DNA from: Verrucomicrobiota bacterium
GTDB taxonomy: Bacteria > Verrucomicrobiota > Verrucomicrobiia > Opitutales > Puniceicoccaceae
DNA length: 64,000 nt
Assembly: GCA_038744685.1 (NCBI GenBank)
Contig: JBCDMB010000016.1
Location: forward strand, 1 to 64,000
Reading direction: 5' to 3'
Position 1 is the first letter of the stretch. Every line of letters begins with the position of its first letter. This document shows, piece by piece, positions 1 through 64,000 of the stretch. The notes beneath the pieces are model-generated. The model searched no databases, had not been told where the DNA came from, and saw only the letters and a list, made by a program, of their open reading frames with translations. The position numbers were made by a program, and so were the translations under genes.

Positions 1-70
1 CTTCGTCGAGCCGGATGATCTTCTCGTTCCCGGAAGCCGTCGCTTCCTCTTCTCTCTCTTTCTCGCTCAT
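1..70 (-). CDS. Start of a truncated protein, possibly an S4-domain RNA-binding protein
   Basis: Only the first 23 codons lie in the window; the gene runs off the left edge. The ATG is at 68-70 on the minus strand and the peptide begins MSEKEREEEATASG, then NEKIIRLDE. A charged low-complexity start followed by a 'I-I-R-L-D-E' strand is how small S4-like (YbcJ/YaaA type) RNA-binding proteins often begin, but this is too short to decide. The function is not assigned. Confidence 0.4.
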   Translation of the reverse strand, partial: MSEKEREEEATASGNEKIIRLDE

Positions 71-119
71 TGTCTTGGTTCCTTATCTGAACCTTCCTGA
101 GCACCTCCAAATCAAAAGT

Positions 120-288
120 GCGAAAAATACCCTACGTTATCACGGAATTTTTTCCTTCATAATCGATACCTTTTTTTCAGGTTAAAATAAAGACGGTGCG
201 TTTTCTATCTGAAGAATTTGTTACGTTATCTCGTGACGATTGGTAGGTCAAGATGTTCGATAACGTCGTAACGTAGGGTATTTTCCGC
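120..288. repeat. Inverted-repeat (MITE-like) element
   Basis: Bases 120-139 and 269-288 form an inverted repeat matching at 19 of 20 positions (core AAATACCCTACGTTA and its complement). The 129 bases between them contain another related string, TTACGTTATCTCG, near 220. No protein is encoded and no clear target-site duplication is visible. It could be a small non-autonomous transposable element or a paired regulator site for the flanking genes. The rest of 71-453 shows no gene. Confidence 0.45.
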
Positions 289-453
289 ATATTCAATTCG
301 AACATTACTCGCCACGGACCAAAGTCATAGGCTGCCATCCGCTCTGTCAATCTTTCTGCAAGTTTTCGTGAACTGACCCCTTTTGATCCCTCTTAAGTGG
401 ACTTTTTTCGGACTTTTTTGACCCTTTCGCTTTTGGAAAGTCGTGTTCGCCCC

Positions 454-1461
454 TCAACTCTTCATCTGGAAACCCGACTCCTCAAGCAACCTCAAAATCG
501 TCGTTACAACACCATCATTTTGGTCTTTTGGTTTCACTACATCGATGTGGCCAGCACTTAGAATTGGAATCGGGTCAGGGTCAAGACCTGTGGCACTATT
601 TAATGAAACCACTTTATCTTCGTCGCCCACAATACAACGAATTACGCTTTCTTTCGAATAATCACTTGATGTCCATTTGCTCCAATCTGCATTTAATGAA
701 AACAGAAAGCTTGAATCAGTGGCTAAATCTCTGAGCTGTGCTTTTCTTAATGTTGGCACATGCTTACCTATATTTGCCAGATTTGCTCCATTGTGAGGAG
801 ATGCAATGAAGACAAAAAGTCGGACTAATCTATCAATCCGGTCCTCACGTTCGAACTGGAGTGACACAAAACGACGAGCCACGACACCGCCCATACTATG
901 TGCCACAATAGCAATTCGTTGAGCTTTTACATTGTTTCTAACCCAGTTGTCGAAGTTCCGTGCAATCATTTCTAGCGAGGGTGATTTTCTCCAGATACCG
1001 GTAGGATAGGTATATAAGCCTATTTGGCAGTCTACGTTCTCTGATATGTAGCTTGGCATATCCCCGAACGAGTCTTCACCACCACACCAACCATGAATAA
1101 AAAGAACCGAGTCCTTTTGTTTCTCAGGTGCTTTTTTCTCTTCTTCGACTCTTATCCTAAAATGCGAATGCAAGGAGTCGACAGACCATTTTTTACAAAA
1201 CTCTAAAAAGTCCTGCAATTGGCTTGGAACTTCCCCGTCGAAAGAGCTTCCAATTTCAAAGTATTCAATTAATCTTTTGACAGCTTCATTGTCTAGGTCT
1301 CCATCGAAAATTACACATCCGGAAGAAAACCTAACATCTGCAATTTCGTCTACCGGACATCCAGAGATTTTCGATAAATCAGATAGAAATTCAACTCTAT
1401 CAGAATCACTGAAGTCAGAGAATTCTCGATTCATTCTTATCCGGAGTGATTTTTTTATCAT
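454..1461 (-). CDS. Alpha/beta hydrolase with N-terminal effector-associated-like domain
   Basis: A 335-residue protein in two parts. Residues 1-70 read as a small alpha/beta domain (FSDFSDSDRVEFLSDL, then a GCVIF strand) of the kind seen N-terminally on effectors of bacterial conflict and signalling systems. From about residue 118 there is a lipase/PGAP1-type alpha/beta hydrolase: oxyanion strand VLFIHGWCGG, nucleophile elbow AHSMGG with the catalytic Ser, an SPHNGANL segment typical of lipases, and a candidate catalytic His in SAGHID near the C-terminus. There is no signal peptide, so it probably acts in the cytoplasm on an ester or lipid. It is divergent from the rexAB-like pair and separated from it by an intron remnant. 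The hydrolase fold is clear; the substrate and the defence role are inference. Confidence 0.75.
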   Translation of the reverse strand: MIKKSLRIRMNREFSDFSDSDRVEFLSDLSKISGCPVDEIADVRFSSGCVIFDGDLDNEAVKRLIEYFEIGSSFDGEVPSQLQDFLEFCKKWSVDSLHSHFRIRVEEEKKAPEKQKDSVLFIHGWCGGEDSFGDMPSYISENVDCQIGLYTYPTGIWRKSPSLEMIARNFDNWVRNNVKAQRIAIVAHSMGGVVARRFVSLQFEREDRIDRLVRLFVFIASPHNGANLANIGKHVPTLRKAQLRDLATDSSFLFSLNADWSKWTSSDYSKESVIRCIVGDEDKVVSLNSATGLDPDPIPILSAGHIDVVKPKDQNDGVVTTILRLLEESGFQMKS

Positions 1462-1972
1462 TCTATTTAATCTTCTCTAAGTTTACGTAGACTTAAAGGA
1501 TTATTGAAGGAATCTGATCAGAATATCGGACACTAACATCATTTTTGACCGGAACTCTACTCTTGATATTTAAGCTACTTATACGAATCTGTCGATATAG
1601 ATAAGATCACTAAAACAATTAATTACAGCAGCAACAAACCTAGCTAAAGTTGATTATTCATCGCACTTGTCACCTACCGGATCATTAAGAATAAGGAATA
1701 AAACAAAAGTAGCACTATAAAAAGATCTTTACGATAAGAATCTACCGAAAAAGATTTTGGTGAAAAAGTTAGTATGAGCTTTGGGCATTAAAACCCTCGA
1801 GCAGGTTTAATTCCACAATCTGCGATTTTCTGAAATTTTTTACGCGAAGAATGCAAAGTCGGTAGGTCTGAGGCTAGAAGCATTGCACGAGCTACACCAA
1901 CTTTCTGGACACTACCTCTCGGAAACCTCCGTTACCGACAAGGATCTCAGAAGACATCAGGTCTTGACTCTT
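1462..1972. other. AT-rich intergenic stretch, no gene seen
   Basis: About 510 bases, rich in A and T in the first 330, between the hydrolase start and the group II intron fragment. It should hold the hydrolase promoter (minus strand), with a GAGAAG ribosome-binding-like string about 12 bases before that ATG. No ORF with recognisable protein features was found. It is probably also the 5' flank (exon side) into which the intron inserted. Confidence 0.4.
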
Positions 1973-2280
1973 GTGCGCCGAGCAAAGCGAGGCGTTTCCT
2001 GCTAGGGGAAGATCCCGGCTATTAAAAACCTAACCAGTATAATATATCGAATGTTGCGCGGATGTGAGCTAAATCGCCAAAAGAGAATGACCCTGATTTA
2101 GGAGGTCGAACCGTGAGCTTTGCAAGAGAGGCAACGGGCGGTGGAACAGCATCTGTGAAGCGTACACAGAGAAGGCTGCAGGCCGTAGGGGAGATCGCAG
2201 AACCCCGGGAGTTGATACAGCCTCAAAAGGAAGCGTGACACGGGATCAGTCCACGATTTCTTGATTTTGGAGAAGGTCAA
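1973..2280 (+). mobile_element. 5' fragment of a bacterial group II intron
   Basis: The segment begins with GTGCGCC, the usual group II intron 5' boundary, and continues with strings I recognise from domain I of bacterial group II introns: a GGGGAAG-TCCCGGCT hairpin, AACCTAACCAG, GTGAGCTAAATCGCC, AGAGAATGA, GAGGTCGAACCGTGAGC and GGCTGCAGGCCGTAGGGGAG. No reverse transcriptase/maturase ORF follows, and no domain V/VI-like hairpin was found before the next gene, so the intron is 5'-only and dead. Recognition is by eye; a covariance-model search would settle it. Confidence 0.6.
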
Positions 2281-2703
2281 AACACTTCTCCCTCCCCAAT
2301 TTCCGGTGCCTGCTGATCAAACTACTCACGCTATCACGGGTTTCCATTTGTAAACGCGTGTCGATCCATTGGTGCAAAGTACTTTTCCCGAAGCCGTCGA
2401 GCGAGTGCGAACACCCAAACCTCGCCTTTACGACTCCGTCAGAAAACTCTTCCGGGCCACTTCGCTCTCAAAGATCGAGATCCGGAATTCTCCACGACTG
2501 AGGGTAAGGTATAACGCTCCCGCGCATTCGATCCAAATCTTTTTCGCTAATGCATTCTAATCGAAGGCACGTAGTTGCTCAGTCAACATTTTTGAAAGTT
2601 TACGTTGCTGACCACTTTTCGTTCCCGCTTGGGCATGGAACTTTTCGGATAAACTTGCGCTCGTTCTCCAGAAAGATCAGTCTGACGTCACATGGACAGG
2701 AAG
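2281..2703. other. Spacer between intron remnant and rexA-like gene
   Basis: No gene is recognised in these 420 bases. A 63-codon open frame at 2369-2560 has no visible motif and no good ribosome-binding site, and is not called. The segment must hold the promoter of the rexAB-like pair; no convincing -35/-10 pair was identified. Confidence 0.35.
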
Positions 2704-2793
2704 ATGAACTTCTACCTCTACTCCGCGACAACGGATCAAAGCAGCAAGGTGACACTTGAGGAGGATACTTCTCGAAATCGCCAGCAAGCCTCT
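2704..2793 (+). other. Out-of-frame N-terminal piece of the rexA-like gene
   Basis: Starting at ATG 2704 (or in-frame ATG 2692) the frame reads MNFYLYSATTDQSSKVTLEE and stops at 2791-2793. This is the kind of N-terminus seen in RexA-like proteins (lambda RexA starts MKNGFYATYRS) and joins naturally to ILLEIASKP of the next frame if one base is skipped around 2758-2766. It therefore looks like the true start of the following gene, separated by a +1 frameshift. A GAGGAGG Shine-Dalgarno-like string lies exactly at the join. Confidence 0.5.
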
Positions 2794-3559
2794 TGACAAA
2801 AGAGAGAAAGCCGTGAACGGAAGAACCATCAGACTCGAAGAGTTAGAAAGAGTAGTGATAGGTGGGAAGAAATACTTTGCTGGTTGTCTTGCTCAATTGC
2901 GGAGCATGGCACTTCCCTCAAAAGTTCGAAAGGGGAGCCCTCTTTCTGACCTTGGATTGGATTCCGAAGAGAGTCTAGCGGAACCAACAGGGTTTCTATA
3001 TCTTCCCGAGAAGGATCGTCTGGTGTATTCTCGAATCCAGAGTTCTGTAGTGATCGGAAACTTCCAAAGGTATCTCTCGGCTTTCGCAGAGAAAGGTGTA
3101 GTGCACGTCACACCAGTTATTCGAACAGACGCACTCGAACGAGTGAAGAAATCTAGTTGGCTAAATCGGATGGATCTTAAATTTCAGATGCCCTCTGACG
3201 GCAAAATTCCTCAAACAAGTAGCGGTTCTATAGGTGGGGCCATTAAGGCAGCCAGCTCAGTTGGAGGCGCTGTGGTGAAGCTCAGTATATCTGCAAAGGC
3301 GGGTAAGAATGACCACCTGAGTAAAAGTAGTGTTATCAGCGATGCGGAGCAAATAATCGCCGAAGCAGAGCAACACCAAATCGCTCTTGACGCTCTGGAC
3401 ATACATGCGAACGTCGAAGGGACCGAACGAGCAGAGAAGATTCCTTTGCTGAATTTTTCGGTCCAGAATTGGCAAGATATTGAGAATGCGACCCGCACTC
3501 TAACATGGAAGACTCTTAAGAACGCCGCAATCAGAGCCGCCCGTGAGATTCAGATGTAA
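2756..3559 (+). CDS. RexA-like cytoplasmic protein of a RexAB-type exclusion pair
   Basis: A 267-residue soluble protein from a TTG start at 2756; adding the upstream frame piece and removing one base gives about 284 residues, against 279 for lambda RexA. The central part follows RexA closely in layout: SEESLAEPTGFLYL against RexA DDESLGFPSFLFV, a Tyr/Phe-Leu helix (FQRYLSAF against LTDFLIG), then VVHVTPVIR against RVQIEPLMR, then a run ending in a KFQMP/EAKLP-type strand. No nuclease or ATPase motif is visible. In lambda, RexA senses phage intermediates and activates the membrane protein RexB. The next gene, 15 bases on, encodes a four-helix membrane protein of RexB size. The pairing is strong contextual support; sequence similarity is low and judged by eye. 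It could also be described as a DUF6731-type protein. Confidence 0.6.
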   Translation: MRRILLEIASKPLDKREKAVNGRTIRLEELERVVIGGKKYFAGCLAQLRSMALPSKVRKGSPLSDLGLDSEESLAEPTGFLYLPEKDRLVYSRIQSSVVIGNFQRYLSAFAEKGVVHVTPVIRTDALERVKKSSWLNRMDLKFQMPSDGKIPQTSSGSIGGAIKAASSVGGAVVKLSISAKAGKNDHLSKSSVISDAEQIIAEAEQHQIALDALDIHANVEGTERAEKIPLLNFSVQNWQDIENATRTLTWKTLKNAAIRAAREIQM

Positions 3560-3574
3560 AGACTGTAAGATGCC

Positions 3575-4030
3575 GTGAAAAACCATGGCGATACTCGCGA
3601 CCTTCTGCAGCGTTTTGCGGAACGGCGGTTTCCTTTCGTGGTTGGCGTTTTGACAGCCATCGTAGTTCTCTCTCTCAACACCAAACCACAGATTGATAAG
3701 CTGTTACCATTATCTGTGAGCGTTGCCTCAACCGCTGTCGGATTCTTAGCAGGTGCGATATCGATTCTGATAGCTGTAAAGGACTCAACGGTTGTTAGAA
3801 TTCTCCGAAGAGACGGGCACATTAAAATTCTTGTAGCATACTTCAGAACCGCAATAACGGCTACCATCGGCCTGATTGTTTTCAGCGTAATCCTGATCGC
3901 TTTTACTTTTCCTTGGGGAAACTACGTCGCTGTATTTTGGTTAGGCCTGGGTGCATTCTCAGCAGCAGCTTCGTTTAGAATAGTTTGGCTGCTTATGGGA
4001 ATCTTGAGAAGCTATCTTGGGGAAGACTGA
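3575..4030 (+). CDS. RexB-like four-helix inner-membrane protein
   Basis: A 151-residue protein (lambda RexB has 144) starting at GTG 3575, 15 bases after the rexA-like stop, so surely co-transcribed. Four hydrophobic segments are visible at about residues 19-36, 43-67, 83-110 and 115-145. The second helix and following loop resemble RexB: FLAGAISILIA then VVRILRRDGHIK, against YAGTMIAILIA then RRLAKIREYGYM in RexB. In lambda, RexB is the ion-conducting partner that depolarises the membrane when RexA is triggered, aborting phage growth. Here the same role is inferred from topology, length and gene order. Confidence 0.6.
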   Translation: MKNHGDTRDLLQRFAERRFPFVVGVLTAIVVLSLNTKPQIDKLLPLSVSVASTAVGFLAGAISILIAVKDSTVVRILRRDGHIKILVAYFRTAITATIGLIVFSVILIAFTFPWGNYVAVFWLGLGAFSAAASFRIVWLLMGILRSYLGED

Positions 4031-4152
4031 TATTGAAATTTTGAAGGAAACCAATGGGGTCAAAGTTTTCATGCTTGTGCTCGCCTCAGCGATAGAAGCA
4101 TTCTCGATAAGTCCTCTCTTATGGTCAGAGAAAGCGGCCTCAGAACACAAAG

Positions 4153-4182
4153 AAGGCGCCTCCCCTCTCGGAGAGACGCCTT
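4153..4182 (-). terminator. Terminator hairpin behind rpoC
   Basis: AAGGCG at 4153-4158 pairs with CGCCTT at 4177-4182, with further CTC/GAG pairing inside. On the minus strand the hairpin lies 23 bases past the rpoC stop and is followed by a mixed C/T tract (CTTTGT), so the U-run is weak. It closes the long ribosomal/RNA polymerase operon and may work in both directions. Confidence 0.55.
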
Positions 4183-4205
4183 GAAATTTCTTATCTCGAA
4201 ACCTC

Positions 4206-8366
<4,161 letters not shown>

Positions 8367-8392
8367 TTCAATTTCTCCTTAGGCGGTTGCGG

Positions 8393-11300
8393 TTACAGCG
8401 ACATGGTAACTTTACCACGTTTCACATCGAGGCAAAGACTTTGGATCTCTTTCATCAAAACGTTGAACGACTGCGGCGTTCCGGCGGAGAGGCTGCGGTC
8501 ACCCTTCACGAGAGACTCGTAGATTTTCGTCCGGCCTTGAACGTCGTCAGACTTTACGGTGAGTAGCTCCTGCAGAGTGTATGCCGCCCCATAAGCTTCG
8601 AGGGCCCAGACCTCCATCTCCCCGAAACGCTGGCCACCGTATTGGGCCTTTCCGCCGAGAGGCTGCTGGGTGATGAGGCTGTAAGGTCCAACCGCACGGG
8701 CGTGGATCTTCTCCGCGACGAGGTGGTTGAGCTTCAGCATGTAGATGTAGCCGACCACGACTTTCTGGTCGAGCTTCTCGCAGGTCTGACCGTCGTAGAG
8801 GTCGCTCTTTCCACTTTCAGGAAGTCCGGCGTCTCTCAGGTAGCCGCGGACCTTCTCCTCGGGAATCCCGTCGAAGATCGGTGTCGCTACCTTGATGCCG
8901 AGCTTCTTACAAGCCCAGCCAAGGTGAGTTTCGAGGACCTGTCCCACGTTCATCCGGCTCGGAACCCCGAGAGGGTTCAGGCAGATTTCAATCGGAGTTC
9001 CATCAGGGAGGAACGGCATGTCTTCCTCGGGAACGATGCGGGCAACCACACCCTTGTTCCCGTGACGACCCGCCATCTTATCACCAACCTGAATCTTACG
9101 CTTGGTCGCGACATAAACCTTAACGCTCTTGATGACCCCCTGCTCGAGGTCGTCGCCCTGCTCTACTGCCGTGATCCGGCGGTCGCGATCTCCTTCGATT
9201 TCGTCGAACTTCGTTTGGAAGCTCTTGACGATCTCCATGATCTTGATGCGGACCGGCGAAGGATCGATTTCGATGTGCTTCGAAACCTGTGCAAGTTTCC
9301 GCAGAAGGGTCTTCGTGATCTTCCGGTTTGCCGGAATGATCAGGTCACCGGTCTCGGAGTTCTTCACGTCGAGTGGGATCTTTTCCCCGAGAAGAATGTT
9401 CGAAAGAGACTCGGTCAGCTCTTCGCGCAGGCGCTCGTACTGAACCTTGTAGTCTTCGTTGATCTTCTTCTTCTGACGGTTGCGATCGGAAGCGGAGAGC
9501 TTCTCCGACTCGCCTTCCACGCGGGTCGAAACCTTGACGTCCATGACGATCCCATTGACGCCCGAAGGAACAACAAGCGAGGAGTCCTTAACGTCTGCGG
9601 CCTTCTCCCCGAAGATCGCGCGAAGCAATTTCTCTTCCGGAGCCAGCTCGGTCTCGCTCTTCGGTGTAATCTTACCGACAAGGATGTCGCCCGGCTTCAC
9701 TTCCGCACCGACGCGGATCACCCCGTTGTGGTCGAGGTTGCGGAGAGCTTCCTCGCCCACGTTCGGGATGTCGTAAGTGATTTCTTCGGGTCCGAGCTTG
9801 GTGTCACGGGCAGTCACTTCGAAGTCCTCAATATGGATCGAAGTGAAGACGTCGTCCTTGATCATCTTTTCGCTCAAGAGAATCGCGTCCTCAAAATTGT
9901 AACCGTTCCACGGCATAAAGGCCACGAGAACATTCCGTCCGATCGCGAGATCCCCTTCGTCGGTCGCCGCACCGTCTGCGAGGAGGGTACCCGGCTCCAC
10001 CTTCTGACCCTTCAAGACACGGGGCTGTTGGTTGAAGCAGGTGCCTGCGTTCGAACGGATGAACTTGCGGAGGTGGTAAACGTAGGTGCCTCTGTTTGGA
10101 TCACTCTTAGGGTTGCGGGCCAGCTTGGTACTGACTTCGCCGTCCTCAGTGATGATGATCCGACGTGCATCGACAGATGCGACAATCCCTTTGGCTTCGG
10201 CCCGGATGACGGTCTTCGAATCACTAGCGACACGGGCCTCGATACCGGTTCCGACAAAGGGAGCTTCCGTCTGGAGGAGCGGCACCCCTTGGCGTTGCAT
10301 GTTCGATCCCATGAGCGCGCGATTCGCATCGTCGTGCTCGAGGAACGGAATCAAACCAGCAGCCACCGAAACGACCTGCTTCGGAGACACGTCCATGTAG
10401 TCGACGCGGTCTCCTTCGACTTCGAGAATCTGGTCACGGAAACGGCAGGTCACCTTGCCAACGAAGTTACCCTTGGAATCGAGTTCGGAGTTCGCCTGCG
10501 CAATTACGTGAGGCTCCTCCTGGTCGGCATTGAGGTAAACGACCTCGTCACTGACCTTGCCGTTTTTGACGGTGCGGAAGGGCGTCTCGATGAAGCCAAA
10601 CTCATTGACCTTCGAGTAGGTCGAAAGCGAGTTGATCAAACCGATGTTCGGACCTTCAGGTGTTTCAATCGGGCAGATCCGTCCATAGTGACTTGGATGC
10701 ACGTCGCGGACTTCGAATCCGGCACGCTCCCGATTCAAACCTCCCGGTCCCAATGCGGACAAGCGGCGCTTGTGCGTCAGCTCGGCCAAAGGATTGATTT
10801 GGTCCATGAACTGGGACAGCTGGCTCCGCGCAAAGAAGTCGCGGATGACCGTGCTGAGAGCCTTCGGGTTGATCAGCTTCTGAGGCATGATCGAGTCGAC
10901 GCTCTGGTCGAGCAGAGTCATTCTCTCTTTTACGAGACGCTCGGTCCGGGCGAGACCAATCCGGCACTGGTTGGCGAGCAATTCACCTACGGTTCGCACG
11001 CGGCGGCTGCCGAGGTGATCAATGTCGTCCACATATCCGTCACCGCGCTTCAACTTGATGAGGTAGCGGGTGGATTCGACAATATCCTCCACGTTCATCA
11101 CGCGGTTTTCGAGATCAGTCGAAAGATTCAGCTTTTGGTTGATCTTGTAACGACCCACACGGCCCAAATCATAGCGCTTCGGATCCTGCAACAGACGCTT
11201 CAACAGTGCCTTCGCATTGGCAGTCGTAGGCGGCTCGCCGGGGCGGAGACGCTTGTAAATATCTTTGAGCGCTTCTTCCTCGTTGCGGGTCGGATCCTTT

Positions 11301-12160
11301 TTGAGGCATCGAACGATCAGTCCCTCATCCGAAGTGGTATCAATGACCGAAATCTTCGTGATGCCAGCCTTCTCGAAAGAGCGGATCGTGGTGCGGGTGA
11401 GTGGCTCAAACGCACGGGCAAGAACGACACCCTTCTCTGCATCGACGATGTCCTCGACGAGGATCAGGTTGGAAACGTTTTCCATCTTGAGACCCTCGGC
11501 AACAGAGAGGTCCTTGAGCTCATAGAAAAGATTCAAAATGTCGAAATCGGAGCTGTAACCCATCGCCCGCAAAAGCGTAGTGATGAGAAACTTCCGACGC
11601 CGGCGACGGCGATCGAGATAGACGTAGAGAAGATCGTTTTGGTCAAACTGTGCTTCCAGCCACGTTCCTCGATCCGGGATAATCCGGAAAGAATGCAGCA
11701 TCTTGCCACTGGTATGCGGAGCCTGTTCAAAGCAGAGACCCGGTGAACGGTGTAGCTGGGAAACGATGACGCGTTCGGCCCCATTAATGATGAAGCTACC
11801 GCGAGTGGTGATCATCGGGAGTTCTCCCATGTAGATCTCCTCTTCCTTCATCTGTTCTTCCTCGCGGAGGGAGAATTTGACGTAGAGGCCGACGGAATAA
11901 GTCACCCCGTCGCGGAGACACTCGATCTCTGAATACTTTGGATCGGTCAGCTTGTAGCTTGAAAAGTCGAGCATGCAGCGGCCGTCGTAACTTTCGATCG
12001 GGAACAAATCGCGGAAAACGGACTGTAAACCGACGTTTTGCCGCTGTCCGGGAGCGACCTCCAGTTGCAGAAACTCGTTGAACGAGTCGATCTGGTTTTG
12101 GATCAGATTGGGTGGTTCGATGACCTCTTGCAGTTTTCCGAAGTTGATGCGTTCAGACAT
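8393..12160 (-). CDS. rpoB: DNA-directed RNA polymerase subunit beta
   Basis: The 1255-residue second large subunit of RNA polymerase. The rifampicin pocket is readable ([20 protein letters not shown], then LSALGPGG) and has the residues of a drug-sensitive enzyme. [13 protein letters not shown], the [12 protein letters not shown] segment and the C-terminal [20 protein letters not shown] are all present. I start it at the ATG giving MSERINFGK, as beta subunits usually begin shortly before this point; a TTG 36 bases further upstream would add 12 residues without a better ribosome-binding site. It lies between rplL and rpoC, with an attenuator-like hairpin just before it. Confidence 0.98.
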
Positions 12161-12234
12161 GATAGCGGTGGTGCTGGCGGTTGGGCTTGGATTCAAACGG
12201 GAGCGTTTAAGGCGGATCTATTAAAACAGCACAG

Positions 12235-12257
12235 CCGCGCAGGATAAACCTGCGCGG
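12235..12257 (-). terminator. Attenuator-like hairpin between rplL and rpoB
   Basis: A perfect 9-bp stem, CCGCGCAGG / CCTGCGCGG, with a 5-base loop. Read on the minus strand it sits about 40 bases after rplL and is followed by CTGTGCTGTTTTAAT, so it can act as a partial Rho-independent terminator. Other bacteria attenuate transcription at this same rplL-rpoB junction to make fewer polymerase subunits than ribosomal proteins; that role is inferred here. Confidence 0.6.
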
Positions 12258-12296
12258 TCTGGCTGGAAATGGTTCTGTGGAAAAAAGCTTTCGATA

Positions 12297-12683
12297 TTAT
12301 TTGACCTCCACTTTGGCACCGGCGGCTTCGAGCTTCTTCTGGATCTCGGCCGCTTCGTCCTTCGTGGTGGCTTCTTTGACTGGCTTGGGAGCGCCTTCAA
12401 CCAGTTCCTTGGCCTCTTTCAGGCCAAGTCCGGTGATTGCGCGGATCTCCTTAATAACGGCGATCTTGTTGCCTCCGAAGTCCGCGAGGATGACGTCGAA
12501 TTCGTCCTTCTCCTCGGCTGCGGGTGCGTCGCCTGCGGCGGCTGCTCCGCCAGCGGCTACAGCAACAGGTGCTGCAGCACTCACGCCCCACTTTTCTTCG
12601 AGCTCGCTGACGAGTCCTGCGATATCGAGGACCGACTGCGCGCTAAGCCAATCAATTACTTCTTCTTTAGTGATGTCTGCCAT
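12297..12683 (-). CDS. rplL: Ribosomal protein L7/L12
   Basis: A 128-residue acidic stalk protein of the 50S subunit. The N-terminal dimerisation domain ([13 protein letters not shown]) leads to an Ala/Gly-rich hinge at about residues 36-55 and a C-terminal factor-binding domain with the family signatures KIAVIKEIR and [15 protein letters not shown]. An AGGAGG ribosome-binding site precedes the ATG. It follows rplJ after about 120 bases and precedes rpoB across the attenuator hairpin. Confidence 0.97.
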
Positions 12684-12806
12684 GTTTACCTCCTGAGCGG
12701 ATAGTGATTCAGAGAAATCGTTTTAAGGGAAATTCCCCTACCCGCTTCACTCTTGGTTATTTATTGTTCTGTTTCTTCACCGGAGGAACGTCCTCCGATA
12801 GAAATT

Positions 12807-13325
12807 CTAGTTTGCTCCTCCTTGGTCGGCTTTTGCCTTCAATAGGTTGACCACGCTCTGCGGAACGGCGTTGACTACCGAGACAAACCGCTGAGCAGGA
12901 GTGTTGAGAAGAGAAAGAAATTTCGCCTGTAGCTCTTCCAACCCAGGAAGGTCGGCGAGTTTGACGAGATCCTCCGCTGAGAAGGCTTGGTCTCCGAGGA
13001 TTCCAACCTTCATCTCCACTTTCTCCTTGTCCTCGAAAAACTTCTTGAGGACTTTGGCCACACCGGAGGGATTCTCACCACCCACGATAATCGCAGTCGG
13101 TCCGCTGAGGTGCTCTTTGAGGTCCGGCTTTTCCCGACGGCGTAGGGCGAGATTCAAGATGCTATTCTTCACTACGTGAAACTCGGCGCTTTCGGCAGCC
13201 AGAAGTTCCCGCAAAGACTCGGTCTCCTCAACGGTGATGCTCTCATAATTCGTCAGGAAGACGTAGTCGGACTTATCGAGATGTCCGTCAACGTCGCTAA
13301 CGAGGAGTTCTTTTTCAGGTCTCAT
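12807..13325 (-). CDS. rplJ: Ribosomal protein L10
   Basis: A 172-residue protein that anchors L7/L12 dimers to the ribosome. Seen: the N-terminal YVFLTNYESITVEETESLR, VVKNSILNLAL and GPTAIIVG segments typical of L10, then a C-terminal helix that binds L12. It starts 14 bases after the rplA stop, leaving no room for the long L10/L12-binding leader found in E. coli, so any autoregulation by L10 must use another site. Confidence 0.96.
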   Translation of the reverse strand: MRPEKELLVSDVDGHLDKSDYVFLTNYESITVEETESLRELLAAESAEFHVVKNSILNLALRRREKPDLKEHLSGPTAIIVGGENPSGVAKVLKKFFEDKEKVEMKVGILGDQAFSAEDLVKLADLPGLEELQAKFLSLLNTPAQRFVSVVNAVPQSVVNLLKAKADQGGAN

Positions 13326-13339
13326 GGTTTCGAATCTCC

Positions 13340-14038
13340 TTAAAATTTGTCGTAGGTCGAAGGCGAAAGAGCGATTCCGGGGCTCATGGTAGAGCTGAGG
13401 GTGAGGCTCTTGATGAATTTTCCGCGAAGAGTCTCGGGGCGTGCTTTGCCAAGAACTTCGATCGCCGCTAAAGCGTTTTCCTCGACCTGATCGGCAGTGA
13501 AAGAACGCTTTCCAATCACGATTGCGACGTTAGCCGTCTTGTCCATTTTGAACTCAACGCGTCCGGCTTTGACCGCCTGAACGGCTTCTGAAAGATTGTC
13601 GGAAACTGTGCCAGCCTTCGGATTCGGCATCAGACCACGAGGTCCGAGAACGCGGGCCACTTTGCGGACTTCTTTCATTGCAGCAGTCGTGGCAACCGCT
13701 ACGTCGAAATCCATCCAACCTTCCTGCACCTTTTCGATCAGGTCGGTCAGTCCAGCTTCGTCGGCTCCTGCTTTCTTCGCATCTTCGACGTTGTCGGTAA
13801 AGGCGATCACACGAACGGTTTTTCCTGAACCGTGGGGAAGGCTGACGGTGCCCCGGACCATTTGGGTGCTTTGCTTCGGGTCGACGTAGAGTCTTGCTTG
13901 AAGCTCAACGGTTTCGTCAAAAGCGGTTTTGGGCAGGCCCTGGAGGACCGCTACTGCGTCTTTCAACCCAAGAGACTCGGTCTCTGGAGCGAGTTCCGCT
14001 GCTTTTCGGTAGCGTTTACTGCGTGTTGCTGTGGCCAT
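13340..14038 (-). CDS. rplA: Ribosomal protein L1
   Basis: A 232-residue protein of the 50S L1 stalk, which also represses its own mRNA in other bacteria. The family signatures GLMPNPKAGTV and TVELQARL, and the early KRYRKAAEL, are readable, and the length is normal. It lies between rplK and rplJ, in the standard order. Confidence 0.97.
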   Translation of the reverse strand: MATATRSKRYRKAAELAPETESLGLKDAVAVLQGLPKTAFDETVELQARLYVDPKQSTQMVRGTVSLPHGSGKTVRVIAFTDNVEDAKKAGADEAGLTDLIEKVQEGWMDFDVAVATTAAMKEVRKVARVLGPRGLMPNPKAGTVSDNLSEAVQAVKAGRVEFKMDKTANVAIVIGKRSFTADQVEENALAAIEVLGKARPETLRGKFIKSLTLSSTMSPGIALSPSTYDKF

Positions 14039-14078
14039 TTTACTCTCCTCGATTCGTTTTTCTGTAGTCTTTGTGGGA

Positions 14079-14504
14079 TTAGCCCTCTACCTCGATCCCC
14101 ATACTGCGGGCGGTCCCCATGATAATCTTGGCGGCCTGATCCGGATCGCTGGCGTTCAAATCGTTCTTCTTCACCGCGACAATTTCGTCGATCTGCTTGC
14201 GAGTCACCTTGCCCACCTTGTCGCGGTTCGGCACACCGGAGCCCTTTGCAATACCAGCCGCTTTCTTGAGCAATACCGGAGCCGGTGGGCTCTTGAGAAT
14301 GTAGCTGAAAGAGCGATCTGCGTAAACCGTGATGACCACAGGGAGGACCGTGCCTGCCTGCTCTTTGGTGCGGGCATTAAAATCCTTACAAAATGCCATG
14401 ATGTTTACTCCCTGAGCACCCAAAGCGGGACCCACGGGTGGAGCGGGATTAGCCGCTCCTGCAGGCAACTGCAGCCGAATTTCTCCAATAACTTTCTTAG
14501 ACAT
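14079..14504 (-). CDS. rplK: Ribosomal protein L11
   Basis: A 141-residue protein of the GTPase-associated centre of the 50S subunit. It has the usual start [25 protein letters not shown] with the proline switch, the [15 protein letters not shown] segment and the C-terminal rRNA-binding domain ending [13 protein letters not shown]. It begins 9 bases after the nusG stop, so the two are translated from one message. Confidence 0.97.
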
Positions 14505-14513
14505 CGATAATCC

Positions 14514-15089
14514 TTACTCTTCGACCCTTTCAACCTGCCAATATTCCAGGTCGACGGGGGTAAACCGTCCAAAAATTGATACCGAGACCTTGAGTCGACC
14601 CCGCTCCGGGTCCACTTCGTCGATTTTTCCAGTGAGATTCGAAAACGGTCCGTCGTTAATCTTCACCTCGTCGCCCGCTTCGTACTCTACCTTCGGGCGC
14701 TCCTTGCCCTGTGCGTCCGTAATTTGCTTCTGGATGCGGTCAATCTCATCTGCTTTTAGAGGAACTGGCCGCTCACCGCCTACGAAATTGATCACTCCCT
14801 GAGCATCTTTAACAAAATACCACGCTTCCTGGTCCAAGTTTCCATCATCATCATAGAGGCGCATCTCGACAAAGATGTAGCCGGGATAGAACTTCCGCGT
14901 GCGCTGAGACTTCTTGCCGCTCTTCACCTCCGTAACGGTTTCGGTGGGCATGAGCACTTGAGAAATCCGATCTCCCATTTCCTCAATCTCGACAAACTTA
15001 TCCAGATACGACTTTGCCTTCTGCTCCTGATTGGAAAGCGTTTGGACTGCAAACCAGCGGTGGCCGCTTATGGTGGTGTTGGATACCAT
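14514..15089 (-). CDS. nusG: Transcription elongation/antitermination factor NusG
   Basis: A 191-residue protein that binds RNA polymerase and couples it to Rho or the ribosome. The N-terminal NGN domain (HRWFAVQTLSNQE, YPGYIFVEM) and the C-terminal KOW domain (GDEVKINDGPFSNLTGKIDEVD, and VDLEYWQVE at the end) are both complete. A longer frame would begin inside secE; I choose the ATG at 15087-15089, 23 bases past the secE stop, because the extra residues are not part of the family. An acidic insertion (EIEEMGDR) in the NGN domain makes it a little longer than E. coli NusG. Confidence 0.95.
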   Translation of the reverse strand: MVSNTTISGHRWFAVQTLSNQEQKAKSYLDKFVEIEEMGDRISQVLMPTETVTEVKSGKKSQRTRKFYPGYIFVEMRLYDDDGNLDQEAWYFVKDAQGVINFVGGERPVPLKADEIDRIQKQITDAQGKERPKVEYEAGDEVKINDGPFSNLTGKIDEVDPERGRLKVSVSIFGRFTPVDLEYWQVERVEE

Positions 15090-15112
15090 GTTTTCGTGAA
15101 AAGGACGGTGGA

Positions 15113-15325
15113 TTACAGAGTCGGACGGGTCCACTCGGTAACCAGCTCAATCGAATTAAGGAGGAAAAAGTCAGAAACTCCAATGAAGGCTCCCAAAATC
15201 GCTACCCCAATCAGCACAACGATAGTGTACTCGCGGAGTTCCTTGCGGGTTGGCCACGAGGCTTTCCGGAGTTCGATCATCATCTCCTTCCAGAATGTGC
15301 GGATTGAGCGGAATGGATTTTTCAT
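15113..15325 (-). CDS. secE: Preprotein translocase subunit SecE
   Basis: A 70-residue single-span form of the SecYEG channel subunit. A basic amphipathic N-terminal helix containing the conserved ELRKASWPTRKEL is followed by one membrane helix (YTIVVLIGVAILGAFIG). This is the short form usual outside the enterobacteria. It sits between tRNA-Trp and nusG, its standard place. Confidence 0.95.
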   Translation of the reverse strand: MKNPFRSIRTFWKEMMIELRKASWPTRKELREYTIVVLIGVAILGAFIGVSDFFLLNSIELVTEWTRPTL

Positions 15326-15346
15326 CGGTGATTACAGGAAAAACAG

Positions 15347-15422
15347 TGGCGGGAGAAGAGGGACTCGAACCCCCAGCCTACGGTTTTGGAGACCGTTGCT
15401 CTACCAGTTGAGCTATTCTCCC
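15347..15422 (-). tRNA. tRNA-Trp (anticodon CCA)
   Basis: A 76-base cloverleaf: acceptor GGGAGAA pairs with TTCTCCC, D arm AGCTCAACTGGTAGAGC, anticodon stem GGTCT with loop CTCCAAA giving anticodon CCA, and a T arm with GGTTCGAGTCC. The 3' CCA is encoded. It sits between tuf and secE, the usual place for tRNA-Trp. Confidence 0.96.
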
Positions 15423-15457
15423 TGATCTGGTTATTGCTCGTATTTTTTTAGAACGAA

Positions 15458-15488
15458 TGCCGAAGACACGAAAATCGCGCCTTCGGCA
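15458..15488 (-). terminator. Hairpin between tuf and tRNA-Trp
   Basis: TGCCGAAG at 15458-15465 pairs with CTTCGGCA at 15481-15488. It lies about 30 bases past the tuf stop. The following U-run is poor, so it may be a processing or partial termination signal instead of a full terminator. Confidence 0.4.
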
Positions 15489-15519
15489 CCCGAAAAACAA
15501 ACTCTGATGGAAACGAAAC

Positions 15520-16710
15520 TTACTCGGTTACCTCCGCGATTCGACCCGCGCCAATCGTCCGACCACCCTCGCGGATAGCGAACCGTTGTCCGGCTTCCAT
15601 GGCGATCGGCTTCTGAAGCACGATATTGATACCGAGGTTGTCGCCCGGCATCACCATTTCGACAGCTTCGGGAAGCTCGACAATACCGGTGACATCAGCC
15701 GTTCCAAAGAAGAATTGCGGGCGGTAGCCCTTGAAGAATGGAGTGTGCCGTCCACCTTCGTCCTTCGTCAGAACATAGATCTCAGCCTTAGCCTTCATGT
15801 GAGGAGTGATGCTACCGGGCTTTGCCAAAACCTGGCCGCGCTCGATTGCGTCCTTCTCCACTCCACGAAGAAGTAGACCCACGTTGTCGCCAGCCTGACC
15901 CGAATCAAGGGTCTTGCGGAACATTTCCACACCGGTGACGGTGGTCTTGCCTTCCTTTTCGAGACCAACGATGGCGACTTCTTCACCAACCTTGACCTGA
16001 CCACGCTCAATACGACCGGTGGCAACAGTTCCACGACCAGTGATCGAGAAGACGTCTTCGACAGACATGAGGAAAGGCTTGTCTACGGCGCGCTCTGGCT
16101 CGGGAACGTCCGAGTCGATCGCATCCATGAGATTCTGGATCGCTTCCTGGCCTTCCGGCTTGTCTTCGAGGGCAGCAAGCGCCGAACCACGGACGATGGT
16201 GATATTGTCACCGTCGAACTCGTATTTGGAAAGAAGGTCGCGGATTTCCATTTCGACGAGCTCGAGAAGCTCTTCGTCATCGAGAAGGTCGACCTTGTTC
16301 AGGAAAACCACGATGTTAGGCACGCCGACCTGGCGAGCCAGAAGAATGTGCTCGCGGGTCTGCGGCATAGGTCCGTCAGCAGCGCTAACCACGAGAATGG
16401 CTCCGTCCATTTGCGCAGCACCCGTGATCATGTTTTTCACGAAGTCCGCGTGGCCTGGGCAGTCGACGTGTGCGTAGTGCCGCTTGTCAGACTCATACTC
16501 TACGTGAGACACAGCAATGGTCACGATCTTGGAGGCATCCCGAACCGTACCGCCTTTGGCGATGTCCGAGTAGCTCTTCGCCTCAGCCAATCCCTTACCC
16601 GCCTGGGTGTGGAGAATCGCTGCCGTGAGCGTAGTTTTACCGTGGTCGACGTGACCGATGGTTCCCACGTTGAGGTGGGGTTTCGTGCGTTCGAATGATT
16701 CCTTAGCCAT
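15520..16710 (-). CDS. tuf: Elongation factor Tu
   Basis: The 396-residue GTPase that carries aminoacyl-tRNA to the ribosome. G1 [11 protein letters not shown]3 DCPGHADF, G4 NKVD and the domain II/III signatures ([13 protein letters not shown], and [14 protein letters not shown] at the end) are all there, at full family length. It is flanked by tRNA-Thr upstream and tRNA-Trp downstream and probably shares their transcript. No second tuf copy is in the window. Confidence 0.98.
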
Positions 16711-16753
16711 GAGATGGATTCGTGCTTGTTATCGAGTTAGATTGTTGTGAAAA

Positions 16754-16829
16754 TGGAGCCCTCGAGCGGATTTGAACCGCCGACCTCGTCCTTACCAAGG
16801 ACGCGCTCTGCCGACTGAGCTACAAGGGC
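16754..16829 (-). tRNA. tRNA-Thr (anticodon GGT)
   Basis: A 76-base cloverleaf: acceptor GCCCTTG pairs with CGAGGGC, D arm AGCTCAGTCGGCAGAGC, anticodon stem CGTCC with loop TTGGTAA giving anticodon GGT, and a T arm GGCGGTTCAAATCCGCT. CCA is encoded. It is the first gene of the tuf-to-rpoC block, 43 bases before tuf. Confidence 0.95.
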
Positions 16830-16899
16830 GGCGAATTTGCCTTTTGGGATTAGGTTTGTGCGGGTGTTTTGAAGGTGTGTTTGTGGACGAAAGCGATAA

Positions 16900-16928
16900 A
16901 GAATGAGATTGACCAAAACCCTCGTCAA
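16900..16928 (-). promoter_or_regulatory. Candidate promoter of the tRNA-Thr/tuf operon
   Basis: On the minus strand TTGACG (16923-16928) is followed after 17 bases by CATTCT (16900-16905), about 70 bases before tRNA-Thr. The -35 is good and the -10 is poor, so this is a suggestion only. The spacing and place fit a promoter for the stable RNA/tuf block. Confidence 0.35.
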
Positions 16929-16957
16929 TCCCCGATTTTTCTTTTTTCTCAACAAAT

Positions 16958-17275
16958 ATGGAAAAGGCACCCAAAAAATTCGAAATCATCGGCGATGAAC
17001 TCGCCATTCTCTGGCCGGACGGCCACGAAACCTACTTTTCCCATGAATACCTTAGGGAAAAGTCCCCGAGCGCGGAAAATATGGGTGAAGTGGATATTCT
17101 CGGGCAAAGACACGGAGGAGACGGCCCACGCTTTTTCCCCGGAGTAAAAATCGTCGGATGGGAAAAAGTCGGCAACTACGCGATCTGTTTCCACTTCTCA
17201 GACGGTCACTCCACCGGTCTTTATTCGTGGCCCTATTTGAGAAAATTGGAGGAAAAGCTGAGTGAAAAAGACTAG
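16958..17275 (+). CDS. DUF971 family protein
   Basis: A 105-residue protein with the DUF971 (gamma-butyrobetaine hydroxylase N-terminal-like) pattern: WPDGHETYFSHEYLR near the start and GNYAICFHFSDGHSTGLYSWPYLR near the end. This small domain occurs alone in many bacteria, often near iron-sulphur or ParA-like genes; its role is unknown. The family metal-ligand cysteines of longer relatives are not seen here, and the CPCA segment reads SPSA. It is divergent from tRNA-Thr and stands alone. Confidence 0.8.
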   Translation: MEKAPKKFEIIGDELAILWPDGHETYFSHEYLREKSPSAENMGEVDILGQRHGGDGPRFFPGVKIVGWEKVGNYAICFHFSDGHSTGLYSWPYLRKLEEKLSEKD

Positions 17276-17302
17276 TGGGGACACTTTAGCAAATGAACCT
17301 AC

Positions 17303-17433
17303 CGGGAGGGGTGAGCTCTGTCTCGTCCGTAAGTCTTAACCAGAAAAGTAGGAGCGCGAATCCCATCCACTCAGTGACTACTAGATCCGGAGACCACTCC
17401 ACCGCTCGGACGACACAGAGGTCGTCCTTCCCA
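17303..17433. repeat. Dispersed palindromic repeat, copy 1
   Basis: A GGAGGGG-GAGCTC-GTC-CGTCC left part and a GACCACTC...CGGACGACACAGAGGTCGTCCTTCC right part bracket about 60 unrelated bases. The same two parts occur at 22191-22274, and the ends are roughly inverted. It fits a dispersed intergenic repeat family. It occupies most of the gap between the DUF971 gene and the MIP channel. Confidence 0.6.
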
Positions 17434-17549
17434 AAGGAAACGCGTGGCCCAACAACCCAAAAGAATTCTTATTGGTTCCCCACAAACAATAACGCTCGCC
17501 GATGGAGAAACTGGTTGTCATTCGCCCGTTGAATAGCCAATCAGACCTT

Positions 17550-18173
17550 ATGAAGAAACCCATTGTCGAGTTCATCGGAACTTTCTTTCTCGTTTTCGCA
17601 GTCGGAAGCACTGCAGCAATCGCAGGATTTCCAGGTGCTCTTGCACCACTTGCAATTGCGGCGACCCTAACCGCGCTGATCTACGCAGGTGGTCACATTT
17701 CCGGAGCCCACTACAACCCGGCAGTAACGATTGCCCTTTACTTAAGAGGCAACACTCGCTCCGCAGAGGTGATCCCCTACCTCGTCGCGCAGATCGTTGC
17801 TGCGGTGTTGGCGGCGATTTGCGTTGGATTAGTCCACTCACCCGCCGAGCTCGCAGCCGCCTCAATTCCAGCAGGACCATCCCTCCTTGCGGAGTTTCTA
17901 TTCACCTTCGCCCTCGTGTTCGTCATCCTAAACGTCGCGACTGCAAAAGGAACGGAAGGAAATTCTTTCTATGGCCTCGCAATCGGTCTAATTGTGGCTG
18001 CCGGTGCCTACGCAGTCGGACCCGTTTCAGCAGCAGTCTTTAACCCCGCAGTGGCCATCGGCGGTATGACCCTCGGTATACTGCCATGGAGCGCGATCTG
18101 GATTTACCTCATTGCAAACTTTGGCGGAGCACTGGTAGCCGCAATCGTTTTCCGGATTGTGAGCGACGATTGA
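17550..18173 (+). CDS. MIP-family channel (aquaporin-like)
   Basis: A 207-residue six-helix membrane channel for water or small neutral solutes. Both pore half-helices are present: GAHYNPAVT in the first repeat and AVFNPAVAIG in the second, with the helix-1 signature EFIGTFFLVF. The second NPA is followed by Val where classical aquaporins and GlpF have the selectivity-filter Arg, so conduction may differ from AqpZ. I start at the ATG giving MKKPIVEF; a start 48 bases upstream adds a non-family extension. Function as a channel is firm, the solute is not. Confidence 0.85.
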   Translation: MKKPIVEFIGTFFLVFAVGSTAAIAGFPGALAPLAIAATLTALIYAGGHISGAHYNPAVTIALYLRGNTRSAEVIPYLVAQIVAAVLAAICVGLVHSPAELAAASIPAGPSLLAEFLFTFALVFVILNVATAKGTEGNSFYGLAIGLIVAAGAYAVGPVSAAVFNPAVAIGGMTLGILPWSAIWIYLIANFGGALVAAIVFRIVSDD

Positions 18174-18198
18174 GGCCGGGCCTTCAAACAGACAGACG

Positions 18199-18912
18199 CT
18201 ACAAAACTCCCGCGTCCGAAAAGCTGTAGTATCCGATCCCGGACGGATCAGCAGCTTTGTTGCCGATCACCACGTGGTCCAGGAGGGATAGATCAAGAGT
18301 TTTAGCCGCTTCCCGCAAGTGCCTCGTCACCCGAATATCGGCGGCACTGGGTGAGGGATCACCGCTTGGATGATTGTGGGCGACGATCGCCGCCGATCCG
18401 CCTTCGCGAATGACCTCCCGAAAGACTTCACGAGGATGAACAAGGCTGGCGTCTGCGATCCCTTTCGTCACCTGAACCGAACGGATCATGTGGTTCTTGC
18501 GGTTCAGCACCAAAACCCAGAATACCTCTACGTCCAATCCACTGGATAGTGGCTGAAGAAACAGAAACACCTTTTCCGGATCGTCGAAGACAACTGGTTT
18601 CTCGCGGTCGCTCTGCAGTATCGCCCTCCGGGCTACTTCCATAATGGCTGCCAGCTGCAATGCCTTGACTCGCCCGATTCCTTTCACACGGCGAAAATCA
18701 GCCGCTGTCCAGCGCACCAGCTGCGCGACCGATCCCGCCTCATGAATCAGTTGCTCGGAAACCTCCATGACATCGTGACCCGCCGTTCCACTGCGAATAA
18801 GAAGAGCGAGAAGCTCTCTATCACTAAGAGCTCCCGCACCATGACGCTCCATCCTTTCCTGAGGACGATCCTCGCGGGCGATCCGTTGGAGACTTGAGGG
18901 ATAGTCGCTCAC
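18199..18912 (-). CDS. radC: RadC/JAB-domain protein
   Basis: A 237-residue RadC (MPN+/JAMM) protein. N-terminal helix-hairpin-helix region with the RPQERM and LSDRELLALLIRSGT signatures, helical VKGIGRVKALQL at about residue 75, then the metal-binding motif HNHPSGDPSPSAAD. RadC proteins were once linked to repair; their biochemical role remains uncertain. It starts 3 bases after the FGGY kinase stop, so the two share a transcript. Confidence 0.9.
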   Translation of the reverse strand: MSDYPSSLQRIAREDRPQERMERHGAGALSDRELLALLIRSGTAGHDVMEVSEQLIHEAGSVAQLVRWTAADFRRVKGIGRVKALQLAAIMEVARRAILQSDREKPVVFDDPEKVFLFLQPLSSGLDVEVFWVLVLNRKNHMIRSVQVTKGIADASLVHPREVFREVIREGGSAAIVAHNHPSGDPSPSAADIRVTRHLREAAKTLDLSLLDHVVIGNKAADPSGIGYYSFSDAGVL

Positions 18913-18915
18913 AGA

Positions 18916-20418
18916 CTAAGGGGAATTGCACGAATCGGCAGTGACTAGTTTTAGATAGGCCTCCCGGTAATCCTCTAGTCCATCGACCTCGATTGCTTCA
19001 ACACTCTTGGTCTTCAGCTCAAAGCGGGAAGCGATCTCACCTAGCTCCACCTCTTCGACCATTTTCCAGACACACAGGGCCGTTCCAAACGAGGTAGCCT
19101 CGCGCATTTCACTCAGTTTCACCTTGTTTCCGGGGACCAGAGCGGCAAGAAGGCCGCAGTAGAGATCATTCTCAGAAAACCCGCCCTCAACAAAAATCAC
19201 TCCCCCGTCAGCTCGACCCGTATGGTTCAACAACTCGACAGTCTGGATCGCTATTGACAAAATAAGAGCCGAAAGAAGCTGATCCGCAGTTACTCCATAT
19301 TCCTCTGGTCCTTGTTCTTTGAGCGTTTTGAATTCTACAAATTTGTCACCGACGTAGAGACCAGGCTCAGAATGGCTAAACGCTTTTGCGTCCTCAACCA
19401 AACCACCCGTCAAAAAAAGTTCTCTTTCAATACATACCTGTCGCAGGACCAATTGATCTTTGACTTCAGTGGCCCCTGCAATGTCTGCAAATTCAGAAAA
19501 CTCCAAACCTCCCGGAAAAATCGCCGCCTTCACAGGACGGTTGAAAGCGCTGAGAATATAAAATGTCTTTGTCCCGAGCTCGTCCGATGCGAAATCAAAG
19601 TTGGCTGACGGAGTCATAGCGACGCACCACGTGCCCGTTGAAACGAGGGTAAATTGCCCCACGTCTTTTGCCAGATATGGAAGCAGCGATGCATTTGAAT
19701 CGTGTATGCCTACCATCACGGGAATTTCACCCTCGATTCCGAAGCGACCAGAAACCCGTGTCGAAATTTTACCCAGCTTTTCCCATGGCGCCGAAATTCT
19801 TGAAGGCATCATTCGATCAATCCCCAGAATCTTAGCTATTTCACTGGGCCGATTCTCGGAGAGGTTCCAGAGGTATGTGTGACAGCCGAGGTAGGTGGGG
19901 TCAGCGGCAATGTTTCCAGTAAGGAGATATCCAATGTATTGAGGAAAATAAAGGATATGAGCGGCTCTTTCCCAGTCCTCGGGGAACATCTTCTGCAGAT
20001 AGAAGATCTGCTTGGCGACATTTGCGAAGCCAAACGGTGGTGTGCAAGTCTCCACATGGATCTCCTCCGGCGTTCCAAATTCTCGGTAGAACTCCTCTTC
20101 AACCATACTCCCAGCAGGACTGAGGTAGGAGAAAACTGGATGAACCAAATCACCCTGTTCGTCTACCGCCGCGAAGGTTGCTCCATGTGTGGTAACTCCA
20201 AATCCACGAATCTGGTATTGGCGCGAATATTCCGCTAGTGAACGACAAGTCCAATCGAAAAGCTCCCCGGTCTTCTCATACTCGAGGCCGTCTCCAGTCG
20301 GAGTTGGGTTCAAAGCAATTTTCCGAAAGTCGACCGGGTTGAGTGCCACGTCGTATAAAGCCAGTTTTTTATTCGTCTTTCCAACGTCTAAAACGGCAAT
20401 CACTTCGGGCTTGTCCAT
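18916..20418 (-). CDS. FGGY-family carbohydrate kinase (rhamnulokinase/fuculokinase type)
   Basis: A 500-residue two-domain sugar kinase. N-terminal phosphate-1 loop VLDVGKTNKKL, substrate-domain GFGVTTHGAT, the catalytic Asp in GIHDSNASL at about residue 245, and the ATP-binding VSTGTWCV. The GKTNKK form of the first loop is seen in rhamnulokinase-like FGGY kinases. It probably phosphorylates a deoxy-ketose such as L-rhamnulose or L-fuculose; an L-fuconate dehydratase lies 26 kb away. No sugar transporter or aldolase is next to it, so the substrate is inference. Confidence 0.85.
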   Translation of the reverse strand: MDKPEVIAVLDVGKTNKKLALYDVALNPVDFRKIALNPTPTGDGLEYEKTGELFDWTCRSLAEYSRQYQIRGFGVTTHGATFAAVDEQGDLVHPVFSYLSPAGSMVEEEFYREFGTPEEIHVETCTPPFGFANVAKQIFYLQKMFPEDWERAAHILYFPQYIGYLLTGNIAADPTYLGCHTYLWNLSENRPSEIAKILGIDRMMPSRISAPWEKLGKISTRVSGRFGIEGEIPVMVGIHDSNASLLPYLAKDVGQFTLVSTGTWCVAMTPSANFDFASDELGTKTFYILSAFNRPVKAAIFPGGLEFSEFADIAGATEVKDQLVLRQVCIERELFLTGGLVEDAKAFSHSEPGLYVGDKFVEFKTLKEQGPEEYGVTADQLLSALILSIAIQTVELLNHTGRADGGVIFVEGGFSENDLYCGLLAALVPGNKVKLSEMREATSFGTALCVWKMVEEVELGEIASRFELKTKSVEAIEVDGLEDYREAYLKLVTADSCNSP

Positions 20419-20511
20419 TTCTCAAACTGTCACCTCACCAGTGTCGGCGTCAATCCAGCGAAATCGAAAACGAAGTTTGCGTTTCTTGAGGGACACTGAA
20501 CCCTCTCAGCT

Positions 20512-21774
20512 ATGGGAGAAAGAGAAAAGAAAAGCATACTTGTGCTGGGTGGTGGTTTCGGAGGCATGGAATTTTGCAACCGCTTCTCGGGCGAGAACAC
20601 AAAGATCATGCTGGTGGACCATAAGAACCATCATTTGTTTCAACCGCTGCTCTATCAAGTAGCTACCTGCGGTCTTGCTGGACCGCAGATCGCCCAGCCT
20701 CTTCGGGGAATTTTTCAGAAGAAGGAGCATGTCGAAACCTACTTGGATGAGATAGAGTCGATCTCTTTGGACGAAAACAAAGCCGAAGGGAAGAAGCGAA
20801 CCTACGAATATGACTTCTTGATTCTCGCTCTTGGAGCGCAGACCAGTTTTTTCGGAAACGACCAATGGGAAAAACACACCTACGGTCTCAAGACGCTCCA
20901 AGACGCGGTTCGAATTCGTAGTCATGTTCTAAAGTGTTTCGAAATGGCGGAAATGGAAGCCGACGAAGCTCGCAGAAAACGACTAATGACATTTTTGGTG
21001 GTTGGCGGTGGTCCTACTGGAGTTGAAATGGCAGGCGCACTCGCCGAACTGGGAAAAAATGCTCTGCGAAAAAACTTTCGCCACATCGATCCATCACAGA
21101 TTCAAGTGATACTCATTGAAGGAACAGATCGAATTCTAGGGAACTACAGCGAATCCCTCTCGCGGAAGGCCACGAAGCAGATCGAAAGTCTCGGAGTTGA
21201 AGTGCGGTGTGGGAACAACGTTACCGATGTGCGGAGACACGAGTTGGATGTCGGCAATGAAACCATCCACGCTGAGACGATCGTCTGGGGTGCGGGCGTG
21301 CAAGCGGTTCCCCTTACGCGGCAGTTAGGAGTTCCAGTGGACCGCGCTGGTAGGGTCAAAGTGCTACCAGATTGCTCAATACCAGGCTACCCAAATACAT
21401 TTGCTATAGGAGACCTAGCCCATCTTGAAGATGCGAAAGGGAACATCGTCCCAGGGGTATCGCCCGCTGCGATGCAGACTGCCAGGCATGTCGCTAAAAT
21501 TATTGAGGAGGAGATAAAAGCGGGCACGCCGAAGAGTCCGGAGAAGCGCAAAGCGTTCGTTTACTTCAACAAGGGAAACATGGCGACTATCGGTCGCTCA
21601 AAAGCGATTGCGGAGATTGGAAAACTAAAGTTCTCCGGTTTTCCCGCCTGGCTTGCCTGGCTTTTCGTTCACCTGGTCTTCCTGATCGGCTTCCGCAATC
21701 GTATTCTCGTCCTTATCGACTGGTTTTACAGCTACGCCACTTACCGCAGGGGAGCGCGCGTCATTTTTGAGTGA
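20512..21774 (+). CDS. ndh: Type II NADH dehydrogenase
   Basis: A 420-residue single-subunit, non-proton-pumping NADH:quinone oxidoreductase. FAD-binding GGGFGGME at residue 12, second dinucleotide motif VVGGGPTGVEMAGAL near 165, quinone/FAD motif TFAIGDLAHL near 303, and a C-terminal hydrophobic stretch (AWLAWLFVHLVFLIGF) that anchors it to the membrane. It would feed electrons to the menaquinone pool made with MenA in this window. It stands alone. Confidence 0.93.
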   Translation: MGEREKKSILVLGGGFGGMEFCNRFSGENTKIMLVDHKNHHLFQPLLYQVATCGLAGPQIAQPLRGIFQKKEHVETYLDEIESISLDENKAEGKKRTYEYDFLILALGAQTSFFGNDQWEKHTYGLKTLQDAVRIRSHVLKCFEMAEMEADEARRKRLMTFLVVGGGPTGVEMAGALAELGKNALRKNFRHIDPSQIQVILIEGTDRILGNYSESLSRKATKQIESLGVEVRCGNNVTDVRRHELDVGNETIHAETIVWGAGVQAVPLTRQLGVPVDRAGRVKVLPDCSIPGYPNTFAIGDLAHLEDAKGNIVPGVSPAAMQTARHVAKIIEEEIKAGTPKSPEKRKAFVYFNKGNMATIGRSKAIAEIGKLKFSGFPAWLAWLFVHLVFLIGFRNRILVLIDWFYSYATYRRGARVIFE

Positions 21775-21840
21775 GGCTCTCGGAAGAAGAGCATATCTAG
21801 GATTTGAAAAGCAACCGAAAGCCTCGCGTTCGGCAACTGT

Positions 21841-22161
21841 TCATGAGCCAACGTCTAGAAAGCGCTTCTTCGCTCCAACAGCAAGGAGCGAAAAGGACAC
21901 TCCTACGGGGACGGCGATTAGTGAGAAAAACAGAATCTGCCAACTAGGGGCTCTTACTGCTTCACCTGAAGCACCCCTCAAATACTCTGTAGCTAGATAA
22001 AATCCGAGCCCAACAGCTAGGGTGACCGTGAGACCCAAAGTAAAAACTACTGAAGAAACGAACTCTCCTCTTTTCGTCTTTGCGAAAATGACTCTCCCAT
22101 ATGCCGCTAGGCTTACGAATGGAGGTAGAACAGCCAAAAAAGTAATTACGATCAGCTGCAT
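21841..22161 (-). CDS. Small membrane protein, unknown
   Basis: A 106-residue protein from the ATG giving MQLIVITFLAV, with three likely membrane helices (residues 2-22, 35-58 and 75-95) and a basic C-terminus. A longer open frame upstream runs through the dispersed repeat at 22191-22274 and is not likely to be translated. I do not recognise the family. Confidence 0.55.
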   Translation of the reverse strand: MQLIVITFLAVLPPFVSLAAYGRVIFAKTKRGEFVSSVVFTLGLTVTLAVGLGFYLATEYLRGASGEAVRAPSWQILFFSLIAVPVGVSFSLLAVGAKKRFLDVGS

Positions 22162-22190
22162 TCGGATGTAATTTTTATGCGGGGTATTTG

Positions 22191-22274
22191 GGGGAGGGAC
22201 GGGCTCCGTCCCGTCCAAATTGTTTCGGCTGGACGACCACTCAGACGCGCGGACCACGCGGAGGTGGTCCCTCC
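22191..22274. repeat. Dispersed palindromic repeat, copy 2
   Basis: GGAGGGACGGGCTCCGTCCC at the left and GGACCACGCGGAGGTGGTCC at the right, with GACCACTC between. It has the same two parts as 17303-17433 but a shorter middle. Its left and right edges (GGAGGGAC and GTCCCTCC) are inverted copies, so the unit can fold. It lies between aroE and the small membrane gene. Confidence 0.6.
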
Positions 22275-22349
22275 AGAAATACTAATGAGCTTACCTCGTG
22301 GATTTAATTGCACCCGCTGAGTTCTCTCTTCATCAATCCTATTGGTAAA

Positions 22350-23273
22350 TTAGGAGGGAGTAGAAAGTGCTTCCGCGCAAGCGGCTCTCATGACTGCTGC
22401 ATCCACCGGTCTTCCTGTCCAGGTTTCAAGAGACTTAACGCCCTGGTGCACGAGCATGCCTAGTCCGTTCGACACTGGATACCCACGATCGCGACCCGCC
22501 TCTAAGAACGGAGTAAGGGAGGGATTGTAGATCATGTCGAAAAACAAGCAGTTCTCTGGAAGGTCTGAAACGGTCAATGGAAGGTGATCAGTAGCCTTGA
22601 GCCCAAGCGAGGTCGCATTGATTACTATCGTCCCGGCTCGAATCAACCCTCCCAGCTCATCCGGAGTCACTGCATCAAGTATGCAACTGGATTCAGATCC
22701 GCGAAAACGATCAGCAATTCCAACTGCCTTTTCAATGGTTCGATTGGCAATCGTCACCCTGTTTGCCCCAGAAGCAATACACTGGGCAACAGCCGCTCGG
22801 CTTGCCCCTCCGGCCCCAAGGATAAGAAATTCGCGTCCTTCTAGACTGATCCCGAAGGCTTCCTCCAATGCCTTCTCCAAACCATAGCCGTCAGTGTTGT
22901 ACCCGAGAACTCGATCCCCTTCGAAAACGACTGTGTTCACCGCGCCCATTCCTCGAGCCTCAGAAGCGATTTCATCGATGAAGGGAAGGACATCGACTTT
23001 GTGCGGAACTGTTAGGTTGACGCCTCTAAATCCCTTCTCATGGAAAAGAGTGATCGCTTCTTCAAGATCGTCCGGTGGCAACTCGAAGGCACTGTAGGTC
23101 CAATCCAAAAACCTATCGTCCGTCCTGCTAAGGGCAGACAATGCCGCTTGATGCATGGCAGGACTGATCGAATGCCTTACTGGCCAGCCGACTACACCCA
23201 ACTGATTAGGACGCGCTGACAGTTCTTGAAGCCCCCCGAGATCGTAAACTGCCTCAGGGGGATTCGCGCTCAT
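22350..23273 (-). CDS. aroE: Shikimate dehydrogenase
   Basis: A 307-residue NADP-dependent enzyme of aromatic amino-acid synthesis. Substrate site VRHSISPAMHQAAL, catalytic Lys in NLTVPHKVD, Asp in YNTDGYG, and the cofactor loop LILGAGGASRAAV with NRT after it. A ~25-residue N-terminal extension precedes the usual start. The ATG lies 20 bases inside the end of the SirB1-like gene, so translation is coupled. Confidence 0.95.
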   Translation of the reverse strand: MSANPPEAVYDLGGLQELSARPNQLGVVGWPVRHSISPAMHQAALSALSRTDDRFLDWTYSAFELPPDDLEEAITLFHEKGFRGVNLTVPHKVDVLPFIDEIASEARGMGAVNTVVFEGDRVLGYNTDGYGLEKALEEAFGISLEGREFLILGAGGASRAAVAQCIASGANRVTIANRTIEKAVGIADRFRGSESSCILDAVTPDELGGLIRAGTIVINATSLGLKATDHLPLTVSDLPENCLFFDMIYNPSLTPFLEAGRDRGYPVSNGLGMLVHQGVKSLETWTGRPVDAAVMRAACAEALSTPS

Positions 23274-24108
23274 AAGCCTGCTCGAATTCCTGAATGTAAC
23301 CCGCAAATTGACGGGCTCTTTTCAGATCGTTTTTGAGCGTGTATTGATGAACCAGATTGCGGCAAATTCGGCAAATCACCTCGCCAACTGGCGACGGAAG
23401 CAGGTATTCCGCCCCGTCCTCAATGTTTCTTGTAAGAAGCATGTGGCGGACCTCATCCTCGGATCGAATCCGACCCCGGTCAAAAGGATCGATATAGAAA
23501 GGAGAGTCCTCATTCAGGCTGGCCAACAAGAAGCGGCCTGGGGCACCGATAGGATCGAGGGAAACCCGACACCGGTCTGCGACGAGAAGATAAATGATGC
23601 TCAGAGAAATGGGAATTCCCCGCCGCCTTTCAATCACCGAGCGAATAAAGTTGTTCTCAGGGTCATGGAAATGCTCCACGTCACCCTCGAACCCATACTC
23701 GTGAAACAGAACCAAATTGATCTGCTTGCATTTCTCGAAAGTGGAGGAGTCGGGATCGATAAACTCACCGCAACGCGCGGACACAGCATCAAGAAACCGT
23801 GATACCTCTCGCCAGTCTACGTGTGGGTGAACGGTTCTTTCCAAAAGAAAGCATCCTGTTTCCAGCTCATAGCGCAGTGAACGGATGAAACTGACGAAGT
23901 CACCATCCGGATCATCCGCACCCATCGCTTTTAGGATATCCCGGGCGAACTGCTCAACACCACTCCCGGGCTGCCTTGCAACCTCCTGCAAGAATCCAAC
24001 ACCCTCCTCATTTTCATTGGAAATCTCCTGAAGCAAAGCGCGGCGGACTGTCGGACTTTCATCGTCCATCAGTTTGAGAAGAGCCTCTTTCTTTGCCTCC
24101 GTAAGCAT
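23254..24108 (-). CDS. SirB1/transglutaminase-like protein
   Basis: A 284-residue protein of the SirB1 (YchA-like) type. N-terminal helical repeats (residues 1-65), then the family segment INLVLFHEYGFEGD, NNFIRSVIERRRGIPISLS, PIGAPGRFLL and YIDPFDRG, and a TPR-like C-terminal tail. The family resembles transglutaminases, but the catalytic Cys is not obvious: the usual position after GIP is Ser. Start taken at MLTEAKKEAL; a longer frame lacks support. It overlaps aroE by 20 bases. The cellular role of this family is unknown. Confidence 0.8.
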   Translation of the reverse strand: MLTEAKKEALLKLMDDESPTVRRALLQEISNENEEGVGFLQEVARQPGSGVEQFARDILKAMGADDPDGDFVSFIRSLRYELETGCFLLERTVHPHVDWREVSRFLDAVSARCGEFIDPDSSTFEKCKQINLVLFHEYGFEGDVEHFHDPENNFIRSVIERRRGIPISLSIIYLLVADRCRVSLDPIGAPGRFLLASLNEDSPFYIDPFDRGRIRSEDEVRHMLLTRNIEDGAEYLLPSPVGEVICRICRNLVHQYTLKNDLKRARQFAGYIQEFEQAYERESP

Positions 24109-24209
24109 GGTTCTTAAACTATCAGCGCAGTTCCCTGATGAAAGGCAAATCGTATGCCACAATTCATTTCTGATTGTAGGAACCTGCCTCTAATCCTTTA
24201 CTGCTCTCC

Positions 24210-25562
24210 ATGTTCGAAAGCCTAACCGACCGAATGAGCCGTGCTCTCCGAAATATCCGGGGGGTCGGTAGATTAACGGAAGACAATATGGCAGAGGCCC
24301 TCAAAGAAGTCCGCTCTGCCCTACTCTCGGCGGACGTTCACTTTAAAGTCGCCCGTGAGTTCGTCGAACGGGTAAAGGCGAAAAGTGAAGGAGTTGAAGT
24401 CACCAAATCGATTACTCCCGGTCAGCAGATCGTAAAGATCATCAATGACGAACTGGTGGATCTCCTGGGAAGTGATTCGGCCGAGCTGACTTCCGCTCGC
24501 CCTCTTCGGATTTTAATGGTGGGTCTTCACGGCTCGGGTAAAACCACAACAACAGCAAAGCTTGCCAAACTCCTTCAGAAGAAAGGAATGACTCCTGGAG
24601 TAGTCGCTTGTGACGTCTATCGCCCGGCCGCGATCGACCAAATCGAGACTCTAGGTTCAGAGGGTGGTTTTCCCGTTTACGCGGAGAGGGATAACCAGAA
24701 AGTGGTCAAAATCGCAAAGAACGGCGAAAAGGCTCTTTTGTCTGAAGGATGTGACGCTGTCATTTTCGATACGGCTGGAAGACTTCAAATTGAAGATGAC
24801 TTGATTGGTGAGATTCGGGACTTGAAAGGGCAAATCAAACCAGAGGAAGTCTTTCTGGTTGCAGATAGCGCCCTCGGACAGGAAGCCGTAAATGTCTCGA
24901 AGACTTTTCATGAGGCGACTCCGCTGACGGGTATCGTCCTAACCAAATTGGATGGCGACGCTCGAGGCGGGGCAGCTCTATCCATGAAAAGTCTTACCGG
25001 CGTTCCGATCACCTTTGTGGGAACAGGGGAAAAAATGGACGCAATCGAACCGTTCTACCCCGACCGAATGGCGTCCCGTATTCTCGGTATGGGAGATGTC
25101 GTCTCTTTGGTCGAGAAGGCACAGGAGAACGTCGACCAAGACGAGGCAGAAAGAATGGCGAAGAAGCTGCGGAAGGCAGACTTCAATTTGGATGATATGC
25201 TTTCCCAAATGCGTCAGGTTAAGAAAATGGGCTCGCTCGGCTCGATTATGAAGATGTTACCAGGGATGAACGGAGTTGAGATTGGAGACGACGAAAACGC
25301 GAAAATGGCCCGCACTGAGGCTATCCTCCTTTCGATGACCCCCAAAGAACGGGCTTCTCCAAACTTGATCAACGGACGACGCCGGATGCGAATCGCAAAC
25401 GGTTCAGGCACTCACGTCAAAGACGTAAACCAGCTCCTCAAGCAATTCGGACAGATGCGGAAAATGATGAGAAAAATGAAAGGCAAGGATCCTCAAAAGA
25501 TGATGCGCCAGATGGGTGGTGCTCCAGGCGGTGGTCTACCTGGTGGGTTCCCGGGAAGGTAA
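24210..25562 (+). CDS. ffh: Signal recognition particle protein Ffh
   Basis: The 450-residue SRP GTPase that binds signal sequences together with 4.5S RNA. N domain, then G1 [15 protein letters not shown]3 DTAGR, G4 [10 protein letters not shown], then a Met-rich M domain. The RNA-binding helix reads [20 protein letters not shown], close to the usual LNGSRRKRIAKGSGT form. The C-terminus is Gly/Met/Lys-rich. It stands alone between divergent neighbours; no 4.5S RNA gene was recognised nearby. Confidence 0.97.
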
Positions 25563-25613
25563 AAGGAGAAAACCAAAACCCGAAATCAAAGGTTCTTTAC
25601 CTTCAAGGGTGCC

Positions 25614-26453
25614 CTACCTCTTTCTGTCTCCGAACCAAACAGTCTCTCCGATGTAGCGAACGGGACCGATCATGGTCACGCTGAAGTCTTCGCTGAGAGA
25701 CAGTTCCAGAGTTCCACCGGGCATGTGGACAGTCACATTTGAGTCTATCAGACCCAACTTCTTCGCAACCGAGGCGGCAGCACTGGAGCTACTTCCCGAA
25801 GCAAGTGTATATCCCGCTCCCCTTTCCCAAATCTCCAGTCGAATGTTTTTCCTATCAATCACCTGGAGGAACTGAACGTTTGTGCGATTGGGAAAGATCG
25901 GATGGACCTCCAATTTTGGACCGAGTTCAACTGCCTCAGCGGCTGATACGTTTTCCCGCAAAACGACACAATGAGGATTGCCGATCGTTGCAGCACAGAA
26001 GTTCACCTTCTGGCCATCAATCTCGATCTCCTCTTCCAACACATCCCTTTCACCACCCTCAACCGGAATGTCCGAACTGGAAAACGACACTCGACCCATT
26101 TCGACTTCGATTCGGTCAGAGGGATCGTGGACGCAAGCTGCCACGACGCCACCCATTGTTTCGATAGTAAAAGGCGTTTCGCTCACCTCTCCCCTATCGA
26201 ACAGAAAACGGCAGAATATTCTTAGTCCATTACCACTCTTTTCTGCCTCGCTTCCATCCGGGTTGATGATCCGCAGCCGGAAATCGGCCTTTGATGAGGG
26301 TAATGGACCTTCCAAAATTCCATCCGAACCTACACCGAAGTTACGGTGGCAGATTTCTCGGACCGTCTCCTCATCTGGCAGCTCACCATGATTCGGGTCC
26401 AGAACAAGATAGTCGTTCCCGAGAGCATGGTATTTTTGCAGCAATAGCCCCAC
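25614..26453 (-). CDS. dapF: DapF-family epimerase with both catalytic Cys replaced by Ser
   Basis: A 279-residue diaminopimelate-epimerase fold protein: KYHALGNDYLVLD start, GVGSDGIL, NPDGSEAEKSGNG, ATIGNPHCVV and ERGAGYTLASGSSS. In true DapF the two acid-base residues are Cys (CGNG and ACGTG). Here both are Ser, at residues 73 and 219. Apart from that the substrate-binding segments are kept. It is the last gene of an rpiB-clpP-dapF group, 13 bases after clpP, with a GTG start. It is probably the cell's DapF or a relative with altered chemistry; the double substitution makes standard two-thiol epimerisation doubtful. Confidence 0.8.
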   Translation of the reverse strand: MGLLLQKYHALGNDYLVLDPNHGELPDEETVREICHRNFGVGSDGILEGPLPSSKADFRLRIINPDGSEAEKSGNGLRIFCRFLFDRGEVSETPFTIETMGGVVAACVHDPSDRIEVEMGRVSFSSSDIPVEGGERDVLEEEIEIDGQKVNFCAATIGNPHCVVLRENVSAAEAVELGPKLEVHPIFPNRTNVQFLQVIDRKNIRLEIWERGAGYTLASGSSSSAAASVAKKLGLIDSNVTVHMPGGTLELSLSEDFSVTMIGPVRYIGETVWFGDRKR

Positions 26454-26466
26454 TTTTACGGCACTG

Positions 26467-27060
26467 CTAGATCGCCTCTACAATTTTATCTACTAACCCG
26501 TACTCTATTGCCTCTTCAGCGGTAAGGTAAAAGTCTCTGTCTGTATCCTTTTCAATCTCAGACAGTTTCTTTCCAGAAGCTTCAGCAAGGATCTTGTTCA
26601 ACTCGTCGCGCACTCTCTCCATCTCCTGCGCCTGGATGTTGATGTCGACTGCCGGAGCGATAAAACGACCACTGATCAACGGCTGATGGATCAATACTCT
26701 TCCGTGCGGGTAAATCAACCGACGCCCTTTTTCCGCACCCGAAAGCAGAATTGACCCCATGCTCGCTGCCATTCCCGTCACGATCACGGTTACCGGACTC
26801 GAGATGAGTTTCATCGTGTCGTAAACCGCCATCCCGGCAGTGATCGATCCACCGGGAGTGTTGATGTAAAACCGGATTTCCTCACCAGGCTTCTCCGCTT
26901 CCAGGAACAAGAGCTTCTCGGTCATTTCCTTGGCAGACTCGTCAGAAACCTCTCCCCAAAGAAATATTTTTCGATCCTTCAGGAAGCGCTTTTGAACCAA
27001 ATCGCCCAAGCCGCCGGCCTTTTCCTTACTTTCCTCGTCTTTGTTCTTCTCAGTATCCAT
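26467..27060 (-). CDS. clpP: ATP-dependent Clp protease proteolytic subunit
   Basis: A 197-residue serine protease forming the ClpP barrel used with ClpX/ClpA. Catalytic Ser in GMAASMGSIL, His in GRVLIHQPL, and Asp in KDTDRDFYL, plus the INTPGGSITAGMAVYDTM signature. The first 20 residues are charged (KNKDEESKEKAGG), longer than usual, and may be a propeptide. No clpX is next to it. It lies between rpiB and dapF. Confidence 0.95.
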   Translation of the reverse strand: MDTEKNKDEESKEKAGGLGDLVQKRFLKDRKIFLWGEVSDESAKEMTEKLLFLEAEKPGEEIRFYINTPGGSITAGMAVYDTMKLISSPVTVIVTGMAASMGSILLSGAEKGRRLIYPHGRVLIHQPLISGRFIAPAVDINIQAQEMERVRDELNKILAEASGKKLSEIEKDTDRDFYLTAEEAIEYGLVDKIVEAI

Positions 27061-27110
27061 TTCTCCCTACAAACGTGCAAGTCTTCTCAATGTCAAAACC
27101 GGAACTGCCT

Positions 27111-27545
27111 TCACCCCTCGGGCTCGATCTTGTTGATTCTCCGTTCGTGTCTCCCACCTTCGAAATCAGAAGAAAGCCAGGCATCGGTAATTGCGAGGAC
27201 GTCATTGATCGTGGTTTGCCTCGCACCAAATGAAAGAACATTTGCATTGTTGTGCTGTTTCGCGAGACGCCCGGTTTCAACGTTCCAACACAAAGCACAA
27301 CGGATCCCTTTCACTTTATTCGCAGTGATTGCTTCTCCGTTCCCGCTACCTCCAAAAACAATACCAAGGTCAACTTGTCCGCTTGCGACCGCTTCCGCTG
27401 CTGGCCGAATGAAGTCAGGGTAGTCCACTGCCTCAATTGAATTGGTCCCAAAGTCAACTACCTCGTGGCCTGCATTCTCAAGGTGTCTCTTTAGAGCTTC
27501 TTTGTGCGCTACGCCGGCATGGTCTGTCCCAAGCGAAAATTTCAT
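27111..27545 (-). CDS. rpiB: Ribose-5-phosphate isomerase B
   Basis: A 144-residue RpiB/LacA-type isomerase interconverting ribose 5-phosphate and ribulose 5-phosphate. The start MKFSLGTDHAG, the phosphate-binding GSGNGEAI with KVKGIRCALCWN, and GARQT are the family signatures. The catalytic Cys of RpiB is replaced in the 'GSG' loop (IVFGGSGNG), as in the alternative RpiB subgroup. It is the first gene of the rpiB-clpP-dapF group. Confidence 0.93.
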   Translation of the reverse strand: MKFSLGTDHAGVAHKEALKRHLENAGHEVVDFGTNSIEAVDYPDFIRPAAEAVASGQVDLGIVFGGSGNGEAITANKVKGIRCALCWNVETGRLAKQHNNANVLSFGARQTTINDVLAITDAWLSSDFEGGRHERRINKIEPEG

Positions 27546-27650
27546 CCATCGACTCTGACAGTATCCCTGAGTCCGAGCCAACTCTATTTTCCCAGCCAGA
27601 GTTTCTGAACGATCTCGACACTGGAACTTCAGGATATTACTTATTCGTTG

Positions 27651-28058
27651 ATGAAAAGTGGAACGCCCAAGCCGTCACCAGAGTTGAATCTCATTGTTGA
27701 AACCAAGAGGAACTCAGCCTCCGACTCCTGTTCTATTGTGTCCGAAGCCGCTGCGTGGGTAAAATCCCAGTTGATGGGCGCGAAGGTGACCTTTAGCTAC
27801 GGAGCCTGCCAGAATGACATCCATACCGCTTTCTCTTCCTTCACCATTCTAAGAATCTCCGAGGGTAGAAAACTCTCCTTTCAACTGAAAATCGCCGAGA
27901 TTGATCGTTGTCCGTTTGCGTTTGTTGATGTCTATCCAGTTGGACAACCAATGGAGAGGGGTTTCCCGTTCTTTGGAGAGATCAAAAGCGAACAGGGAAG
28001 ATCGCTGGTTCTCAATTACGTTGCTGACTTCCTCCTTAGTTCCGAAGCGATCGATTAG
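27651..28058 (+). CDS. Hypothetical protein
   Basis: A 135-residue protein with no recognised motif, signal peptide or membrane helix. It is a mixed alpha/beta sequence with FSYGACQNDIHTAF, and DVYPVGQPMERGFPF near the end. It sits 48 bases before menA on the same strand and may share its transcript. No function is assigned, and the start (ATG 27651) is uncertain. Confidence 0.5.
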   Translation: MKSGTPKPSPELNLIVETKRNSASDSCSIVSEAAAWVKSQLMGAKVTFSYGACQNDIHTAFSSFTILRISEGRKLSFQLKIAEIDRCPFAFVDVYPVGQPMERGFPFFGEIKSEQGRSLVLNYVADFLLSSEAID

Positions 28059-28106
28059 CTATTTTTACAGAAGGGACGCCAACGTCTCTATCTGCCAAAT
28101 TCGTTA

Positions 28107-28988
28107 ATGGATCATTCATTTGCCAATTGGATTCTTGCAGCCCGCCTGCAGACGCTCCCAGCTGCCATAACCCCTGTCATTGTTGGTTCCGCGATCGCTC
28201 AGAGCGAAAACTCCTTTTCGTTGGCACCGGCAATTCTCTGCGCTGTGTTTGCAGTGTTGGTTCAAGTGGGAACGAATTTTGCCAATGACTACTATGACTG
28301 GAAGCAAGGTGCGGACAACGAAGAGCGAAAAGGACCAACCCGATTGGTAGCAGCGGGATTAATTGCTCCTCATACCATGAAACGAGCAGCTTTTGCGACA
28401 TTGGCTATTTCATTTCTAATTGGACTATCCCTAGTCTACTGGGGTGGTTATTGGCTCGTTTTCATTGGAATTGTAAGCGTAGTTTCCGCCGTTGGATATA
28501 CGGCTCAGCCAATTGCCCTGGGATACAGAGGACTCGGGGATATTTTCGTCATAACCTTTTTTGGCCTTGTCGCAGTTTCATTTACCGCCTACGTGCAGCT
28601 CGGCTATTTTCCACCAGAGGGATGGTTTGTTGGACTATCCATCGGGCTTCTGACGAACAACTTACTGGTCGTGAATAACTACAGGGACCGGGAAACGGAC
28701 AAGGCAGCAGGCAAGAAGACGCTGATCGTTCGTTTCGGCCCAGGGATCGGCGAACACCTCGTTCTCGCGAGCTTGATCAGCGGTCTTCTCGTATCCCTTG
28801 GTTTTGCATTTATCAACGGCTATTGGTTCACCCTCCCTGCAATTCTCGGTCTCTATCCAGTCTACACCGTATGGAAACGCCTTCCAAGAGCCCTCCGGCG
28901 ATCAGGGTTCTCGGTTCTCCTAAAAAAATCGTCCACCGGGCTTTTCCTGTTCGGAATTTTGCTCTCAATCGGACTGGTTGTTTCCTGA
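28107..28988 (+). CDS. menA: 1,4-dihydroxy-2-naphthoate polyprenyltransferase
   Basis: A 293-residue membrane prenyltransferase of the UbiA superfamily that makes demethylmenaquinone. It has about eight membrane helices, and the prenyl-diphosphate site NDYYDWKQGAD followed by RKGPTRLVA. The second Asp-rich site reads NNYRDRETDKAAGKKTL. The GADNEERKGP form is specific to MenA. It supplies the quinone for Ndh. lipA starts 53 bases downstream. Confidence 0.94.
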   Translation: MDHSFANWILAARLQTLPAAITPVIVGSAIAQSENSFSLAPAILCAVFAVLVQVGTNFANDYYDWKQGADNEERKGPTRLVAAGLIAPHTMKRAAFATLAISFLIGLSLVYWGGYWLVFIGIVSVVSAVGYTAQPIALGYRGLGDIFVITFFGLVAVSFTAYVQLGYFPPEGWFVGLSIGLLTNNLLVVNNYRDRETDKAAGKKTLIVRFGPGIGEHLVLASLISGLLVSLGFAFINGYWFTLPAILGLYPVYTVWKRLPRALRRSGFSVLLKKSSTGLFLFGILLSIGLVVS

Positions 28989-29041
28989 CAAACTGCCGGA
29001 AAGAGTTTGAGATCACTAGGCGAAGTACTATAACTCGTTCA

Positions 29042-29926
29042 ATGCTAACCGAAACGCGTCCAAAATGGCTCAAAGGTCGCCTCCCGAGCGGACCCGGGTT
29101 TGACGAGGTCAAGAACAACGTCGAGAAAAACAACCTTCATACCGTCTGCAGTAGTGCCCAATGTCCAAACATGGGAGAGTGCTGGTCCAGGGGAACAGCC
29201 ACCCTAATGATTCTAGGTAACGTCTGCACGCGAGCCTGTTCTTTTTGTGCAATTCAGACCGGCCGCCCCACAGAGCTGGACATTGGCGAACCTGCAAGAG
29301 TGGCTGAGTCGGTTCGGAGAATGGGCTTAAAACACTGTGTGATCACGTCGGTTGCGCGGGATGATTTGAAGGATGGAGGAGCGTCTATCTGGGCAGCAAC
29401 GGTTCGGGCCATCCGATATAAAAACCCTAATACCGCTGTCGAAATCCTAACTGCAGATTTCCGTGGCAGAGCCGAACACCTCGACATCGTGCTCGATGCT
29501 GAACCCGACATTTTCAATCACAATCTAGAGACGGTGGAGCGACTTCAGAGGCCCATTCGAAGAACCGCCCGTTATGACCGTTCTCTTTGGTGCCTAAAGC
29601 ATGCAGAATCCCGTGGATTTGTCACAAAGTCTGGGATCATGCTTGGAATTGGAGAAAAAGAAGACGAAATCAAAACGGTTATGCGCGATATCCTCGACGC
29701 AGGGGTCAAGATCCTGACGATTGGCCAATATCTATCTCCGTCTCCCAAACACGCACCCGTCGACCGTTGGGTTAGGCCCGAGGAGTTTGAAGAATGGAAG
29801 GCTTTCGGGATGGAAATTGGATACGACTTCGTGGAATCCGGGCCACTCGTTCGCTCCTCCTACCACGCAGATGAGCAGTCGGCAAAGTTCAGCGCTCGAC
29901 GCCAGGAGTTGGCAGCTAGTGCGTAG
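29042..29926 (+). CDS. lipA: Lipoyl synthase
   Basis: A 294-residue radical-SAM enzyme inserting two sulphurs into octanoyl groups on lipoyl domains. The first cluster ligands CSSAQCPNMGEC (auxiliary cluster) and the SAM-cluster motif CTRACSFC are both intact, as is the C-terminal RSSYHA serine ligand segment. The open frame extends upstream into menA, but the family starts at about ATG 29042 (MLTETRPKWLK). The octanoyltransferase LipB is not in the window. Confidence 0.96.
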   Translation: MLTETRPKWLKGRLPSGPGFDEVKNNVEKNNLHTVCSSAQCPNMGECWSRGTATLMILGNVCTRACSFCAIQTGRPTELDIGEPARVAESVRRMGLKHCVITSVARDDLKDGGASIWAATVRAIRYKNPNTAVEILTADFRGRAEHLDIVLDAEPDIFNHNLETVERLQRPIRRTARYDRSLWCLKHAESRGFVTKSGIMLGIGEKEDEIKTVMRDILDAGVKILTIGQYLSPSPKHAPVDRWVRPEEFEEWKAFGMEIGYDFVESGPLVRSSYHADEQSAKFSARRQELAASA

Positions 29927-29942
29927 GTTACCAGCGAAACCC

Positions 29943-30356
29943 CTACGTTTGGCTTTGAAAAGCGCGGACGAAGGCTGCTTGGACTACTGCAGGGGGCCTG
30001 CACGGACGGTTGTTTAAGTCCATAAAGCCGTGAAGGGTTCTACCTTCACACAGCAAAGTTTCATCTTCGCGAAGAACGTTGTAGAAGACTTCTAACCGTG
30101 CCTTTGGAAGCTCCCTTACCTCTGCATCGATGACGATACGATCATCGAAGTAGGCCGGCTGGCGGTATCGACAATTCACTTCTACTACTGGCAACCGTAC
30201 GCCTAACGTCTCCATCTCGCGATAGGAGACTCCCAGATCATCCAACATTTCAATACGGGCGCACTCGAACCAAGGGAAGTAGCGACTGTGGTACACGATC
30301 CCCATCATATCCGTCTCCGCGTAGCGCACGCGAACGAGAGTCTTTGATCGGATCAC
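29943..30356 (-). CDS. Acyl-CoA thioesterase, YbgC/4HBT family
   Basis: A 137-residue hotdog-fold thioesterase. The catalytic motif YAETDMMGIVYHSRYFPWFECAR with the acidic Asp is typical of YbgC/FadM-type enzymes hydrolysing acyl-CoA or acyl-ACP thioesters. Its ATG overlaps the stop of the upstream membrane protein gene by 4 bases (ATGA), showing tight coupling. The preferred acyl group cannot be read from the sequence. Confidence 0.88.
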   Translation of the reverse strand: MIRSKTLVRVRYAETDMMGIVYHSRYFPWFECARIEMLDDLGVSYREMETLGVRLPVVEVNCRYRQPAYFDDRIVIDAEVRELPKARLEVFYNVLREDETLLCEGRTLHGFMDLNNRPCRPPAVVQAAFVRAFQSQT

Positions 30357-30655
30357 CCCAACTCCGAGAATCGCTGGCCTATTCTGTCATAGGCTTGGGG
30401 CTCTGGTAAGATCATAGGCCATACTACCCACCAGGTGTAGAGTAGACCGAACGAAAGAAGAACAAGGCCAGTCCTTTGGGTGAACTGCCTATACTTCTTC
30501 TTTCGACGACCTTTAAAATACTTTTCGTAGATCCGGTCCAGATTCCATCCATCAATATTGTAAAAGAGATAACGCAAACCTAACCCGATTAAAACGAAAA
30601 CAGGAGCGACTTTGACACAAACCAAAGCCGCCAGGATCAAATCTGTAACGCCCAT
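30353..30655 (-). CDS. Small membrane protein coupled to the thioesterase gene
   Basis: A 100-residue protein from the ATG giving MGVTDLILAALV, preceded by a GGAAGAG ribosome-binding site. Two membrane helices (about residues 5-28 and 62-80) flank a very basic loop (KGRRKKKYRQF). A longer start 57 bases upstream lacks a better site. It overlaps the thioesterase start by 4 bases. I do not recognise the family. Confidence 0.65.
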   Translation of the reverse strand: MGVTDLILAALVCVKVAPVFVLIGLGLRYLFYNIDGWNLDRIYEKYFKGRRKKKYRQFTQRTGLVLLSFGLLYTWWVVWPMILPEPQAYDRIGQRFSELG

Positions 30656-30821
30656 ACGCTCTTCCAATAAATTCTTAAAAAACCGAGGACACTTGCCAAA
30701 AAATAGAGCCAAGCCAATTCGAAAAAAACCTAATTTTCATACCTTCTCCCACGAGTATTTTCGATACCCCTAGGTGGAGCAATCAGAGTCAACAAGCTTC
30801 GTTCATTGCATTGATGAACCC

Positions 30822-31883
30822 TCAGCGGTCGTCAATACCACCTTCCAGAAACTCCGAAATCCATTTCCGATGAGGCCCTGAAATCGCCTCTTTATTTAAG
30901 CAGGAAGTATCTCTCCAGAATAGATCCGAACCTTCAGGCAGTATCAAATCCGGACAATTTTCAACTCGGTAGAACCATTCTGTAATCAACTCATTTCCTA
31001 TCCCACGCTTTTTCTTAGCAAAAGGTTCCTTGAGAGGATTCCAACGTTGTGGGAGCGTATCAAGTCGAGGCAACTCTACCATCCCTGCAAGTCTCTTCGC
31101 GTTTGCGGGAACACGACGAAGTAGAACCTTTCCCCTCCTAAAGATCCACGCTCTGCGGACGGTTTTTTTGACTTTGGATGCTTTCTTGATCCTTGGCAGG
31201 GAACTTGCCAAGCCTGAAGCGGCTCCACGGCAATGCGAAACGAGCGGGCAAACCGTGCAGAGAGGAGTTCGGGGTGTACACACCAAAGCCCCCAATTCCA
31301 TCACACTTTCATTATGAGAACCCGGGTGATCAGGATTCAAAAATCCGTCCGCTAAGGACTGAAAGCTGCGGACAGCATCGCCTGCTGATTTCCAGGGAGT
31401 ATCGTCAGCCGTTAGTCGAGCCAAGACACGTACCACGTTTCCGTCGACTACTGCTTCTGGAACGCCCAGCGCAATACTCATAATGGCTGCAGAGGTGTAG
31501 TCGCCGATTCCCGGTAAAGACTTCCAGCCTTCTCTGGTCTCGGGGATACCGTCGGCAGCCACTCGCTTGGAAAGTCTATGGAGATTCCGAGCCCTCGAAT
31601 AGTACCCCAAGCCTTGCCAGTGTTGGAGGACCTCCCCTTCTTCAGCGCAGGCAAGAGTCTCAAAGTCGGGGAAAGATTTCGTCCAGCGGTCAAAGTAAGG
31701 CAAAACGGTGATTACCCTGGTTTGCTGAAGCATAAACTCGGATACGACTGTGCGGTAGACCGACCGCTCGGATCGCCAAGGCAGGACCCTTGCGTTTACT
31801 GCAAACCACCGAGACAGGTCCTCCGAAGCGGCAGACCAATCGATCTCATGAAAACGATTCGAGGAGTCTTTCGACTTCAGCAC
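30822..31883 (-). CDS. mutY: A/G-specific adenine glycosylase
   Basis: A DNA repair glycosylase removing adenine paired with 8-oxoguanine. Catalytic Glu in VSEFMLQQTRV, helix-hairpin-helix LPGIGDYTSAAI, catalytic Asp in VVDGNVVRVLARL, and the 4Fe-4S ligands in CTPRTPLCTVCPLVSHC, followed by a NUDIX-like C-terminal domain. I take the GTG at 31881-31883 (353 residues) because the ATG at 31967 would place 28 non-family residues inside valS; either way the gene overlaps the valS end. Confidence 0.92.
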   Translation of the reverse strand: MLKSKDSSNRFHEIDWSAASEDLSRWFAVNARVLPWRSERSVYRTVVSEFMLQQTRVITVLPYFDRWTKSFPDFETLACAEEGEVLQHWQGLGYYSRARNLHRLSKRVAADGIPETREGWKSLPGIGDYTSAAIMSIALGVPEAVVDGNVVRVLARLTADDTPWKSAGDAVRSFQSLADGFLNPDHPGSHNESVMELGALVCTPRTPLCTVCPLVSHCRGAASGLASSLPRIKKASKVKKTVRRAWIFRRGKVLLRRVPANAKRLAGMVELPRLDTLPQRWNPLKEPFAKKKRGIGNELITEWFYRVENCPDLILPEGSDLFWRDTSCLNKEAISGPHRKWISEFLEGGIDDR

Positions 31884-34575
31884 GTTTTCGTTCGTTTTCT
31901 TCCAGTTGTCGCTTAGCACCTTCAATGACCGATTCAGGAGCTTTTTCCAGAAACGCCTGATTCTCAAGCCGCTTCTCAGAACCCAGAATCACTTTGTCCA
32001 ATTTTACCAGTTCCATCGACAACCGTTCTTTCTCCGCTTCGATATCCATCGAAGAGGACAGGTCCAAATGAAAGGTTCCAAGGGGAGTGACCACCGCAGG
32101 TCCGGAGGAGGCAGGCTCTGAGACCGTTTCAATATCAGCAAAGCCCCCGACCGATTCGATTACTGCGAACACCTCTCCCGTGCTGAAGTCGAGATGAAGG
32201 GTCGACTCCTCAACGGAAAGACGAACATCCCGCCGGTTGCTCAATTGATAGTCAGCTTTCAAGGACCGCAGGATCGTGACCGCTTCCCTAATTTCATCCA
32301 CCTGTGCAACCGCATTTCGGTCCAGCGACAAGCCATTGCGTTCAAAAAGGTCTTCAAGATCATCCGAGGAAATGGGGCGTTGGTCTTGAAGGTGACTTCG
32401 CTTTCCTCCGAATCCAAGAAGGCGCCAGAGCTCTTCCGTAATAAACGGACAGAATGGATGCAGGAGTAAGAGCGTTTGGCGAAGGATAAGGTCCTGCACT
32501 CCAAGACAAGTGTCACGGACACTCTCGTCCCTCACTTTATCCTTGGACACCTCTACATACCAATCGCAGAAATCACTCCAGAAAAACGCGTAGATCTGTT
32601 GGGTGATACCGCTGAAGGAGTATGCCTCGTAGGCCTCATCAACCAGTCGTATCGTATCCAGCAAACGTCCGAGAATCGAATGGTCCTGAAGATCCATTTT
32701 TTCCGGGTCAATCCTCTGCAACAGGTCGGTGATTTCATATACAGGCTCGACGGTGCCGGAGATCTGCCGGAACCGGCATGCATTCCAGAGCTTGTTACAG
32801 AAATTCCTTCCGAGCACCACCCGCTGCTCTCCAAAGCGAATATCCTGACCTTGAGGGGCTATACTCATGATCCCAAACCGCAGACCATCCGCACCAAATT
32901 TATCAATCAGGTCGAGGGGATCCGGTGAGTTGCCCAACGATTTGGACATTTTTCGGCCGTCGAGGTCACGAATAATTCCGGTAAAGTAAACGTCCTTGAA
33001 CGGTATCCGGGCTTCAATTTCCTCTATTGAAAGATTCTCTTTTTCGTCCCCAGCAAACTCGAGGCCAGCCATAATCATCCGAGCCACCCAAAAAAAGATA
33101 ATGTCGGGCCCGGTGACCAGTGCGGAGGTCGGATAAAAAGCAGCAAAACCCTTCTTCTTCATCGCGCTTTCATCCGGCCAGCCCAAAGTAGCGAGCGGCC
33201 AAAGCCACGAAGAAGCCCAAGTGTCTAACACGTCCTCATCCTGCTCCCAATTCTCAGCATCTTCAGGGCCTTCAACCGATATATGCCAGTTCTCAGAGTT
33301 CGCTCGATCTTCTCCCTTTCGATACCAGACTGGGATCCGGTGCCCCCACCAAAGCTGACGGCTTATGCACCAATCGCGAATGTTGTCCATCCAGTGCAAG
33401 TAGGTCTTCTCCCAGCGCTTTGGATAGAAACGAATCAGACCCTCACGAACTGCCGCCTTCGCTTCCTCAACCTTCGGGTATTTCAGAAACCACTGTTCGG
33501 AGAGACGGGGCTCGATCGGGACATCCGCCCTTTCTGAAAAACCAACGTTGTTTTCATAGTCATCCTCGCGAATCAACAAATCAAGTTCCTTCAACCGTTC
33601 TGCAGCAACTTTGCGTGCCTCAAAACGGTCGAGGCCTACGAAGGGATCCCCCGCCAGATCGTTCAAACGTCCGTCAGGGGTGAAAACGTCAATCACCTCA
33701 AGGCCATTCCGTTCTCCGATTTCAAAATCAAGTGGGTCATGGGCGGGGGTTACTTTTAGAACTCCAGTTCCAAATTCGCGATCGATCGACTTATCCCCGA
33801 CGATCGGGATTTCCTTTCGTGGAAAAGGGCGCCATGCCCGTTTCCCGATCAAATGATTGTAGCGACTATCCTCAGGGTGAACGGCAATCCCGGAGTCCCC
33901 CATAATCGTCTCTGGACGAGTGGTCGCGATCTCAAGAAACTCCCCCGGGGAATCCACCAACTCATACCGCATGTAGTAAAGCTTACTTTTCTGCGGCTTC
34001 ATGATCACTTCCTCATCCGAGAGCGCAGTCAGGCTCACTGGACACCAGTTGACCATCCGCTTTCCCCGGTAGATCATCCCTCTCTCATGGAGTGAGACAA
34101 ACGCCTGAATCACCGCTTCGCTGTAATCTGAATCCAACGTGTGAACCGTTCTTTCCCAGTCACAAGAGGCTCCAAGTTTCTTCAGTTGCTGTAAGATGAT
34201 CCCTCCGTGCCGATCCCGCCAATCGATCGCTTTCTCGACAAATTTCCTTCGTCCAAGGTCATGCCTCGTCATCCCCTTGGCTCTAAGCTCCCTCTCGACA
34301 CGTGTTTGAGTCGCTATCCCTGCATGATCCGTTCCCGGAAGCCAAAGGGCCGATCGTCCCAATTGCCGATTTCTTCGGATCAAAATATCCTGTATCGTGT
34401 TGTTCAGGACGTGACCCATGGTCAAAACGCCGGTCACGTTCGGAGGTGGAATCATGATCGTGTAGCTTTTCCCTTCCTCTTCAGGCGCGCCTTGAAAACA
34501 ACCGTCTTTGAGCCACTCAGCATAAAGACGATCTTCAACCGATTGCGGATCGTATGATTTCGGAATTTCAGCCAT
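31846..34575 (-). CDS. valS: Valine-tRNA ligase
   Basis: A 909-residue class I aminoacyl-tRNA synthetase. The HIGH motif reads TMGHVL within PPPNVTGVLTMGHVLNNT, the KMSKS motif is intact in GRKMSKSLGNSPDP, and the CP1 editing domain (TTRPETIMGDSGIAVHPED) and the C-terminal tRNA-binding coiled coil (EKERLSMELVKLDK) are present. The open frame extends 66 codons further upstream, but MAEIPKSYDPQSVEDRLY is the family start. The gene end overlaps mutY by 38 bases. Confidence 0.97.
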   Translation of the reverse strand: MAEIPKSYDPQSVEDRLYAEWLKDGCFQGAPEEEGKSYTIMIPPPNVTGVLTMGHVLNNTIQDILIRRNRQLGRSALWLPGTDHAGIATQTRVERELRAKGMTRHDLGRRKFVEKAIDWRDRHGGIILQQLKKLGASCDWERTVHTLDSDYSEAVIQAFVSLHERGMIYRGKRMVNWCPVSLTALSDEEVIMKPQKSKLYYMRYELVDSPGEFLEIATTRPETIMGDSGIAVHPEDSRYNHLIGKRAWRPFPRKEIPIVGDKSIDREFGTGVLKVTPAHDPLDFEIGERNGLEVIDVFTPDGRLNDLAGDPFVGLDRFEARKVAAERLKELDLLIREDDYENNVGFSERADVPIEPRLSEQWFLKYPKVEEAKAAVREGLIRFYPKRWEKTYLHWMDNIRDWCISRQLWWGHRIPVWYRKGEDRANSENWHISVEGPEDAENWEQDEDVLDTWASSWLWPLATLGWPDESAMKKKGFAAFYPTSALVTGPDIIFFWVARMIMAGLEFAGDEKENLSIEEIEARIPFKDVYFTGIIRDLDGRKMSKSLGNSPDPLDLIDKFGADGLRFGIMSIAPQGQDIRFGEQRVVLGRNFCNKLWNACRFRQISGTVEPVYEITDLLQRIDPEKMDLQDHSILGRLLDTIRLVDEAYEAYSFSGITQQIYAFFWSDFCDWYVEVSKDKVRDESVRDTCLGVQDLILRQTLLLLHPFCPFITEELWRLLGFGGKRSHLQDQRPISSDDLEDLFERNGLSLDRNAVAQVDEIREAVTILRSLKADYQLSNRRDVRLSVEESTLHLDFSTGEVFAVIESVGGFADIETVSEPASSGPAVVTPLGTFHLDLSSSMDIEAEKERLSMELVKLDKVILGSEKRLENQAFLEKAPESVIEGAKRQLEENERKRAEVERLLESFS

Positions 34576-34634
34576 CTTTGTAAACGGACCAGAGTAACGG
34601 AGCGGCCATGAAATCCAAGTGATTTTATAGTGGT

Positions 34635-35579
34635 TTAGGAGGAATCTGCCTGTCTCAAAAGGACTTCCTTCACTTCTGAAAAAACCCGATCGCATTCCAG
34701 CGTGGCCAAATTTCCGTCCGGTGCCATCACTACCCGGTTTATATTGCGGTCGAGAGGGTATGGACCGTAGCACCGAGGATCTGTTGGACCGAAGACCCCA
34801 ACAACCGGTCGATTCATAGCGGCAGCAAGATGGATCGGACCACTGTCGTTGGCCACGGTAACCGACGATTCCCTCACAAGAGCAGGAAGCGAAACCAGAG
34901 AAACCTTTTGGCGGCCGTCTATCAACGCGGATATGCCGTGAAGACTGTCTTGGAGTGGCTCAGTGCCAGTCCCCAGCCACACAATCTCTTTCTCCGGAAA
35001 CTCACTGGAAAGCCTCTTTGCAAGGTCTCCAAACCCGCCCCATTCCTTTTCGGGCCGACGACTCTCAGGAAAGAGGAGAATCGACCCTTTTCGAACGGAA
35101 AAATCTGGTCTCTCACTGTTCGCAAAATCGAGGACTCCGGGCGAGAGGTTCTCGAGCCCCATCGAGTGCTGGAACTGCCTTAAAATGTCAATTGCATGAA
35201 ACGGAGAAGTTCCACTTGGGGGTGCGGTCTGTATCCGGGCGAAGAGGCGTGATCCCTCTCGTCCATCGAATCGTCCAATTTTCACTTTTGACCGAGAGGC
35301 CAACAGCATAAGTCCACTTCGAGCCAGGCCCTGAAAATCCAAAACGGTATCGTAGGTCTCGCTCCGAAGTTGCTTCACTATCTGCAAAAATCCTCTCGGC
35401 GAGCGATGGAACTCGTAAACCTTCTCCACCAAACCGGAAGCCCTTACAAGACCGGCAAATAGGTCTCTAGCCACCCAGTCGATGCGAGCTCCCGGTAGTT
35501 GAGAAAGGATCCTCTCCGCGACAACCAAACCGTGGACAATGTCCCCAAACGAAGAAGGCTTAATGATTAAAATCCGCAC
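34635..35579 (-). CDS. Lipopolysaccharide heptosyltransferase-type glycosyltransferase (GT9)
   Basis: A 314-residue GT9-family glycosyltransferase. The start VRILIIKPSSFGDIVHGL and the nucleotide-sugar site VANDSGPIHLAAAMNRPVVGVFGPTDP mark ADP-heptose:LPS heptosyltransferases (WaaC/WaaF). It probably adds heptose to the lipid A inner core on the cytoplasmic side. I use the GTG at 35577-35579, which has AGGAA just upstream, not the ATG 39 bases earlier. It lies 59 bases before valS. Which heptose it adds cannot be told. Confidence 0.87.
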   Translation of the reverse strand: MRILIIKPSSFGDIVHGLVVAERILSQLPGARIDWVARDLFAGLVRASGLVEKVYEFHRSPRGFLQIVKQLRSETYDTVLDFQGLARSGLMLLASRSKVKIGRFDGREGSRLFARIQTAPPSGTSPFHAIDILRQFQHSMGLENLSPGVLDFANSERPDFSVRKGSILLFPESRRPEKEWGGFGDLAKRLSSEFPEKEIVWLGTGTEPLQDSLHGISALIDGRQKVSLVSLPALVRESSVTVANDSGPIHLAAAMNRPVVGVFGPTDPRCYGPYPLDRNINRVVMAPDGNLATLECDRVFSEVKEVLLRQADSS

Positions 35580-35655
35580 GGTCGTTCCTAAACTGAAGGC
35601 AGGAACGAACACCAACAAGGACTAATAAAGGGCCCTACAGCAGCCTCGAGTCTTG

Positions 35656-37104
35656 CTACGCCTTTTCCTGAGCAATCTTCAATTTCCGAAGGTGTCTTCC
35701 GAACATCTTCATCACAAAGAGGTGGATTCTAGCCTGCGTCTGTGAATAGAGCCACCAAGGCAGCCGCGGCTGAAAGTCGTGTATCGCTGCAGTCAGGAAA
35801 CCGTTCTCTGGGAAAAGGCGAAACTCAAACCTGCCGGGCGGATCCGGAGACAAAGTCAAAAAACCACCTGAAATATAGAATGCCCGACGCCTTTGGTTCC
35901 TCAACGAATAAGGAGTAGGTTTCAACAGGAGTAGACGCACCTTCGGAAAGACTAAATCGAAAGAGAGTTCTCCTTCAGAGCCAATCGAAACTTTCAAAAG
36001 ACCCCAGAAGCGTTTCGTCAACCACTTGCCATACTCCTCTTCGACCTGTCCTGCCAACCAGCCTTCAGGAAGTGGCATTCGCTGAACGGAACGCACATGC
36101 TTTTCCCTTTTGATTTTTGGGCCGTCTTCCTTGAACACCTCTCGACGGGGATTCGGTAAAGGGTTGCCTTTTCGATCAACGGACTGCCGAAGAGATTCTT
36201 CAAACGGAACAGCTGAGCTCGCAATCTCGTCTAGAAGTGGGTTTGGCGTCGCTTCCAGGTCGTGAGTCAAGCTCTCCAACAAAGGCCCTACCAAACTTGT
36301 TGAAACGCCTCCAAAAAGGGAGACCCAGTGTCTCGATAGACCAAACGCGTTAACCGGAACGTCCAGGCAGTGGCTCTTATTTCCAAGTTGCTCGCCGGTC
36401 TTCAGAATCAGTTCTCGGTAAGTCATAGGTTTATGCCCTCCAAGGTCGAAAATTCCTTCTCCGAAACGGTCGTCGGTAAGGGCGAGGTCAATGGCCCTCA
36501 CTACATCGTGAATATCGATCGAGTGAGTGCGGGACCGAACCCACCGTGGGAGAATCATGACCGGCAATCGCCTAACGAGTTTGATCAGCATGGTGAACGA
36601 CGATCCTCCCGGTCCAAAGATCAAGCCCGCACGCAAGGCAACAACTGGGACCGAGCGTGAACGCAGCACACGCTCTACCTCCAGGCGGCTCCGCAGATGG
36701 GGAGAGAGGTTGCTGGTATCGTCAGGCAAAAGTCCTCCGAGATAGACGACTCGTTTCACTCCAGCGTCCTCGGCAGCACGGATAAAGTTATCCGCCAGCA
36801 ACAAGTCCATGTCCGCAAAACTTCCTTGCACCATTCGTGAGGAAGGTGCCATCGAATGAACGAGGTAGATGCCGTAGTCACACCCGGCCAGCGCCTCGGT
36901 CACTTTCGGGAGGCTAAAAAGATCGCAATGCCTCCACTCGTTTCCCTGTTCGTCTACCCGACGGTCAGCTACGGTTGGACTACGGGTCAAACCGCGAAAA
37001 CGGAAACGGGATTCCAGCTCTGATCGAACGAACGAGCCCACAAAACCGCTCGCCCCCGCTATCGCGATTAATCGACGAAAATCATCAGGCTCATCTTGGA
37101 CCAC
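35656..37104 (-). CDS. SDR-family NAD(P)-binding protein with C-terminal DUF2867 domain
   Basis: A 482-residue protein. N-terminal Rossmann domain with AIAGASGFVGSFV and DYGIYLVHSM, the atypical SDR form, with YLGGLLPDD and LRAGLIFGPGGSSF further on. The C-terminal 170 residues (GWLAGQVEEEYGKWLTKRFWGLLKV...) fit the DUF2867 domain often fused to such SDRs. The substrate is unknown. It stands between the heptosyltransferase and an AsmA-like gene, all on the minus strand, so a role in the envelope is possible but not shown. Confidence 0.8.
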   Translation of the reverse strand: MVQDEPDDFRRLIAIAGASGFVGSFVRSELESRFRFRGLTRSPTVADRRVDEQGNEWRHCDLFSLPKVTEALAGCDYGIYLVHSMAPSSRMVQGSFADMDLLLADNFIRAAEDAGVKRVVYLGGLLPDDTSNLSPHLRSRLEVERVLRSRSVPVVALRAGLIFGPGGSSFTMLIKLVRRLPVMILPRWVRSRTHSIDIHDVVRAIDLALTDDRFGEGIFDLGGHKPMTYRELILKTGEQLGNKSHCLDVPVNAFGLSRHWVSLFGGVSTSLVGPLLESLTHDLEATPNPLLDEIASSAVPFEESLRQSVDRKGNPLPNPRREVFKEDGPKIKREKHVRSVQRMPLPEGWLAGQVEEEYGKWLTKRFWGLLKVSIGSEGELSFDLVFPKVRLLLLKPTPYSLRNQRRRAFYISGGFLTLSPDPPGRFEFRLFPENGFLTAAIHDFQPRLPWWLYSQTQARIHLFVMKMFGRHLRKLKIAQEKA

Positions 37105-37263
37105 ACCAGTGAAGCTGCGCTATATCCCAAAATGTTCAAACGCCATTGAGAATGAAGCCCAACGGGGAGGAAAAATGCCTCTGATAGCCTGAACGGCCGA
37201 GCTTAGGAGGTCTTTGGAGCCGTATCCAAATGGCTTATCTTGAATCCTGTCTCAGGATCCCTT

Positions 37264-38589
37264 TTACAAACCCCTCAAGAGACCTCCAAGACCACTCTCT
37301 TCTTCCTCCTTGTTCTCGTCAGAATCCGAGTTGGCATCGGATTCTCCCGAATCGCCTCCACCACCTAAGCTGTTCAGTAACCCTCCAACGTCCGGCGCTT
37401 TGCCCTCACGGAGAGATTCAAGCGATTTTTCAGCCTCCTCCTTCGCCTTCGCGGAAGCTTCTTCCGCCTTCGCTTTCACTTCCGCTGCCGCAGCCTCGGC
37501 CTCAGCCTTCGCTTGATCCACCTTCTCCTGAATCTGTTTTCCAGTTCCAGTCGTCATCAGCGCGTTTTGAATTCCTTCGCGGAGACCCTGCATGAAATTG
37601 ACTTTTGGTTCCTGAACAGTCCCGGAAACGCGGACAGGAAAAGCCAACGAAGCAGGCTGAAAACCTGCAGGGATACCCAATCCTGATCCAAGATCCGGTT
37701 GATCGATGAGAACGCGAACAACCGATTTATCAGGATCAAAGACACCGTCTTTTGCCTCGATGACCATATCGAGACCCATCATTCCTCCCTTCAGTTTAAA
37801 GTCCTTTTCGAACACTTCGAACATCTGCATCTCGACTGAGTCTACTTTGCCCTCAAGAGAGAAGGTGGGAGTGAGAGGATCCTGGATGGGAGCAATCTCA
37901 CCATCCACGCGAATCACGAAAAGCTCCTGACTCCCGGCGAGATTACCGGATACCGAAAAAGTTCCTCGATCGGTTGGCTCACCAATCGTCCCTATATTCT
38001 CTGCGTTGACCTCTAGGGAGAAACCCAAGTTAAACGGATCCCCACTCTTTTTCTCCTGCACATAACTCAGCAGTGAAGTCACAAAAAGCTGCTCCAGCTG
38101 AAACGGAGGAAGCGGTGCTTCCTCGCCAGCGGGCGGTTCTTCGTCCACTGGTTCTTCCTCAGTTTCAACGGGTGCCTCAGATTCACCTTGGAGAGTGGCT
38201 AGAAGCACTTCCAAGTTAATGAGACCGTCCGGGTTTCTCACCACGGTCAGGTCTGATTCCTCAATCGTCACTTCCTCGATGCGAATCTCCCTTTTTGTGA
38301 TCAATGGCAACAGAGCAACATCCTGCACACTGCGGGCGAGCGAGAACATTGACGGTTGCTGAAACCCCTCCGGATTCCCTACGTTGACATTCTCGATCGT
38401 CATCGATCCCGCGAACAGGCTGATCGAAGCATTTCCTACCTCGATGGGAACACCCAACTTTTCCTCTACCGCAGGCAAGGCTTTTTGGATAGCTGGAGTC
38501 AGTCCTTTCTCAAGAAACCAATTGAGAACGAACACTCCGATTACCAAAAGCAGGACAATTACGAGGATGAGGCGCAGGAGGATTTTCAT
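37264..38589 (-). CDS. AsmA-like envelope protein with C-terminal Ala/Lys/Glu coiled coil
   Basis: A 441-residue protein anchored by an N-terminal helix (MKILLRLILVIVLLLVIGVF). The following IEVGNASISLFAGSMTIENVNVGNP is the AsmA/DUF748-type pattern of proteins that bridge or shape the envelope. Residues 135-165 are Pro/Glu-rich. Residues 345-400 form an extended Ala/Lys/Glu coiled coil, followed by a Gly/Ser/Asp-rich tail. I start at the ATG giving MKILL; the longer frame adds a stretch not expected in the family. Its partner is not known. Confidence 0.7.
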   Translation of the reverse strand: MKILLRLILVIVLLLVIGVFVLNWFLEKGLTPAIQKALPAVEEKLGVPIEVGNASISLFAGSMTIENVNVGNPEGFQQPSMFSLARSVQDVALLPLITKREIRIEEVTIEESDLTVVRNPDGLINLEVLLATLQGESEAPVETEEEPVDEEPPAGEEAPLPPFQLEQLFVTSLLSYVQEKKSGDPFNLGFSLEVNAENIGTIGEPTDRGTFSVSGNLAGSQELFVIRVDGEIAPIQDPLTPTFSLEGKVDSVEMQMFEVFEKDFKLKGGMMGLDMVIEAKDGVFDPDKSVVRVLIDQPDLGSGLGIPAGFQPASLAFPVRVSGTVQEPKVNFMQGLREGIQNALMTTGTGKQIQEKVDQAKAEAEAAAAEVKAKAEEASAKAKEEAEKSLESLREGKAPDVGGLLNSLGGGGDSGESDANSDSDENKEEEESGLGGLLRGL

Positions 38590-38684
38590 GCACCAATTAG
38601 ATCCGAAAACGGGGACAATGGTCGATCTCTTTTTCCTCAACCAGTCTCGCAAAAACGATCCCAGTAGGACCAATAGTGGGCCTA

Positions 38685-38953
38685 ATACCACTTCGAAAAA
38701 ATTCTGGCGTTTTGGCGGGATGCAGGAGCCGATGGAGCAAGGCGACCTGCGCGGAGGCGGGTCGAGACCCGTGCCGCGCGGGGCAACGCTGCTCCATCGG
38801 CTCCTGCGCCCGTCTCTCAGAGATGCGGCGTGGATCGAAGTTCGCAGCGTTACAGGCCTTGGGTCGTATCTCGATACGCTCCCAAGGCCTGCGCCTCGCG
38901 CTGCTTCGATTCATGCCTGCACCAAATACGCCAGAATTTTTTCGAAGTGGTAT
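38685..38953. repeat. MITE-like element with perfect 25-bp terminal inverted repeats
   Basis: Bases 38685-38709 (ATACCACTTCGAAAAAATTC...) and 38929-38953 are perfect 25-bp inverted copies. Inside are three more palindromes: GCAGGAGCCGATGGAGCA with its complement, CGGGTCGAGACCCG, and CAGGCCTTGGG with CCCAAGGCCTG. The 269-base unit has no coding sequence. It is shaped like a non-autonomous transposable element that can fold into a long branched hairpin. The flanks show no clear target duplication. It fills much of the gap 38590-39143, in which no gene was found. Confidence 0.7.
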
Positions 38954-39143
38954 AAAAACCTTCCTCAAGTCATCCTTGCGGTCACCCGTGCAAACTCTCC
39001 CGCCCCTATCCCCAATCGAGGTTTTTCAATGCAAATCAAAATGGCAAAGCCACCGATCCGGAAACGCCGAAATCGGCCCTCGTCAAGAATAGCGGATCCG
39101 CGCTGGCAACTCTACGAATCAGCGGATTTGGATCTTTGGTCGG

Positions 39144-40664
39144 CTACTCAATCTCCTGAACCGTCACTTCGTGACTGTGCCCATCGAGGTGAATACGCAT
39201 TCTGGATCCTCGCCCGACTGGATTTCCGGAAATCCCTGAGGTGGATGGTGCCACTGGAGTAGAGGTAAGCTTGGGGACAGGCGCGGCCGGCGCTGGCGTC
39301 TTGTCGACCTTCTTTTTATAGAGATTCTCTATCCCCTGAGGAAACATGGCGTAGATCACGCAATGCTCCTCATCGCTGGGATACCCTTTCTCCTCGAGCT
39401 CCTTGGCCAGCTCCTTCATCCTCGGGTCTTGCAGATCTGCTGGACGACAATGAATGGGGTCCTTACCGGCCTTTTTCGCCGCAAGATCCCTTACTTCGGG
39501 GTTCACCGGAGCGGGTGTTTGACCATAAAAACCGAGTGCGATGTCCATTGCCTGAGGCGAGAAATTCTTCCAGCGACCGAATTTAACGTTGAGCATCGCT
39601 TGAACCCCAACGATTTGGGAGGTAGGCGTCACGAGTGGAATCCATCCCAAAGCCTCACGCACGACTGGAATTTCCGCAAAAACCTCGTGAAATTTGTCCT
39701 CCATTTTCTGCTCTTTGAGCTGGTTCCGAAAATTGCTAAGCATTCCTCCCGGCACTTGGTACAGAAGGGTATCGCTGTCTACCACTTCGTTCTTGTGTCC
39801 CGTAAAATCGGAAAGTTCGGCATACACTTCTTCAAAGTGCTCCCGTAACGCAGTGAGCTTTTCCACTTTCTCCTTCAGGTCGAAATCGGGTTTTCGATCG
39901 TTTCCCTCAAGCAGTGCCATCATACGAACCGTATCGGGCTGACCTGTTCCATTCGCAAACGGGACGATTGAGGTGTCAACCGCATCAACCCCAGCATCAA
40001 TCGCGCTTAGGTAAGTCGAAGCCCCCAGACCTGCGGTGTCGTGCGTGTGCAGCCAAACCGGAATGGATAACCTCTTCTTCAACCCCGAAACGATGGCCGC
40101 CGCCACATAAGGCGGAATCAAACCTGCCATGTCTTTAATCACGATTGCATCGCAGCCCATATCAGCCAGTTGTTCACCTAGTTTGATGAAAGACTCGACG
40201 TCATGAACAGGACTCGTCGTATAGCAGATCGTTCCATGCGCCTGAGCACCCGCCTTCTTTGCCGCCTCAATCGCGCACTGCATGTTTCGCGGATCATTCA
40301 ACGCATCGAATATCCGAAAAATGTTCATGCCATGCTCGGCAGATTTGGCAACGAATGCCGATACTACATCATCCGGAAAATTTGCGTATTGGACAATATT
40401 CTGCCCCCGCAAAAGCATCATGTGGGGCGTTCTCGGTGCCGCCTTTTTCAATGCGTCGAGTCGGGCAAACGGAAATTCTCCAAGAAAACGCAGGCCAGCA
40501 TCAATCGTTGCCCCACCCCAAGTCTCGAGTGCGCCAAAGCCCAAACTGTCTAGAATCGGTGCAGCAGGCAGCATCTGCTCGGTCCTCATACGGGTCGCAG
40601 CCAGCGACTGATGCCCATCCCGTAGGACTGTGTTGTTGAATTGGATCGGAGTGGGTTTTGCCAT
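39144..40664 (-). CDS. Carboxyltransferase subunit (oxaloacetate decarboxylase alpha/pyruvate carboxylase B type), no biotin domain
   Basis: A 506-residue TIM-barrel carboxyltransferase. NTVLRDGHQSLAATRMRTEQML and WGGATID at the start, the active-site Lys in VIKDMAGL, metal ligands in HTHDTAG, and NGTGQPDT. The barrel and the helical PycB/OadA second domain (to about residue 435) are complete. A Pro/Ala linker follows, then RMRIHLDGHSHEVTVQEIE and a stop: only the first strand of the usual biotinyl domain. The biotin-accepting MKM lysine is absent, and the downstream frames show no displaced domain. Biotin carrier must come from elsewhere. A GGGAGGAAG ribosome-binding site precedes the ATG. 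Confidence 0.85.
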   Translation of the reverse strand: MAKPTPIQFNNTVLRDGHQSLAATRMRTEQMLPAAPILDSLGFGALETWGGATIDAGLRFLGEFPFARLDALKKAAPRTPHMMLLRGQNIVQYANFPDDVVSAFVAKSAEHGMNIFRIFDALNDPRNMQCAIEAAKKAGAQAHGTICYTTSPVHDVESFIKLGEQLADMGCDAIVIKDMAGLIPPYVAAAIVSGLKKRLSIPVWLHTHDTAGLGASTYLSAIDAGVDAVDTSIVPFANGTGQPDTVRMMALLEGNDRKPDFDLKEKVEKLTALREHFEEVYAELSDFTGHKNEVVDSDTLLYQVPGGMLSNFRNQLKEQKMEDKFHEVFAEIPVVREALGWIPLVTPTSQIVGVQAMLNVKFGRWKNFSPQAMDIALGFYGQTPAPVNPEVRDLAAKKAGKDPIHCRPADLQDPRMKELAKELEEKGYPSDEEHCVIYAMFPQGIENLYKKKVDKTPAPAAPVPKLTSTPVAPSTSGISGNPVGRGSRMRIHLDGHSHEVTVQEIE

Positions 40665-40780
40665 GGGTCAAACTTCCTCCCGACTATACAGCCACCTGTT
40701 TCTGAGAACAGAAAAAACGGATGGAGACACCCCCATCCATTTCAGTCATTTGGATCTCTTCTTCGTGTTAGTAGGACAAC

Positions 40781-41872
40781 TTACTCGGCAAGCTGCCTCA
40801 AACGGACGTCTTCTTCCATACTCCACTGCCCTTCCTGAAGACCAACCGCTGTCGTCTCTGGAACTTCGAACGAAATCGAAAGAACGCCGGGATTGATTGT
40901 TGCCTCCTCTAAGGCAAGTAGGGATTCGCGTTCGTCATTCACAATCGTCTCAACGACGAACGGCTGGCGGAAAGACAGGAGGGAGCGATAGTCAGAGTAG
41001 AGTTCGGTCCTGACTGTTCCATCAACCCGAGTTTCACTTTTCACCAAGTCGAGACTCTCAGGATCAACAAAAAAATCAGAAACCGTTCTATCCTCGTTTA
41101 TGACGCTAATCCTAATCAGGGGACTCTCTCCAGTCTCATCAAGGCTGAGCTCGTCAAGTTCACCCTGACCCTCCAAGAAAAAGTCCATCAGACCACCAAA
41201 AAATCGAGCATTGTCCCGAACAGAATCCGCTTCTTCGCCTTCAAGCAGAACGACGTCCCGGATTTTTCCATCCAAAGAAACGGATCTCCATGCATCCTCA
41301 CCGTCAGTTCCGACGGTTACGGTCGTCCGGTCAATATCGAGGCGATAAATCGTTTTGTTCGGTATCCGTTTCAACAAATAGAATTCGAACTCCCCTTGGC
41401 TGTTCGTAATTTTTCCCGTAGCCCGGATGGATACGAGAGAGCGGAGAAACTCCTCCCCACCGTTGGCATCAACATAAGCTTCCGTCAGCAATTCCGGATC
41501 GAGAAGGTCTGACAAGTCGCTACCCGCTCCCTCATCCAAGACCTCCGTTCCAAAAAACGCATTGTATAGAATGATGCCAAATACCCCTACCGCCAGGACA
41601 CAAATCAATCCGACCGCCAACCATTTGATTCGGTCGAAGAGAAGCTCCTCCTTTGAATCTTCCACCTTCGGTTTTTCAGGCCGCTTGCCCTGGGGCTTCA
41701 GCTTCGGTAGATCACTTGAAGAGGTAGAACCCGAAGAATCCGAACCAAGTCCTCCCAAACTCTTCAGAGAAGGTTTGGTTGGTTCGGCCAATATATCATC
41801 CCTAATCGGACGATAGCCCTCCTCCGAAAACTGATCGCCTTTCTCTTTTCCCTCGCTGGACTCGTCAGCCAT
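40781..41872 (-). CDS. Membrane-anchored protein with periplasmic domain, unknown
   Basis: A 363-residue protein. A 75-residue acidic/Ser-Pro-Lys-rich cytoplasmic N-terminus is followed by one membrane helix (about residues 84-106, WLAVGLICVLAVGVFGIIL) and a periplasmic domain of beta strands ending around residue 355 (FEFYLLKRIPNKTIYRLDI, SVINEDRTVSDFFVDPESLDLVKSE). The strand pattern resembles LolA/LppX-type lipid-binding folds, but this is only a likeness. No function is assigned. Confidence 0.6.
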   Translation of the reverse strand: MADESSEGKEKGDQFSEEGYRPIRDDILAEPTKPSLKSLGGLGSDSSGSTSSSDLPKLKPQGKRPEKPKVEDSKEELLFDRIKWLAVGLICVLAVGVFGIILYNAFFGTEVLDEGAGSDLSDLLDPELLTEAYVDANGGEEFLRSLVSIRATGKITNSQGEFEFYLLKRIPNKTIYRLDIDRTTVTVGTDGEDAWRSVSLDGKIRDVVLLEGEEADSVRDNARFFGGLMDFFLEGQGELDELSLDETGESPLIRISVINEDRTVSDFFVDPESLDLVKSETRVDGTVRTELYSDYRSLLSFRQPFVVETIVNDERESLLALEEATINPGVLSISFEVPETTAVGLQEGQWSMEEDVRLRQLAE

Positions 41873-41961
41873 ACCTTAAGCAAACTCGACAATCAGTCTT
41901 TGCAGCAAGAGAAAATTGACTCTTGTAAGTTGAGAAGGAAACCCGCAATCATCCCCTTTTT

Positions 41962-42189
41962 ATGGCAACCGGATCTCACCTTTTTCGATCTTTGCTTTCG
42001 TCCATCTTTTTTACGGCGATGGTTTTACTTCTATCTTCTTGCGCCTCGACCGAGAAGGTTGACCTCGGGACCTACATCGCTCCTAAGGGTGTGTCTTACG
42101 AGAACAAGGAAACTGTGTCCGCCGAGCTAATCGAAGTATTCGGACCGGTTGATGATGCCGCCGAGCTTCTCAACCCCCAACTTCGCTAA
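41962..42189 (+). CDS. Small lipoprotein
   Basis: A 75-residue precursor with a basic start, a hydrophobic h-region and the lipobox LLSSC, so Cys27 is lipidated and about 49 residues remain. It is followed after 14 bases by a DUF1318 protein. Small lipoproteins of the YnbE type commonly precede YdbL-like DUF1318 proteins, often next to an AsmA-like YdbH gene; an AsmA-like protein is encoded 3.4 kb away. The pairing is consistent with an envelope role. Confidence 0.65.
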   Translation: MATGSHLFRSLLSSIFFTAMVLLLSSCASTEKVDLGTYIAPKGVSYENKETVSAELIEVFGPVDDAAELLNPQLR

Positions 42190-42203
42190 AAACAGGAGCA
42201 ATC

Positions 42204-42584
42204 ATGGATTTCAAACTTCTTCTTTCGTACTTTGGAGTGCTACTGGTTGTCTCCAGCTCCCTATCGGCGACGGACTTGGAGTCTATGTTGGAAGCAAGAG
42301 AACGGATCATCGAACGCCTACCTGAAACCGAAAATCTCTGGAACCGGGGCCTCACCGGCGAATCGAACGAGGGTTTTGTAGCAGCCCGATCTTCGCTAAG
42401 AAGAGACCAAATCACTCTCATTGAGGAAGAAAATCGGGACCGTTCCATCCTTTACGAATATATCTCCAACAAAACAGGGACTCAGATGCTCGCGGTCGGC
42501 AGGGAGCGCTCGATCATGATCGCACGGATGGCAAAAAACGGCCTCTGGGTCCAAGCGCTCAACGGAGACTGGGAAAGAAAATAG
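42204..42584 (+). CDS. YdbL-like DUF1318 periplasmic protein
   Basis: A 126-residue protein with a signal peptide (cleavage likely after SLSA). The mature part has the DUF1318 layout: short helices, RRDQITLIEEENRDRSILYEYISNKTGT, then RERSIMIARMAKNGLWVQALNGDW. It starts 14 bases after the small lipoprotein stop, probably as one operon. In other bacteria YdbL works with YnbE and YdbH in outer-membrane lipid homeostasis; here that is inference from gene pairing. Confidence 0.65.
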   Translation: MDFKLLLSYFGVLLVVSSSLSATDLESMLEARERIIERLPETENLWNRGLTGESNEGFVAARSSLRRDQITLIEEENRDRSILYEYISNKTGTQMLAVGRERSIMIARMAKNGLWVQALNGDWERK

Positions 42585-42585
42585 G

Positions 42586-43317
42586 CTAGACCGATCCGTT
42601 GTCGGCACGAATCACTTCTCCCGTGATCGAAGCGGAACGGGTGGAGAGAAGATATTCTACGGTCTGAGAGACCTGCTGTGGATCCGTCGGACCGTTCAGT
42701 GCAGAACGTCGATAGATTTTCTCACGTGTGCCAGCATCCAACGAGCCGGTCATAGCGGTTTCCATAAACCCTGCAGCGACGCAGTTGGACCGGATACCCC
42801 GCTGACCCCATTCTCGAGCTACATTCTTTGAATACGCCTCAAGCGCTCCTTTTGTAGAAGCGTAAAACGAAAGTCCCTTGTATCCCGTCCTCGTTGAGAC
42901 AGAGGAGAGATGCACCAAAGATCCGTTGGTGTTGTGGAGAAGGAAATTTTTGATACAGCCGCGAGTGAGGATCATCGGTGCAAACACGTTGATGCGATAC
43001 ATTTGCTCCAACTCCGCCAAATCAAGATTCGTCGCAAGATCATCGTAGGCAAAAGCAGCGTTATTGACGAGTCCCCGAAGAATCGTTTCCTTGGACAGAA
43101 AGTCACGGAATACCTTTTCCTCCAAAGAATCGCTCACAGAGAGGTCGACTGAGAAGAATTCAAAGCATCCTGGGTACATCTCCTGCAGGGCACTCAAGTC
43201 ATCCGTAAGATTACGGCTCAATCCAAAGACTCTGTAACCTGCGTCCAACAGCACACGAGTGATCGCGAGCCCTAACCCGCGGGAAACTCCGGAAACGAGA
43301 ATACAATCCCCTTTCAT
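42586..43317 (-). CDS. SDR oxidoreductase (3-oxoacyl-ACP-reductase type)
   Basis: A 243-residue classical short-chain dehydrogenase. Cofactor motif SGVSRGLG, NNAAFAY, catalytic Ser in LSSVS with YASTK giving Tyr and Lys, and a C-terminal NCVAAGFMETAMT segment. It ends the ACP cassette: its ATG overlaps the AMP-ligase stop by 4 bases. It probably reduces a keto-acyl group carried by the neighbouring ACP, or a sugar-linked acyl chain; the substrate is inferred from context. Confidence 0.85.
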   Translation of the reverse strand: MKGDCILVSGVSRGLGLAITRVLLDAGYRVFGLSRNLTDDLSALQEMYPGCFEFFSVDLSVSDSLEEKVFRDFLSKETILRGLVNNAAFAYDDLATNLDLAELEQMYRINVFAPMILTRGCIKNFLLHNTNGSLVHLSSVSTRTGYKGLSFYASTKGALEAYSKNVAREWGQRGIRSNCVAAGFMETAMTGSLDAGTREKIYRRSALNGPTDPQQVSQTVEYLLSTRSASITGEVIRADNGSV

Positions 43318-44540
43318 CGTTCTATTTTTCCACTCCTCGAAAGCTTGAGGTGGTCCACCTTATCGATTTTCCGTGGAACCTCATGTTGCTCAACTCGTTC
43401 CACGAAAAACGCCCTCATCTCTTTTTCCGAAACGTCCACCTTTGTGGCGACATACTCGGCCACCAAGACGTTGCCGAGCAACGAATTTTTTCGCGCATAG
43501 ACCCTACCCTGGGCCACGGCGGGATGAGATAACAGCACATCTTCCACCGCAGAGACATTCACATTGTAACCTCCTACGCTCACGTTATCGGCCTCCCGCC
43601 CGATAAACCGAAACTCAAGGGGATTTTCCTGCAACACCTCTACTCGGTCCCCAGAATCATACCACTCTCTGCCTAAGAAATTAGTGCTGGTCTGCATTCT
43701 AAACTGAAGCCTTCCATCGAGCACTCGAAAGTCCCTCGCCTGGGAATCAGGAATACGAAACCGATCCGACTGAGACACCAAAAGAGTCCCTCCCTCCGTG
43801 GATGCATAGATGTTGTTGATCCGTGCGTTGGGGAAAAACTCCTTCAGTCGTTCTCCCAGAATCGGATCGAATTTCTCACCGCCACAGGTGACCCGTTGAA
43901 CACCTGAAATCGGTCCAACGGATTCCAAACTCGGAAGCAGGAGCCTAAAATAGCTCGGTGTAGCCGAAAGGTGGGAGATTCTACGATCCTGAATACGTTG
44001 AACCGCTATATGCGGATCGACACCGAAGAGTTGAACCAGATCCGAATCGTTCCAGACAGCCTGAAGAAACACCTGAATTCCGGCTATGTGGCTCGGATTG
44101 AACGCCAAGCCCCAACATTTACGCTGATAATCTTCACCGATTTTGACTCCTTTGAGAAGGGTTGAAATCCCATGCTCGACTACCGTCGGTTTCCCCGTAG
44201 TTCCGGAGGTCAAAAGCGTGATCGAACCATCTGAGCCGTTCATGGAAACCCCTTCCAAAATTTCCTCTATGGTAGAAATCGCCTCTCTCTCAAATCGGAG
44301 GCTGCGATCACAAGGTTCTGATCCTAAGTCTCTCTCAGGCAAATTCGACTGCTCTACAAACCGATCTAAGATCGTCAGTTTTCTCCCACTCAAAAAAGCC
44401 GCTAAAACAGACGAAAAGACCTCCAACGGGTCATCCGATTGCAAGGTCCAATGCTCAGAGCCCACGGTCCTGTCCAAAACCGCCCGAACCAACTCCCCTT
44501 CTGCGACTACAGAACGGCCTACCAGATCGAAGATTCTCAT
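43314..44540 (-). CDS. AMP-dependent acyl ligase
   Basis: A 408-residue adenylate-forming enzyme, shorter than the usual 500-550 because the N-terminal domain is reduced. Motif A3 LLTSGTTGKPTVVEHG, adenine site YASTEGGT, A7 YDSGDRVEV, A8 GYNVNVSAVEDVL, and the A10 catalytic Lys in RSGKIER. It should activate an acyl group and load the ACP encoded directly upstream, whose stop overlaps this ATG by 4 bases. Confidence 0.85.
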   Translation of the reverse strand: MRIFDLVGRSVVAEGELVRAVLDRTVGSEHWTLQSDDPLEVFSSVLAAFLSGRKLTILDRFVEQSNLPERDLGSEPCDRSLRFEREAISTIEEILEGVSMNGSDGSITLLTSGTTGKPTVVEHGISTLLKGVKIGEDYQRKCWGLAFNPSHIAGIQVFLQAVWNDSDLVQLFGVDPHIAVQRIQDRRISHLSATPSYFRLLLPSLESVGPISGVQRVTCGGEKFDPILGERLKEFFPNARINNIYASTEGGTLLVSQSDRFRIPDSQARDFRVLDGRLQFRMQTSTNFLGREWYDSGDRVEVLQENPLEFRFIGREADNVSVGGYNVNVSAVEDVLLSHPAVAQGRVYARKNSLLGNVLVAEYVATKVDVSEKEMRAFFVERVEQHEVPRKIDKVDHLKLSRSGKIER

Positions 44541-44773
44541 GAAGCCTCGCCGAGCTTTAACTCCACTCGGATATCTCCAACGGTTTCTACTACACGGTTT
44601 GAGAAGACGTCTATCCCAGTCGCATCCTCAAGCCTTACGCCTAACTCAGCAAGCGCAAGGGAGTCCATCCCAAGATCACGCCGCAACTGTGCCGCGTCAT
44701 CCAGATCCGAAATCGCTGGCAAATCGAGATTCTCGCGGACGGTATTGATCGCATCAACGACGGGATCACTCAT
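44537..44773 (-). CDS. Acyl carrier protein
   Basis: A 78-residue ACP. The phosphopantetheine site is DLGMDSLALAELG, and the whole protein is helical and acidic. It is not the housekeeping AcpP (no fabD/fabF next to it), but a dedicated carrier in a four-gene cassette. Start taken at MSDPVV; the ACP start overlaps the transferase end and its stop overlaps the ligase start. Confidence 0.88.
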   Translation of the reverse strand: MSDPVVDAINTVRENLDLPAISDLDDAAQLRRDLGMDSLALAELGVRLEDATGIDVFSNRVVETVGDIRVELKLGEAS

Positions 44774-45404
44774 CGCGCTTTGGCCTCGCAAATACTTTCA
44801 TTTGACGACTGGTACAGAGCTGATTCGGTTCGAGGTCACGGCCAACATAAGTGAGGGCATCAATCCGGCAATCATCTCCTATTGACAAACCAGCTGCGAT
44901 GAAAGAATTCGCGCCCACAAGAACCCTTTGACCGATCAAGACGTTTCCGCTGATCGCAGCCCCAGGGTTGACGACCAAGTGTTCCCCGGCGACAGCATCA
45001 TGCCCGAAAGTCGCATTTAGATTCAGGATTGAATGGGGCGCCAAGGTCGCATTCGAGGAAATGATTGCGCCCGGAGCGATATAACATCCTTCACCTACAG
45101 TAGCAGAGGGGGAAACGATAGAAGTTGGATGTATTATCGTCATCGGCACAAGCCCCAACCCCAAGGCAAAGGACGTGCAGCTCATGCGTCCATCTCCATC
45201 GGCAAATGGAACGATAAAACGATGCTCCCCCTCCCGATTGTCCACCAAAACTGGTAAATCTTTATCGCAGATCATCTTATCATTTTCCGGCTTTTCCTCA
45301 TTCCGAATGACAAGGTAAACGTCGAAGTCAGGCACCACTAGAGCGGCGGTCTCAGCGATTTCTATCGCAGTACTCGCCTTTCCAAAGATGCAAAGCGTTT
45401 TCAT
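44766..45404 (-). CDS. Hexapeptide-repeat acyltransferase (PglD/NeuD type)
   Basis: A 212-residue protein. The N-terminal Rossmann-like part (MKTLCIFGKASTAIEIAE) and the left-handed beta helix of I/V-G-x4 hexapeptides (residues 90-200, SATVGEGCYIAPGAIISSNATLA and on) make it a PglD/NeuD-like transferase, with the general-base His likely in FGHDAVAG. It would transfer an acyl group to an amino or hydroxyl sugar in surface polysaccharide. It is first gene of the cassette, ending inside the ACP start. Confidence 0.8.
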   Translation of the reverse strand: MKTLCIFGKASTAIEIAETAALVVPDFDVYLVIRNEEKPENDKMICDKDLPVLVDNREGEHRFIVPFADGDGRMSCTSFALGLGLVPMTIIHPTSIVSPSATVGEGCYIAPGAIISSNATLAPHSILNLNATFGHDAVAGEHLVVNPGAAISGNVLIGQRVLVGANSFIAAGLSIGDDCRIDALTYVGRDLEPNQLCTSRQMKVFARPKRDE

Positions 45405-45543
45405 AGCCGAAGCACCTCTCATTTACTTTTTGGGAGTATATCGGTCCATTTGGGACACAGTGTTGAGGGAGATCGCTCGGAAAGTCGATCTTGCAGAAAT
45501 CTATCGAACTATCGAAAATTCTTCACTATGCTCCTGAAATAAT

Positions 45544-46047
45544 ATGTTCCCTTCGACTTCATACACCCTCAGCCCGTCACCTCTCGGCAAACTCACCCTA
45601 ACTGCAGATTCCTCAGGCCTTACCGGAGTCTACTACGAAGACCACTGGCATCCACCGGCGGAGGATCTCACCTCAGCAGGAGGAAGCTCTCCGGCTCTTG
45701 CAGAAACTCTCGATTGGCTCGCGACGTTTTTCGGATCGGGAATTCGTAAAAGCCTTCCCACCTACACTTTCGCCAGCGGAACCGCCTTTCAGAAGAGGGT
45801 CTGGAGCGCGCTCGCTAAGATCCCCGACGGAGAAACTTGCACCTACGGCCAAATCGCTGAGCAAGTCGGATCTCCCAAAGCAGTGCGAGCAGTTGGTGCT
45901 GCGATCGGGAGAAACCCGATTTCCATCCTCATTCCCTGCCACAGAGTAATTGGAAGCGATGGATCACTCACTGGTTACGCAGGCGGCCTAAAGCGAAAAA
46001 AGTGGCTGCTTGAGCACGAAAAAGTGCTTTTGCCACTTCAAGTTTGA
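45544..46047 (+). CDS. ogt: Methylated-DNA-protein cysteine methyltransferase
   Basis: A 167-residue one-use DNA repair protein that takes the methyl group from O6-methylguanine onto its own Cys. The acceptor motif IPCHRVIGSDGSLTGYAGG and the DNA-binding VGAAIGRNP segment are intact. It stands alone on the plus strand next to the ACP cassette. The symbol is used in the general sense; ada-type N-terminal domains are absent. Confidence 0.93.
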   Translation: MFPSTSYTLSPSPLGKLTLTADSSGLTGVYYEDHWHPPAEDLTSAGGSSPALAETLDWLATFFGSGIRKSLPTYTFASGTAFQKRVWSALAKIPDGETCTYGQIAEQVGSPKAVRAVGAAIGRNPISILIPCHRVIGSDGSLTGYAGGLKRKKWLLEHEKVLLPLQV

Positions 46048-46157
46048 ATCCCCCAACAATGCGCCTGTTCCTGACTCAATGAATCTACGAATTCATCTTT
46101 GATCCACTACAGGCACGCCTTTGCTAGTGGACTAGGACGATAGAGAGTTGTCCGCCA

Positions 46158-47387
46158 TCAGGTAAGGTCTAGCAGATCACTGCTCATTCCGGGCTCCTCA
46201 GGGATTTGGTAGACGCCGTCTTTGACCACGCAGGGATTTTTAAATCTACCCTGGAGGTGTGGAATGTGTTCGAGCATGAGAGCCTTGTGGCCGATGCCAA
46301 TATGATTGTAGAGGACTAGGTGCTGATGGTTCTGTCCCATATCGCCCACATGTGGGACCACTGGAATATCGTATTTTTTAGCCATCAGGCTTACGGCAAG
46401 AAATTCACTCACTCCGGCCACGCGGACGGCGTCTACCTGGCAGACGCCGAGGGCCTTGGCCCGAAAATAGTTTTTAAAGATAATACGGTTGGGAACATGT
46501 TCACCGGCGGCCACGAGCGAGGGCTGGTACGCCTTTGCCAATTCCGCATGACCCAGGATGTCATCAGGGTGGGTGGGCTCCTCAATCCAGAACAGGTTGA
46601 AAGGTTCGGCCTGCTTACCGTACTCAAGAGCACGTGGCACACTCCACTGCTGGTTGCAGTCCACCATAACGGTGGCATCTGGACCGGCACCTTCCCGCAC
46701 GATCTCGGTGCGTCGAAGGTCTTTTTCCATATCGGGGTCACCTACTTTCAGTTTCATGGCTGTGAATCCATTGTCGACCGAGTGACGCACATTCTCCTTT
46801 ACCTGTTTATCGCTGTAGTTGAACCAACCGATAGAGGTATCATATCCGGGGTAGCCTGTTTTCAGAATGCCCATGCGTTCGCTGCGGTTTGCCCGCGCTG
46901 CGGTCAGAACCGAAATGGCCTCGGAGGGAGTCAGAACATCCTCCAGGTAGGAAAAATCGATCGTGGCGGCAAGCGCCTCCGGGGTTAGGTCGAGCAGTCG
47001 CTGCCACAAAGGCACACCATGCTTTTTTGCCCAAATGTCCCAGCAGGCATTGGTGACGGATGCCAATGCAAGCTGAACGACACCCTTGTGTGGTCCAAGC
47101 CAGCGAAGCTGTTGCTCATTCGACGCGGCGCACTGCCAGCTTCCAAAGCTTTCCATCAGTTCGTCGACGTCCTTGCCAACCAAATCCCGTGCTAAAAAGG
47201 AAGCCGCTTTGCAGACGAGGTGGTTACCTTCACCGAGGGTAAAGGCTAGGCCGATGCCGGAGTGACCGGAATCATCCTTTAGCTCGGTGACTGCATAGGA
47301 GTAGACGGGATCACGGTGAATGGCATCGCTTCCGGCACCGGGTGCCAATGGGAAACGTTTATCATGTGTCGCAATGTCTGTAATCAC
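46158..47387 (-). CDS. L-fuconate dehydratase (enolase superfamily)
   Basis: A 409-residue mandelate-racemase-group enolase. The family signature YPGYDTSIGWF with FTAMKLKVG (base Lys), metal ligands Asp/Glu/Glu in VMVDCNQQW, WIEEPTHPDD and AAGEHVPNR, and the catalytic His in VVPHVGDMGQ are those of L-fuconate dehydratase, which makes 2-keto-3-deoxy-L-fuconate. It begins at a GTG. No fucose transporter or aldolase lies beside it, and it sits at the outer end of the integron-like run, so it may be a late cassette or simply the flank. Confidence 0.82.
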   Translation of the reverse strand: MITDIATHDKRFPLAPGAGSDAIHRDPVYSYAVTELKDDSGHSGIGLAFTLGEGNHLVCKAASFLARDLVGKDVDELMESFGSWQCAASNEQQLRWLGPHKGVVQLALASVTNACWDIWAKKHGVPLWQRLLDLTPEALAATIDFSYLEDVLTPSEAISVLTAARANRSERMGILKTGYPGYDTSIGWFNYSDKQVKENVRHSVDNGFTAMKLKVGDPDMEKDLRRTEIVREGAGPDATVMVDCNQQWSVPRALEYGKQAEPFNLFWIEEPTHPDDILGHAELAKAYQPSLVAAGEHVPNRIIFKNYFRAKALGVCQVDAVRVAGVSEFLAVSLMAKKYDIPVVPHVGDMGQNHQHLVLYNHIGIGHKALMLEHIPHLQGRFKNPCVVKDGVYQIPEEPGMSSDLLDLT

Positions 47388-47410
47388 CTGAAACCTACTA
47401 TCGTAAAACG

Positions 47411-47554
47411 TTACTGATCCTCACCGACTGATGCCAAGAGCCGTTCGGCTGAATCCAATCCTTTTTTGCTTAAGGCATTGCCGACAGCATGTGGACCATC
47501 CAACTGTTGTAAGTGCTCTTCAAGCAAAGGCCATCTAGTGTCAAATCCTGTCAT
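47411..47554 (-). CDS. Small ORF between cassette gene and fuconate dehydratase
   Basis: An uninterrupted 47-residue ORF (MTGFDTRWPLLEEHLQQLDG, then a KKGLDSAERLLASVGEDQ end). It starts 8 bases after the stop of the upstream lipoprotein gene and ends 23 bases before the dehydratase start. It is helical and acidic, with no recognised family. It may be a real small protein or the tail of a lost gene. Confidence 0.35.
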   Translation of the reverse strand: MTGFDTRWPLLEEHLQQLDGPHAVGNALSKKGLDSAERLLASVGEDQ

Positions 47555-47562
47555 CTCGAAGG

Positions 47563-47970
47563 CTACAGTTCTTTCGCTCGTTTCGTCCAACCAAGATATT
47601 CGTAGTATTCTTTCAAAGTGCCTACAAAATATCGTCTGACATCTTCGCTGCTTGAAGTTCCAGAATGCCGAGAGACGGTATGGTGGTCAACATGTCCTGG
47701 CCATGGGATTCTTTCACCGTTTTTCCTCTTTGGGATGACGGAGTGCCACTGGCTAAGTGGATCGAGATTCTGAAAGGACACTTTCCCGGAAGTAGGTATT
47801 ACAATCTCATAGTGATCATCGACCTTCGGTATACTAATGGCTGTTTCATCGGGCTTGATTACTATCTCACCGTGAAAACCATCTTCTATGATGAAGTGAA
47901 CCTGTGGCCCAGAGTCTGAACAGCCGACAACGAGGAGAGATAGGAACGCTATCCAATGTGCTAGTTTCAT
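47563..47970 (-). CDS. Lipoprotein, possible DUF6843-like
   Basis: A 135-residue precursor: a signal peptide with the lipobox LLVVGC, then FIIEDGFHGEIVIKPDE, EIVIPTSGKVSFQNLDPLSQWH and a basic/aromatic tail. The 'F-I-I-x-D-G-[FY]-x-G' start of the mature part is seen in DUF6843-type lipoproteins. It is the outermost of the small cassette-like genes. The function is unknown. Confidence 0.6.
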   Translation of the reverse strand: MKLAHWIAFLSLLVVGCSDSGPQVHFIIEDGFHGEIVIKPDETAISIPKVDDHYEIVIPTSGKVSFQNLDPLSQWHSVIPKRKNGERIPWPGHVDHHTVSRHSGTSSSEDVRRYFVGTLKEYYEYLGWTKRAKEL

Positions 47971-48009
47971 TTCTTACCGAAAGCCAAGGGCAGGCAACCC
48001 GCCGTTGAA

Positions 48010-48035
48010 GCTACCTAGTCAGCTTGGTTTTCGGA
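48010..48035 (-). repeat. Shared spacer core 1 (attC-like)
   Basis: Plus-strand core CTAGTCAGCTTGGTTTTCGGA lies in the spacer 47971-48075 between two small ORFs. It aligns with the cores at 48502-48530 and 48803-48827 (GTCC-GTTGATTTTCCGAA type). Spacers repeating between unrelated small genes are what integron attC sites look like, but the canonical GTTRRRY ends are not clearly seen. Confidence 0.45.
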
Positions 48036-48075
48036 GTTCTTCGAGACGGTTGTCGAGTTGACCTCCTCCCCCGAG

Positions 48076-48447
48076 TTAGGATCCGTCTTTTTCTGCAAAT
48101 AACTCCAAGAACCCATTGATTATCGAGTCCCGATCCTCTTTCGAGGGAACTGTTACCCCAAGCCGCAAAGGAGATACTGTCCCTGTTGAGCCCGTCACCA
48201 TCGTGTTTAATTTGAATTCGATGTAGTAGGCTTCAGGTTTCGTCCACGCTTCGCTCTCAATCGCAATTACGTCTTCTTTCTTAAAAACATGCTGCTTTTC
48301 CCTGTTGTTGGCGGGATCTACCTCAATCTCAATGAACGATATTATCGTGTAGCCACTTTTCTCTGTGATCGAAGGCAAATTTCCATGTAGGAACGAGCCG
48401 GACAGCAAAATGGTCATGAATAGAATTGGTGTGCTCACAGTTTTCAT
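48076..48447 (-). CDS. Secreted protein, unknown (cassette-like gene)
   Basis: A 123-residue precursor with a signal peptide (MKTVSTPILFMTILLSGSFLHG) and a short beta-rich mature part (YTIISFIEIEVDP, VFKKEDVIAIES, AYYIEFKLN). No family is recognised. It is flanked on both sides by spacers with the shared core, as a gene cassette would be. Confidence 0.55.
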   Translation of the reverse strand: MKTVSTPILFMTILLSGSFLHGNLPSITEKSGYTIISFIEIEVDPANNREKQHVFKKEDVIAIESEAWTKPEAYYIEFKLNTMVTGSTGTVSPLRLGVTVPSKEDRDSIINGFLELFAEKDGS

Positions 48448-48501
48448 GATTCTTGTTTCTTCATAAGGTGGCGACGAGTTAACCAGCCTGCAAGGCTCAG
48501 G

Positions 48502-48530
48502 GGTCCGGTTGATTCTTAGGATTTTCCGAA
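48502..48530 (-). repeat. Shared spacer core 2 (attC-like)
   Basis: Plus-strand GTCCGGTTGATTCTTAGGAT then TTTCCGAA, in the spacer 48448-48564. It matches core 3 apart from an 8-base insertion. Around it, AGCCTGCAAGGCT can form a small hairpin. It is read as a diverged recombination site of the integron remnant. Confidence 0.45.
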
Positions 48531-48564
48531 TGCGCGTCGAATTGTCTGCTCAAACTAGTTAGAC

Positions 48565-48750
48565 TCACTCGTCACTCTTTCCGTCAGAGCATATATACTT
48601 CGTGCAACCTATTCCTGAAATCACCAGTATTATAGGCACAACCATACCTATTCCCGTCACCGACAATGCCAGTGCATCTCCTAAGATCATTATGGCAGCA
48701 ATTGCAGCCCAGACAATGAGTAGAGCAATGAGTTTATGTGTGGATTTCAT
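48565..48750 (-). CDS. Two-helix membrane protein (cassette-like gene)
   Basis: A 61-residue protein with two hydrophobic helices (LIALLIVWAAIAAIMILG and TGIGMVVPIILVISGIG) and a short charged C-terminus. No family is recognised. Tiny membrane proteins are common integron cargo. It is bracketed by shared-core spacers. Confidence 0.5.
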   Translation of the reverse strand: MKSTHKLIALLIVWAAIAAIMILGDALALSVTGIGMVVPIILVISGIGCTKYICSDGKSDE

Positions 48751-48802
48751 ATCCTTTTTTCTTTCGTAGATAGCGTGGGTGACAGGAAAACCGTCAGTGG
48801 CG

Positions 48803-48827
48803 TTCCTAGTCCAGTTGATTTTCCGAA
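48803..48827 (-). repeat. Shared spacer core 3 (attC-like)
   Basis: Plus-strand CCTAGTCCAGTTGATTTTCC with GAA after it, in the spacer 48751-48914. It pairs with cores 1 and 2 by alignment and lies next to GACAGGAAAACCGTCAGTGG, which resembles the flank of core 1. This is the clearest of the three copies. Confidence 0.45.
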
Positions 48828-48914
48828 ATAGGTATCAGGTTGCCAATGCCTGCTGATTCGAAAATCGGGTCATTCGGGCGGACGAAAGCACCACACCCTG
48901 GCTTAGAATGCTCC

Positions 48915-49106
48915 TCAGGCGACTGCTCCGAAGCAAATGCATATCAGGCCGTTTTCACTCACCTTGAACCCCAAAACGGATTCATCCGATTTCTCCCAAG
49001 ACGTTCCAAGCCCAAATAGGTCAAAAACGACTAAACAGCTTACAGTAGCACCGATCAAAAAGTGGACAATCGCCCAAAACATAGGACCCTTTATCAGGGC
49101 ATTCAT
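48915..49106 (-). CDS. Small membrane protein (first cassette-like gene)
   Basis: A 63-residue protein from the ATG giving MNALIKGPMFWAIVHFLIG, with one clear membrane helix and a second hydrophobic stretch at the end (GLICICFG). A longer open frame upstream runs antisense through the integrase remnant and is not used. It is the small gene closest to the integrase, in the orientation expected of the first cassette. Confidence 0.5.
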   Translation of the reverse strand: MNALIKGPMFWAIVHFLIGATVSCLVVFDLFGLGTSWEKSDESVLGFKVSENGLICICFGAVA

Positions 49107-49230
49107 CAAACCTCGGTGACTGACGCTAAGAAACTCAGCTTGAAGGGTCCAGAAAACTAAGGCCTCGGCCGAGCCTCGAAATCTCAACCGAAACATGACC
49201 GGGTTTACTGAGATGGTATCCTGGTTTTGA

Positions 49231-49461
49231 CTAACGCGACCAAACGCACACCTGCCGCGATGCCAGCCGCTCAGAAGTTTCGAAGTGGAACACGAGCCAC
49301 ATCCTACGAAACTCTTTTGTGCCACACCTCCTCGAAGGCGTTGCGGGTGTTCGAACGGTGCAGGATCTACTCGGTCGTAAGAGTGCGGAGACTCCCCGAG
49401 TCTACTTGCACGTCATGCAAAAACCGGGGCGAGAAAGCGGTATCCGCTGGACAGTCTGTAG
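49231..49461 (+). pseudogene. Integron integrase (intI) C-terminal remnant
   Basis: The plus strand encodes [34 protein letters not shown] and LHVMQKPG, matching the end of integron integrases (HTFRHSFATHLLE, then IRTVQELLGHKDVSTT, then THVLNKPG). After one frameshift it ends YPLDSL-stop at 49459-49461, the usual integron-integrase tail (SPLD). The catalytic Arg, His and Tyr box is partly kept; the N-terminal two-thirds is gone. It is transcribed away from the small genes, as intI is from its cassettes. Dead gene. Confidence 0.65.
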
Positions 49462-49844
49462 GAGACAGCGCGTAGTTGGTTTACTTTCCGAACCAGGGAC
49501 TGTCCTGCTGTTCCTTTTCATAACTACCGCCTGTGGTCGGTTCGGTGATTCAGTTACTCCTTTATGTGCTGCCGCGGCTGATCGGATCAACCGTGCTGCG
49601 TCCATCAAGGAAGAGGTAATTCTGAGCACCAAGATGCCGGTGGACAAAGACACCCGTTAGGGTGCCGCAGCAGGTCTTACATTAGGAAAATTTCCGATTC
49701 GATCCCGGTTTGTAGTTCGATTGGAGCGGTTCCGATCTGCAGACCGGTGAGGATTACTCGAGGGATCGTGACTACGATACCAACTCGGGCATGGAGGTTG
49801 CTTCTCTGGGCGTTTACTCCGCAACTCATTTCTCGGTTTTATCT
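49462..49844. other. Gap between integrase remnant and antiporter gene
   Basis: About 380 bases with no recognised gene. It probably contains the antiporter promoter and former integron flank. An open frame on each strand here has no motif and is not called. Confidence 0.35.
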
Positions 49845-51473
49845 ATGGATGCTCTCTTTCTCGCTATCGCTTTTGCCTGTGGACTACTCGTTCGGCAGGT
49901 CGGCCTTCCACCGTTGGTTGGATTCCTTGGCGCCGGATTTGTGCTCCATGCCCTCGGTCAAACGGGTGGAGTGACTCTCGATGAAATCGCCGATCTGGGA
50001 GTAAAGCTCATGCTCTTTGCAATCGGGCTGAAGCTTCGTATCCGGAGTCTGCTCCGACCCGAAATTTGGGGAGGAACGAGTATTCACTCGTCAATCGTCG
50101 TCGTGGTTTTTGGACTACTGTTTTTCGGGGCGAGTCACCTTGGGCTTCAGACCCTGGCAGGGTTCGATTTCGCCACTTCATTTCTCCTTTCGTTTGCACT
50201 GAGTTTTTCGAGCACGGTCTTCGCCATCAAGATCCTCGAGGAAAACGGGGAGATGGGGTCCCTTCACGGTCGCGCTACTGTCGGAATCCTTATCATGCAG
50301 GATCTGATTGCTGTGGTCTTTCTTACTCTTTCCCTCGGGAAGATTCCTTCCCTTTGGGCGATCCCTTTAGTGATTGGCCTCATTGCTGCCCGCCCCTTGA
50401 TCGGCTTACTAGTGTCGCGCTCTGGTCACGGCGAGATGACCACTCTTTGTGGCCTCTTCCTTGCTCTTGTCTTGGGGGCGTATGCATTCGAGTGGGTCGG
50501 ATTGAAGGGAGACCTTGGAGCGCTCTTTATCGGAATCCTCATCGGGCAGCACCCAAAGGCGAAGGAAATCAGCAAATCCCTCGTCAGTATCACTGACCTG
50601 TTCCTTGTCGGCTTTTTCCTCTCCATCGGCCTTAAGGGGCTGCCAAGTTGGGATGGGCTAGTGGCTTCCGTAATTCTTCTTCTGCTCATTCCCTTCAAGT
50701 CTGCCCTATTCTTCTTCATTCTCACTCGATTCAATCTGCGTTCCCGAACCTCTTGGATGGGGTCGCTCCACCTTTCGACCTACAGCGAGTTCGGACTCAT
50801 TGTCATCGCAGTTGGATCCGCAAAGGGATGGATCAGCGAAGAGTGGCTCGTCAATTTGGCGATCGCTGTCTCTTTGAGTTTTCTCGCAGCAGCGCCGTTT
50901 AACCGACGAGCCGAGAGCGCCTACCGTCTGCTCCATGAGAGGCTCCTTCGTTTCGAAACGGCAGGCCATCATCCGGACGATCTCCCCGTCAATACCGAGC
51001 ACGAACGGATCGCGATCTTTGGAATGGGGCGAATGGGCTTATCGGTCTACACTTACCTCAACAATCAATTTCCAGGACGAGTCATCGGGTTCGACATGGA
51101 TCCCGTCCAAGTGGCCACCCATCAAAATCTCAACCGAAACGTGGTTCTCGCCGATGCAACTGACTCTGATTTCTGGGAGAAAGTGAAAATCGATCAGGAT
51201 ATCGAGCTTGTCGTTCTCGCGATGCCGAAACACGCCGCCAACCTTCACGCAGCAGACGTGCTTAAAGAGACTGGCTACGAAGGGGTCGTGACGACCACCG
51301 CAAAATTCGACGACGAGGTGCGGGAACTACGCGAATTGGGTGTCGATTCCGCTTTCAACTTCTACAACGAAGCTGGTGCGGGCTTCTCCCGTCACGTTTC
51401 GAGCGTCTTAAAACAGCAACGTCCAGACCTGCTAATGGAACTACGGCAAGCCCCAAGAGAAGAGAACGGGTGA
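49845..51473 (+). CDS. Kef-type cation:proton antiporter with TrkA-N domain
   Basis: A 542-residue monovalent cation/proton antiporter-2 family protein. About 12 membrane helices (residues 1-370) with GLPPLVGFLGAGF, SLSFSSTVFAIKIL and LIMQDLIAVVF, then a cytosolic NAD-binding TrkA-N domain (IAIFGMGRMGLSVYTYL, IGFDMDPVQV). It resembles KefB/KefC/YbaL. It probably exports K+ or Na+ in exchange for protons, gated by nucleotide. I start at MDALFLAIAF, 54 bases after an earlier ATG. Confidence 0.88.
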   Translation: MDALFLAIAFACGLLVRQVGLPPLVGFLGAGFVLHALGQTGGVTLDEIADLGVKLMLFAIGLKLRIRSLLRPEIWGGTSIHSSIVVVVFGLLFFGASHLGLQTLAGFDFATSFLLSFALSFSSTVFAIKILEENGEMGSLHGRATVGILIMQDLIAVVFLTLSLGKIPSLWAIPLVIGLIAARPLIGLLVSRSGHGEMTTLCGLFLALVLGAYAFEWVGLKGDLGALFIGILIGQHPKAKEISKSLVSITDLFLVGFFLSIGLKGLPSWDGLVASVILLLLIPFKSALFFFILTRFNLRSRTSWMGSLHLSTYSEFGLIVIAVGSAKGWISEEWLVNLAIAVSLSFLAAAPFNRRAESAYRLLHERLLRFETAGHHPDDLPVNTEHERIAIFGMGRMGLSVYTYLNNQFPGRVIGFDMDPVQVATHQNLNRNVVLADATDSDFWEKVKIDQDIELVVLAMPKHAANLHAADVLKETGYEGVVTTTAKFDDEVRELRELGVDSAFNFYNEAGAGFSRHVSSVLKQQRPDLLMELRQAPREENG

Positions 51474-51590
51474 AAGCAAGACGAGTCTGGGGACTACTAC
51501 CCAATATACTGACTCGGGAGTCGAAACTCCAAGAGATCGACAAAACGACTATTGAGTAGTAAAGAAAAAAGCACTTTTTTAAGCCCTAGA

Positions 51591-52286
51591 TCACACCCTT
51601 TTCGGGAAGCTCATGTGAACCCCTCGAAAGCCGCAGGTGTATGCGGATTCGACCAGGCAACCACTTCTCAAAATATCCAGATCGGGTCCGTGAGCCTGAA
51701 GATTAACTTCGCACTTTTTCATCTCCCATGGAGGATGCTCGACTGTGAATCGCAGAGTTTGCTGTAGACGCTTGGTGTAGGCGTGGTAGCGCTCATGCAA
51801 GAAATGGAACAGCGTGCCTTCCGGCGCAGCCGGTTTCGCTTCCTTCTTGTAACGCGCCCTCACCTGCAATCGATTTGGACCAGCCCGTAGCAGTGCCTCA
51901 AAAGTCCCTTCCTCTTCGTTGTTTTGGAAATGACGACCAAGACGGTAAGGAAGGCCGTAGGTAAGAGGTCCAACGATCCTTCCTGGCCAATTGTCGATCC
52001 ACTCCCTCAGAAAGTAAATCCCAACCTCTTGACCCACTTTAACGTAGGTCCGCAGATTCACAAAATGATGATCACTGAGCGGCCGCAGCAGAATCCTTGT
52101 CCAGTCCCCTGCCCTCCAAAGCGAGAGGTTCTCCTGGCGGAAAAACACTAAGCTTACAAATGCCTCTCCGTTATAGGTGTCCAGAGGGAGTGGGACCTGC
52201 GACTGCAGTCTTTCGGGCAGAACCGCGAAATGAATCATCAAGAGGTTCCGCCAATCCGCCCTAAATCCACTGAGTCTGAACTTCAC
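51591..52286 (-). CDS. DUF2071 (YqjF-like) protein
   Basis: A 231-residue soluble protein with the DUF2071 pattern: WRNLLMIHFAVLPERLQSQVP, YNGEAFVSLVFF, VNLRTYVKVG, EVGIYFLREWID and a YGLPYR segment. The biochemical role of the family is unknown. It is third in a group with a four-helix membrane protein and a GbsR-like regulator, starting 24 bases after the former. Confidence 0.82.
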   Translation of the reverse strand: MKFRLSGFRADWRNLLMIHFAVLPERLQSQVPLPLDTYNGEAFVSLVFFRQENLSLWRAGDWTRILLRPLSDHHFVNLRTYVKVGQEVGIYFLREWIDNWPGRIVGPLTYGLPYRLGRHFQNNEEEGTFEALLRAGPNRLQVRARYKKEAKPAAPEGTLFHFLHERYHAYTKRLQQTLRFTVEHPPWEMKKCEVNLQAHGPDLDILRSGCLVESAYTCGFRGVHMSFPKRV

Positions 52287-52310
52287 CGCCCCACTCCCTC
52301 CTTCCTCGTA

Positions 52311-52736
52311 TCAGGGCAAGAGGGCAACCCAGCCGTAGACCACGGCGAGATAAGCGAACAACCCGTTGAAGAACCACGCTCCCGTCCGATACAGCCGGCG
52401 AGTGCGAGTAATCGTCATTGTGTCGTAGTAGCCCAGAGCAACTATGAGCCTCCCTCCCCAATAGAGAGCGATCACTCCAGAAAGGGCCCGGCTGACCGGA
52501 TGACCATCCAATAGGTAAGGAGCCAGACCTAGAGTGATGACACCAAAGACAAAATTGATTCCCTGGATATACCGACTGTAGGTGTGGACGATCTGGCGGT
52601 TCCAAATGTGAGACATTCGGTCAACGTCAGCATCCCAGTCGAGAATTCTGCGAACCCACTCGTAAATCAGAGCGACAAAAATCTGGCCGGCACCACCGAT
52701 ATAGAGGCAAATGAGAAGAATATTTTGCGTGTTCAT
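52311..52736 (-). CDS. Four-helix membrane protein, unknown
   Basis: A 141-residue protein with four hydrophobic helices (about residues 5-24, 60-80, 85-102 and 120-138). Polar loops carry HIWNRQIVHTYSRYIQG and YYDTMTITRTRRLYRTG. It lies between the GbsR-like regulator and the DUF2071 gene on the same strand. I do not recognise the family. Confidence 0.65.
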   Translation of the reverse strand: MNTQNILLICLYIGGAGQIFVALIYEWVRRILDWDADVDRMSHIWNRQIVHTYSRYIQGINFVFGVITLGLAPYLLDGHPVSRALSGVIALYWGGRLIVALGYYDTMTITRTRRLYRTGAWFFNGLFAYLAVVYGWVALLP

Positions 52737-52785
52737 GTTATTAAAGTTTCAAGAATTTTTGAATGTTTGATTTAAGAAAAAAACC

Positions 52786-53328
52786 TTACTTCGATTTGCG
52801 GCGGCCCAGGCCAAGGGCTTTGATGATGAGGGGAACCACCTTGCTTCTCTCCCTCTTCGCCACGTTTTCCATCACCGAGTCTGAGAGCTCCACGAAATCA
52901 GCGAGTGAACGAATGACTGACCGGAAAGACTCGGCTTCCTTTGAACGATCTGGCTTTGAAATCTGCTCGCACTCCCGCAACACCTTACCGGCAGGTTCAA
53001 TCTCCCTCCTCTTTCTCTCCCGACTAATGGCGCAAAAGATCTTCCATACGTCCTTCTCCGCCTCGAAATACTCCTTACGGTCGCCCGGAACGAAGAAACT
53101 TCGAACCAAACCCCACTCCACAAGTTCCCGGAGATTCATGTTCGCATTCCCACGACTAATCTGCAGCTGCTCCATGGCCGCGTTTGTGTCGACAGGGCCA
53201 TTGTGAGCGAGGAGGAAAGCATGGACTTGCGCCATGGTCCTATTGATCCCCCAGGAACTACCCAACGCACCCCACTGGGCGATGAAGGTATCTCTCGCCT
53301 GTTGTAGTGGTGTAGGTTTCGCCGGCAT
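52786..53328 (-). CDS. GbsR/MarR-like transcriptional regulator
   Basis: A 180-residue winged-helix regulator. The start FIAQWGALGSSWGINRTMAQVHAFLL, the recognition helix region QLQISRGNANMNLRELVEWGLVR, and the wing FFVPGDRKEYF are those of the GbsR family. The C-terminal half is helical. It is first gene of the three-gene group with the membrane protein and DUF2071, and may control it; the effector is not known. A Pho-box-like array lies about 250 bases upstream. Confidence 0.82.
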   Translation of the reverse strand: MPAKPTPLQQARDTFIAQWGALGSSWGINRTMAQVHAFLLAHNGPVDTNAAMEQLQISRGNANMNLRELVEWGLVRSFFVPGDRKEYFEAEKDVWKIFCAISRERKRREIEPAGKVLRECEQISKPDRSKEAESFRSVIRSLADFVELSDSVMENVAKRERSKVVPLIIKALGLGRRKSK

Positions 53329-53575
53329 TAGAATTTAGTATTTTCAATAATTAATGAAAGTTTGATCTACGATGTCAATGGTGATCTTCGAAAACATAAG
53401 CATATTACACGGATTTACTGCGCCCGCGGCCACAGGAAGGGTTTGGAGGCAATCCCTTACCCTTAGAAAAGCGACCACTCAATTGGGACTCTCCCTTTTG
53501 AAGTTAAAAATTGGGAGTTGAGTATTCCGTCGTTTTCGACTGCGAAAGCGATTTGGATTTGGATCAGAACACATG
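53329..53575. other. Intergenic region upstream of the GbsR-like gene
   Basis: The 365-base gap between the GbsR-like start and the VWA remnant start is non-coding. Its right part holds the TGACA array described separately. The left part is AT-rich next to the GbsR start (ATTTTCAATAATTAATGAAAG) and may hold its promoter. Nothing else is recognised. Confidence 0.4.
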
Positions 53576-53613
53576 TGACAAATTTCTGACAACCATCTGA
53601 CAGAGCCCTGACA
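53576..53613. promoter_or_regulatory. Four TGACA motifs at an exact 11-bp period (Pho-box-like)
   Basis: TGACA begins at 53576, 53587, 53598 and 53609. On the minus strand this is four TGTCA motifs at an 11-base period, matching two tandem Pho boxes (PhoB half-sites are CTGTCAT repeats every 11 bases). The array lies 80 bases before the VWA remnant and 250 bases before the GbsR-like gene. On the plus strand the last copy reads CTGACA and could serve as a -35. Binding by a PhoB-type regulator is inference. Confidence 0.5.
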
Positions 53614-53693
53614 CTTTTCATGGCAAATTCGGATAAAGATATCACGGCGAAGTGGATTCTCTGCCTCGCGCAAATCATCCAAAACACAAAAAA

Positions 53694-54090
53694 ATGAAAA
53701 GTCTTGCTCCTCTTCCTCTTCTCGTTTCGTCAGTCCTGACGCTATCCGCAATGATCGATCCTCCATCTACTCTCTCAGAGACCTCGAAAAGCTTAGCTGA
53801 ACCATCAGAGGGTGATTTGGAGTCTTCGGAAGATAGGCAACAAGTCGAAGTCGCATTCATCCTCGATACGACTGGTTCGATGAGTGGGTTGATTGAAGGA
53901 GCAAAGCAGAAGATCTGGTCGATAGCTCAGGAAATAGTTTCAGCAGAAGATCAGCCTCACGTGAAGTTCGCTTTAATCGGCTACCGGGATCGCGGCGATG
54001 ACTACATCACCAAAACCTACGACCTGACCAGTGATCTCGATCTGATCTATGCACACCTCATGGAGTTTACTGCAGACGGTGGTGGTGACC
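53694..54090 (+). pseudogene. Truncated secreted VWA-domain protein
   Basis: A signal-peptide start ([19 protein letters not shown]), then a von Willebrand factor A domain with the metal site DTTGSMSGL, then [17 protein letters not shown] and FTADGGGD. At about 54090 homology stops where the family expects PEAV, and the frame continues through 35 unrelated residues to a stop at 54192-54194 that is antisense to the next gene. About half of the domain is missing. It looks like a gene cut by insertion or deletion of the adjoining block. Confidence 0.65.
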
Positions 54091-54117
54091 TGGCTCATAG
54101 GAAAGCACTGTTTCGAG

Positions 54118-54534
54118 TTAGTTGTTATCGGTTTTTTCCGGGAAGGATTTCACGATCTTCCTGGGATCGACCGTTGATCCGTCGCCAAGGATAATGCGGG
54201 AAAAGACCACCTTAGCCGCGGTGACTTTTCCTTGTGACGGCATGGTCATCTTATAGGTCTGTGTTTCACCGCTTGGCAGATCGTTCTTCTTATCCTGGGA
54301 CACAACCCATTGTGCGTGATTACCAACGACCTTGTCGTCTTCACCCATTAAGAATATCCAAGCTCGTGCGCCTTTAATTAGCGTATTGAGCGTGTTTTCC
54401 ATCTTGAACTCAACGACTGTTTTACCAGGGGCACCAGAAACAACTTCGGGCTTGCCGACATAGAGCGCTTCCTGGGCTTGTAAGCTGGTTATCGCCAGAA
54501 GCGTGATGATGGCTGAAAAAAATAACCGCTTCAT
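54118..54534 (-). CDS. Secreted protein, unknown
   Basis: A 138-residue precursor with a signal peptide (cleavage likely after SLQA). The mature part has an Ig-like strand pattern: [50 protein letters not shown]. It overlaps the end of the upstream gene by 4 bases. The function is unknown. It ends the RHS-gene block, next to the VWA break. Confidence 0.6.
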
Positions 54535-54989
54535 CGTCTTAGGTTTTTAGTTCTTCGAATGAGAAAAATGTAAGCCGCTGCCAAGAGACCAACGATCAGA
54601 CCAGCACTGGATTGTTCCGGGACTATCGCGGTGCCGGATGCTTCAAATGATGGTAAATCCGATTGCGGTATGACAGGTAAAAGGTCCGTAACGATAATCG
54701 AAGGTTCATCGCGCAGTATGACCCAATTGCTTGGGTTTTGGAAAGAATCATAGGACGGTTCATCAATGATTAAAATACCATGAACAACCTCGATGTCTTC
54801 GCCAATTAAGTCGCCATCAAGGATCAATTCGCCTTGTCCAGCTTTGGTGATGGACTGATTCATCGTTAAGGCCGAGAGGCCGCTTTGGTAGGTCTGCAAG
54901 GAAAGCTCCGCAGACAATGGCTGAGTGAATATAATGAACGCGCTCAAGAAAACTACAGAAGATGGATTTAAAAAGGTTCCCGCTTTCAC
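54531..54989 (-). CDS. Secreted protein with PEP-CTERM-like C-terminus
   Basis: A 152-residue protein with an N-terminal signal peptide and a C-terminal tail of VPEQSS, a hydrophobic helix (AGLIVGLLAAAYIFLI) and RRTKNLRR. That is the layout of PEP-CTERM sorting signals processed by exosortase. The middle is acidic and Ser/Pro-rich. Its stop overlaps the next ATG by 4 bases. No exosortase gene is in the window. Confidence 0.6.
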   Translation of the reverse strand: MKAGTFLNPSSVVFLSAFIIFTQPLSAELSLQTYQSGLSALTMNQSITKAGQGELILDGDLIGEDIEVVHGILIIDEPSYDSFQNPSNWVILRDEPSIIVTDLLPVIPQSDLPSFEASGTAIVPEQSSAGLIVGLLAAAYIFLIRRTKNLRR

Positions 54990-54997
54990 TTTAATAG

Positions 54998-55462
54998 TCA
55001 GTTTGTGATTTCACTGCGATCCGAACAGTCTAAAGTTGTTTCTATTACATTTTTCCATTTTCCGGTCAGCATGCTACGCGTGGCATAAAGCTCAACGGAA
55101 CCATCATCTCCTTCCAGATAGATCTTGTTCACGTTATCTCTAAATCTTAATCCGCAGGATTCACATTTCAGCATCATATGTGGATGGTCCTTCGTCGGGT
55201 AGCTCTTGTCCAATACCAACTCACTTCCGCAACTGCAACGTGGGTATTTGGAGTCTTTGTGCCATCCAAAAAAACGACGGGTTGTTTTTGCATAACCGGC
55301 CAAGGAGAGCATTGAAAGAAAGAGAATGAGTGGCAGCAGCAGGAAACCAACTATAGCCCCAAATATCGCTGCGATAACGCCATGCTCATTGTATGCCCAA
55401 ACAGAGACCTGCACGGCAATAATGGCATTTATCAGAAAAAATAGAACTTCAAGCAGACTCAT
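54998..55462 (-). CDS. Membrane protein with zinc ribbon; candidate immunity protein
   Basis: A 154-residue protein. Two N-terminal membrane helices (LLEVLFFLINAIIAVQVSVW and GVIAAIFGAIVGFLLLPLILFLSML) precede a cytosolic zinc ribbon (PRCSCGSELVLDK, LKCESCGLRF) and a C-terminal part of mixed strands. It begins one base after the stop of the giant RHS gene, so translation is coupled. A small gene in this place behind an RHS toxin is usually the immunity gene; here this is a guess from position. Confidence 0.6.
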   Translation of the reverse strand: MSLLEVLFFLINAIIAVQVSVWAYNEHGVIAAIFGAIVGFLLLPLILFLSMLSLAGYAKTTRRFFGWHKDSKYPRCSCGSELVLDKSYPTKDHPHMMLKCESCGLRFRDNVNKIYLEGDDGSVELYATRSMLTGKWKNVIETTLDCSDRSEITN

Positions 55463-55463
55463 A

Positions 55464-58400
55464 TCAAGGACGGCTACTTGGATTACTTCCCATCGGAGTC
55501 ACAGTTGCACTATTTGCAGCATTTAGAAGAAATGGCGCGGACTGGAAAACGGAATCTGTTGGGCCAGATAACAGGCCACCTCTTTCTTTGCTCCTTCCAG
55601 CACCAAGAAAAACACTGCTCTCAAAGGCAAAAGGAAATGGTTCACCATTTTTACCAGCGGACATTATCCAAGCACCTGCCTCAGACAAGGCACGATGTCC
55701 GCGTGTCTCAGCCGAGAGAAGGCCTTTGGCGCCAGGAGTCGGGCTATTCCACCACGCATCCCTGAACTGTGAATGCCCGACCTCTTCAAAGAAGTTACGT
55801 TTTGCTGGTCCTACAATAAGTCCGATATTAACAGCATTCTCAAAGTTATCAACAAACGAAATATAGCTTGGGTCGTTGATGAACGCCTTACCATCGCTGT
55901 AAATTTTAACCGGGAAATCATAGGCTATTCCTTTGCCAGTATCCAACGCGGTATTAACCGGATCAACAAATACGCCGGTTGTGAAATCGGTGGTGCCGAG
56001 GCCAAAGTTGCCAAAGAAATTAGCCGAGCGATAAAGCGAGTATTCGAAAGTTCCAATCTGGCCCGTTTCAAGTTTCTGGTTCATTTCATGTTTAACTTGT
56101 GAGGTAGCGATTTGTGCGCCTTCCATCGTGTCTGGAATACTCAAGAATCCACCGGCTGCCGTCAGTATGCCTCCACCGACTTTTTGGAAGAAATTCGTAT
56201 CCGGGTCTTTCACAATAAGCTGACCTTGTCTAATCAGGCCAATCGACCAATCTTTCTCGCCAGTAAAATCAACGCCATGCACTACACCGTCTTCACCCTT
56301 TGGAAAGCGTCCAGTGGGATCAAAGAAATTGATTGGGTCGCCTCCCGCATAGCTGTAGAGATCAAGCGTGGCTTCATGGCCAAGCGGGTCGGTTGAGATG
56401 AACGATCCTGATATGGGATCATAATAGCGTGTTCCCATGCAAAACAGGCCAGTCGGATCAATTCTACGACCTTGCCAGGCAAGCGAGAGAACCAAATCGC
56501 CGCTTTCTTCTAAAGCCTTCATCTGGTAACCGGGCAGTGGTCCGTAGCCTGACATCTGGATTTCCGTCCAGAGAAAGACATCATCGCCGGTGTTATCGAG
56601 CGTGCCGGTATTAACATGCCCAACAACGTTACCGAAATTATCATCAATGATGGGATAGAAGGCTCCTGACTCTTCGTCTACGACTGCTTCAAGCCCTCCA
56701 ACGCCCTGAAAGCTTCCGTAGTCAGCATCCAAGTCTGGACCATGAAACTTCCACCAGCGTTTGCCCTGTGTTTCAACGGCTACTTCCAGAAACTCAATGG
56801 ACGGGTCATACCAGCAATGAATAGCTCTGGCTGCTTCCGCGCCGGCTTGCGGCGCATTGCTTGGCACGAAGGTTGTTTTGATGCGTCTACCGCCACCATC
56901 GTAAATCGCAGTCCAGGTGTAATCGGGAAGCAACGGAGTGGTGCGCGTATCTGCCTGCACGACTTTCACCAGCTTACCACCGGCATCCCAGGTCATGTTT
57001 TGTGTGACCTGACCACTGGCCCAGGAGCGTGCGATCAGCTTTCCTGAATAATCGTAGGTGTTGGACACTGTTCTTTGTTCACCACCTGCCGCAATCGTAA
57101 AGGTGCTGGTGCTGGTGCTGGTGAAGCTGCTCGAAGGGTGTGAGTGCTCTGCTTCGGCCCTTAAGGTATATTGGCCATCCGGCAAGGATAAGGGCACTTG
57201 CCATTGACCACTGCCATAATCCGGGTCTGGGAAAACGGTATTGACGAAATCCCATGTTGTCGGGCTTACGCCTTGGCCGATCCAAAGAGAAAACTTGCCG
57301 GGACCAACTGCATCACCTTGAGCGATAAAGGAATAAAAATCGCTAACCCGGTCTTCCTCCGCAATACGCTTGAACGCATCCAGGCCATTATTAGAGGGGT
57401 CTGCCTCCCAAAGCGTAGCGCTATCAGTCTGGTTCTCCGCCTTTATCCGCACGCCAAGATCATCATCATCGAATGTGTATTTCAGCGTTTCCATTGCCAA
57501 CGGGCTTTCCGGCGTAGGCTGGAAGGTCTCAGTTGCCAAACGGCGGTTCTGTGGATCGTATGTATAGGTGCGGGTTTCATTGAGCGTAGCCCAATTACTG
57601 CCCGTGCCATTCGTATGCAGAGAAGTGCAGCTTGAAATCTTTCCATCACTATCCCGAACAAGCGTGTTTCTGAACAAAAAGGCGTAGATATCATTTGCCG
57701 GATCAAGCTCAGTGAACAAATCGCGTTTAAGGACACGACCGCGAGCATCGCGCAAGCTATCATTGAAACCGTTGGATATCGTGTGCGTGCGTTTCACCTC
57801 ATAGACACTGGCTCCGCCTCCATACCAGACATTGGTGTAGCTGCGGTTGAGTTGGCCGTTCGTTGAGTATTCAAAATCCAGTGCCCAGCTATTACTGGCC
57901 GTTGCCGGGATGATTTGATCTATCATACCGCTGGCAATGAAATCAAAATCCATTGTCGGCGTCCAACTGCCTTTAGCCGGTATGCCTTCACCCATTTGCA
58001 GCGTTTCACGCCTACCTGACGCATCCCAAACCTGCACCAAATGACTGTGTAGAAGCTGAGAATTGAACGCATTGCCTGAACCTGCCCCAATCTCTACTTT
58101 TTCATCAATGATCTGTTTATATCCGTCATAAAGGCGGGCTATCCGCACCGAAGGAATCAGATCCGCGTCCGACGGGGATGAGCGTGTCATGAAAGTGGTG
58201 AGGCCGCGCAAATCGAATGATCGTGCAAGGGTGATATCGGGATAGTTTGCCGCGGTTGAAGTTGTTTCTTTAATCCGCAATGCGCCATCATAATCAAAAG
58301 TATGTGTGATCTGGTCAGCACTGCCGCTATTTTCAATACGGGTATTCAGCAGCCCGATATTATCACCCGTCGTGTAATAATTGAAGTCCACTCGGCGGGA

Positions 58401-61400
58401 AATGTTTGCGCCAGTGCCGCGTAACTGTTCCCAGGACATGCGCAGGGCGCTGTCAAATTGTGCTTCCCAGGTTAGATTGCCCGGCATGATGCGCTTTACG
58501 ATATTATTGGCGTCATCGTAATTCAATGTAACTTGTGAACTATCGGGCTTAGTCGTGGTGAGCAAGCGATTGCGCGAATCATGAGAGAACTGTGTTTCCA
58601 ACTGAAGCTCATCAAAGCTGTTGGTCAGATTACCGGCCGCATCATAGACTTGGCGACTTTTTGTATTGTCGGCGAAGACGGTTAAGACGGTGTTTCCGAA
58701 CGTGTCAGTGTAATTCTTAGTTATTAAAGTATTGGCGCTTTGTGCTCCAACACGTAGCACGCGAAATTCAGTGACAGCGCTATGGTTATCGTCATAGGCA
58801 AAGCCCGTTTCATCTTCGGTGACAAAGGTATTGGCATCCAGATAACCGATAGCAGTTGGCCGATTGAGCGCATCAAAATTTTCCACTTTCAATACATCCC
58901 CAATGGTTGTCTGGACCTGAAAAGGAACCGTCGTGCCGTAAACATAATTGATGGTGGTTTCTTGGAGGCTCGAGGCAGGTTGCCCGGAATCAGGGTGCGT
59001 GGCAGCGGGTGGACCAAGCTGACGAACAACACGATCGACACCATCAAACTCGGTTTCAGTGACGTAAGATACGCTATCCGTGGCAAACTCTTCCAAGGAC
59101 ACTGTATTTCTGCGTGTGTCGTAGCCCACAACGAGCTTGGCGAGCGTGTCACTGCCTTTGGCTAATATACGGGTCTCGGTTAGGGAAGTATCGTCATAAG
59201 TATGCGTCCAGACGGCATCATTGGATAATGTGCGAGTCTTAACCCGCCCATCCAGATAGTAGTGCCACTGCGTTACCCGATTATCTGGCAAGGTCTTCTG
59301 CCTAGGCTGGCCGGTGATTGTGTAAAGCGTTGTGGTTACTCCACTCAGGGTATTTGTGTGTTGGTAGACCTGACCGCCCGGTTCATGAGTGAAACTTTCA
59401 GTTGCCACATCAGTGGTTCCAACAGCATGGGTAATGCTGTTATTGCGGCCAAGCTCATCATACCCCATCGCGGTTTCGTTACCGCGCGGATCGAGCGTTG
59501 AGACGAGACTGCCAAAGCCATCATATTCAAAGTAAGTGATAGCTTGGCCTAAGAAAGTGTCCTGACCGGGCACGGCTTCGATACCGCTGCCATCAGACTT
59601 TGCCTGTGAGCGCCAACGGACTTCAGCAATGACTCGACCGCCGCCATCATAATCACGGAAAACATAATCCTCCGGATTAAAACGGGGTCCATCTTCCCAA
59701 GTAACTTCGCCATGTTGGTTGTAATAGGTAATGTTCCATGAGAGCGCATCGTTTGAGCTGTCTGAAGCATATTGCGTTGAAGATTTGAGGCGTCCCATCA
59801 TGTCATAATCAAAGCGACCTGTTCTGCCAGCGGGATCACTTTCACGGATCAACTCACCTTTGGGGTTGTATTCGTAGGTTGTCACAATATCGGGCGCTGA
59901 TGTGAAGGTCTTTTGGGTTCTGGTCTCTGCAAAACCCTTAGCGCTGTAGGTCCAAGACGTTTCGGTTTTATCATCAACATCGAGATCTGATTGTGAGGTT
60001 GAACGCAAAAGAAGGCCGTGGGCTTCTTCTCCAGTTCCAATGACACGTCCATAGCGGAATGTTCTTTCTTGAATCCTATCAGTAGCGGACGGCTCGAGAG
60101 CATTGATTGCCGGATTCACGATTGCATATTCTGCGCTTTTGGTGGGGAGATACGCATAAAGATAGGTTCCGGGGTTGGAGCTGTCTTCCTCATAGTCAGC
60201 ACCACCGCTAATGGTCGGGTATGTGTGATATGTGACTTTTTGGGCCAGGCCGGGTGCAGGTGCCGGTCGGATGACTTTCCTTAAATAGTGTTTATCAGCA
60301 TCGAAAAAGTAATAGACAGGAACTGTCTCGGAAACGCCGTCACCCGTTACATCACCCTCAATGGAAACCTTACGCACTGATCCCACAGCATCATATTCAT
60401 AGTGGGTTTTCATGCCGCGCTTGTCTTTGAGCGTTTTGATGCTGCGCACAAAGCTGTTAGGCTCTGTGCCGTCAAACCAGTTATATGTCACTACGTAGTC
60501 GATGTCGGTATTGCCGGGGGCAAAACTTGTTGCAAGCGGATCAGCGATAAAATAATAGATGCCGTCTTTGTGGACATAGGCGGTTGTGACACGGCCTAAA
60601 GCCGGGCGCACGTCACTATGAACGTAAGTTACATCAAAGCCTGCTGTGACCCAGGGATCGCCATTGGGATTATATTCAAACTCAGCAACCTCAACTGGAG
60701 TCAGATCAAGCCCTACGGTCATATACTGCTTGGATACCCTGCGATACATCGGATCGGAAAAGGTCGCATCCTTCGGGTCGTATTGGCTGTCATATTCATT
60801 GACCACCAGCCGTCCGTCAGGCTTAGTGATTTTGGTCAGAAGGTGCGTTGAATAGGGTTCGTTATTTTCGTCCGCATCCAGCAGGATTTGATAGTCATAT
60901 TTGATCGTGGAGTTATCCGGCAAAGTGACTGAAATCATGTCGCCAAATCCGTCGTAGGCGTAATTAACCCTGCGACCGTCATTGGTGAAAATTTCCGTGA
61001 CCTGGCTGCGCACATTATAAACAAAGCCTAGGAAATTGCCGTTGCTGCTTTCGATCCGGCGTAACTGCCCGCATTCCGGCAGCGTATTGTCTTCATAGTA
61101 GAAAAAATCGAGAGCATTACCAAAGGGATCGCGCCATTCTTCCAGATAGGGACGCTCACGCGTGATGGTATCAGTTCCATCGGTAACGGGGAAGGAACGC
61201 ACCTTGTATTTAGCCACATGACCGTTGGCCTTGTAGAGTTTATAAATTTCATCCGAGCCATCTGTGGTCTTTTCGATGTAGGCGCTAAAAGGATTGGTCT
61301 GTCCGCCAATATCACCGCCATTAAAATTATTGAGCTGTTCATTGTCCGTCGGTTCCGGCTCCCATCTTTCAGGAGAAGAACTGACGACTTTGCGGTAAGC

Positions 61401-64000
61401 TACAACGGAACCGTCAGGCTCTGCGGCATAGATCAAATCCCCCGATTGCGTGATATTGATGTAAGGCATCAAGGTGAACTTCCAGCCATAGCCAAGCAGA
61501 TTGTGAGATTCGTTCATCGACCCGTAGTTACGCCGAATTTCCAGGGAGAGCGGACCGGGGATGGTCAAATCGATGGTATCAATGTAAAACTCCCCATTGA
61601 CCACGTTTACTGGATCGATCACGAAGCTGTTGCCCTGACCGCCAAAACTGTTCCATGACGTTTCACCTAGCCATCCTGTCGAAAACAAAGTTTCACCAGC
61701 AGTGCCGATATTGCCGCCAGCTGATCCGAAGCCAAGTTGCGAGTAGCCGGTGCTCCATGATGTTTCTGAAAAGCTGTCTACACCAAAGCTTCCACTATCA
61801 ATGCCGCTGAAGAATGAAATGGCATCATTATTTGTGGTAACACCGCTGGAAAAGAAGTCAGTGCCACCAGTGCCAAAATTACCAAGAGTGTAGTTACCCG
61901 TGAAATTTTGCGTCAGGGAAAGATTATCAAAATTAGAAGATTGAAAGATTGATGAGGGTAATGATGAACCCGCGCCGCCAGCGGCTTGGCCATCGATCAA
62001 TGCACCTACTTTTTCCGGGGCCATATAGAGCACGCCCATGCCGTTATAAGCGTTTGCATCACCGGACATAGCGATGTCAAACGGTGTAATGTATGCAGAT
62101 TCCCAACCTGCGGGTGTGTAACCTGCATCGTCCAGACCAAAAGCCTCATAAACTGTATCCCAAGCGTCCCCGGCTTCGGTTCTTAAAACCCCGAAAGTAG
62201 AGAGAGGATCAGCATCGGCTGCGGCGTCTGCTGCGGCAAATTCTGACCGGGTAAAAGAGTAAAAGCCCTGACCATTATTGCCTTCTGTTGGTGCGTGACG
62301 TTCATTGGCCAATCGCAATAATTGAACAGTCGAAATAGCATTTTCCTGCCCGAAAAACGTATTGAGAGCCTGATGTTCATGCGATGAACCATTGATGCCA
62401 TCCAGAAATAGAATGTCTTCTTGAACTTCAGCGACAGTTTCAGATGAAAATGGATGGTGCGATTGATTGCGTAGATAGCGGAAATTAATAGGGATATCGA
62501 CGCTTGGTGTGGTCCAGTTTGTATTGCCGCTGCCAGGGGTCGGCTCGATTGAAGCTACACAAACGCCGTATCGCAAAGTCGTGTGAACTTTATGCAGGTT
62601 CATGAGTTGGCGGTTTTCAATTTCCTCGTCCATCCAGAATGTCAGTCCGGTCATGAACATATTGACGCCGACATAATCCTGAACTGGTGGCGTTGTAGAT
62701 GCTCTTTCCATTTCCCAAAACTTACGGGCGTGAACATCGAGCATTTCCTGCGTTACACGGCCAGCATTGTAGCAAATCGCCGCAAGTGAGTTGTCCTTAA
62801 AGTTTCTGGTAAATTCGTCCGGCAGGACATCGGTTTGCATACCGCTGACCGAAATCTTTATTTCCAGTGCAGATCCGGGGTCATTCACTTCCTTATATTG
62901 CCTTGCCCAAATGGTGGATGATGAAAAATTGCCCGTCGATAAGGACACGCTTTCATCAAAGGGGCTGAGTTCCAGGGCGATCTTGTTGGTTCCCGGCTTA
63001 TAGAAGGCGTAGAACCGGCGATTATGCAGGTCGGCAAGTTTGAGTTCCTGCGTTTCAATCAGGGTAGAGCCGCCACCCGCTGTTTGAATCTCAAACTTGA
63101 TCTTTGCAAACCGAGCGTCATCGGCAGCGTCTTTGAGGTCATTGGTTTTAACAATGAGTGGTTCGGTGAAATTCGCATCGGTCAAATCGCCAATAATCAG
63201 GGGCTGAGGGAAATCGCTCCAATCCCAGTAGTGGTTTGTGCGATTGTAGATATTTAGGCCGAAATCATCGACGGAGAGGTTATCATCGGCAACCTGTTGT
63301 TGAAGGTAGCGTTCAAACAGCAGGGCGGCGGTATCGCGCCCATCGTTACCAATCAGGTTGTTGATGGCGGAATCATTGGTGAGGTATTTCTCCGCCCATT
63401 TTTTTCCGGAATCATACCCAGCGGGAAAGTAACCATAGGGGTCTAGACCTTCTTCAACAACAGTGTCCTTAATCCAAGGGAAAAGATGCACCCATTCGCC
63501 GTTTGAACCTGACTTGTCTGTATAGACAATCACCCACGGAAACTGAAAGTGAAGCAACGAACTGTCGATATCGGCACCTTCAATCAAATGCAGCCCCAGC
63601 ATGTTATTTACATGCCGGGTTAGTAGCCAGAGTCCCTGATTGCTGGTGGCCGATGTTGATTTGACGTAGGCGGTAGGATAGCCAGCTCTGCGCAGGAGAT
63701 GAACCAGCAGAGCGCATTGTTCCCAGGGCGAGCCCTGCTTTTCCATATAAGTTCCTAAAGCGCCACGCACGAGCTGTTGATTGGCTCTGGTTTCCGGTTC
63801 TTCGCCGGGAAGCGCGCCATAGACAAAAGTATTGGTCAGATCGATTTCATTTTGCACGAATGCAGCCAAGGCGATCGGGTCGCCAGCCAGGTCTTCGACC
63901 AGTTGATCCAACATTTCATGGCCTCGCAGCTCACTGCTGACATTGGATGGGATGTCTCCCAACCCGTCACCGTTGCCATCAGCCCATCTGTAGCTTAGTG
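55464..64000 (-). CDS. Giant RHS/YD-repeat protein with N-terminal transglutaminase-like domain (5' partial)
   Basis: At least 2832 residues; the frame stays open to the window edge, where DGNGDGLGD suggests a calcium-binding thrombospondin-3-type repeat. Order from the first TTG: a transglutaminase-like domain (residues 60-190; Cys in PWEQCALLVHLL, His in WVHLFPW), a Gly/Ser/Thr/Phe-rich stretch (about 680-785), a DUF6531-type domain (DPVNVVNGEFYIDTIDLTIPG), YD repeats to about 2500 interrupted by an Ig-like insert, and the RHS core GTRYYDPISGSFISTDPLG...NFFDPTGR at about 2510-2550. The 280-residue tip after it differs from the repeats and has no toxin motif I recognise. It fits a polymorphic toxin or a large secreted wall/surface protein. 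Base usage is more AT-rich than the ribosomal block. Confidence 0.88.
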   Translation of the reverse strand, partial: LSYRWADGNGDGLGDIPSNVSSELRGHEMLDQLVEDLAGDPIALAAFVQNEIDLTNTFVYGALPGEEPETRANQQLVRGALGTYMEKQGSPWEQCALLVHLLRRAGYPTAYVKSTSATSNQGLWLLTRHVNNMLGLHLIEGADIDSSLLHFQFPWVIVYTDKSGSNGEWVHLFPWIKDTVVEEGLDPYGYFPAGYDSGKKWAEKYLTNDSAINNLIGNDGRDTAALLFERYLQQQVADDNLSVDDFGLNIYNRTNHYWDWSDFPQPLIIGDLTDANFTEPLIVKTNDLKDAADDARFAKIKFEIQTAGGGSTLIETQELKLADLHNRRFYAFYKPGTNKIALELSPFDESVSLSTGNFSSSTIWARQYKEVNDPGSALEIKISVSGMQTDVLPDEFTRNFKDNSLAAICYNAGRVTQEMLDVHARKFWEMERASTTPPVQDYVGVNMFMTGLTFWMDEEIENRQLMNLHKVHTTLRYGVCVASIEPTPGSGNTNWTTPSVDIPINFRYLRNQSHHPFSSETVAEVQEDILFLDGINGSSHEHQALNTFFGQENAISTVQLLRLANERHAPTEGNNGQGFYSFTRSEFAAADAAADADPLSTFGVLRTEAGDAWDTVYEAFGLDDAGYTPAGWESAYITPFDIAMSGDANAYNGMGVLYMAPEKVGALIDGQAAGGAGSSLPSSIFQSSNFDNLSLTQNFTGNYTLGNFGTGGTDFFSSGVTTNNDAISFFSGIDSGSFGVDSFSETSWSTGYSQLGFGSAGGNIGTAGETLFSTGWLGETSWNSFGGQGNSFVIDPVNVVNGEFYIDTIDLTIPGPLSLEIRRNYGSMNESHNLLGYGWKFTLMPYINITQSGDLIYAAEPDGSVVAYRKVVSSSPERWEPEPTDNEQLNNFNGGDIGGQTNPFSAYIEKTTDGSDEIYKLYKANGHVAKYKVRSFPVTDGTDTITRERPYLEEWRDPFGNALDFFYYEDNTLPECGQLRRIESSNGNFLGFVYNVRSQVTEIFTNDGRRVNYAYDGFGDMISVTLPDNSTIKYDYQILLDADENNEPYSTHLLTKITKPDGRLVVNEYDSQYDPKDATFSDPMYRRVSKQYMTVGLDLTPVEVAEFEYNPNGDPWVTAGFDVTYVHSDVRPALGRVTTAYVHKDGIYYFIADPLATSFAPGNTDIDYVVTYNWFDGTEPNSFVRSIKTLKDKRGMKTHYEYDAVGSVRKVSIEGDVTGDGVSETVPVYYFFDADKHYLRKVIRPAPAPGLAQKVTYHTYPTISGGADYEEDSSNPGTYLYAYLPTKSAEYAIVNPAINALEPSATDRIQERTFRYGRVIGTGEEAHGLLLRSTSQSDLDVDDKTETSWTYSAKGFAETRTQKTFTSAPDIVTTYEYNPKGELIRESDPAGRTGRFDYDMMGRLKSSTQYASDSSNDALSWNITYYNQHGEVTWEDGPRFNPEDYVFRDYDGGGRVIAEVRWRSQAKSDGSGIEAVPGQDTFLGQAITYFEYDGFGSLVSTLDPRGNETAMGYDELGRNNSITHAVGTTDVATESFTHEPGGQVYQHTNTLSGVTTTLYTITGQPRQKTLPDNRVTQWHYYLDGRVKTRTLSNDAVWTHTYDDTSLTETRILAKGSDTLAKLVVGYDTRRNTVSLEEFATDSVSYVTETEFDGVDRVVRQLGPPAATHPDSGQPASSLQETTINYVYGTTVPFQVQTTIGDVLKVENFDALNRPTAIGYLDANTFVTEDETGFAYDDNHSAVTEFRVLRVGAQSANTLITKNYTDTFGNTVLTVFADNTKSRQVYDAAGNLTNSFDELQLETQFSHDSRNRLLTTTKPDSSQVTLNYDDANNIVKRIMPGNLTWEAQFDSALRMSWEQLRGTGANISRRVDFNYYTTGDNIGLLNTRIENSGSADQITHTFDYDGALRIKETTSTAANYPDITLARSFDLRGLTTFMTRSSPSDADLIPSVRIARLYDGYKQIIDEKVEIGAGSGNAFNSQLLHSHLVQVWDASGRRETLQMGEGIPAKGSWTPTMDFDFIASGMIDQIIPATASNSWALDFEYSTNGQLNRSYTNVWYGGGASVYEVKRTHTISNGFNDSLRDARGRVLKRDLFTELDPANDIYAFLFRNTLVRDSDGKISSCTSLHTNGTGSNWATLNETRTYTYDPQNRRLATETFQPTPESPLAMETLKYTFDDDDLGVRIKAENQTDSATLWEADPSNNGLDAFKRIAEEDRVSDFYSFIAQGDAVGPGKFSLWIGQGVSPTTWDFVNTVFPDPDYGSGQWQVPLSLPDGQYTLRAEAEHSHPSSSFTSTSTSTFTIAAGGEQRTVSNTYDYSGKLIARSWASGQVTQNMTWDAGGKLVKVVQADTRTTPLLPDYTWTAIYDGGGRRIKTTFVPSNAPQAGAEAARAIHCWYDPSIEFLEVAVETQGKRWWKFHGPDLDADYGSFQGVGGLEAVVDEESGAFYPIIDDNFGNVVGHVNTGTLDNTGDDVFLWTEIQMSGYGPLPGYQMKALEESGDLVLSLAWQGRRIDPTGLFCMGTRYYDPISGSFISTDPLGHEATLDLYSYAGGDPINFFDPTGRFPKGEDGVVHGVDFTGEKDWSIGLIRQGQLIVKDPDTNFFQKVGGGILTAAGGFLSIPDTMEGAQIATSQVKHEMNQKLETGQIGTFEYSLYRSANFFGNFGLGTTDFTTGVFVDPVNTALDTGKGIAYDFPVKIYSDGKAFINDPSYISFVDNFENAVNIGLIVGPAKRNFFEEVGHSQFRDAWWNSPTPGAKGLLSAETRGHRALSEAGAWIMSAGKNGEPFPFAFESSVFLGAGRSKERGGLLSGPTDSVFQSAPFLLNAANSATVTPMGSNPSSRP

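What the first reader, a model, noticed from the sequence alone, without database searches (positions are those of the whole stretch)
55464..64000. Giant RHS protein with transglutaminase-like front end and unassigned C-terminal tip
The combination of a papain-like/transglutaminase domain, YD repeats, RHS core and a 280-residue variable tip points to a polymorphic toxin, or to a surface protein that is cross-linked. The tip has no recognised motif, so it could be a new toxin type.
Basis: partly seen in the sequence, partly recalled or inferred. Interest (0 to 1): 0.6.

Follow-up and report, generated by a model that had tools for sequence, protein, structure and literature searches.

The report
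RHS toxin with unique tip
This is a giant secreted RHS protein of a known bacterial weapon design, whose front end looks like a dead enzyme and whose last 280 residues are a swapped-in tip, probably a toxin of unknown type, with its likely antidote gene directly after it.

Summary
The gene is intact, but it starts 196 bases beyond the window; the full protein has 2,910 residues with a Sec signal peptide. The front domain is transglutaminase-like only in fold: all three catalytic positions are replaced throughout the family, so cross-linking by it is unlikely. YD repeats and an RHS core follow. The last 280 residues have no detectable relative in any collection searched.

A 64%-identical homologue in another family stops matching exactly at the RHS core and has a different tip and next gene. 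Other relatives of the same body (23 of 384 genomes of the class; 47 loci in genome contigs) carry recognisable toxin tips: nucleases, a GH108 muramidase, a papain-fold toxin. Their next genes include SUKH and LprI lysozyme-inhibitor proteins. Across 34 loci, all 5 pairs with similar tips have similar next genes (0 of 10,000 shuffles).

This is a Sec-exported polymorphic toxin of the 'inactive transglutaminase-RHS' kind described by Zhang et al. 2012. The tip (55467-56306) and its probable immunity gene (54998-55462; two TM helices plus a zinc-ribbon-like motif) are orphans. The tip's activity is unknown and toxicity was not testable here. New member of a known kind.

The parts
55464..64000 (-). 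RHS polymorphic toxin gene (3' 2,844 codons plus stop; the start ATG lies at C16:64196, outside the window)
   Evidence: open frame without stops; full length 2,910 aa with signal peptide
63201..63941 (-). transglutaminase-like domain, catalytic triad replaced (pseudo-enzyme)
   Evidence: PF01841 in 20 of 21 members; C->P91, H->F/Y, D->F173; AF2 pLDDT 85 and Foldseek
61395..61616 (-). DUF6531 (PF20148), entry to the RHS shell
   Evidence: E=5.5e-15
56490..61019 (-). YD/RHS repeat region
   Evidence: PF05593 E=3.8e-28, TIGR01643 E=4.1e-24
56310..56489 (-). RHS-associated core, ending ...DPTG(R); expected self-cleavage boundary
   Evidence: TIGR03696 E=2.9e-16; the 64% identity to G023 ends here
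55467..56306 (-). 280-residue variable C-terminal tip, probable toxin domain, no relatives found
   Evidence: not shared with the 64%-identical homologue; no homologue in class, phylum, plasmid or viral searches
54998..55462 (-). s1, 154 aa, candidate immunity gene: two TM helices then CSCG...CESCG zinc-ribbon-like motif; ATG 1 base after the RHS stop
   Evidence: position as the immunity genes of relatives; TM segments; absent from G023 locus, orphan
54531..54989 (-). s2, 152 aa, secreted protein with PEP-CTERM-like tail (VPEQS...IRRTKNLRR), next in the operon; second immunity candidate
   Evidence: gene spacing and TM segments; no family
54118..54534 (-). s3, 138 aa, conserved secreted accessory protein that follows the variable cassette in related loci
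   Evidence: HMM matches in 12 loci, 11 of them downstream of the RHS gene on the same strand

Best explanation
A Sec-exported RHS polymorphic toxin used against competing bacteria. The signal peptide takes the protein across the inner membrane. A catalytically dead transglutaminase-fold domain probably anchors it or binds peptides. The YD repeats and RHS core form a closed shell that holds the 280-residue tip and releases it by self-cleavage after the DPTG(R) core motif. The tip then acts on the target cell. The adjacent gene s1 (54998-55462), an inner-membrane protein with a zinc-ribbon-like tail, most likely protects the producer. Shown by sequence: architecture, loss of the catalytic triad in the family, tip exchange at the core boundary, recognisable toxin tips and matching next genes in homologues. 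Inferred: shell and self-cleavage (from known RHS structures), toxicity of this tip, the role of s1, and the target.
For: A G023 homologue is 64% identical over aa 13-2630 and diverges exactly at the core, with another tip and another next gene. 34 non-redundant loci of the family carry diverse tips; all 5 tip-similar pairs share the next gene, 0 of 10,000 shuffles. Homologue tips hit Colicin-DNase/WHH, Endonuclea_NS_2, Tox-GHH, Tox-PL-2, GH108 and PT-HINT, with SUKH or LprI next genes at several. Published description of the same architecture: PMC3482391, section on inactive transglutaminase domains. s1 starts 1 base after the RHS stop. No T6SS sheath gene found in this genome.
Against: This tip has no recognised toxin domain and no relatives, so its own toxicity and the s1 pairing rest on position and family analogy. 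The single-sequence structure prediction of the tip failed (pLDDT 30.5). How the toxin enters target cells is unknown.
Confidence: 0.83

Rival explanations
1. A large cell-surface or adhesion RHS protein whose tip is structural, degenerate or non-toxic, with s1 an unrelated membrane gene.
For: The tip has no known toxin motif or homologue, and no confident fold could be predicted for it.
Against: Exchange exactly at the core boundary; homologues with nuclease, muramidase and papain-fold tips plus SUKH/LprI genes; tip and next gene co-vary in the family.
Confidence: 0.1
2. A surface protein attached or cross-linked by an active N-terminal transglutaminase.
For: A transglutaminase fold is present.
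Against: The catalytic Cys aligns with an invariant Pro, His with Tyr/Phe and Asp with a nearly invariant Phe in 36 sequences; the genome's own active-type transglutaminases keep C, H and D.
Confidence: 0.03
3. A polymorphic toxin as proposed, but the immunity protein is s2 or an unlinked gene, or the target is not a bacterium and no immunity gene is needed.
For: s1 and s2 are both orphans between the tip and the conserved gene s3. The pairing at this single locus cannot be tested without tip relatives.
Against: In relatives the gene directly after the RHS stop is the one that co-varies with the tip.
Confidence: 0.15

Closest known systems
RHS polymorphic toxins with an N-terminal inactive transglutaminase domain (Zhang et al. 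2012, PMC3482391)
   Same: Signal peptide, triad-less transglutaminase domain, RHS repeats, variable C-terminal toxin; Sec/T2SS class; Verrucomicrobia among the hosts of several toxin types listed there.
   Different: The tip here matches none of the Pfam or NCBIfam models tested; no Ig-like domain was detected in this protein, unlike some members; a separate upstream gene B ends in an Ig-like strand.
G023 homologue (L019), same order, other family
   Same: 64% identity over aa 13-2630; same flanking genes A, B and s3.
   Different: Different tip and different next gene (TM protein without the zinc-ribbon-like motif).
WapA of Bacillus subtilis (from own knowledge, not tested here)
   Same: Sec-exported RHS/YD protein with variable toxic tip and adjacent immunity gene.
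   Different: Gram-positive wall-associated protein, no transglutaminase-like domain.
T6SS Rhs effectors
   Same: RHS shell, core motif and C-terminal toxin.
   Different: No PAAR domain found; no VipA/TssB gene found in this genome.

Membership tests
Polymorphic toxin, inactive transglutaminase-RHS type | N-terminal Sec signal peptide or TM helix | tested here: met
   MKALTLSVAISVISALTAFGQ at the true start, C16:64196
Polymorphic toxin, inactive transglutaminase-RHS type | Transglutaminase-fold domain after the signal peptide with catalytic residues lost | tested here: met
Polymorphic toxin, inactive transglutaminase-RHS type | RHS/YD repeat array and RHS-associated core | tested here: met
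Polymorphic toxin, inactive transglutaminase-RHS type | C-terminal tip exchanged between close homologues at the core boundary | tested here: met
Polymorphic toxin, inactive transglutaminase-RHS type | Adjacent immunity gene specific to the tip | tested here: inconclusive
   Met for the family. For this locus s1 is in the right place, but tip and s1 have no relatives.
Polymorphic toxin, inactive transglutaminase-RHS type | Toxic tip neutralised by the immunity protein | not testable with these tools
   needs expression experiments
T6SS Rhs effector | PAAR/VgrG link and a T6SS in the genome | tested here: not met
   no PAAR in the domain scan of the window part; no T6SS_VipA match in a 97.8% complete genome
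Active transglutaminase | Cys-His-Asp catalytic triad | tested here: not met
   P91, F/Y and F173 at the aligned positions

The most novel reading that the evidence does not exclude
The tip is a toxin of a fold and activity not yet described, neutralised by a two-helix membrane protein with a cytosolic zinc ribbon, in an operon with a conserved, undescribed accessory protein (s3) that follows the exchangeable cassette.
Probability: 0.45. Interest if true: 0.45.

Novelty: new member of a known kind. Interest (0 to 1): 0.33.

Why it matters
It gives a tip-immunity pair with no match in the libraries searched and a clean experimental test. It also shows, with tip/next-gene co-variation over 34 loci, that the inactive-transglutaminase RHS proteins of Verrucomicrobiota and relatives behave as a polymorphic toxin family. 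The conserved accessory genes (s3, A, B) offer a handle on how such Sec-exported RHS toxins are assembled or displayed without a T6SS.

Tried and rejected
A single-sequence AlphaFold2 model of the tip is unusable (pLDDT 30.5), so no fold search was made with it. A lone PDB match of the tip (8au6, E=0.28) and one of s1 (2xqn, E=1.6) are chance level. The weak phylum-wide matches of the tip (E=0.001 and worse, many across stop codons) are treated as chance, as is the 0.006 match of s1 in G081. The first genome-contig scan, with the whole protein, found nothing, as its patterns were too specific; the alignment of the front domain worked. A fusion of gene B to the RHS gene by frameshift was considered and dropped: the RHS protein has its own signal peptide. 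Active transglutaminase and T6SS delivery were rejected on the evidence above. Base composition does not mark the tip clearly as foreign: GC 0.473 for the tip against a body mean of 0.495, sd 0.015; s1 is lower at 0.439.

Full report
Observation. The frame 55464-63998 on the minus strand is open throughout. The window is contig C16:1-64000 of a genome of 56 contigs; the contig goes on to 65822. The gene's real start is an ATG at C16:64196, giving 2,910 residues and a signal peptide. DUF6531, YD/RHS repeats and the RHS-associated core are all significant. The core ends RYYDPISGSFISTDPLGHEATLDLYSYAGGDPINFFDPTGR, after which come 280 residues without any significant Pfam, NCBIfam, PADLOC or PDB match.

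Front end. In this protein alone the transglutaminase match is below the curated cut-off (16.4 against 23 bits). In an alignment of 21 relatives, 20 members match PF01841, the best at 5e-7. A model from 36 aligned sequences has pLDDT 85, and its PDB neighbours include transglutaminase 2, factor XIII, TgpA and putative transglutaminase-fold proteases, with no E-value below 0.001. The motif GSPWEQCALLVHLLRRAGYP aligns without gaps to GVCQDFAHVMLSILRTGGIP of a transglutaminase of the same genome: the catalytic Cys is at the invariant Pro91. By motif, the His of HAWVEV corresponds to Phe/Tyr in (N)YPWV, and the Asp of LDPT to Phe173 in LFPW, which is nearly invariant; this second part rests on reading the motifs, because the profile alignment covered only the Cys region. 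The domain is therefore most likely a conserved pseudo-enzyme. Zhang et al. 2012 describe such inactive transglutaminase domains right after a signal peptide and before RHS repeats in toxins with several kinds of tips, and suggest surface anchoring by peptide binding (PMC3482391).

Tip exchange. The closest relative found, G023 (same order, other family), is 64% identical over residues 13-2630, and the match ends exactly at the core. Its tip and next gene are unrelated to ours, while genes A and B upstream and s3 downstream are conserved. G011 (L020), much more distant in body, has a tip and a next gene related to those of G023 (tip E=6e-10, next gene E=2e-18). So tip and next gene travel together and independently of the body.

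Family evidence. The front domain was found in 23 of 384 genomes of the class and in 47 loci of genome contigs, mostly Verrucomicrobiota and some Chlamydiae by record title. Tips in these loci include GH108 with an LprI lysozyme-inhibitor gene next (L143), Colicin-DNase/WHH with SUKH (L159), Endonuclea_NS_2 with SUKH (L156), Tox-GHH (L126), Tox-PL-2 (L120) and PT-HINT (L119). Among 34 non-redundant loci (561 pairs), 5 pairs have similar tips and all 5 have similar next genes. The sixth next-gene pair, L138/L143 (both LprI), has tips that each show a weak peptidoglycan-binding match (PG_binding_3), with GH108 as well in L143. No shuffle of 10,000 reached 5 (mean 0.05). The shuffle does not correct for relatedness of the genomes.

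This locus. The tip and s1 have no relative in 384 genomes of the class, neither has one in the plasmid collection, and the tip has none in the viral or phylum searches. s1 starts 1 base after the RHS stop, has two strong TM segments (3-21, 29-47) followed by basic residues and a CSCG...CESCG motif, and is absent from the G023 locus. By position and by the behaviour of next genes in relatives it is the best immunity candidate. s2, a small secreted protein with a PEP-CTERM-like end, is the alternative. Positive charges after the second helix put the zinc-ribbon-like part in the cytosol (positive-inside rule), which is inference.

Mechanism. Most likely: Sec export, surface display or release with help of the dead transglutaminase domain, storage of the tip in the RHS shell, self-cleavage at the core, and action of the tip on a competitor, with s1 protecting the producer. 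A T6SS is unlikely: no VipA match in a 97.8% complete genome. Steps shown are the architecture and the family-level pairing; toxicity, target, cleavage and delivery are inferred. Verdict: a new member of a known kind with an orphan tip.

Noticed in passing
window 54118-54534 (-); L019, L109, L120, L126, L131, L137, L142, L153, L155, L156, L159: s3, a 138-aa secreted protein without Pfam or NCBIfam family, lies on the same strand 0.3-2.8 kb after the RHS stop in 11 of 12 related loci that have it (upstream in L126), so it borders the exchangeable tip/immunity cassette; a conserved accessory gene of unknown role.
   Followed up: partly
C16:64202-64768 (gene B, just outside the window); L019:13967-14527; L020:13351-14904; L027; L089; L102: Gene B before the RHS gene ends in what looks like the first strand of an Ig-like domain (VNITFPANNSTLN, VTITSPANNATLD, ISITTPQEGQNY), and in other operons in a YD-repeat-like strand (SYDAEGNVEAAQ, YTLDEEGNITLVD), although the next protein has its own start; possibly a docking or donor strand.
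   Followed up: partly
C16:64743-65660 (gene A, just outside the window): A 305-aa secreted protein with no family model, found in 26 of 384 class genomes, often in several copies; in many loci with enough flank it is followed by a large protein, RHS or not.
   Followed up: partly
window 53652-54194 (+): A von Willebrand A-like frame ([15 protein letters not shown]...) appears to break off after GGGD and overlaps the end of s3 on the opposite strand; the operon may have truncated it on arrival. Judged by eye only.
   Followed up: no
L022:8893-9852 (G041): Behind an RHS gene with a tip lies a second RHS core fragment with another tip and a following gene, as expected of an orphan tip cassette.
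   Followed up: no
L027 (G000:C26:18000-36000): The same genome has a second A-B locus in which the transglutaminase-like and RHS parts are broken into short frames, probably a decayed copy.
   Followed up: no
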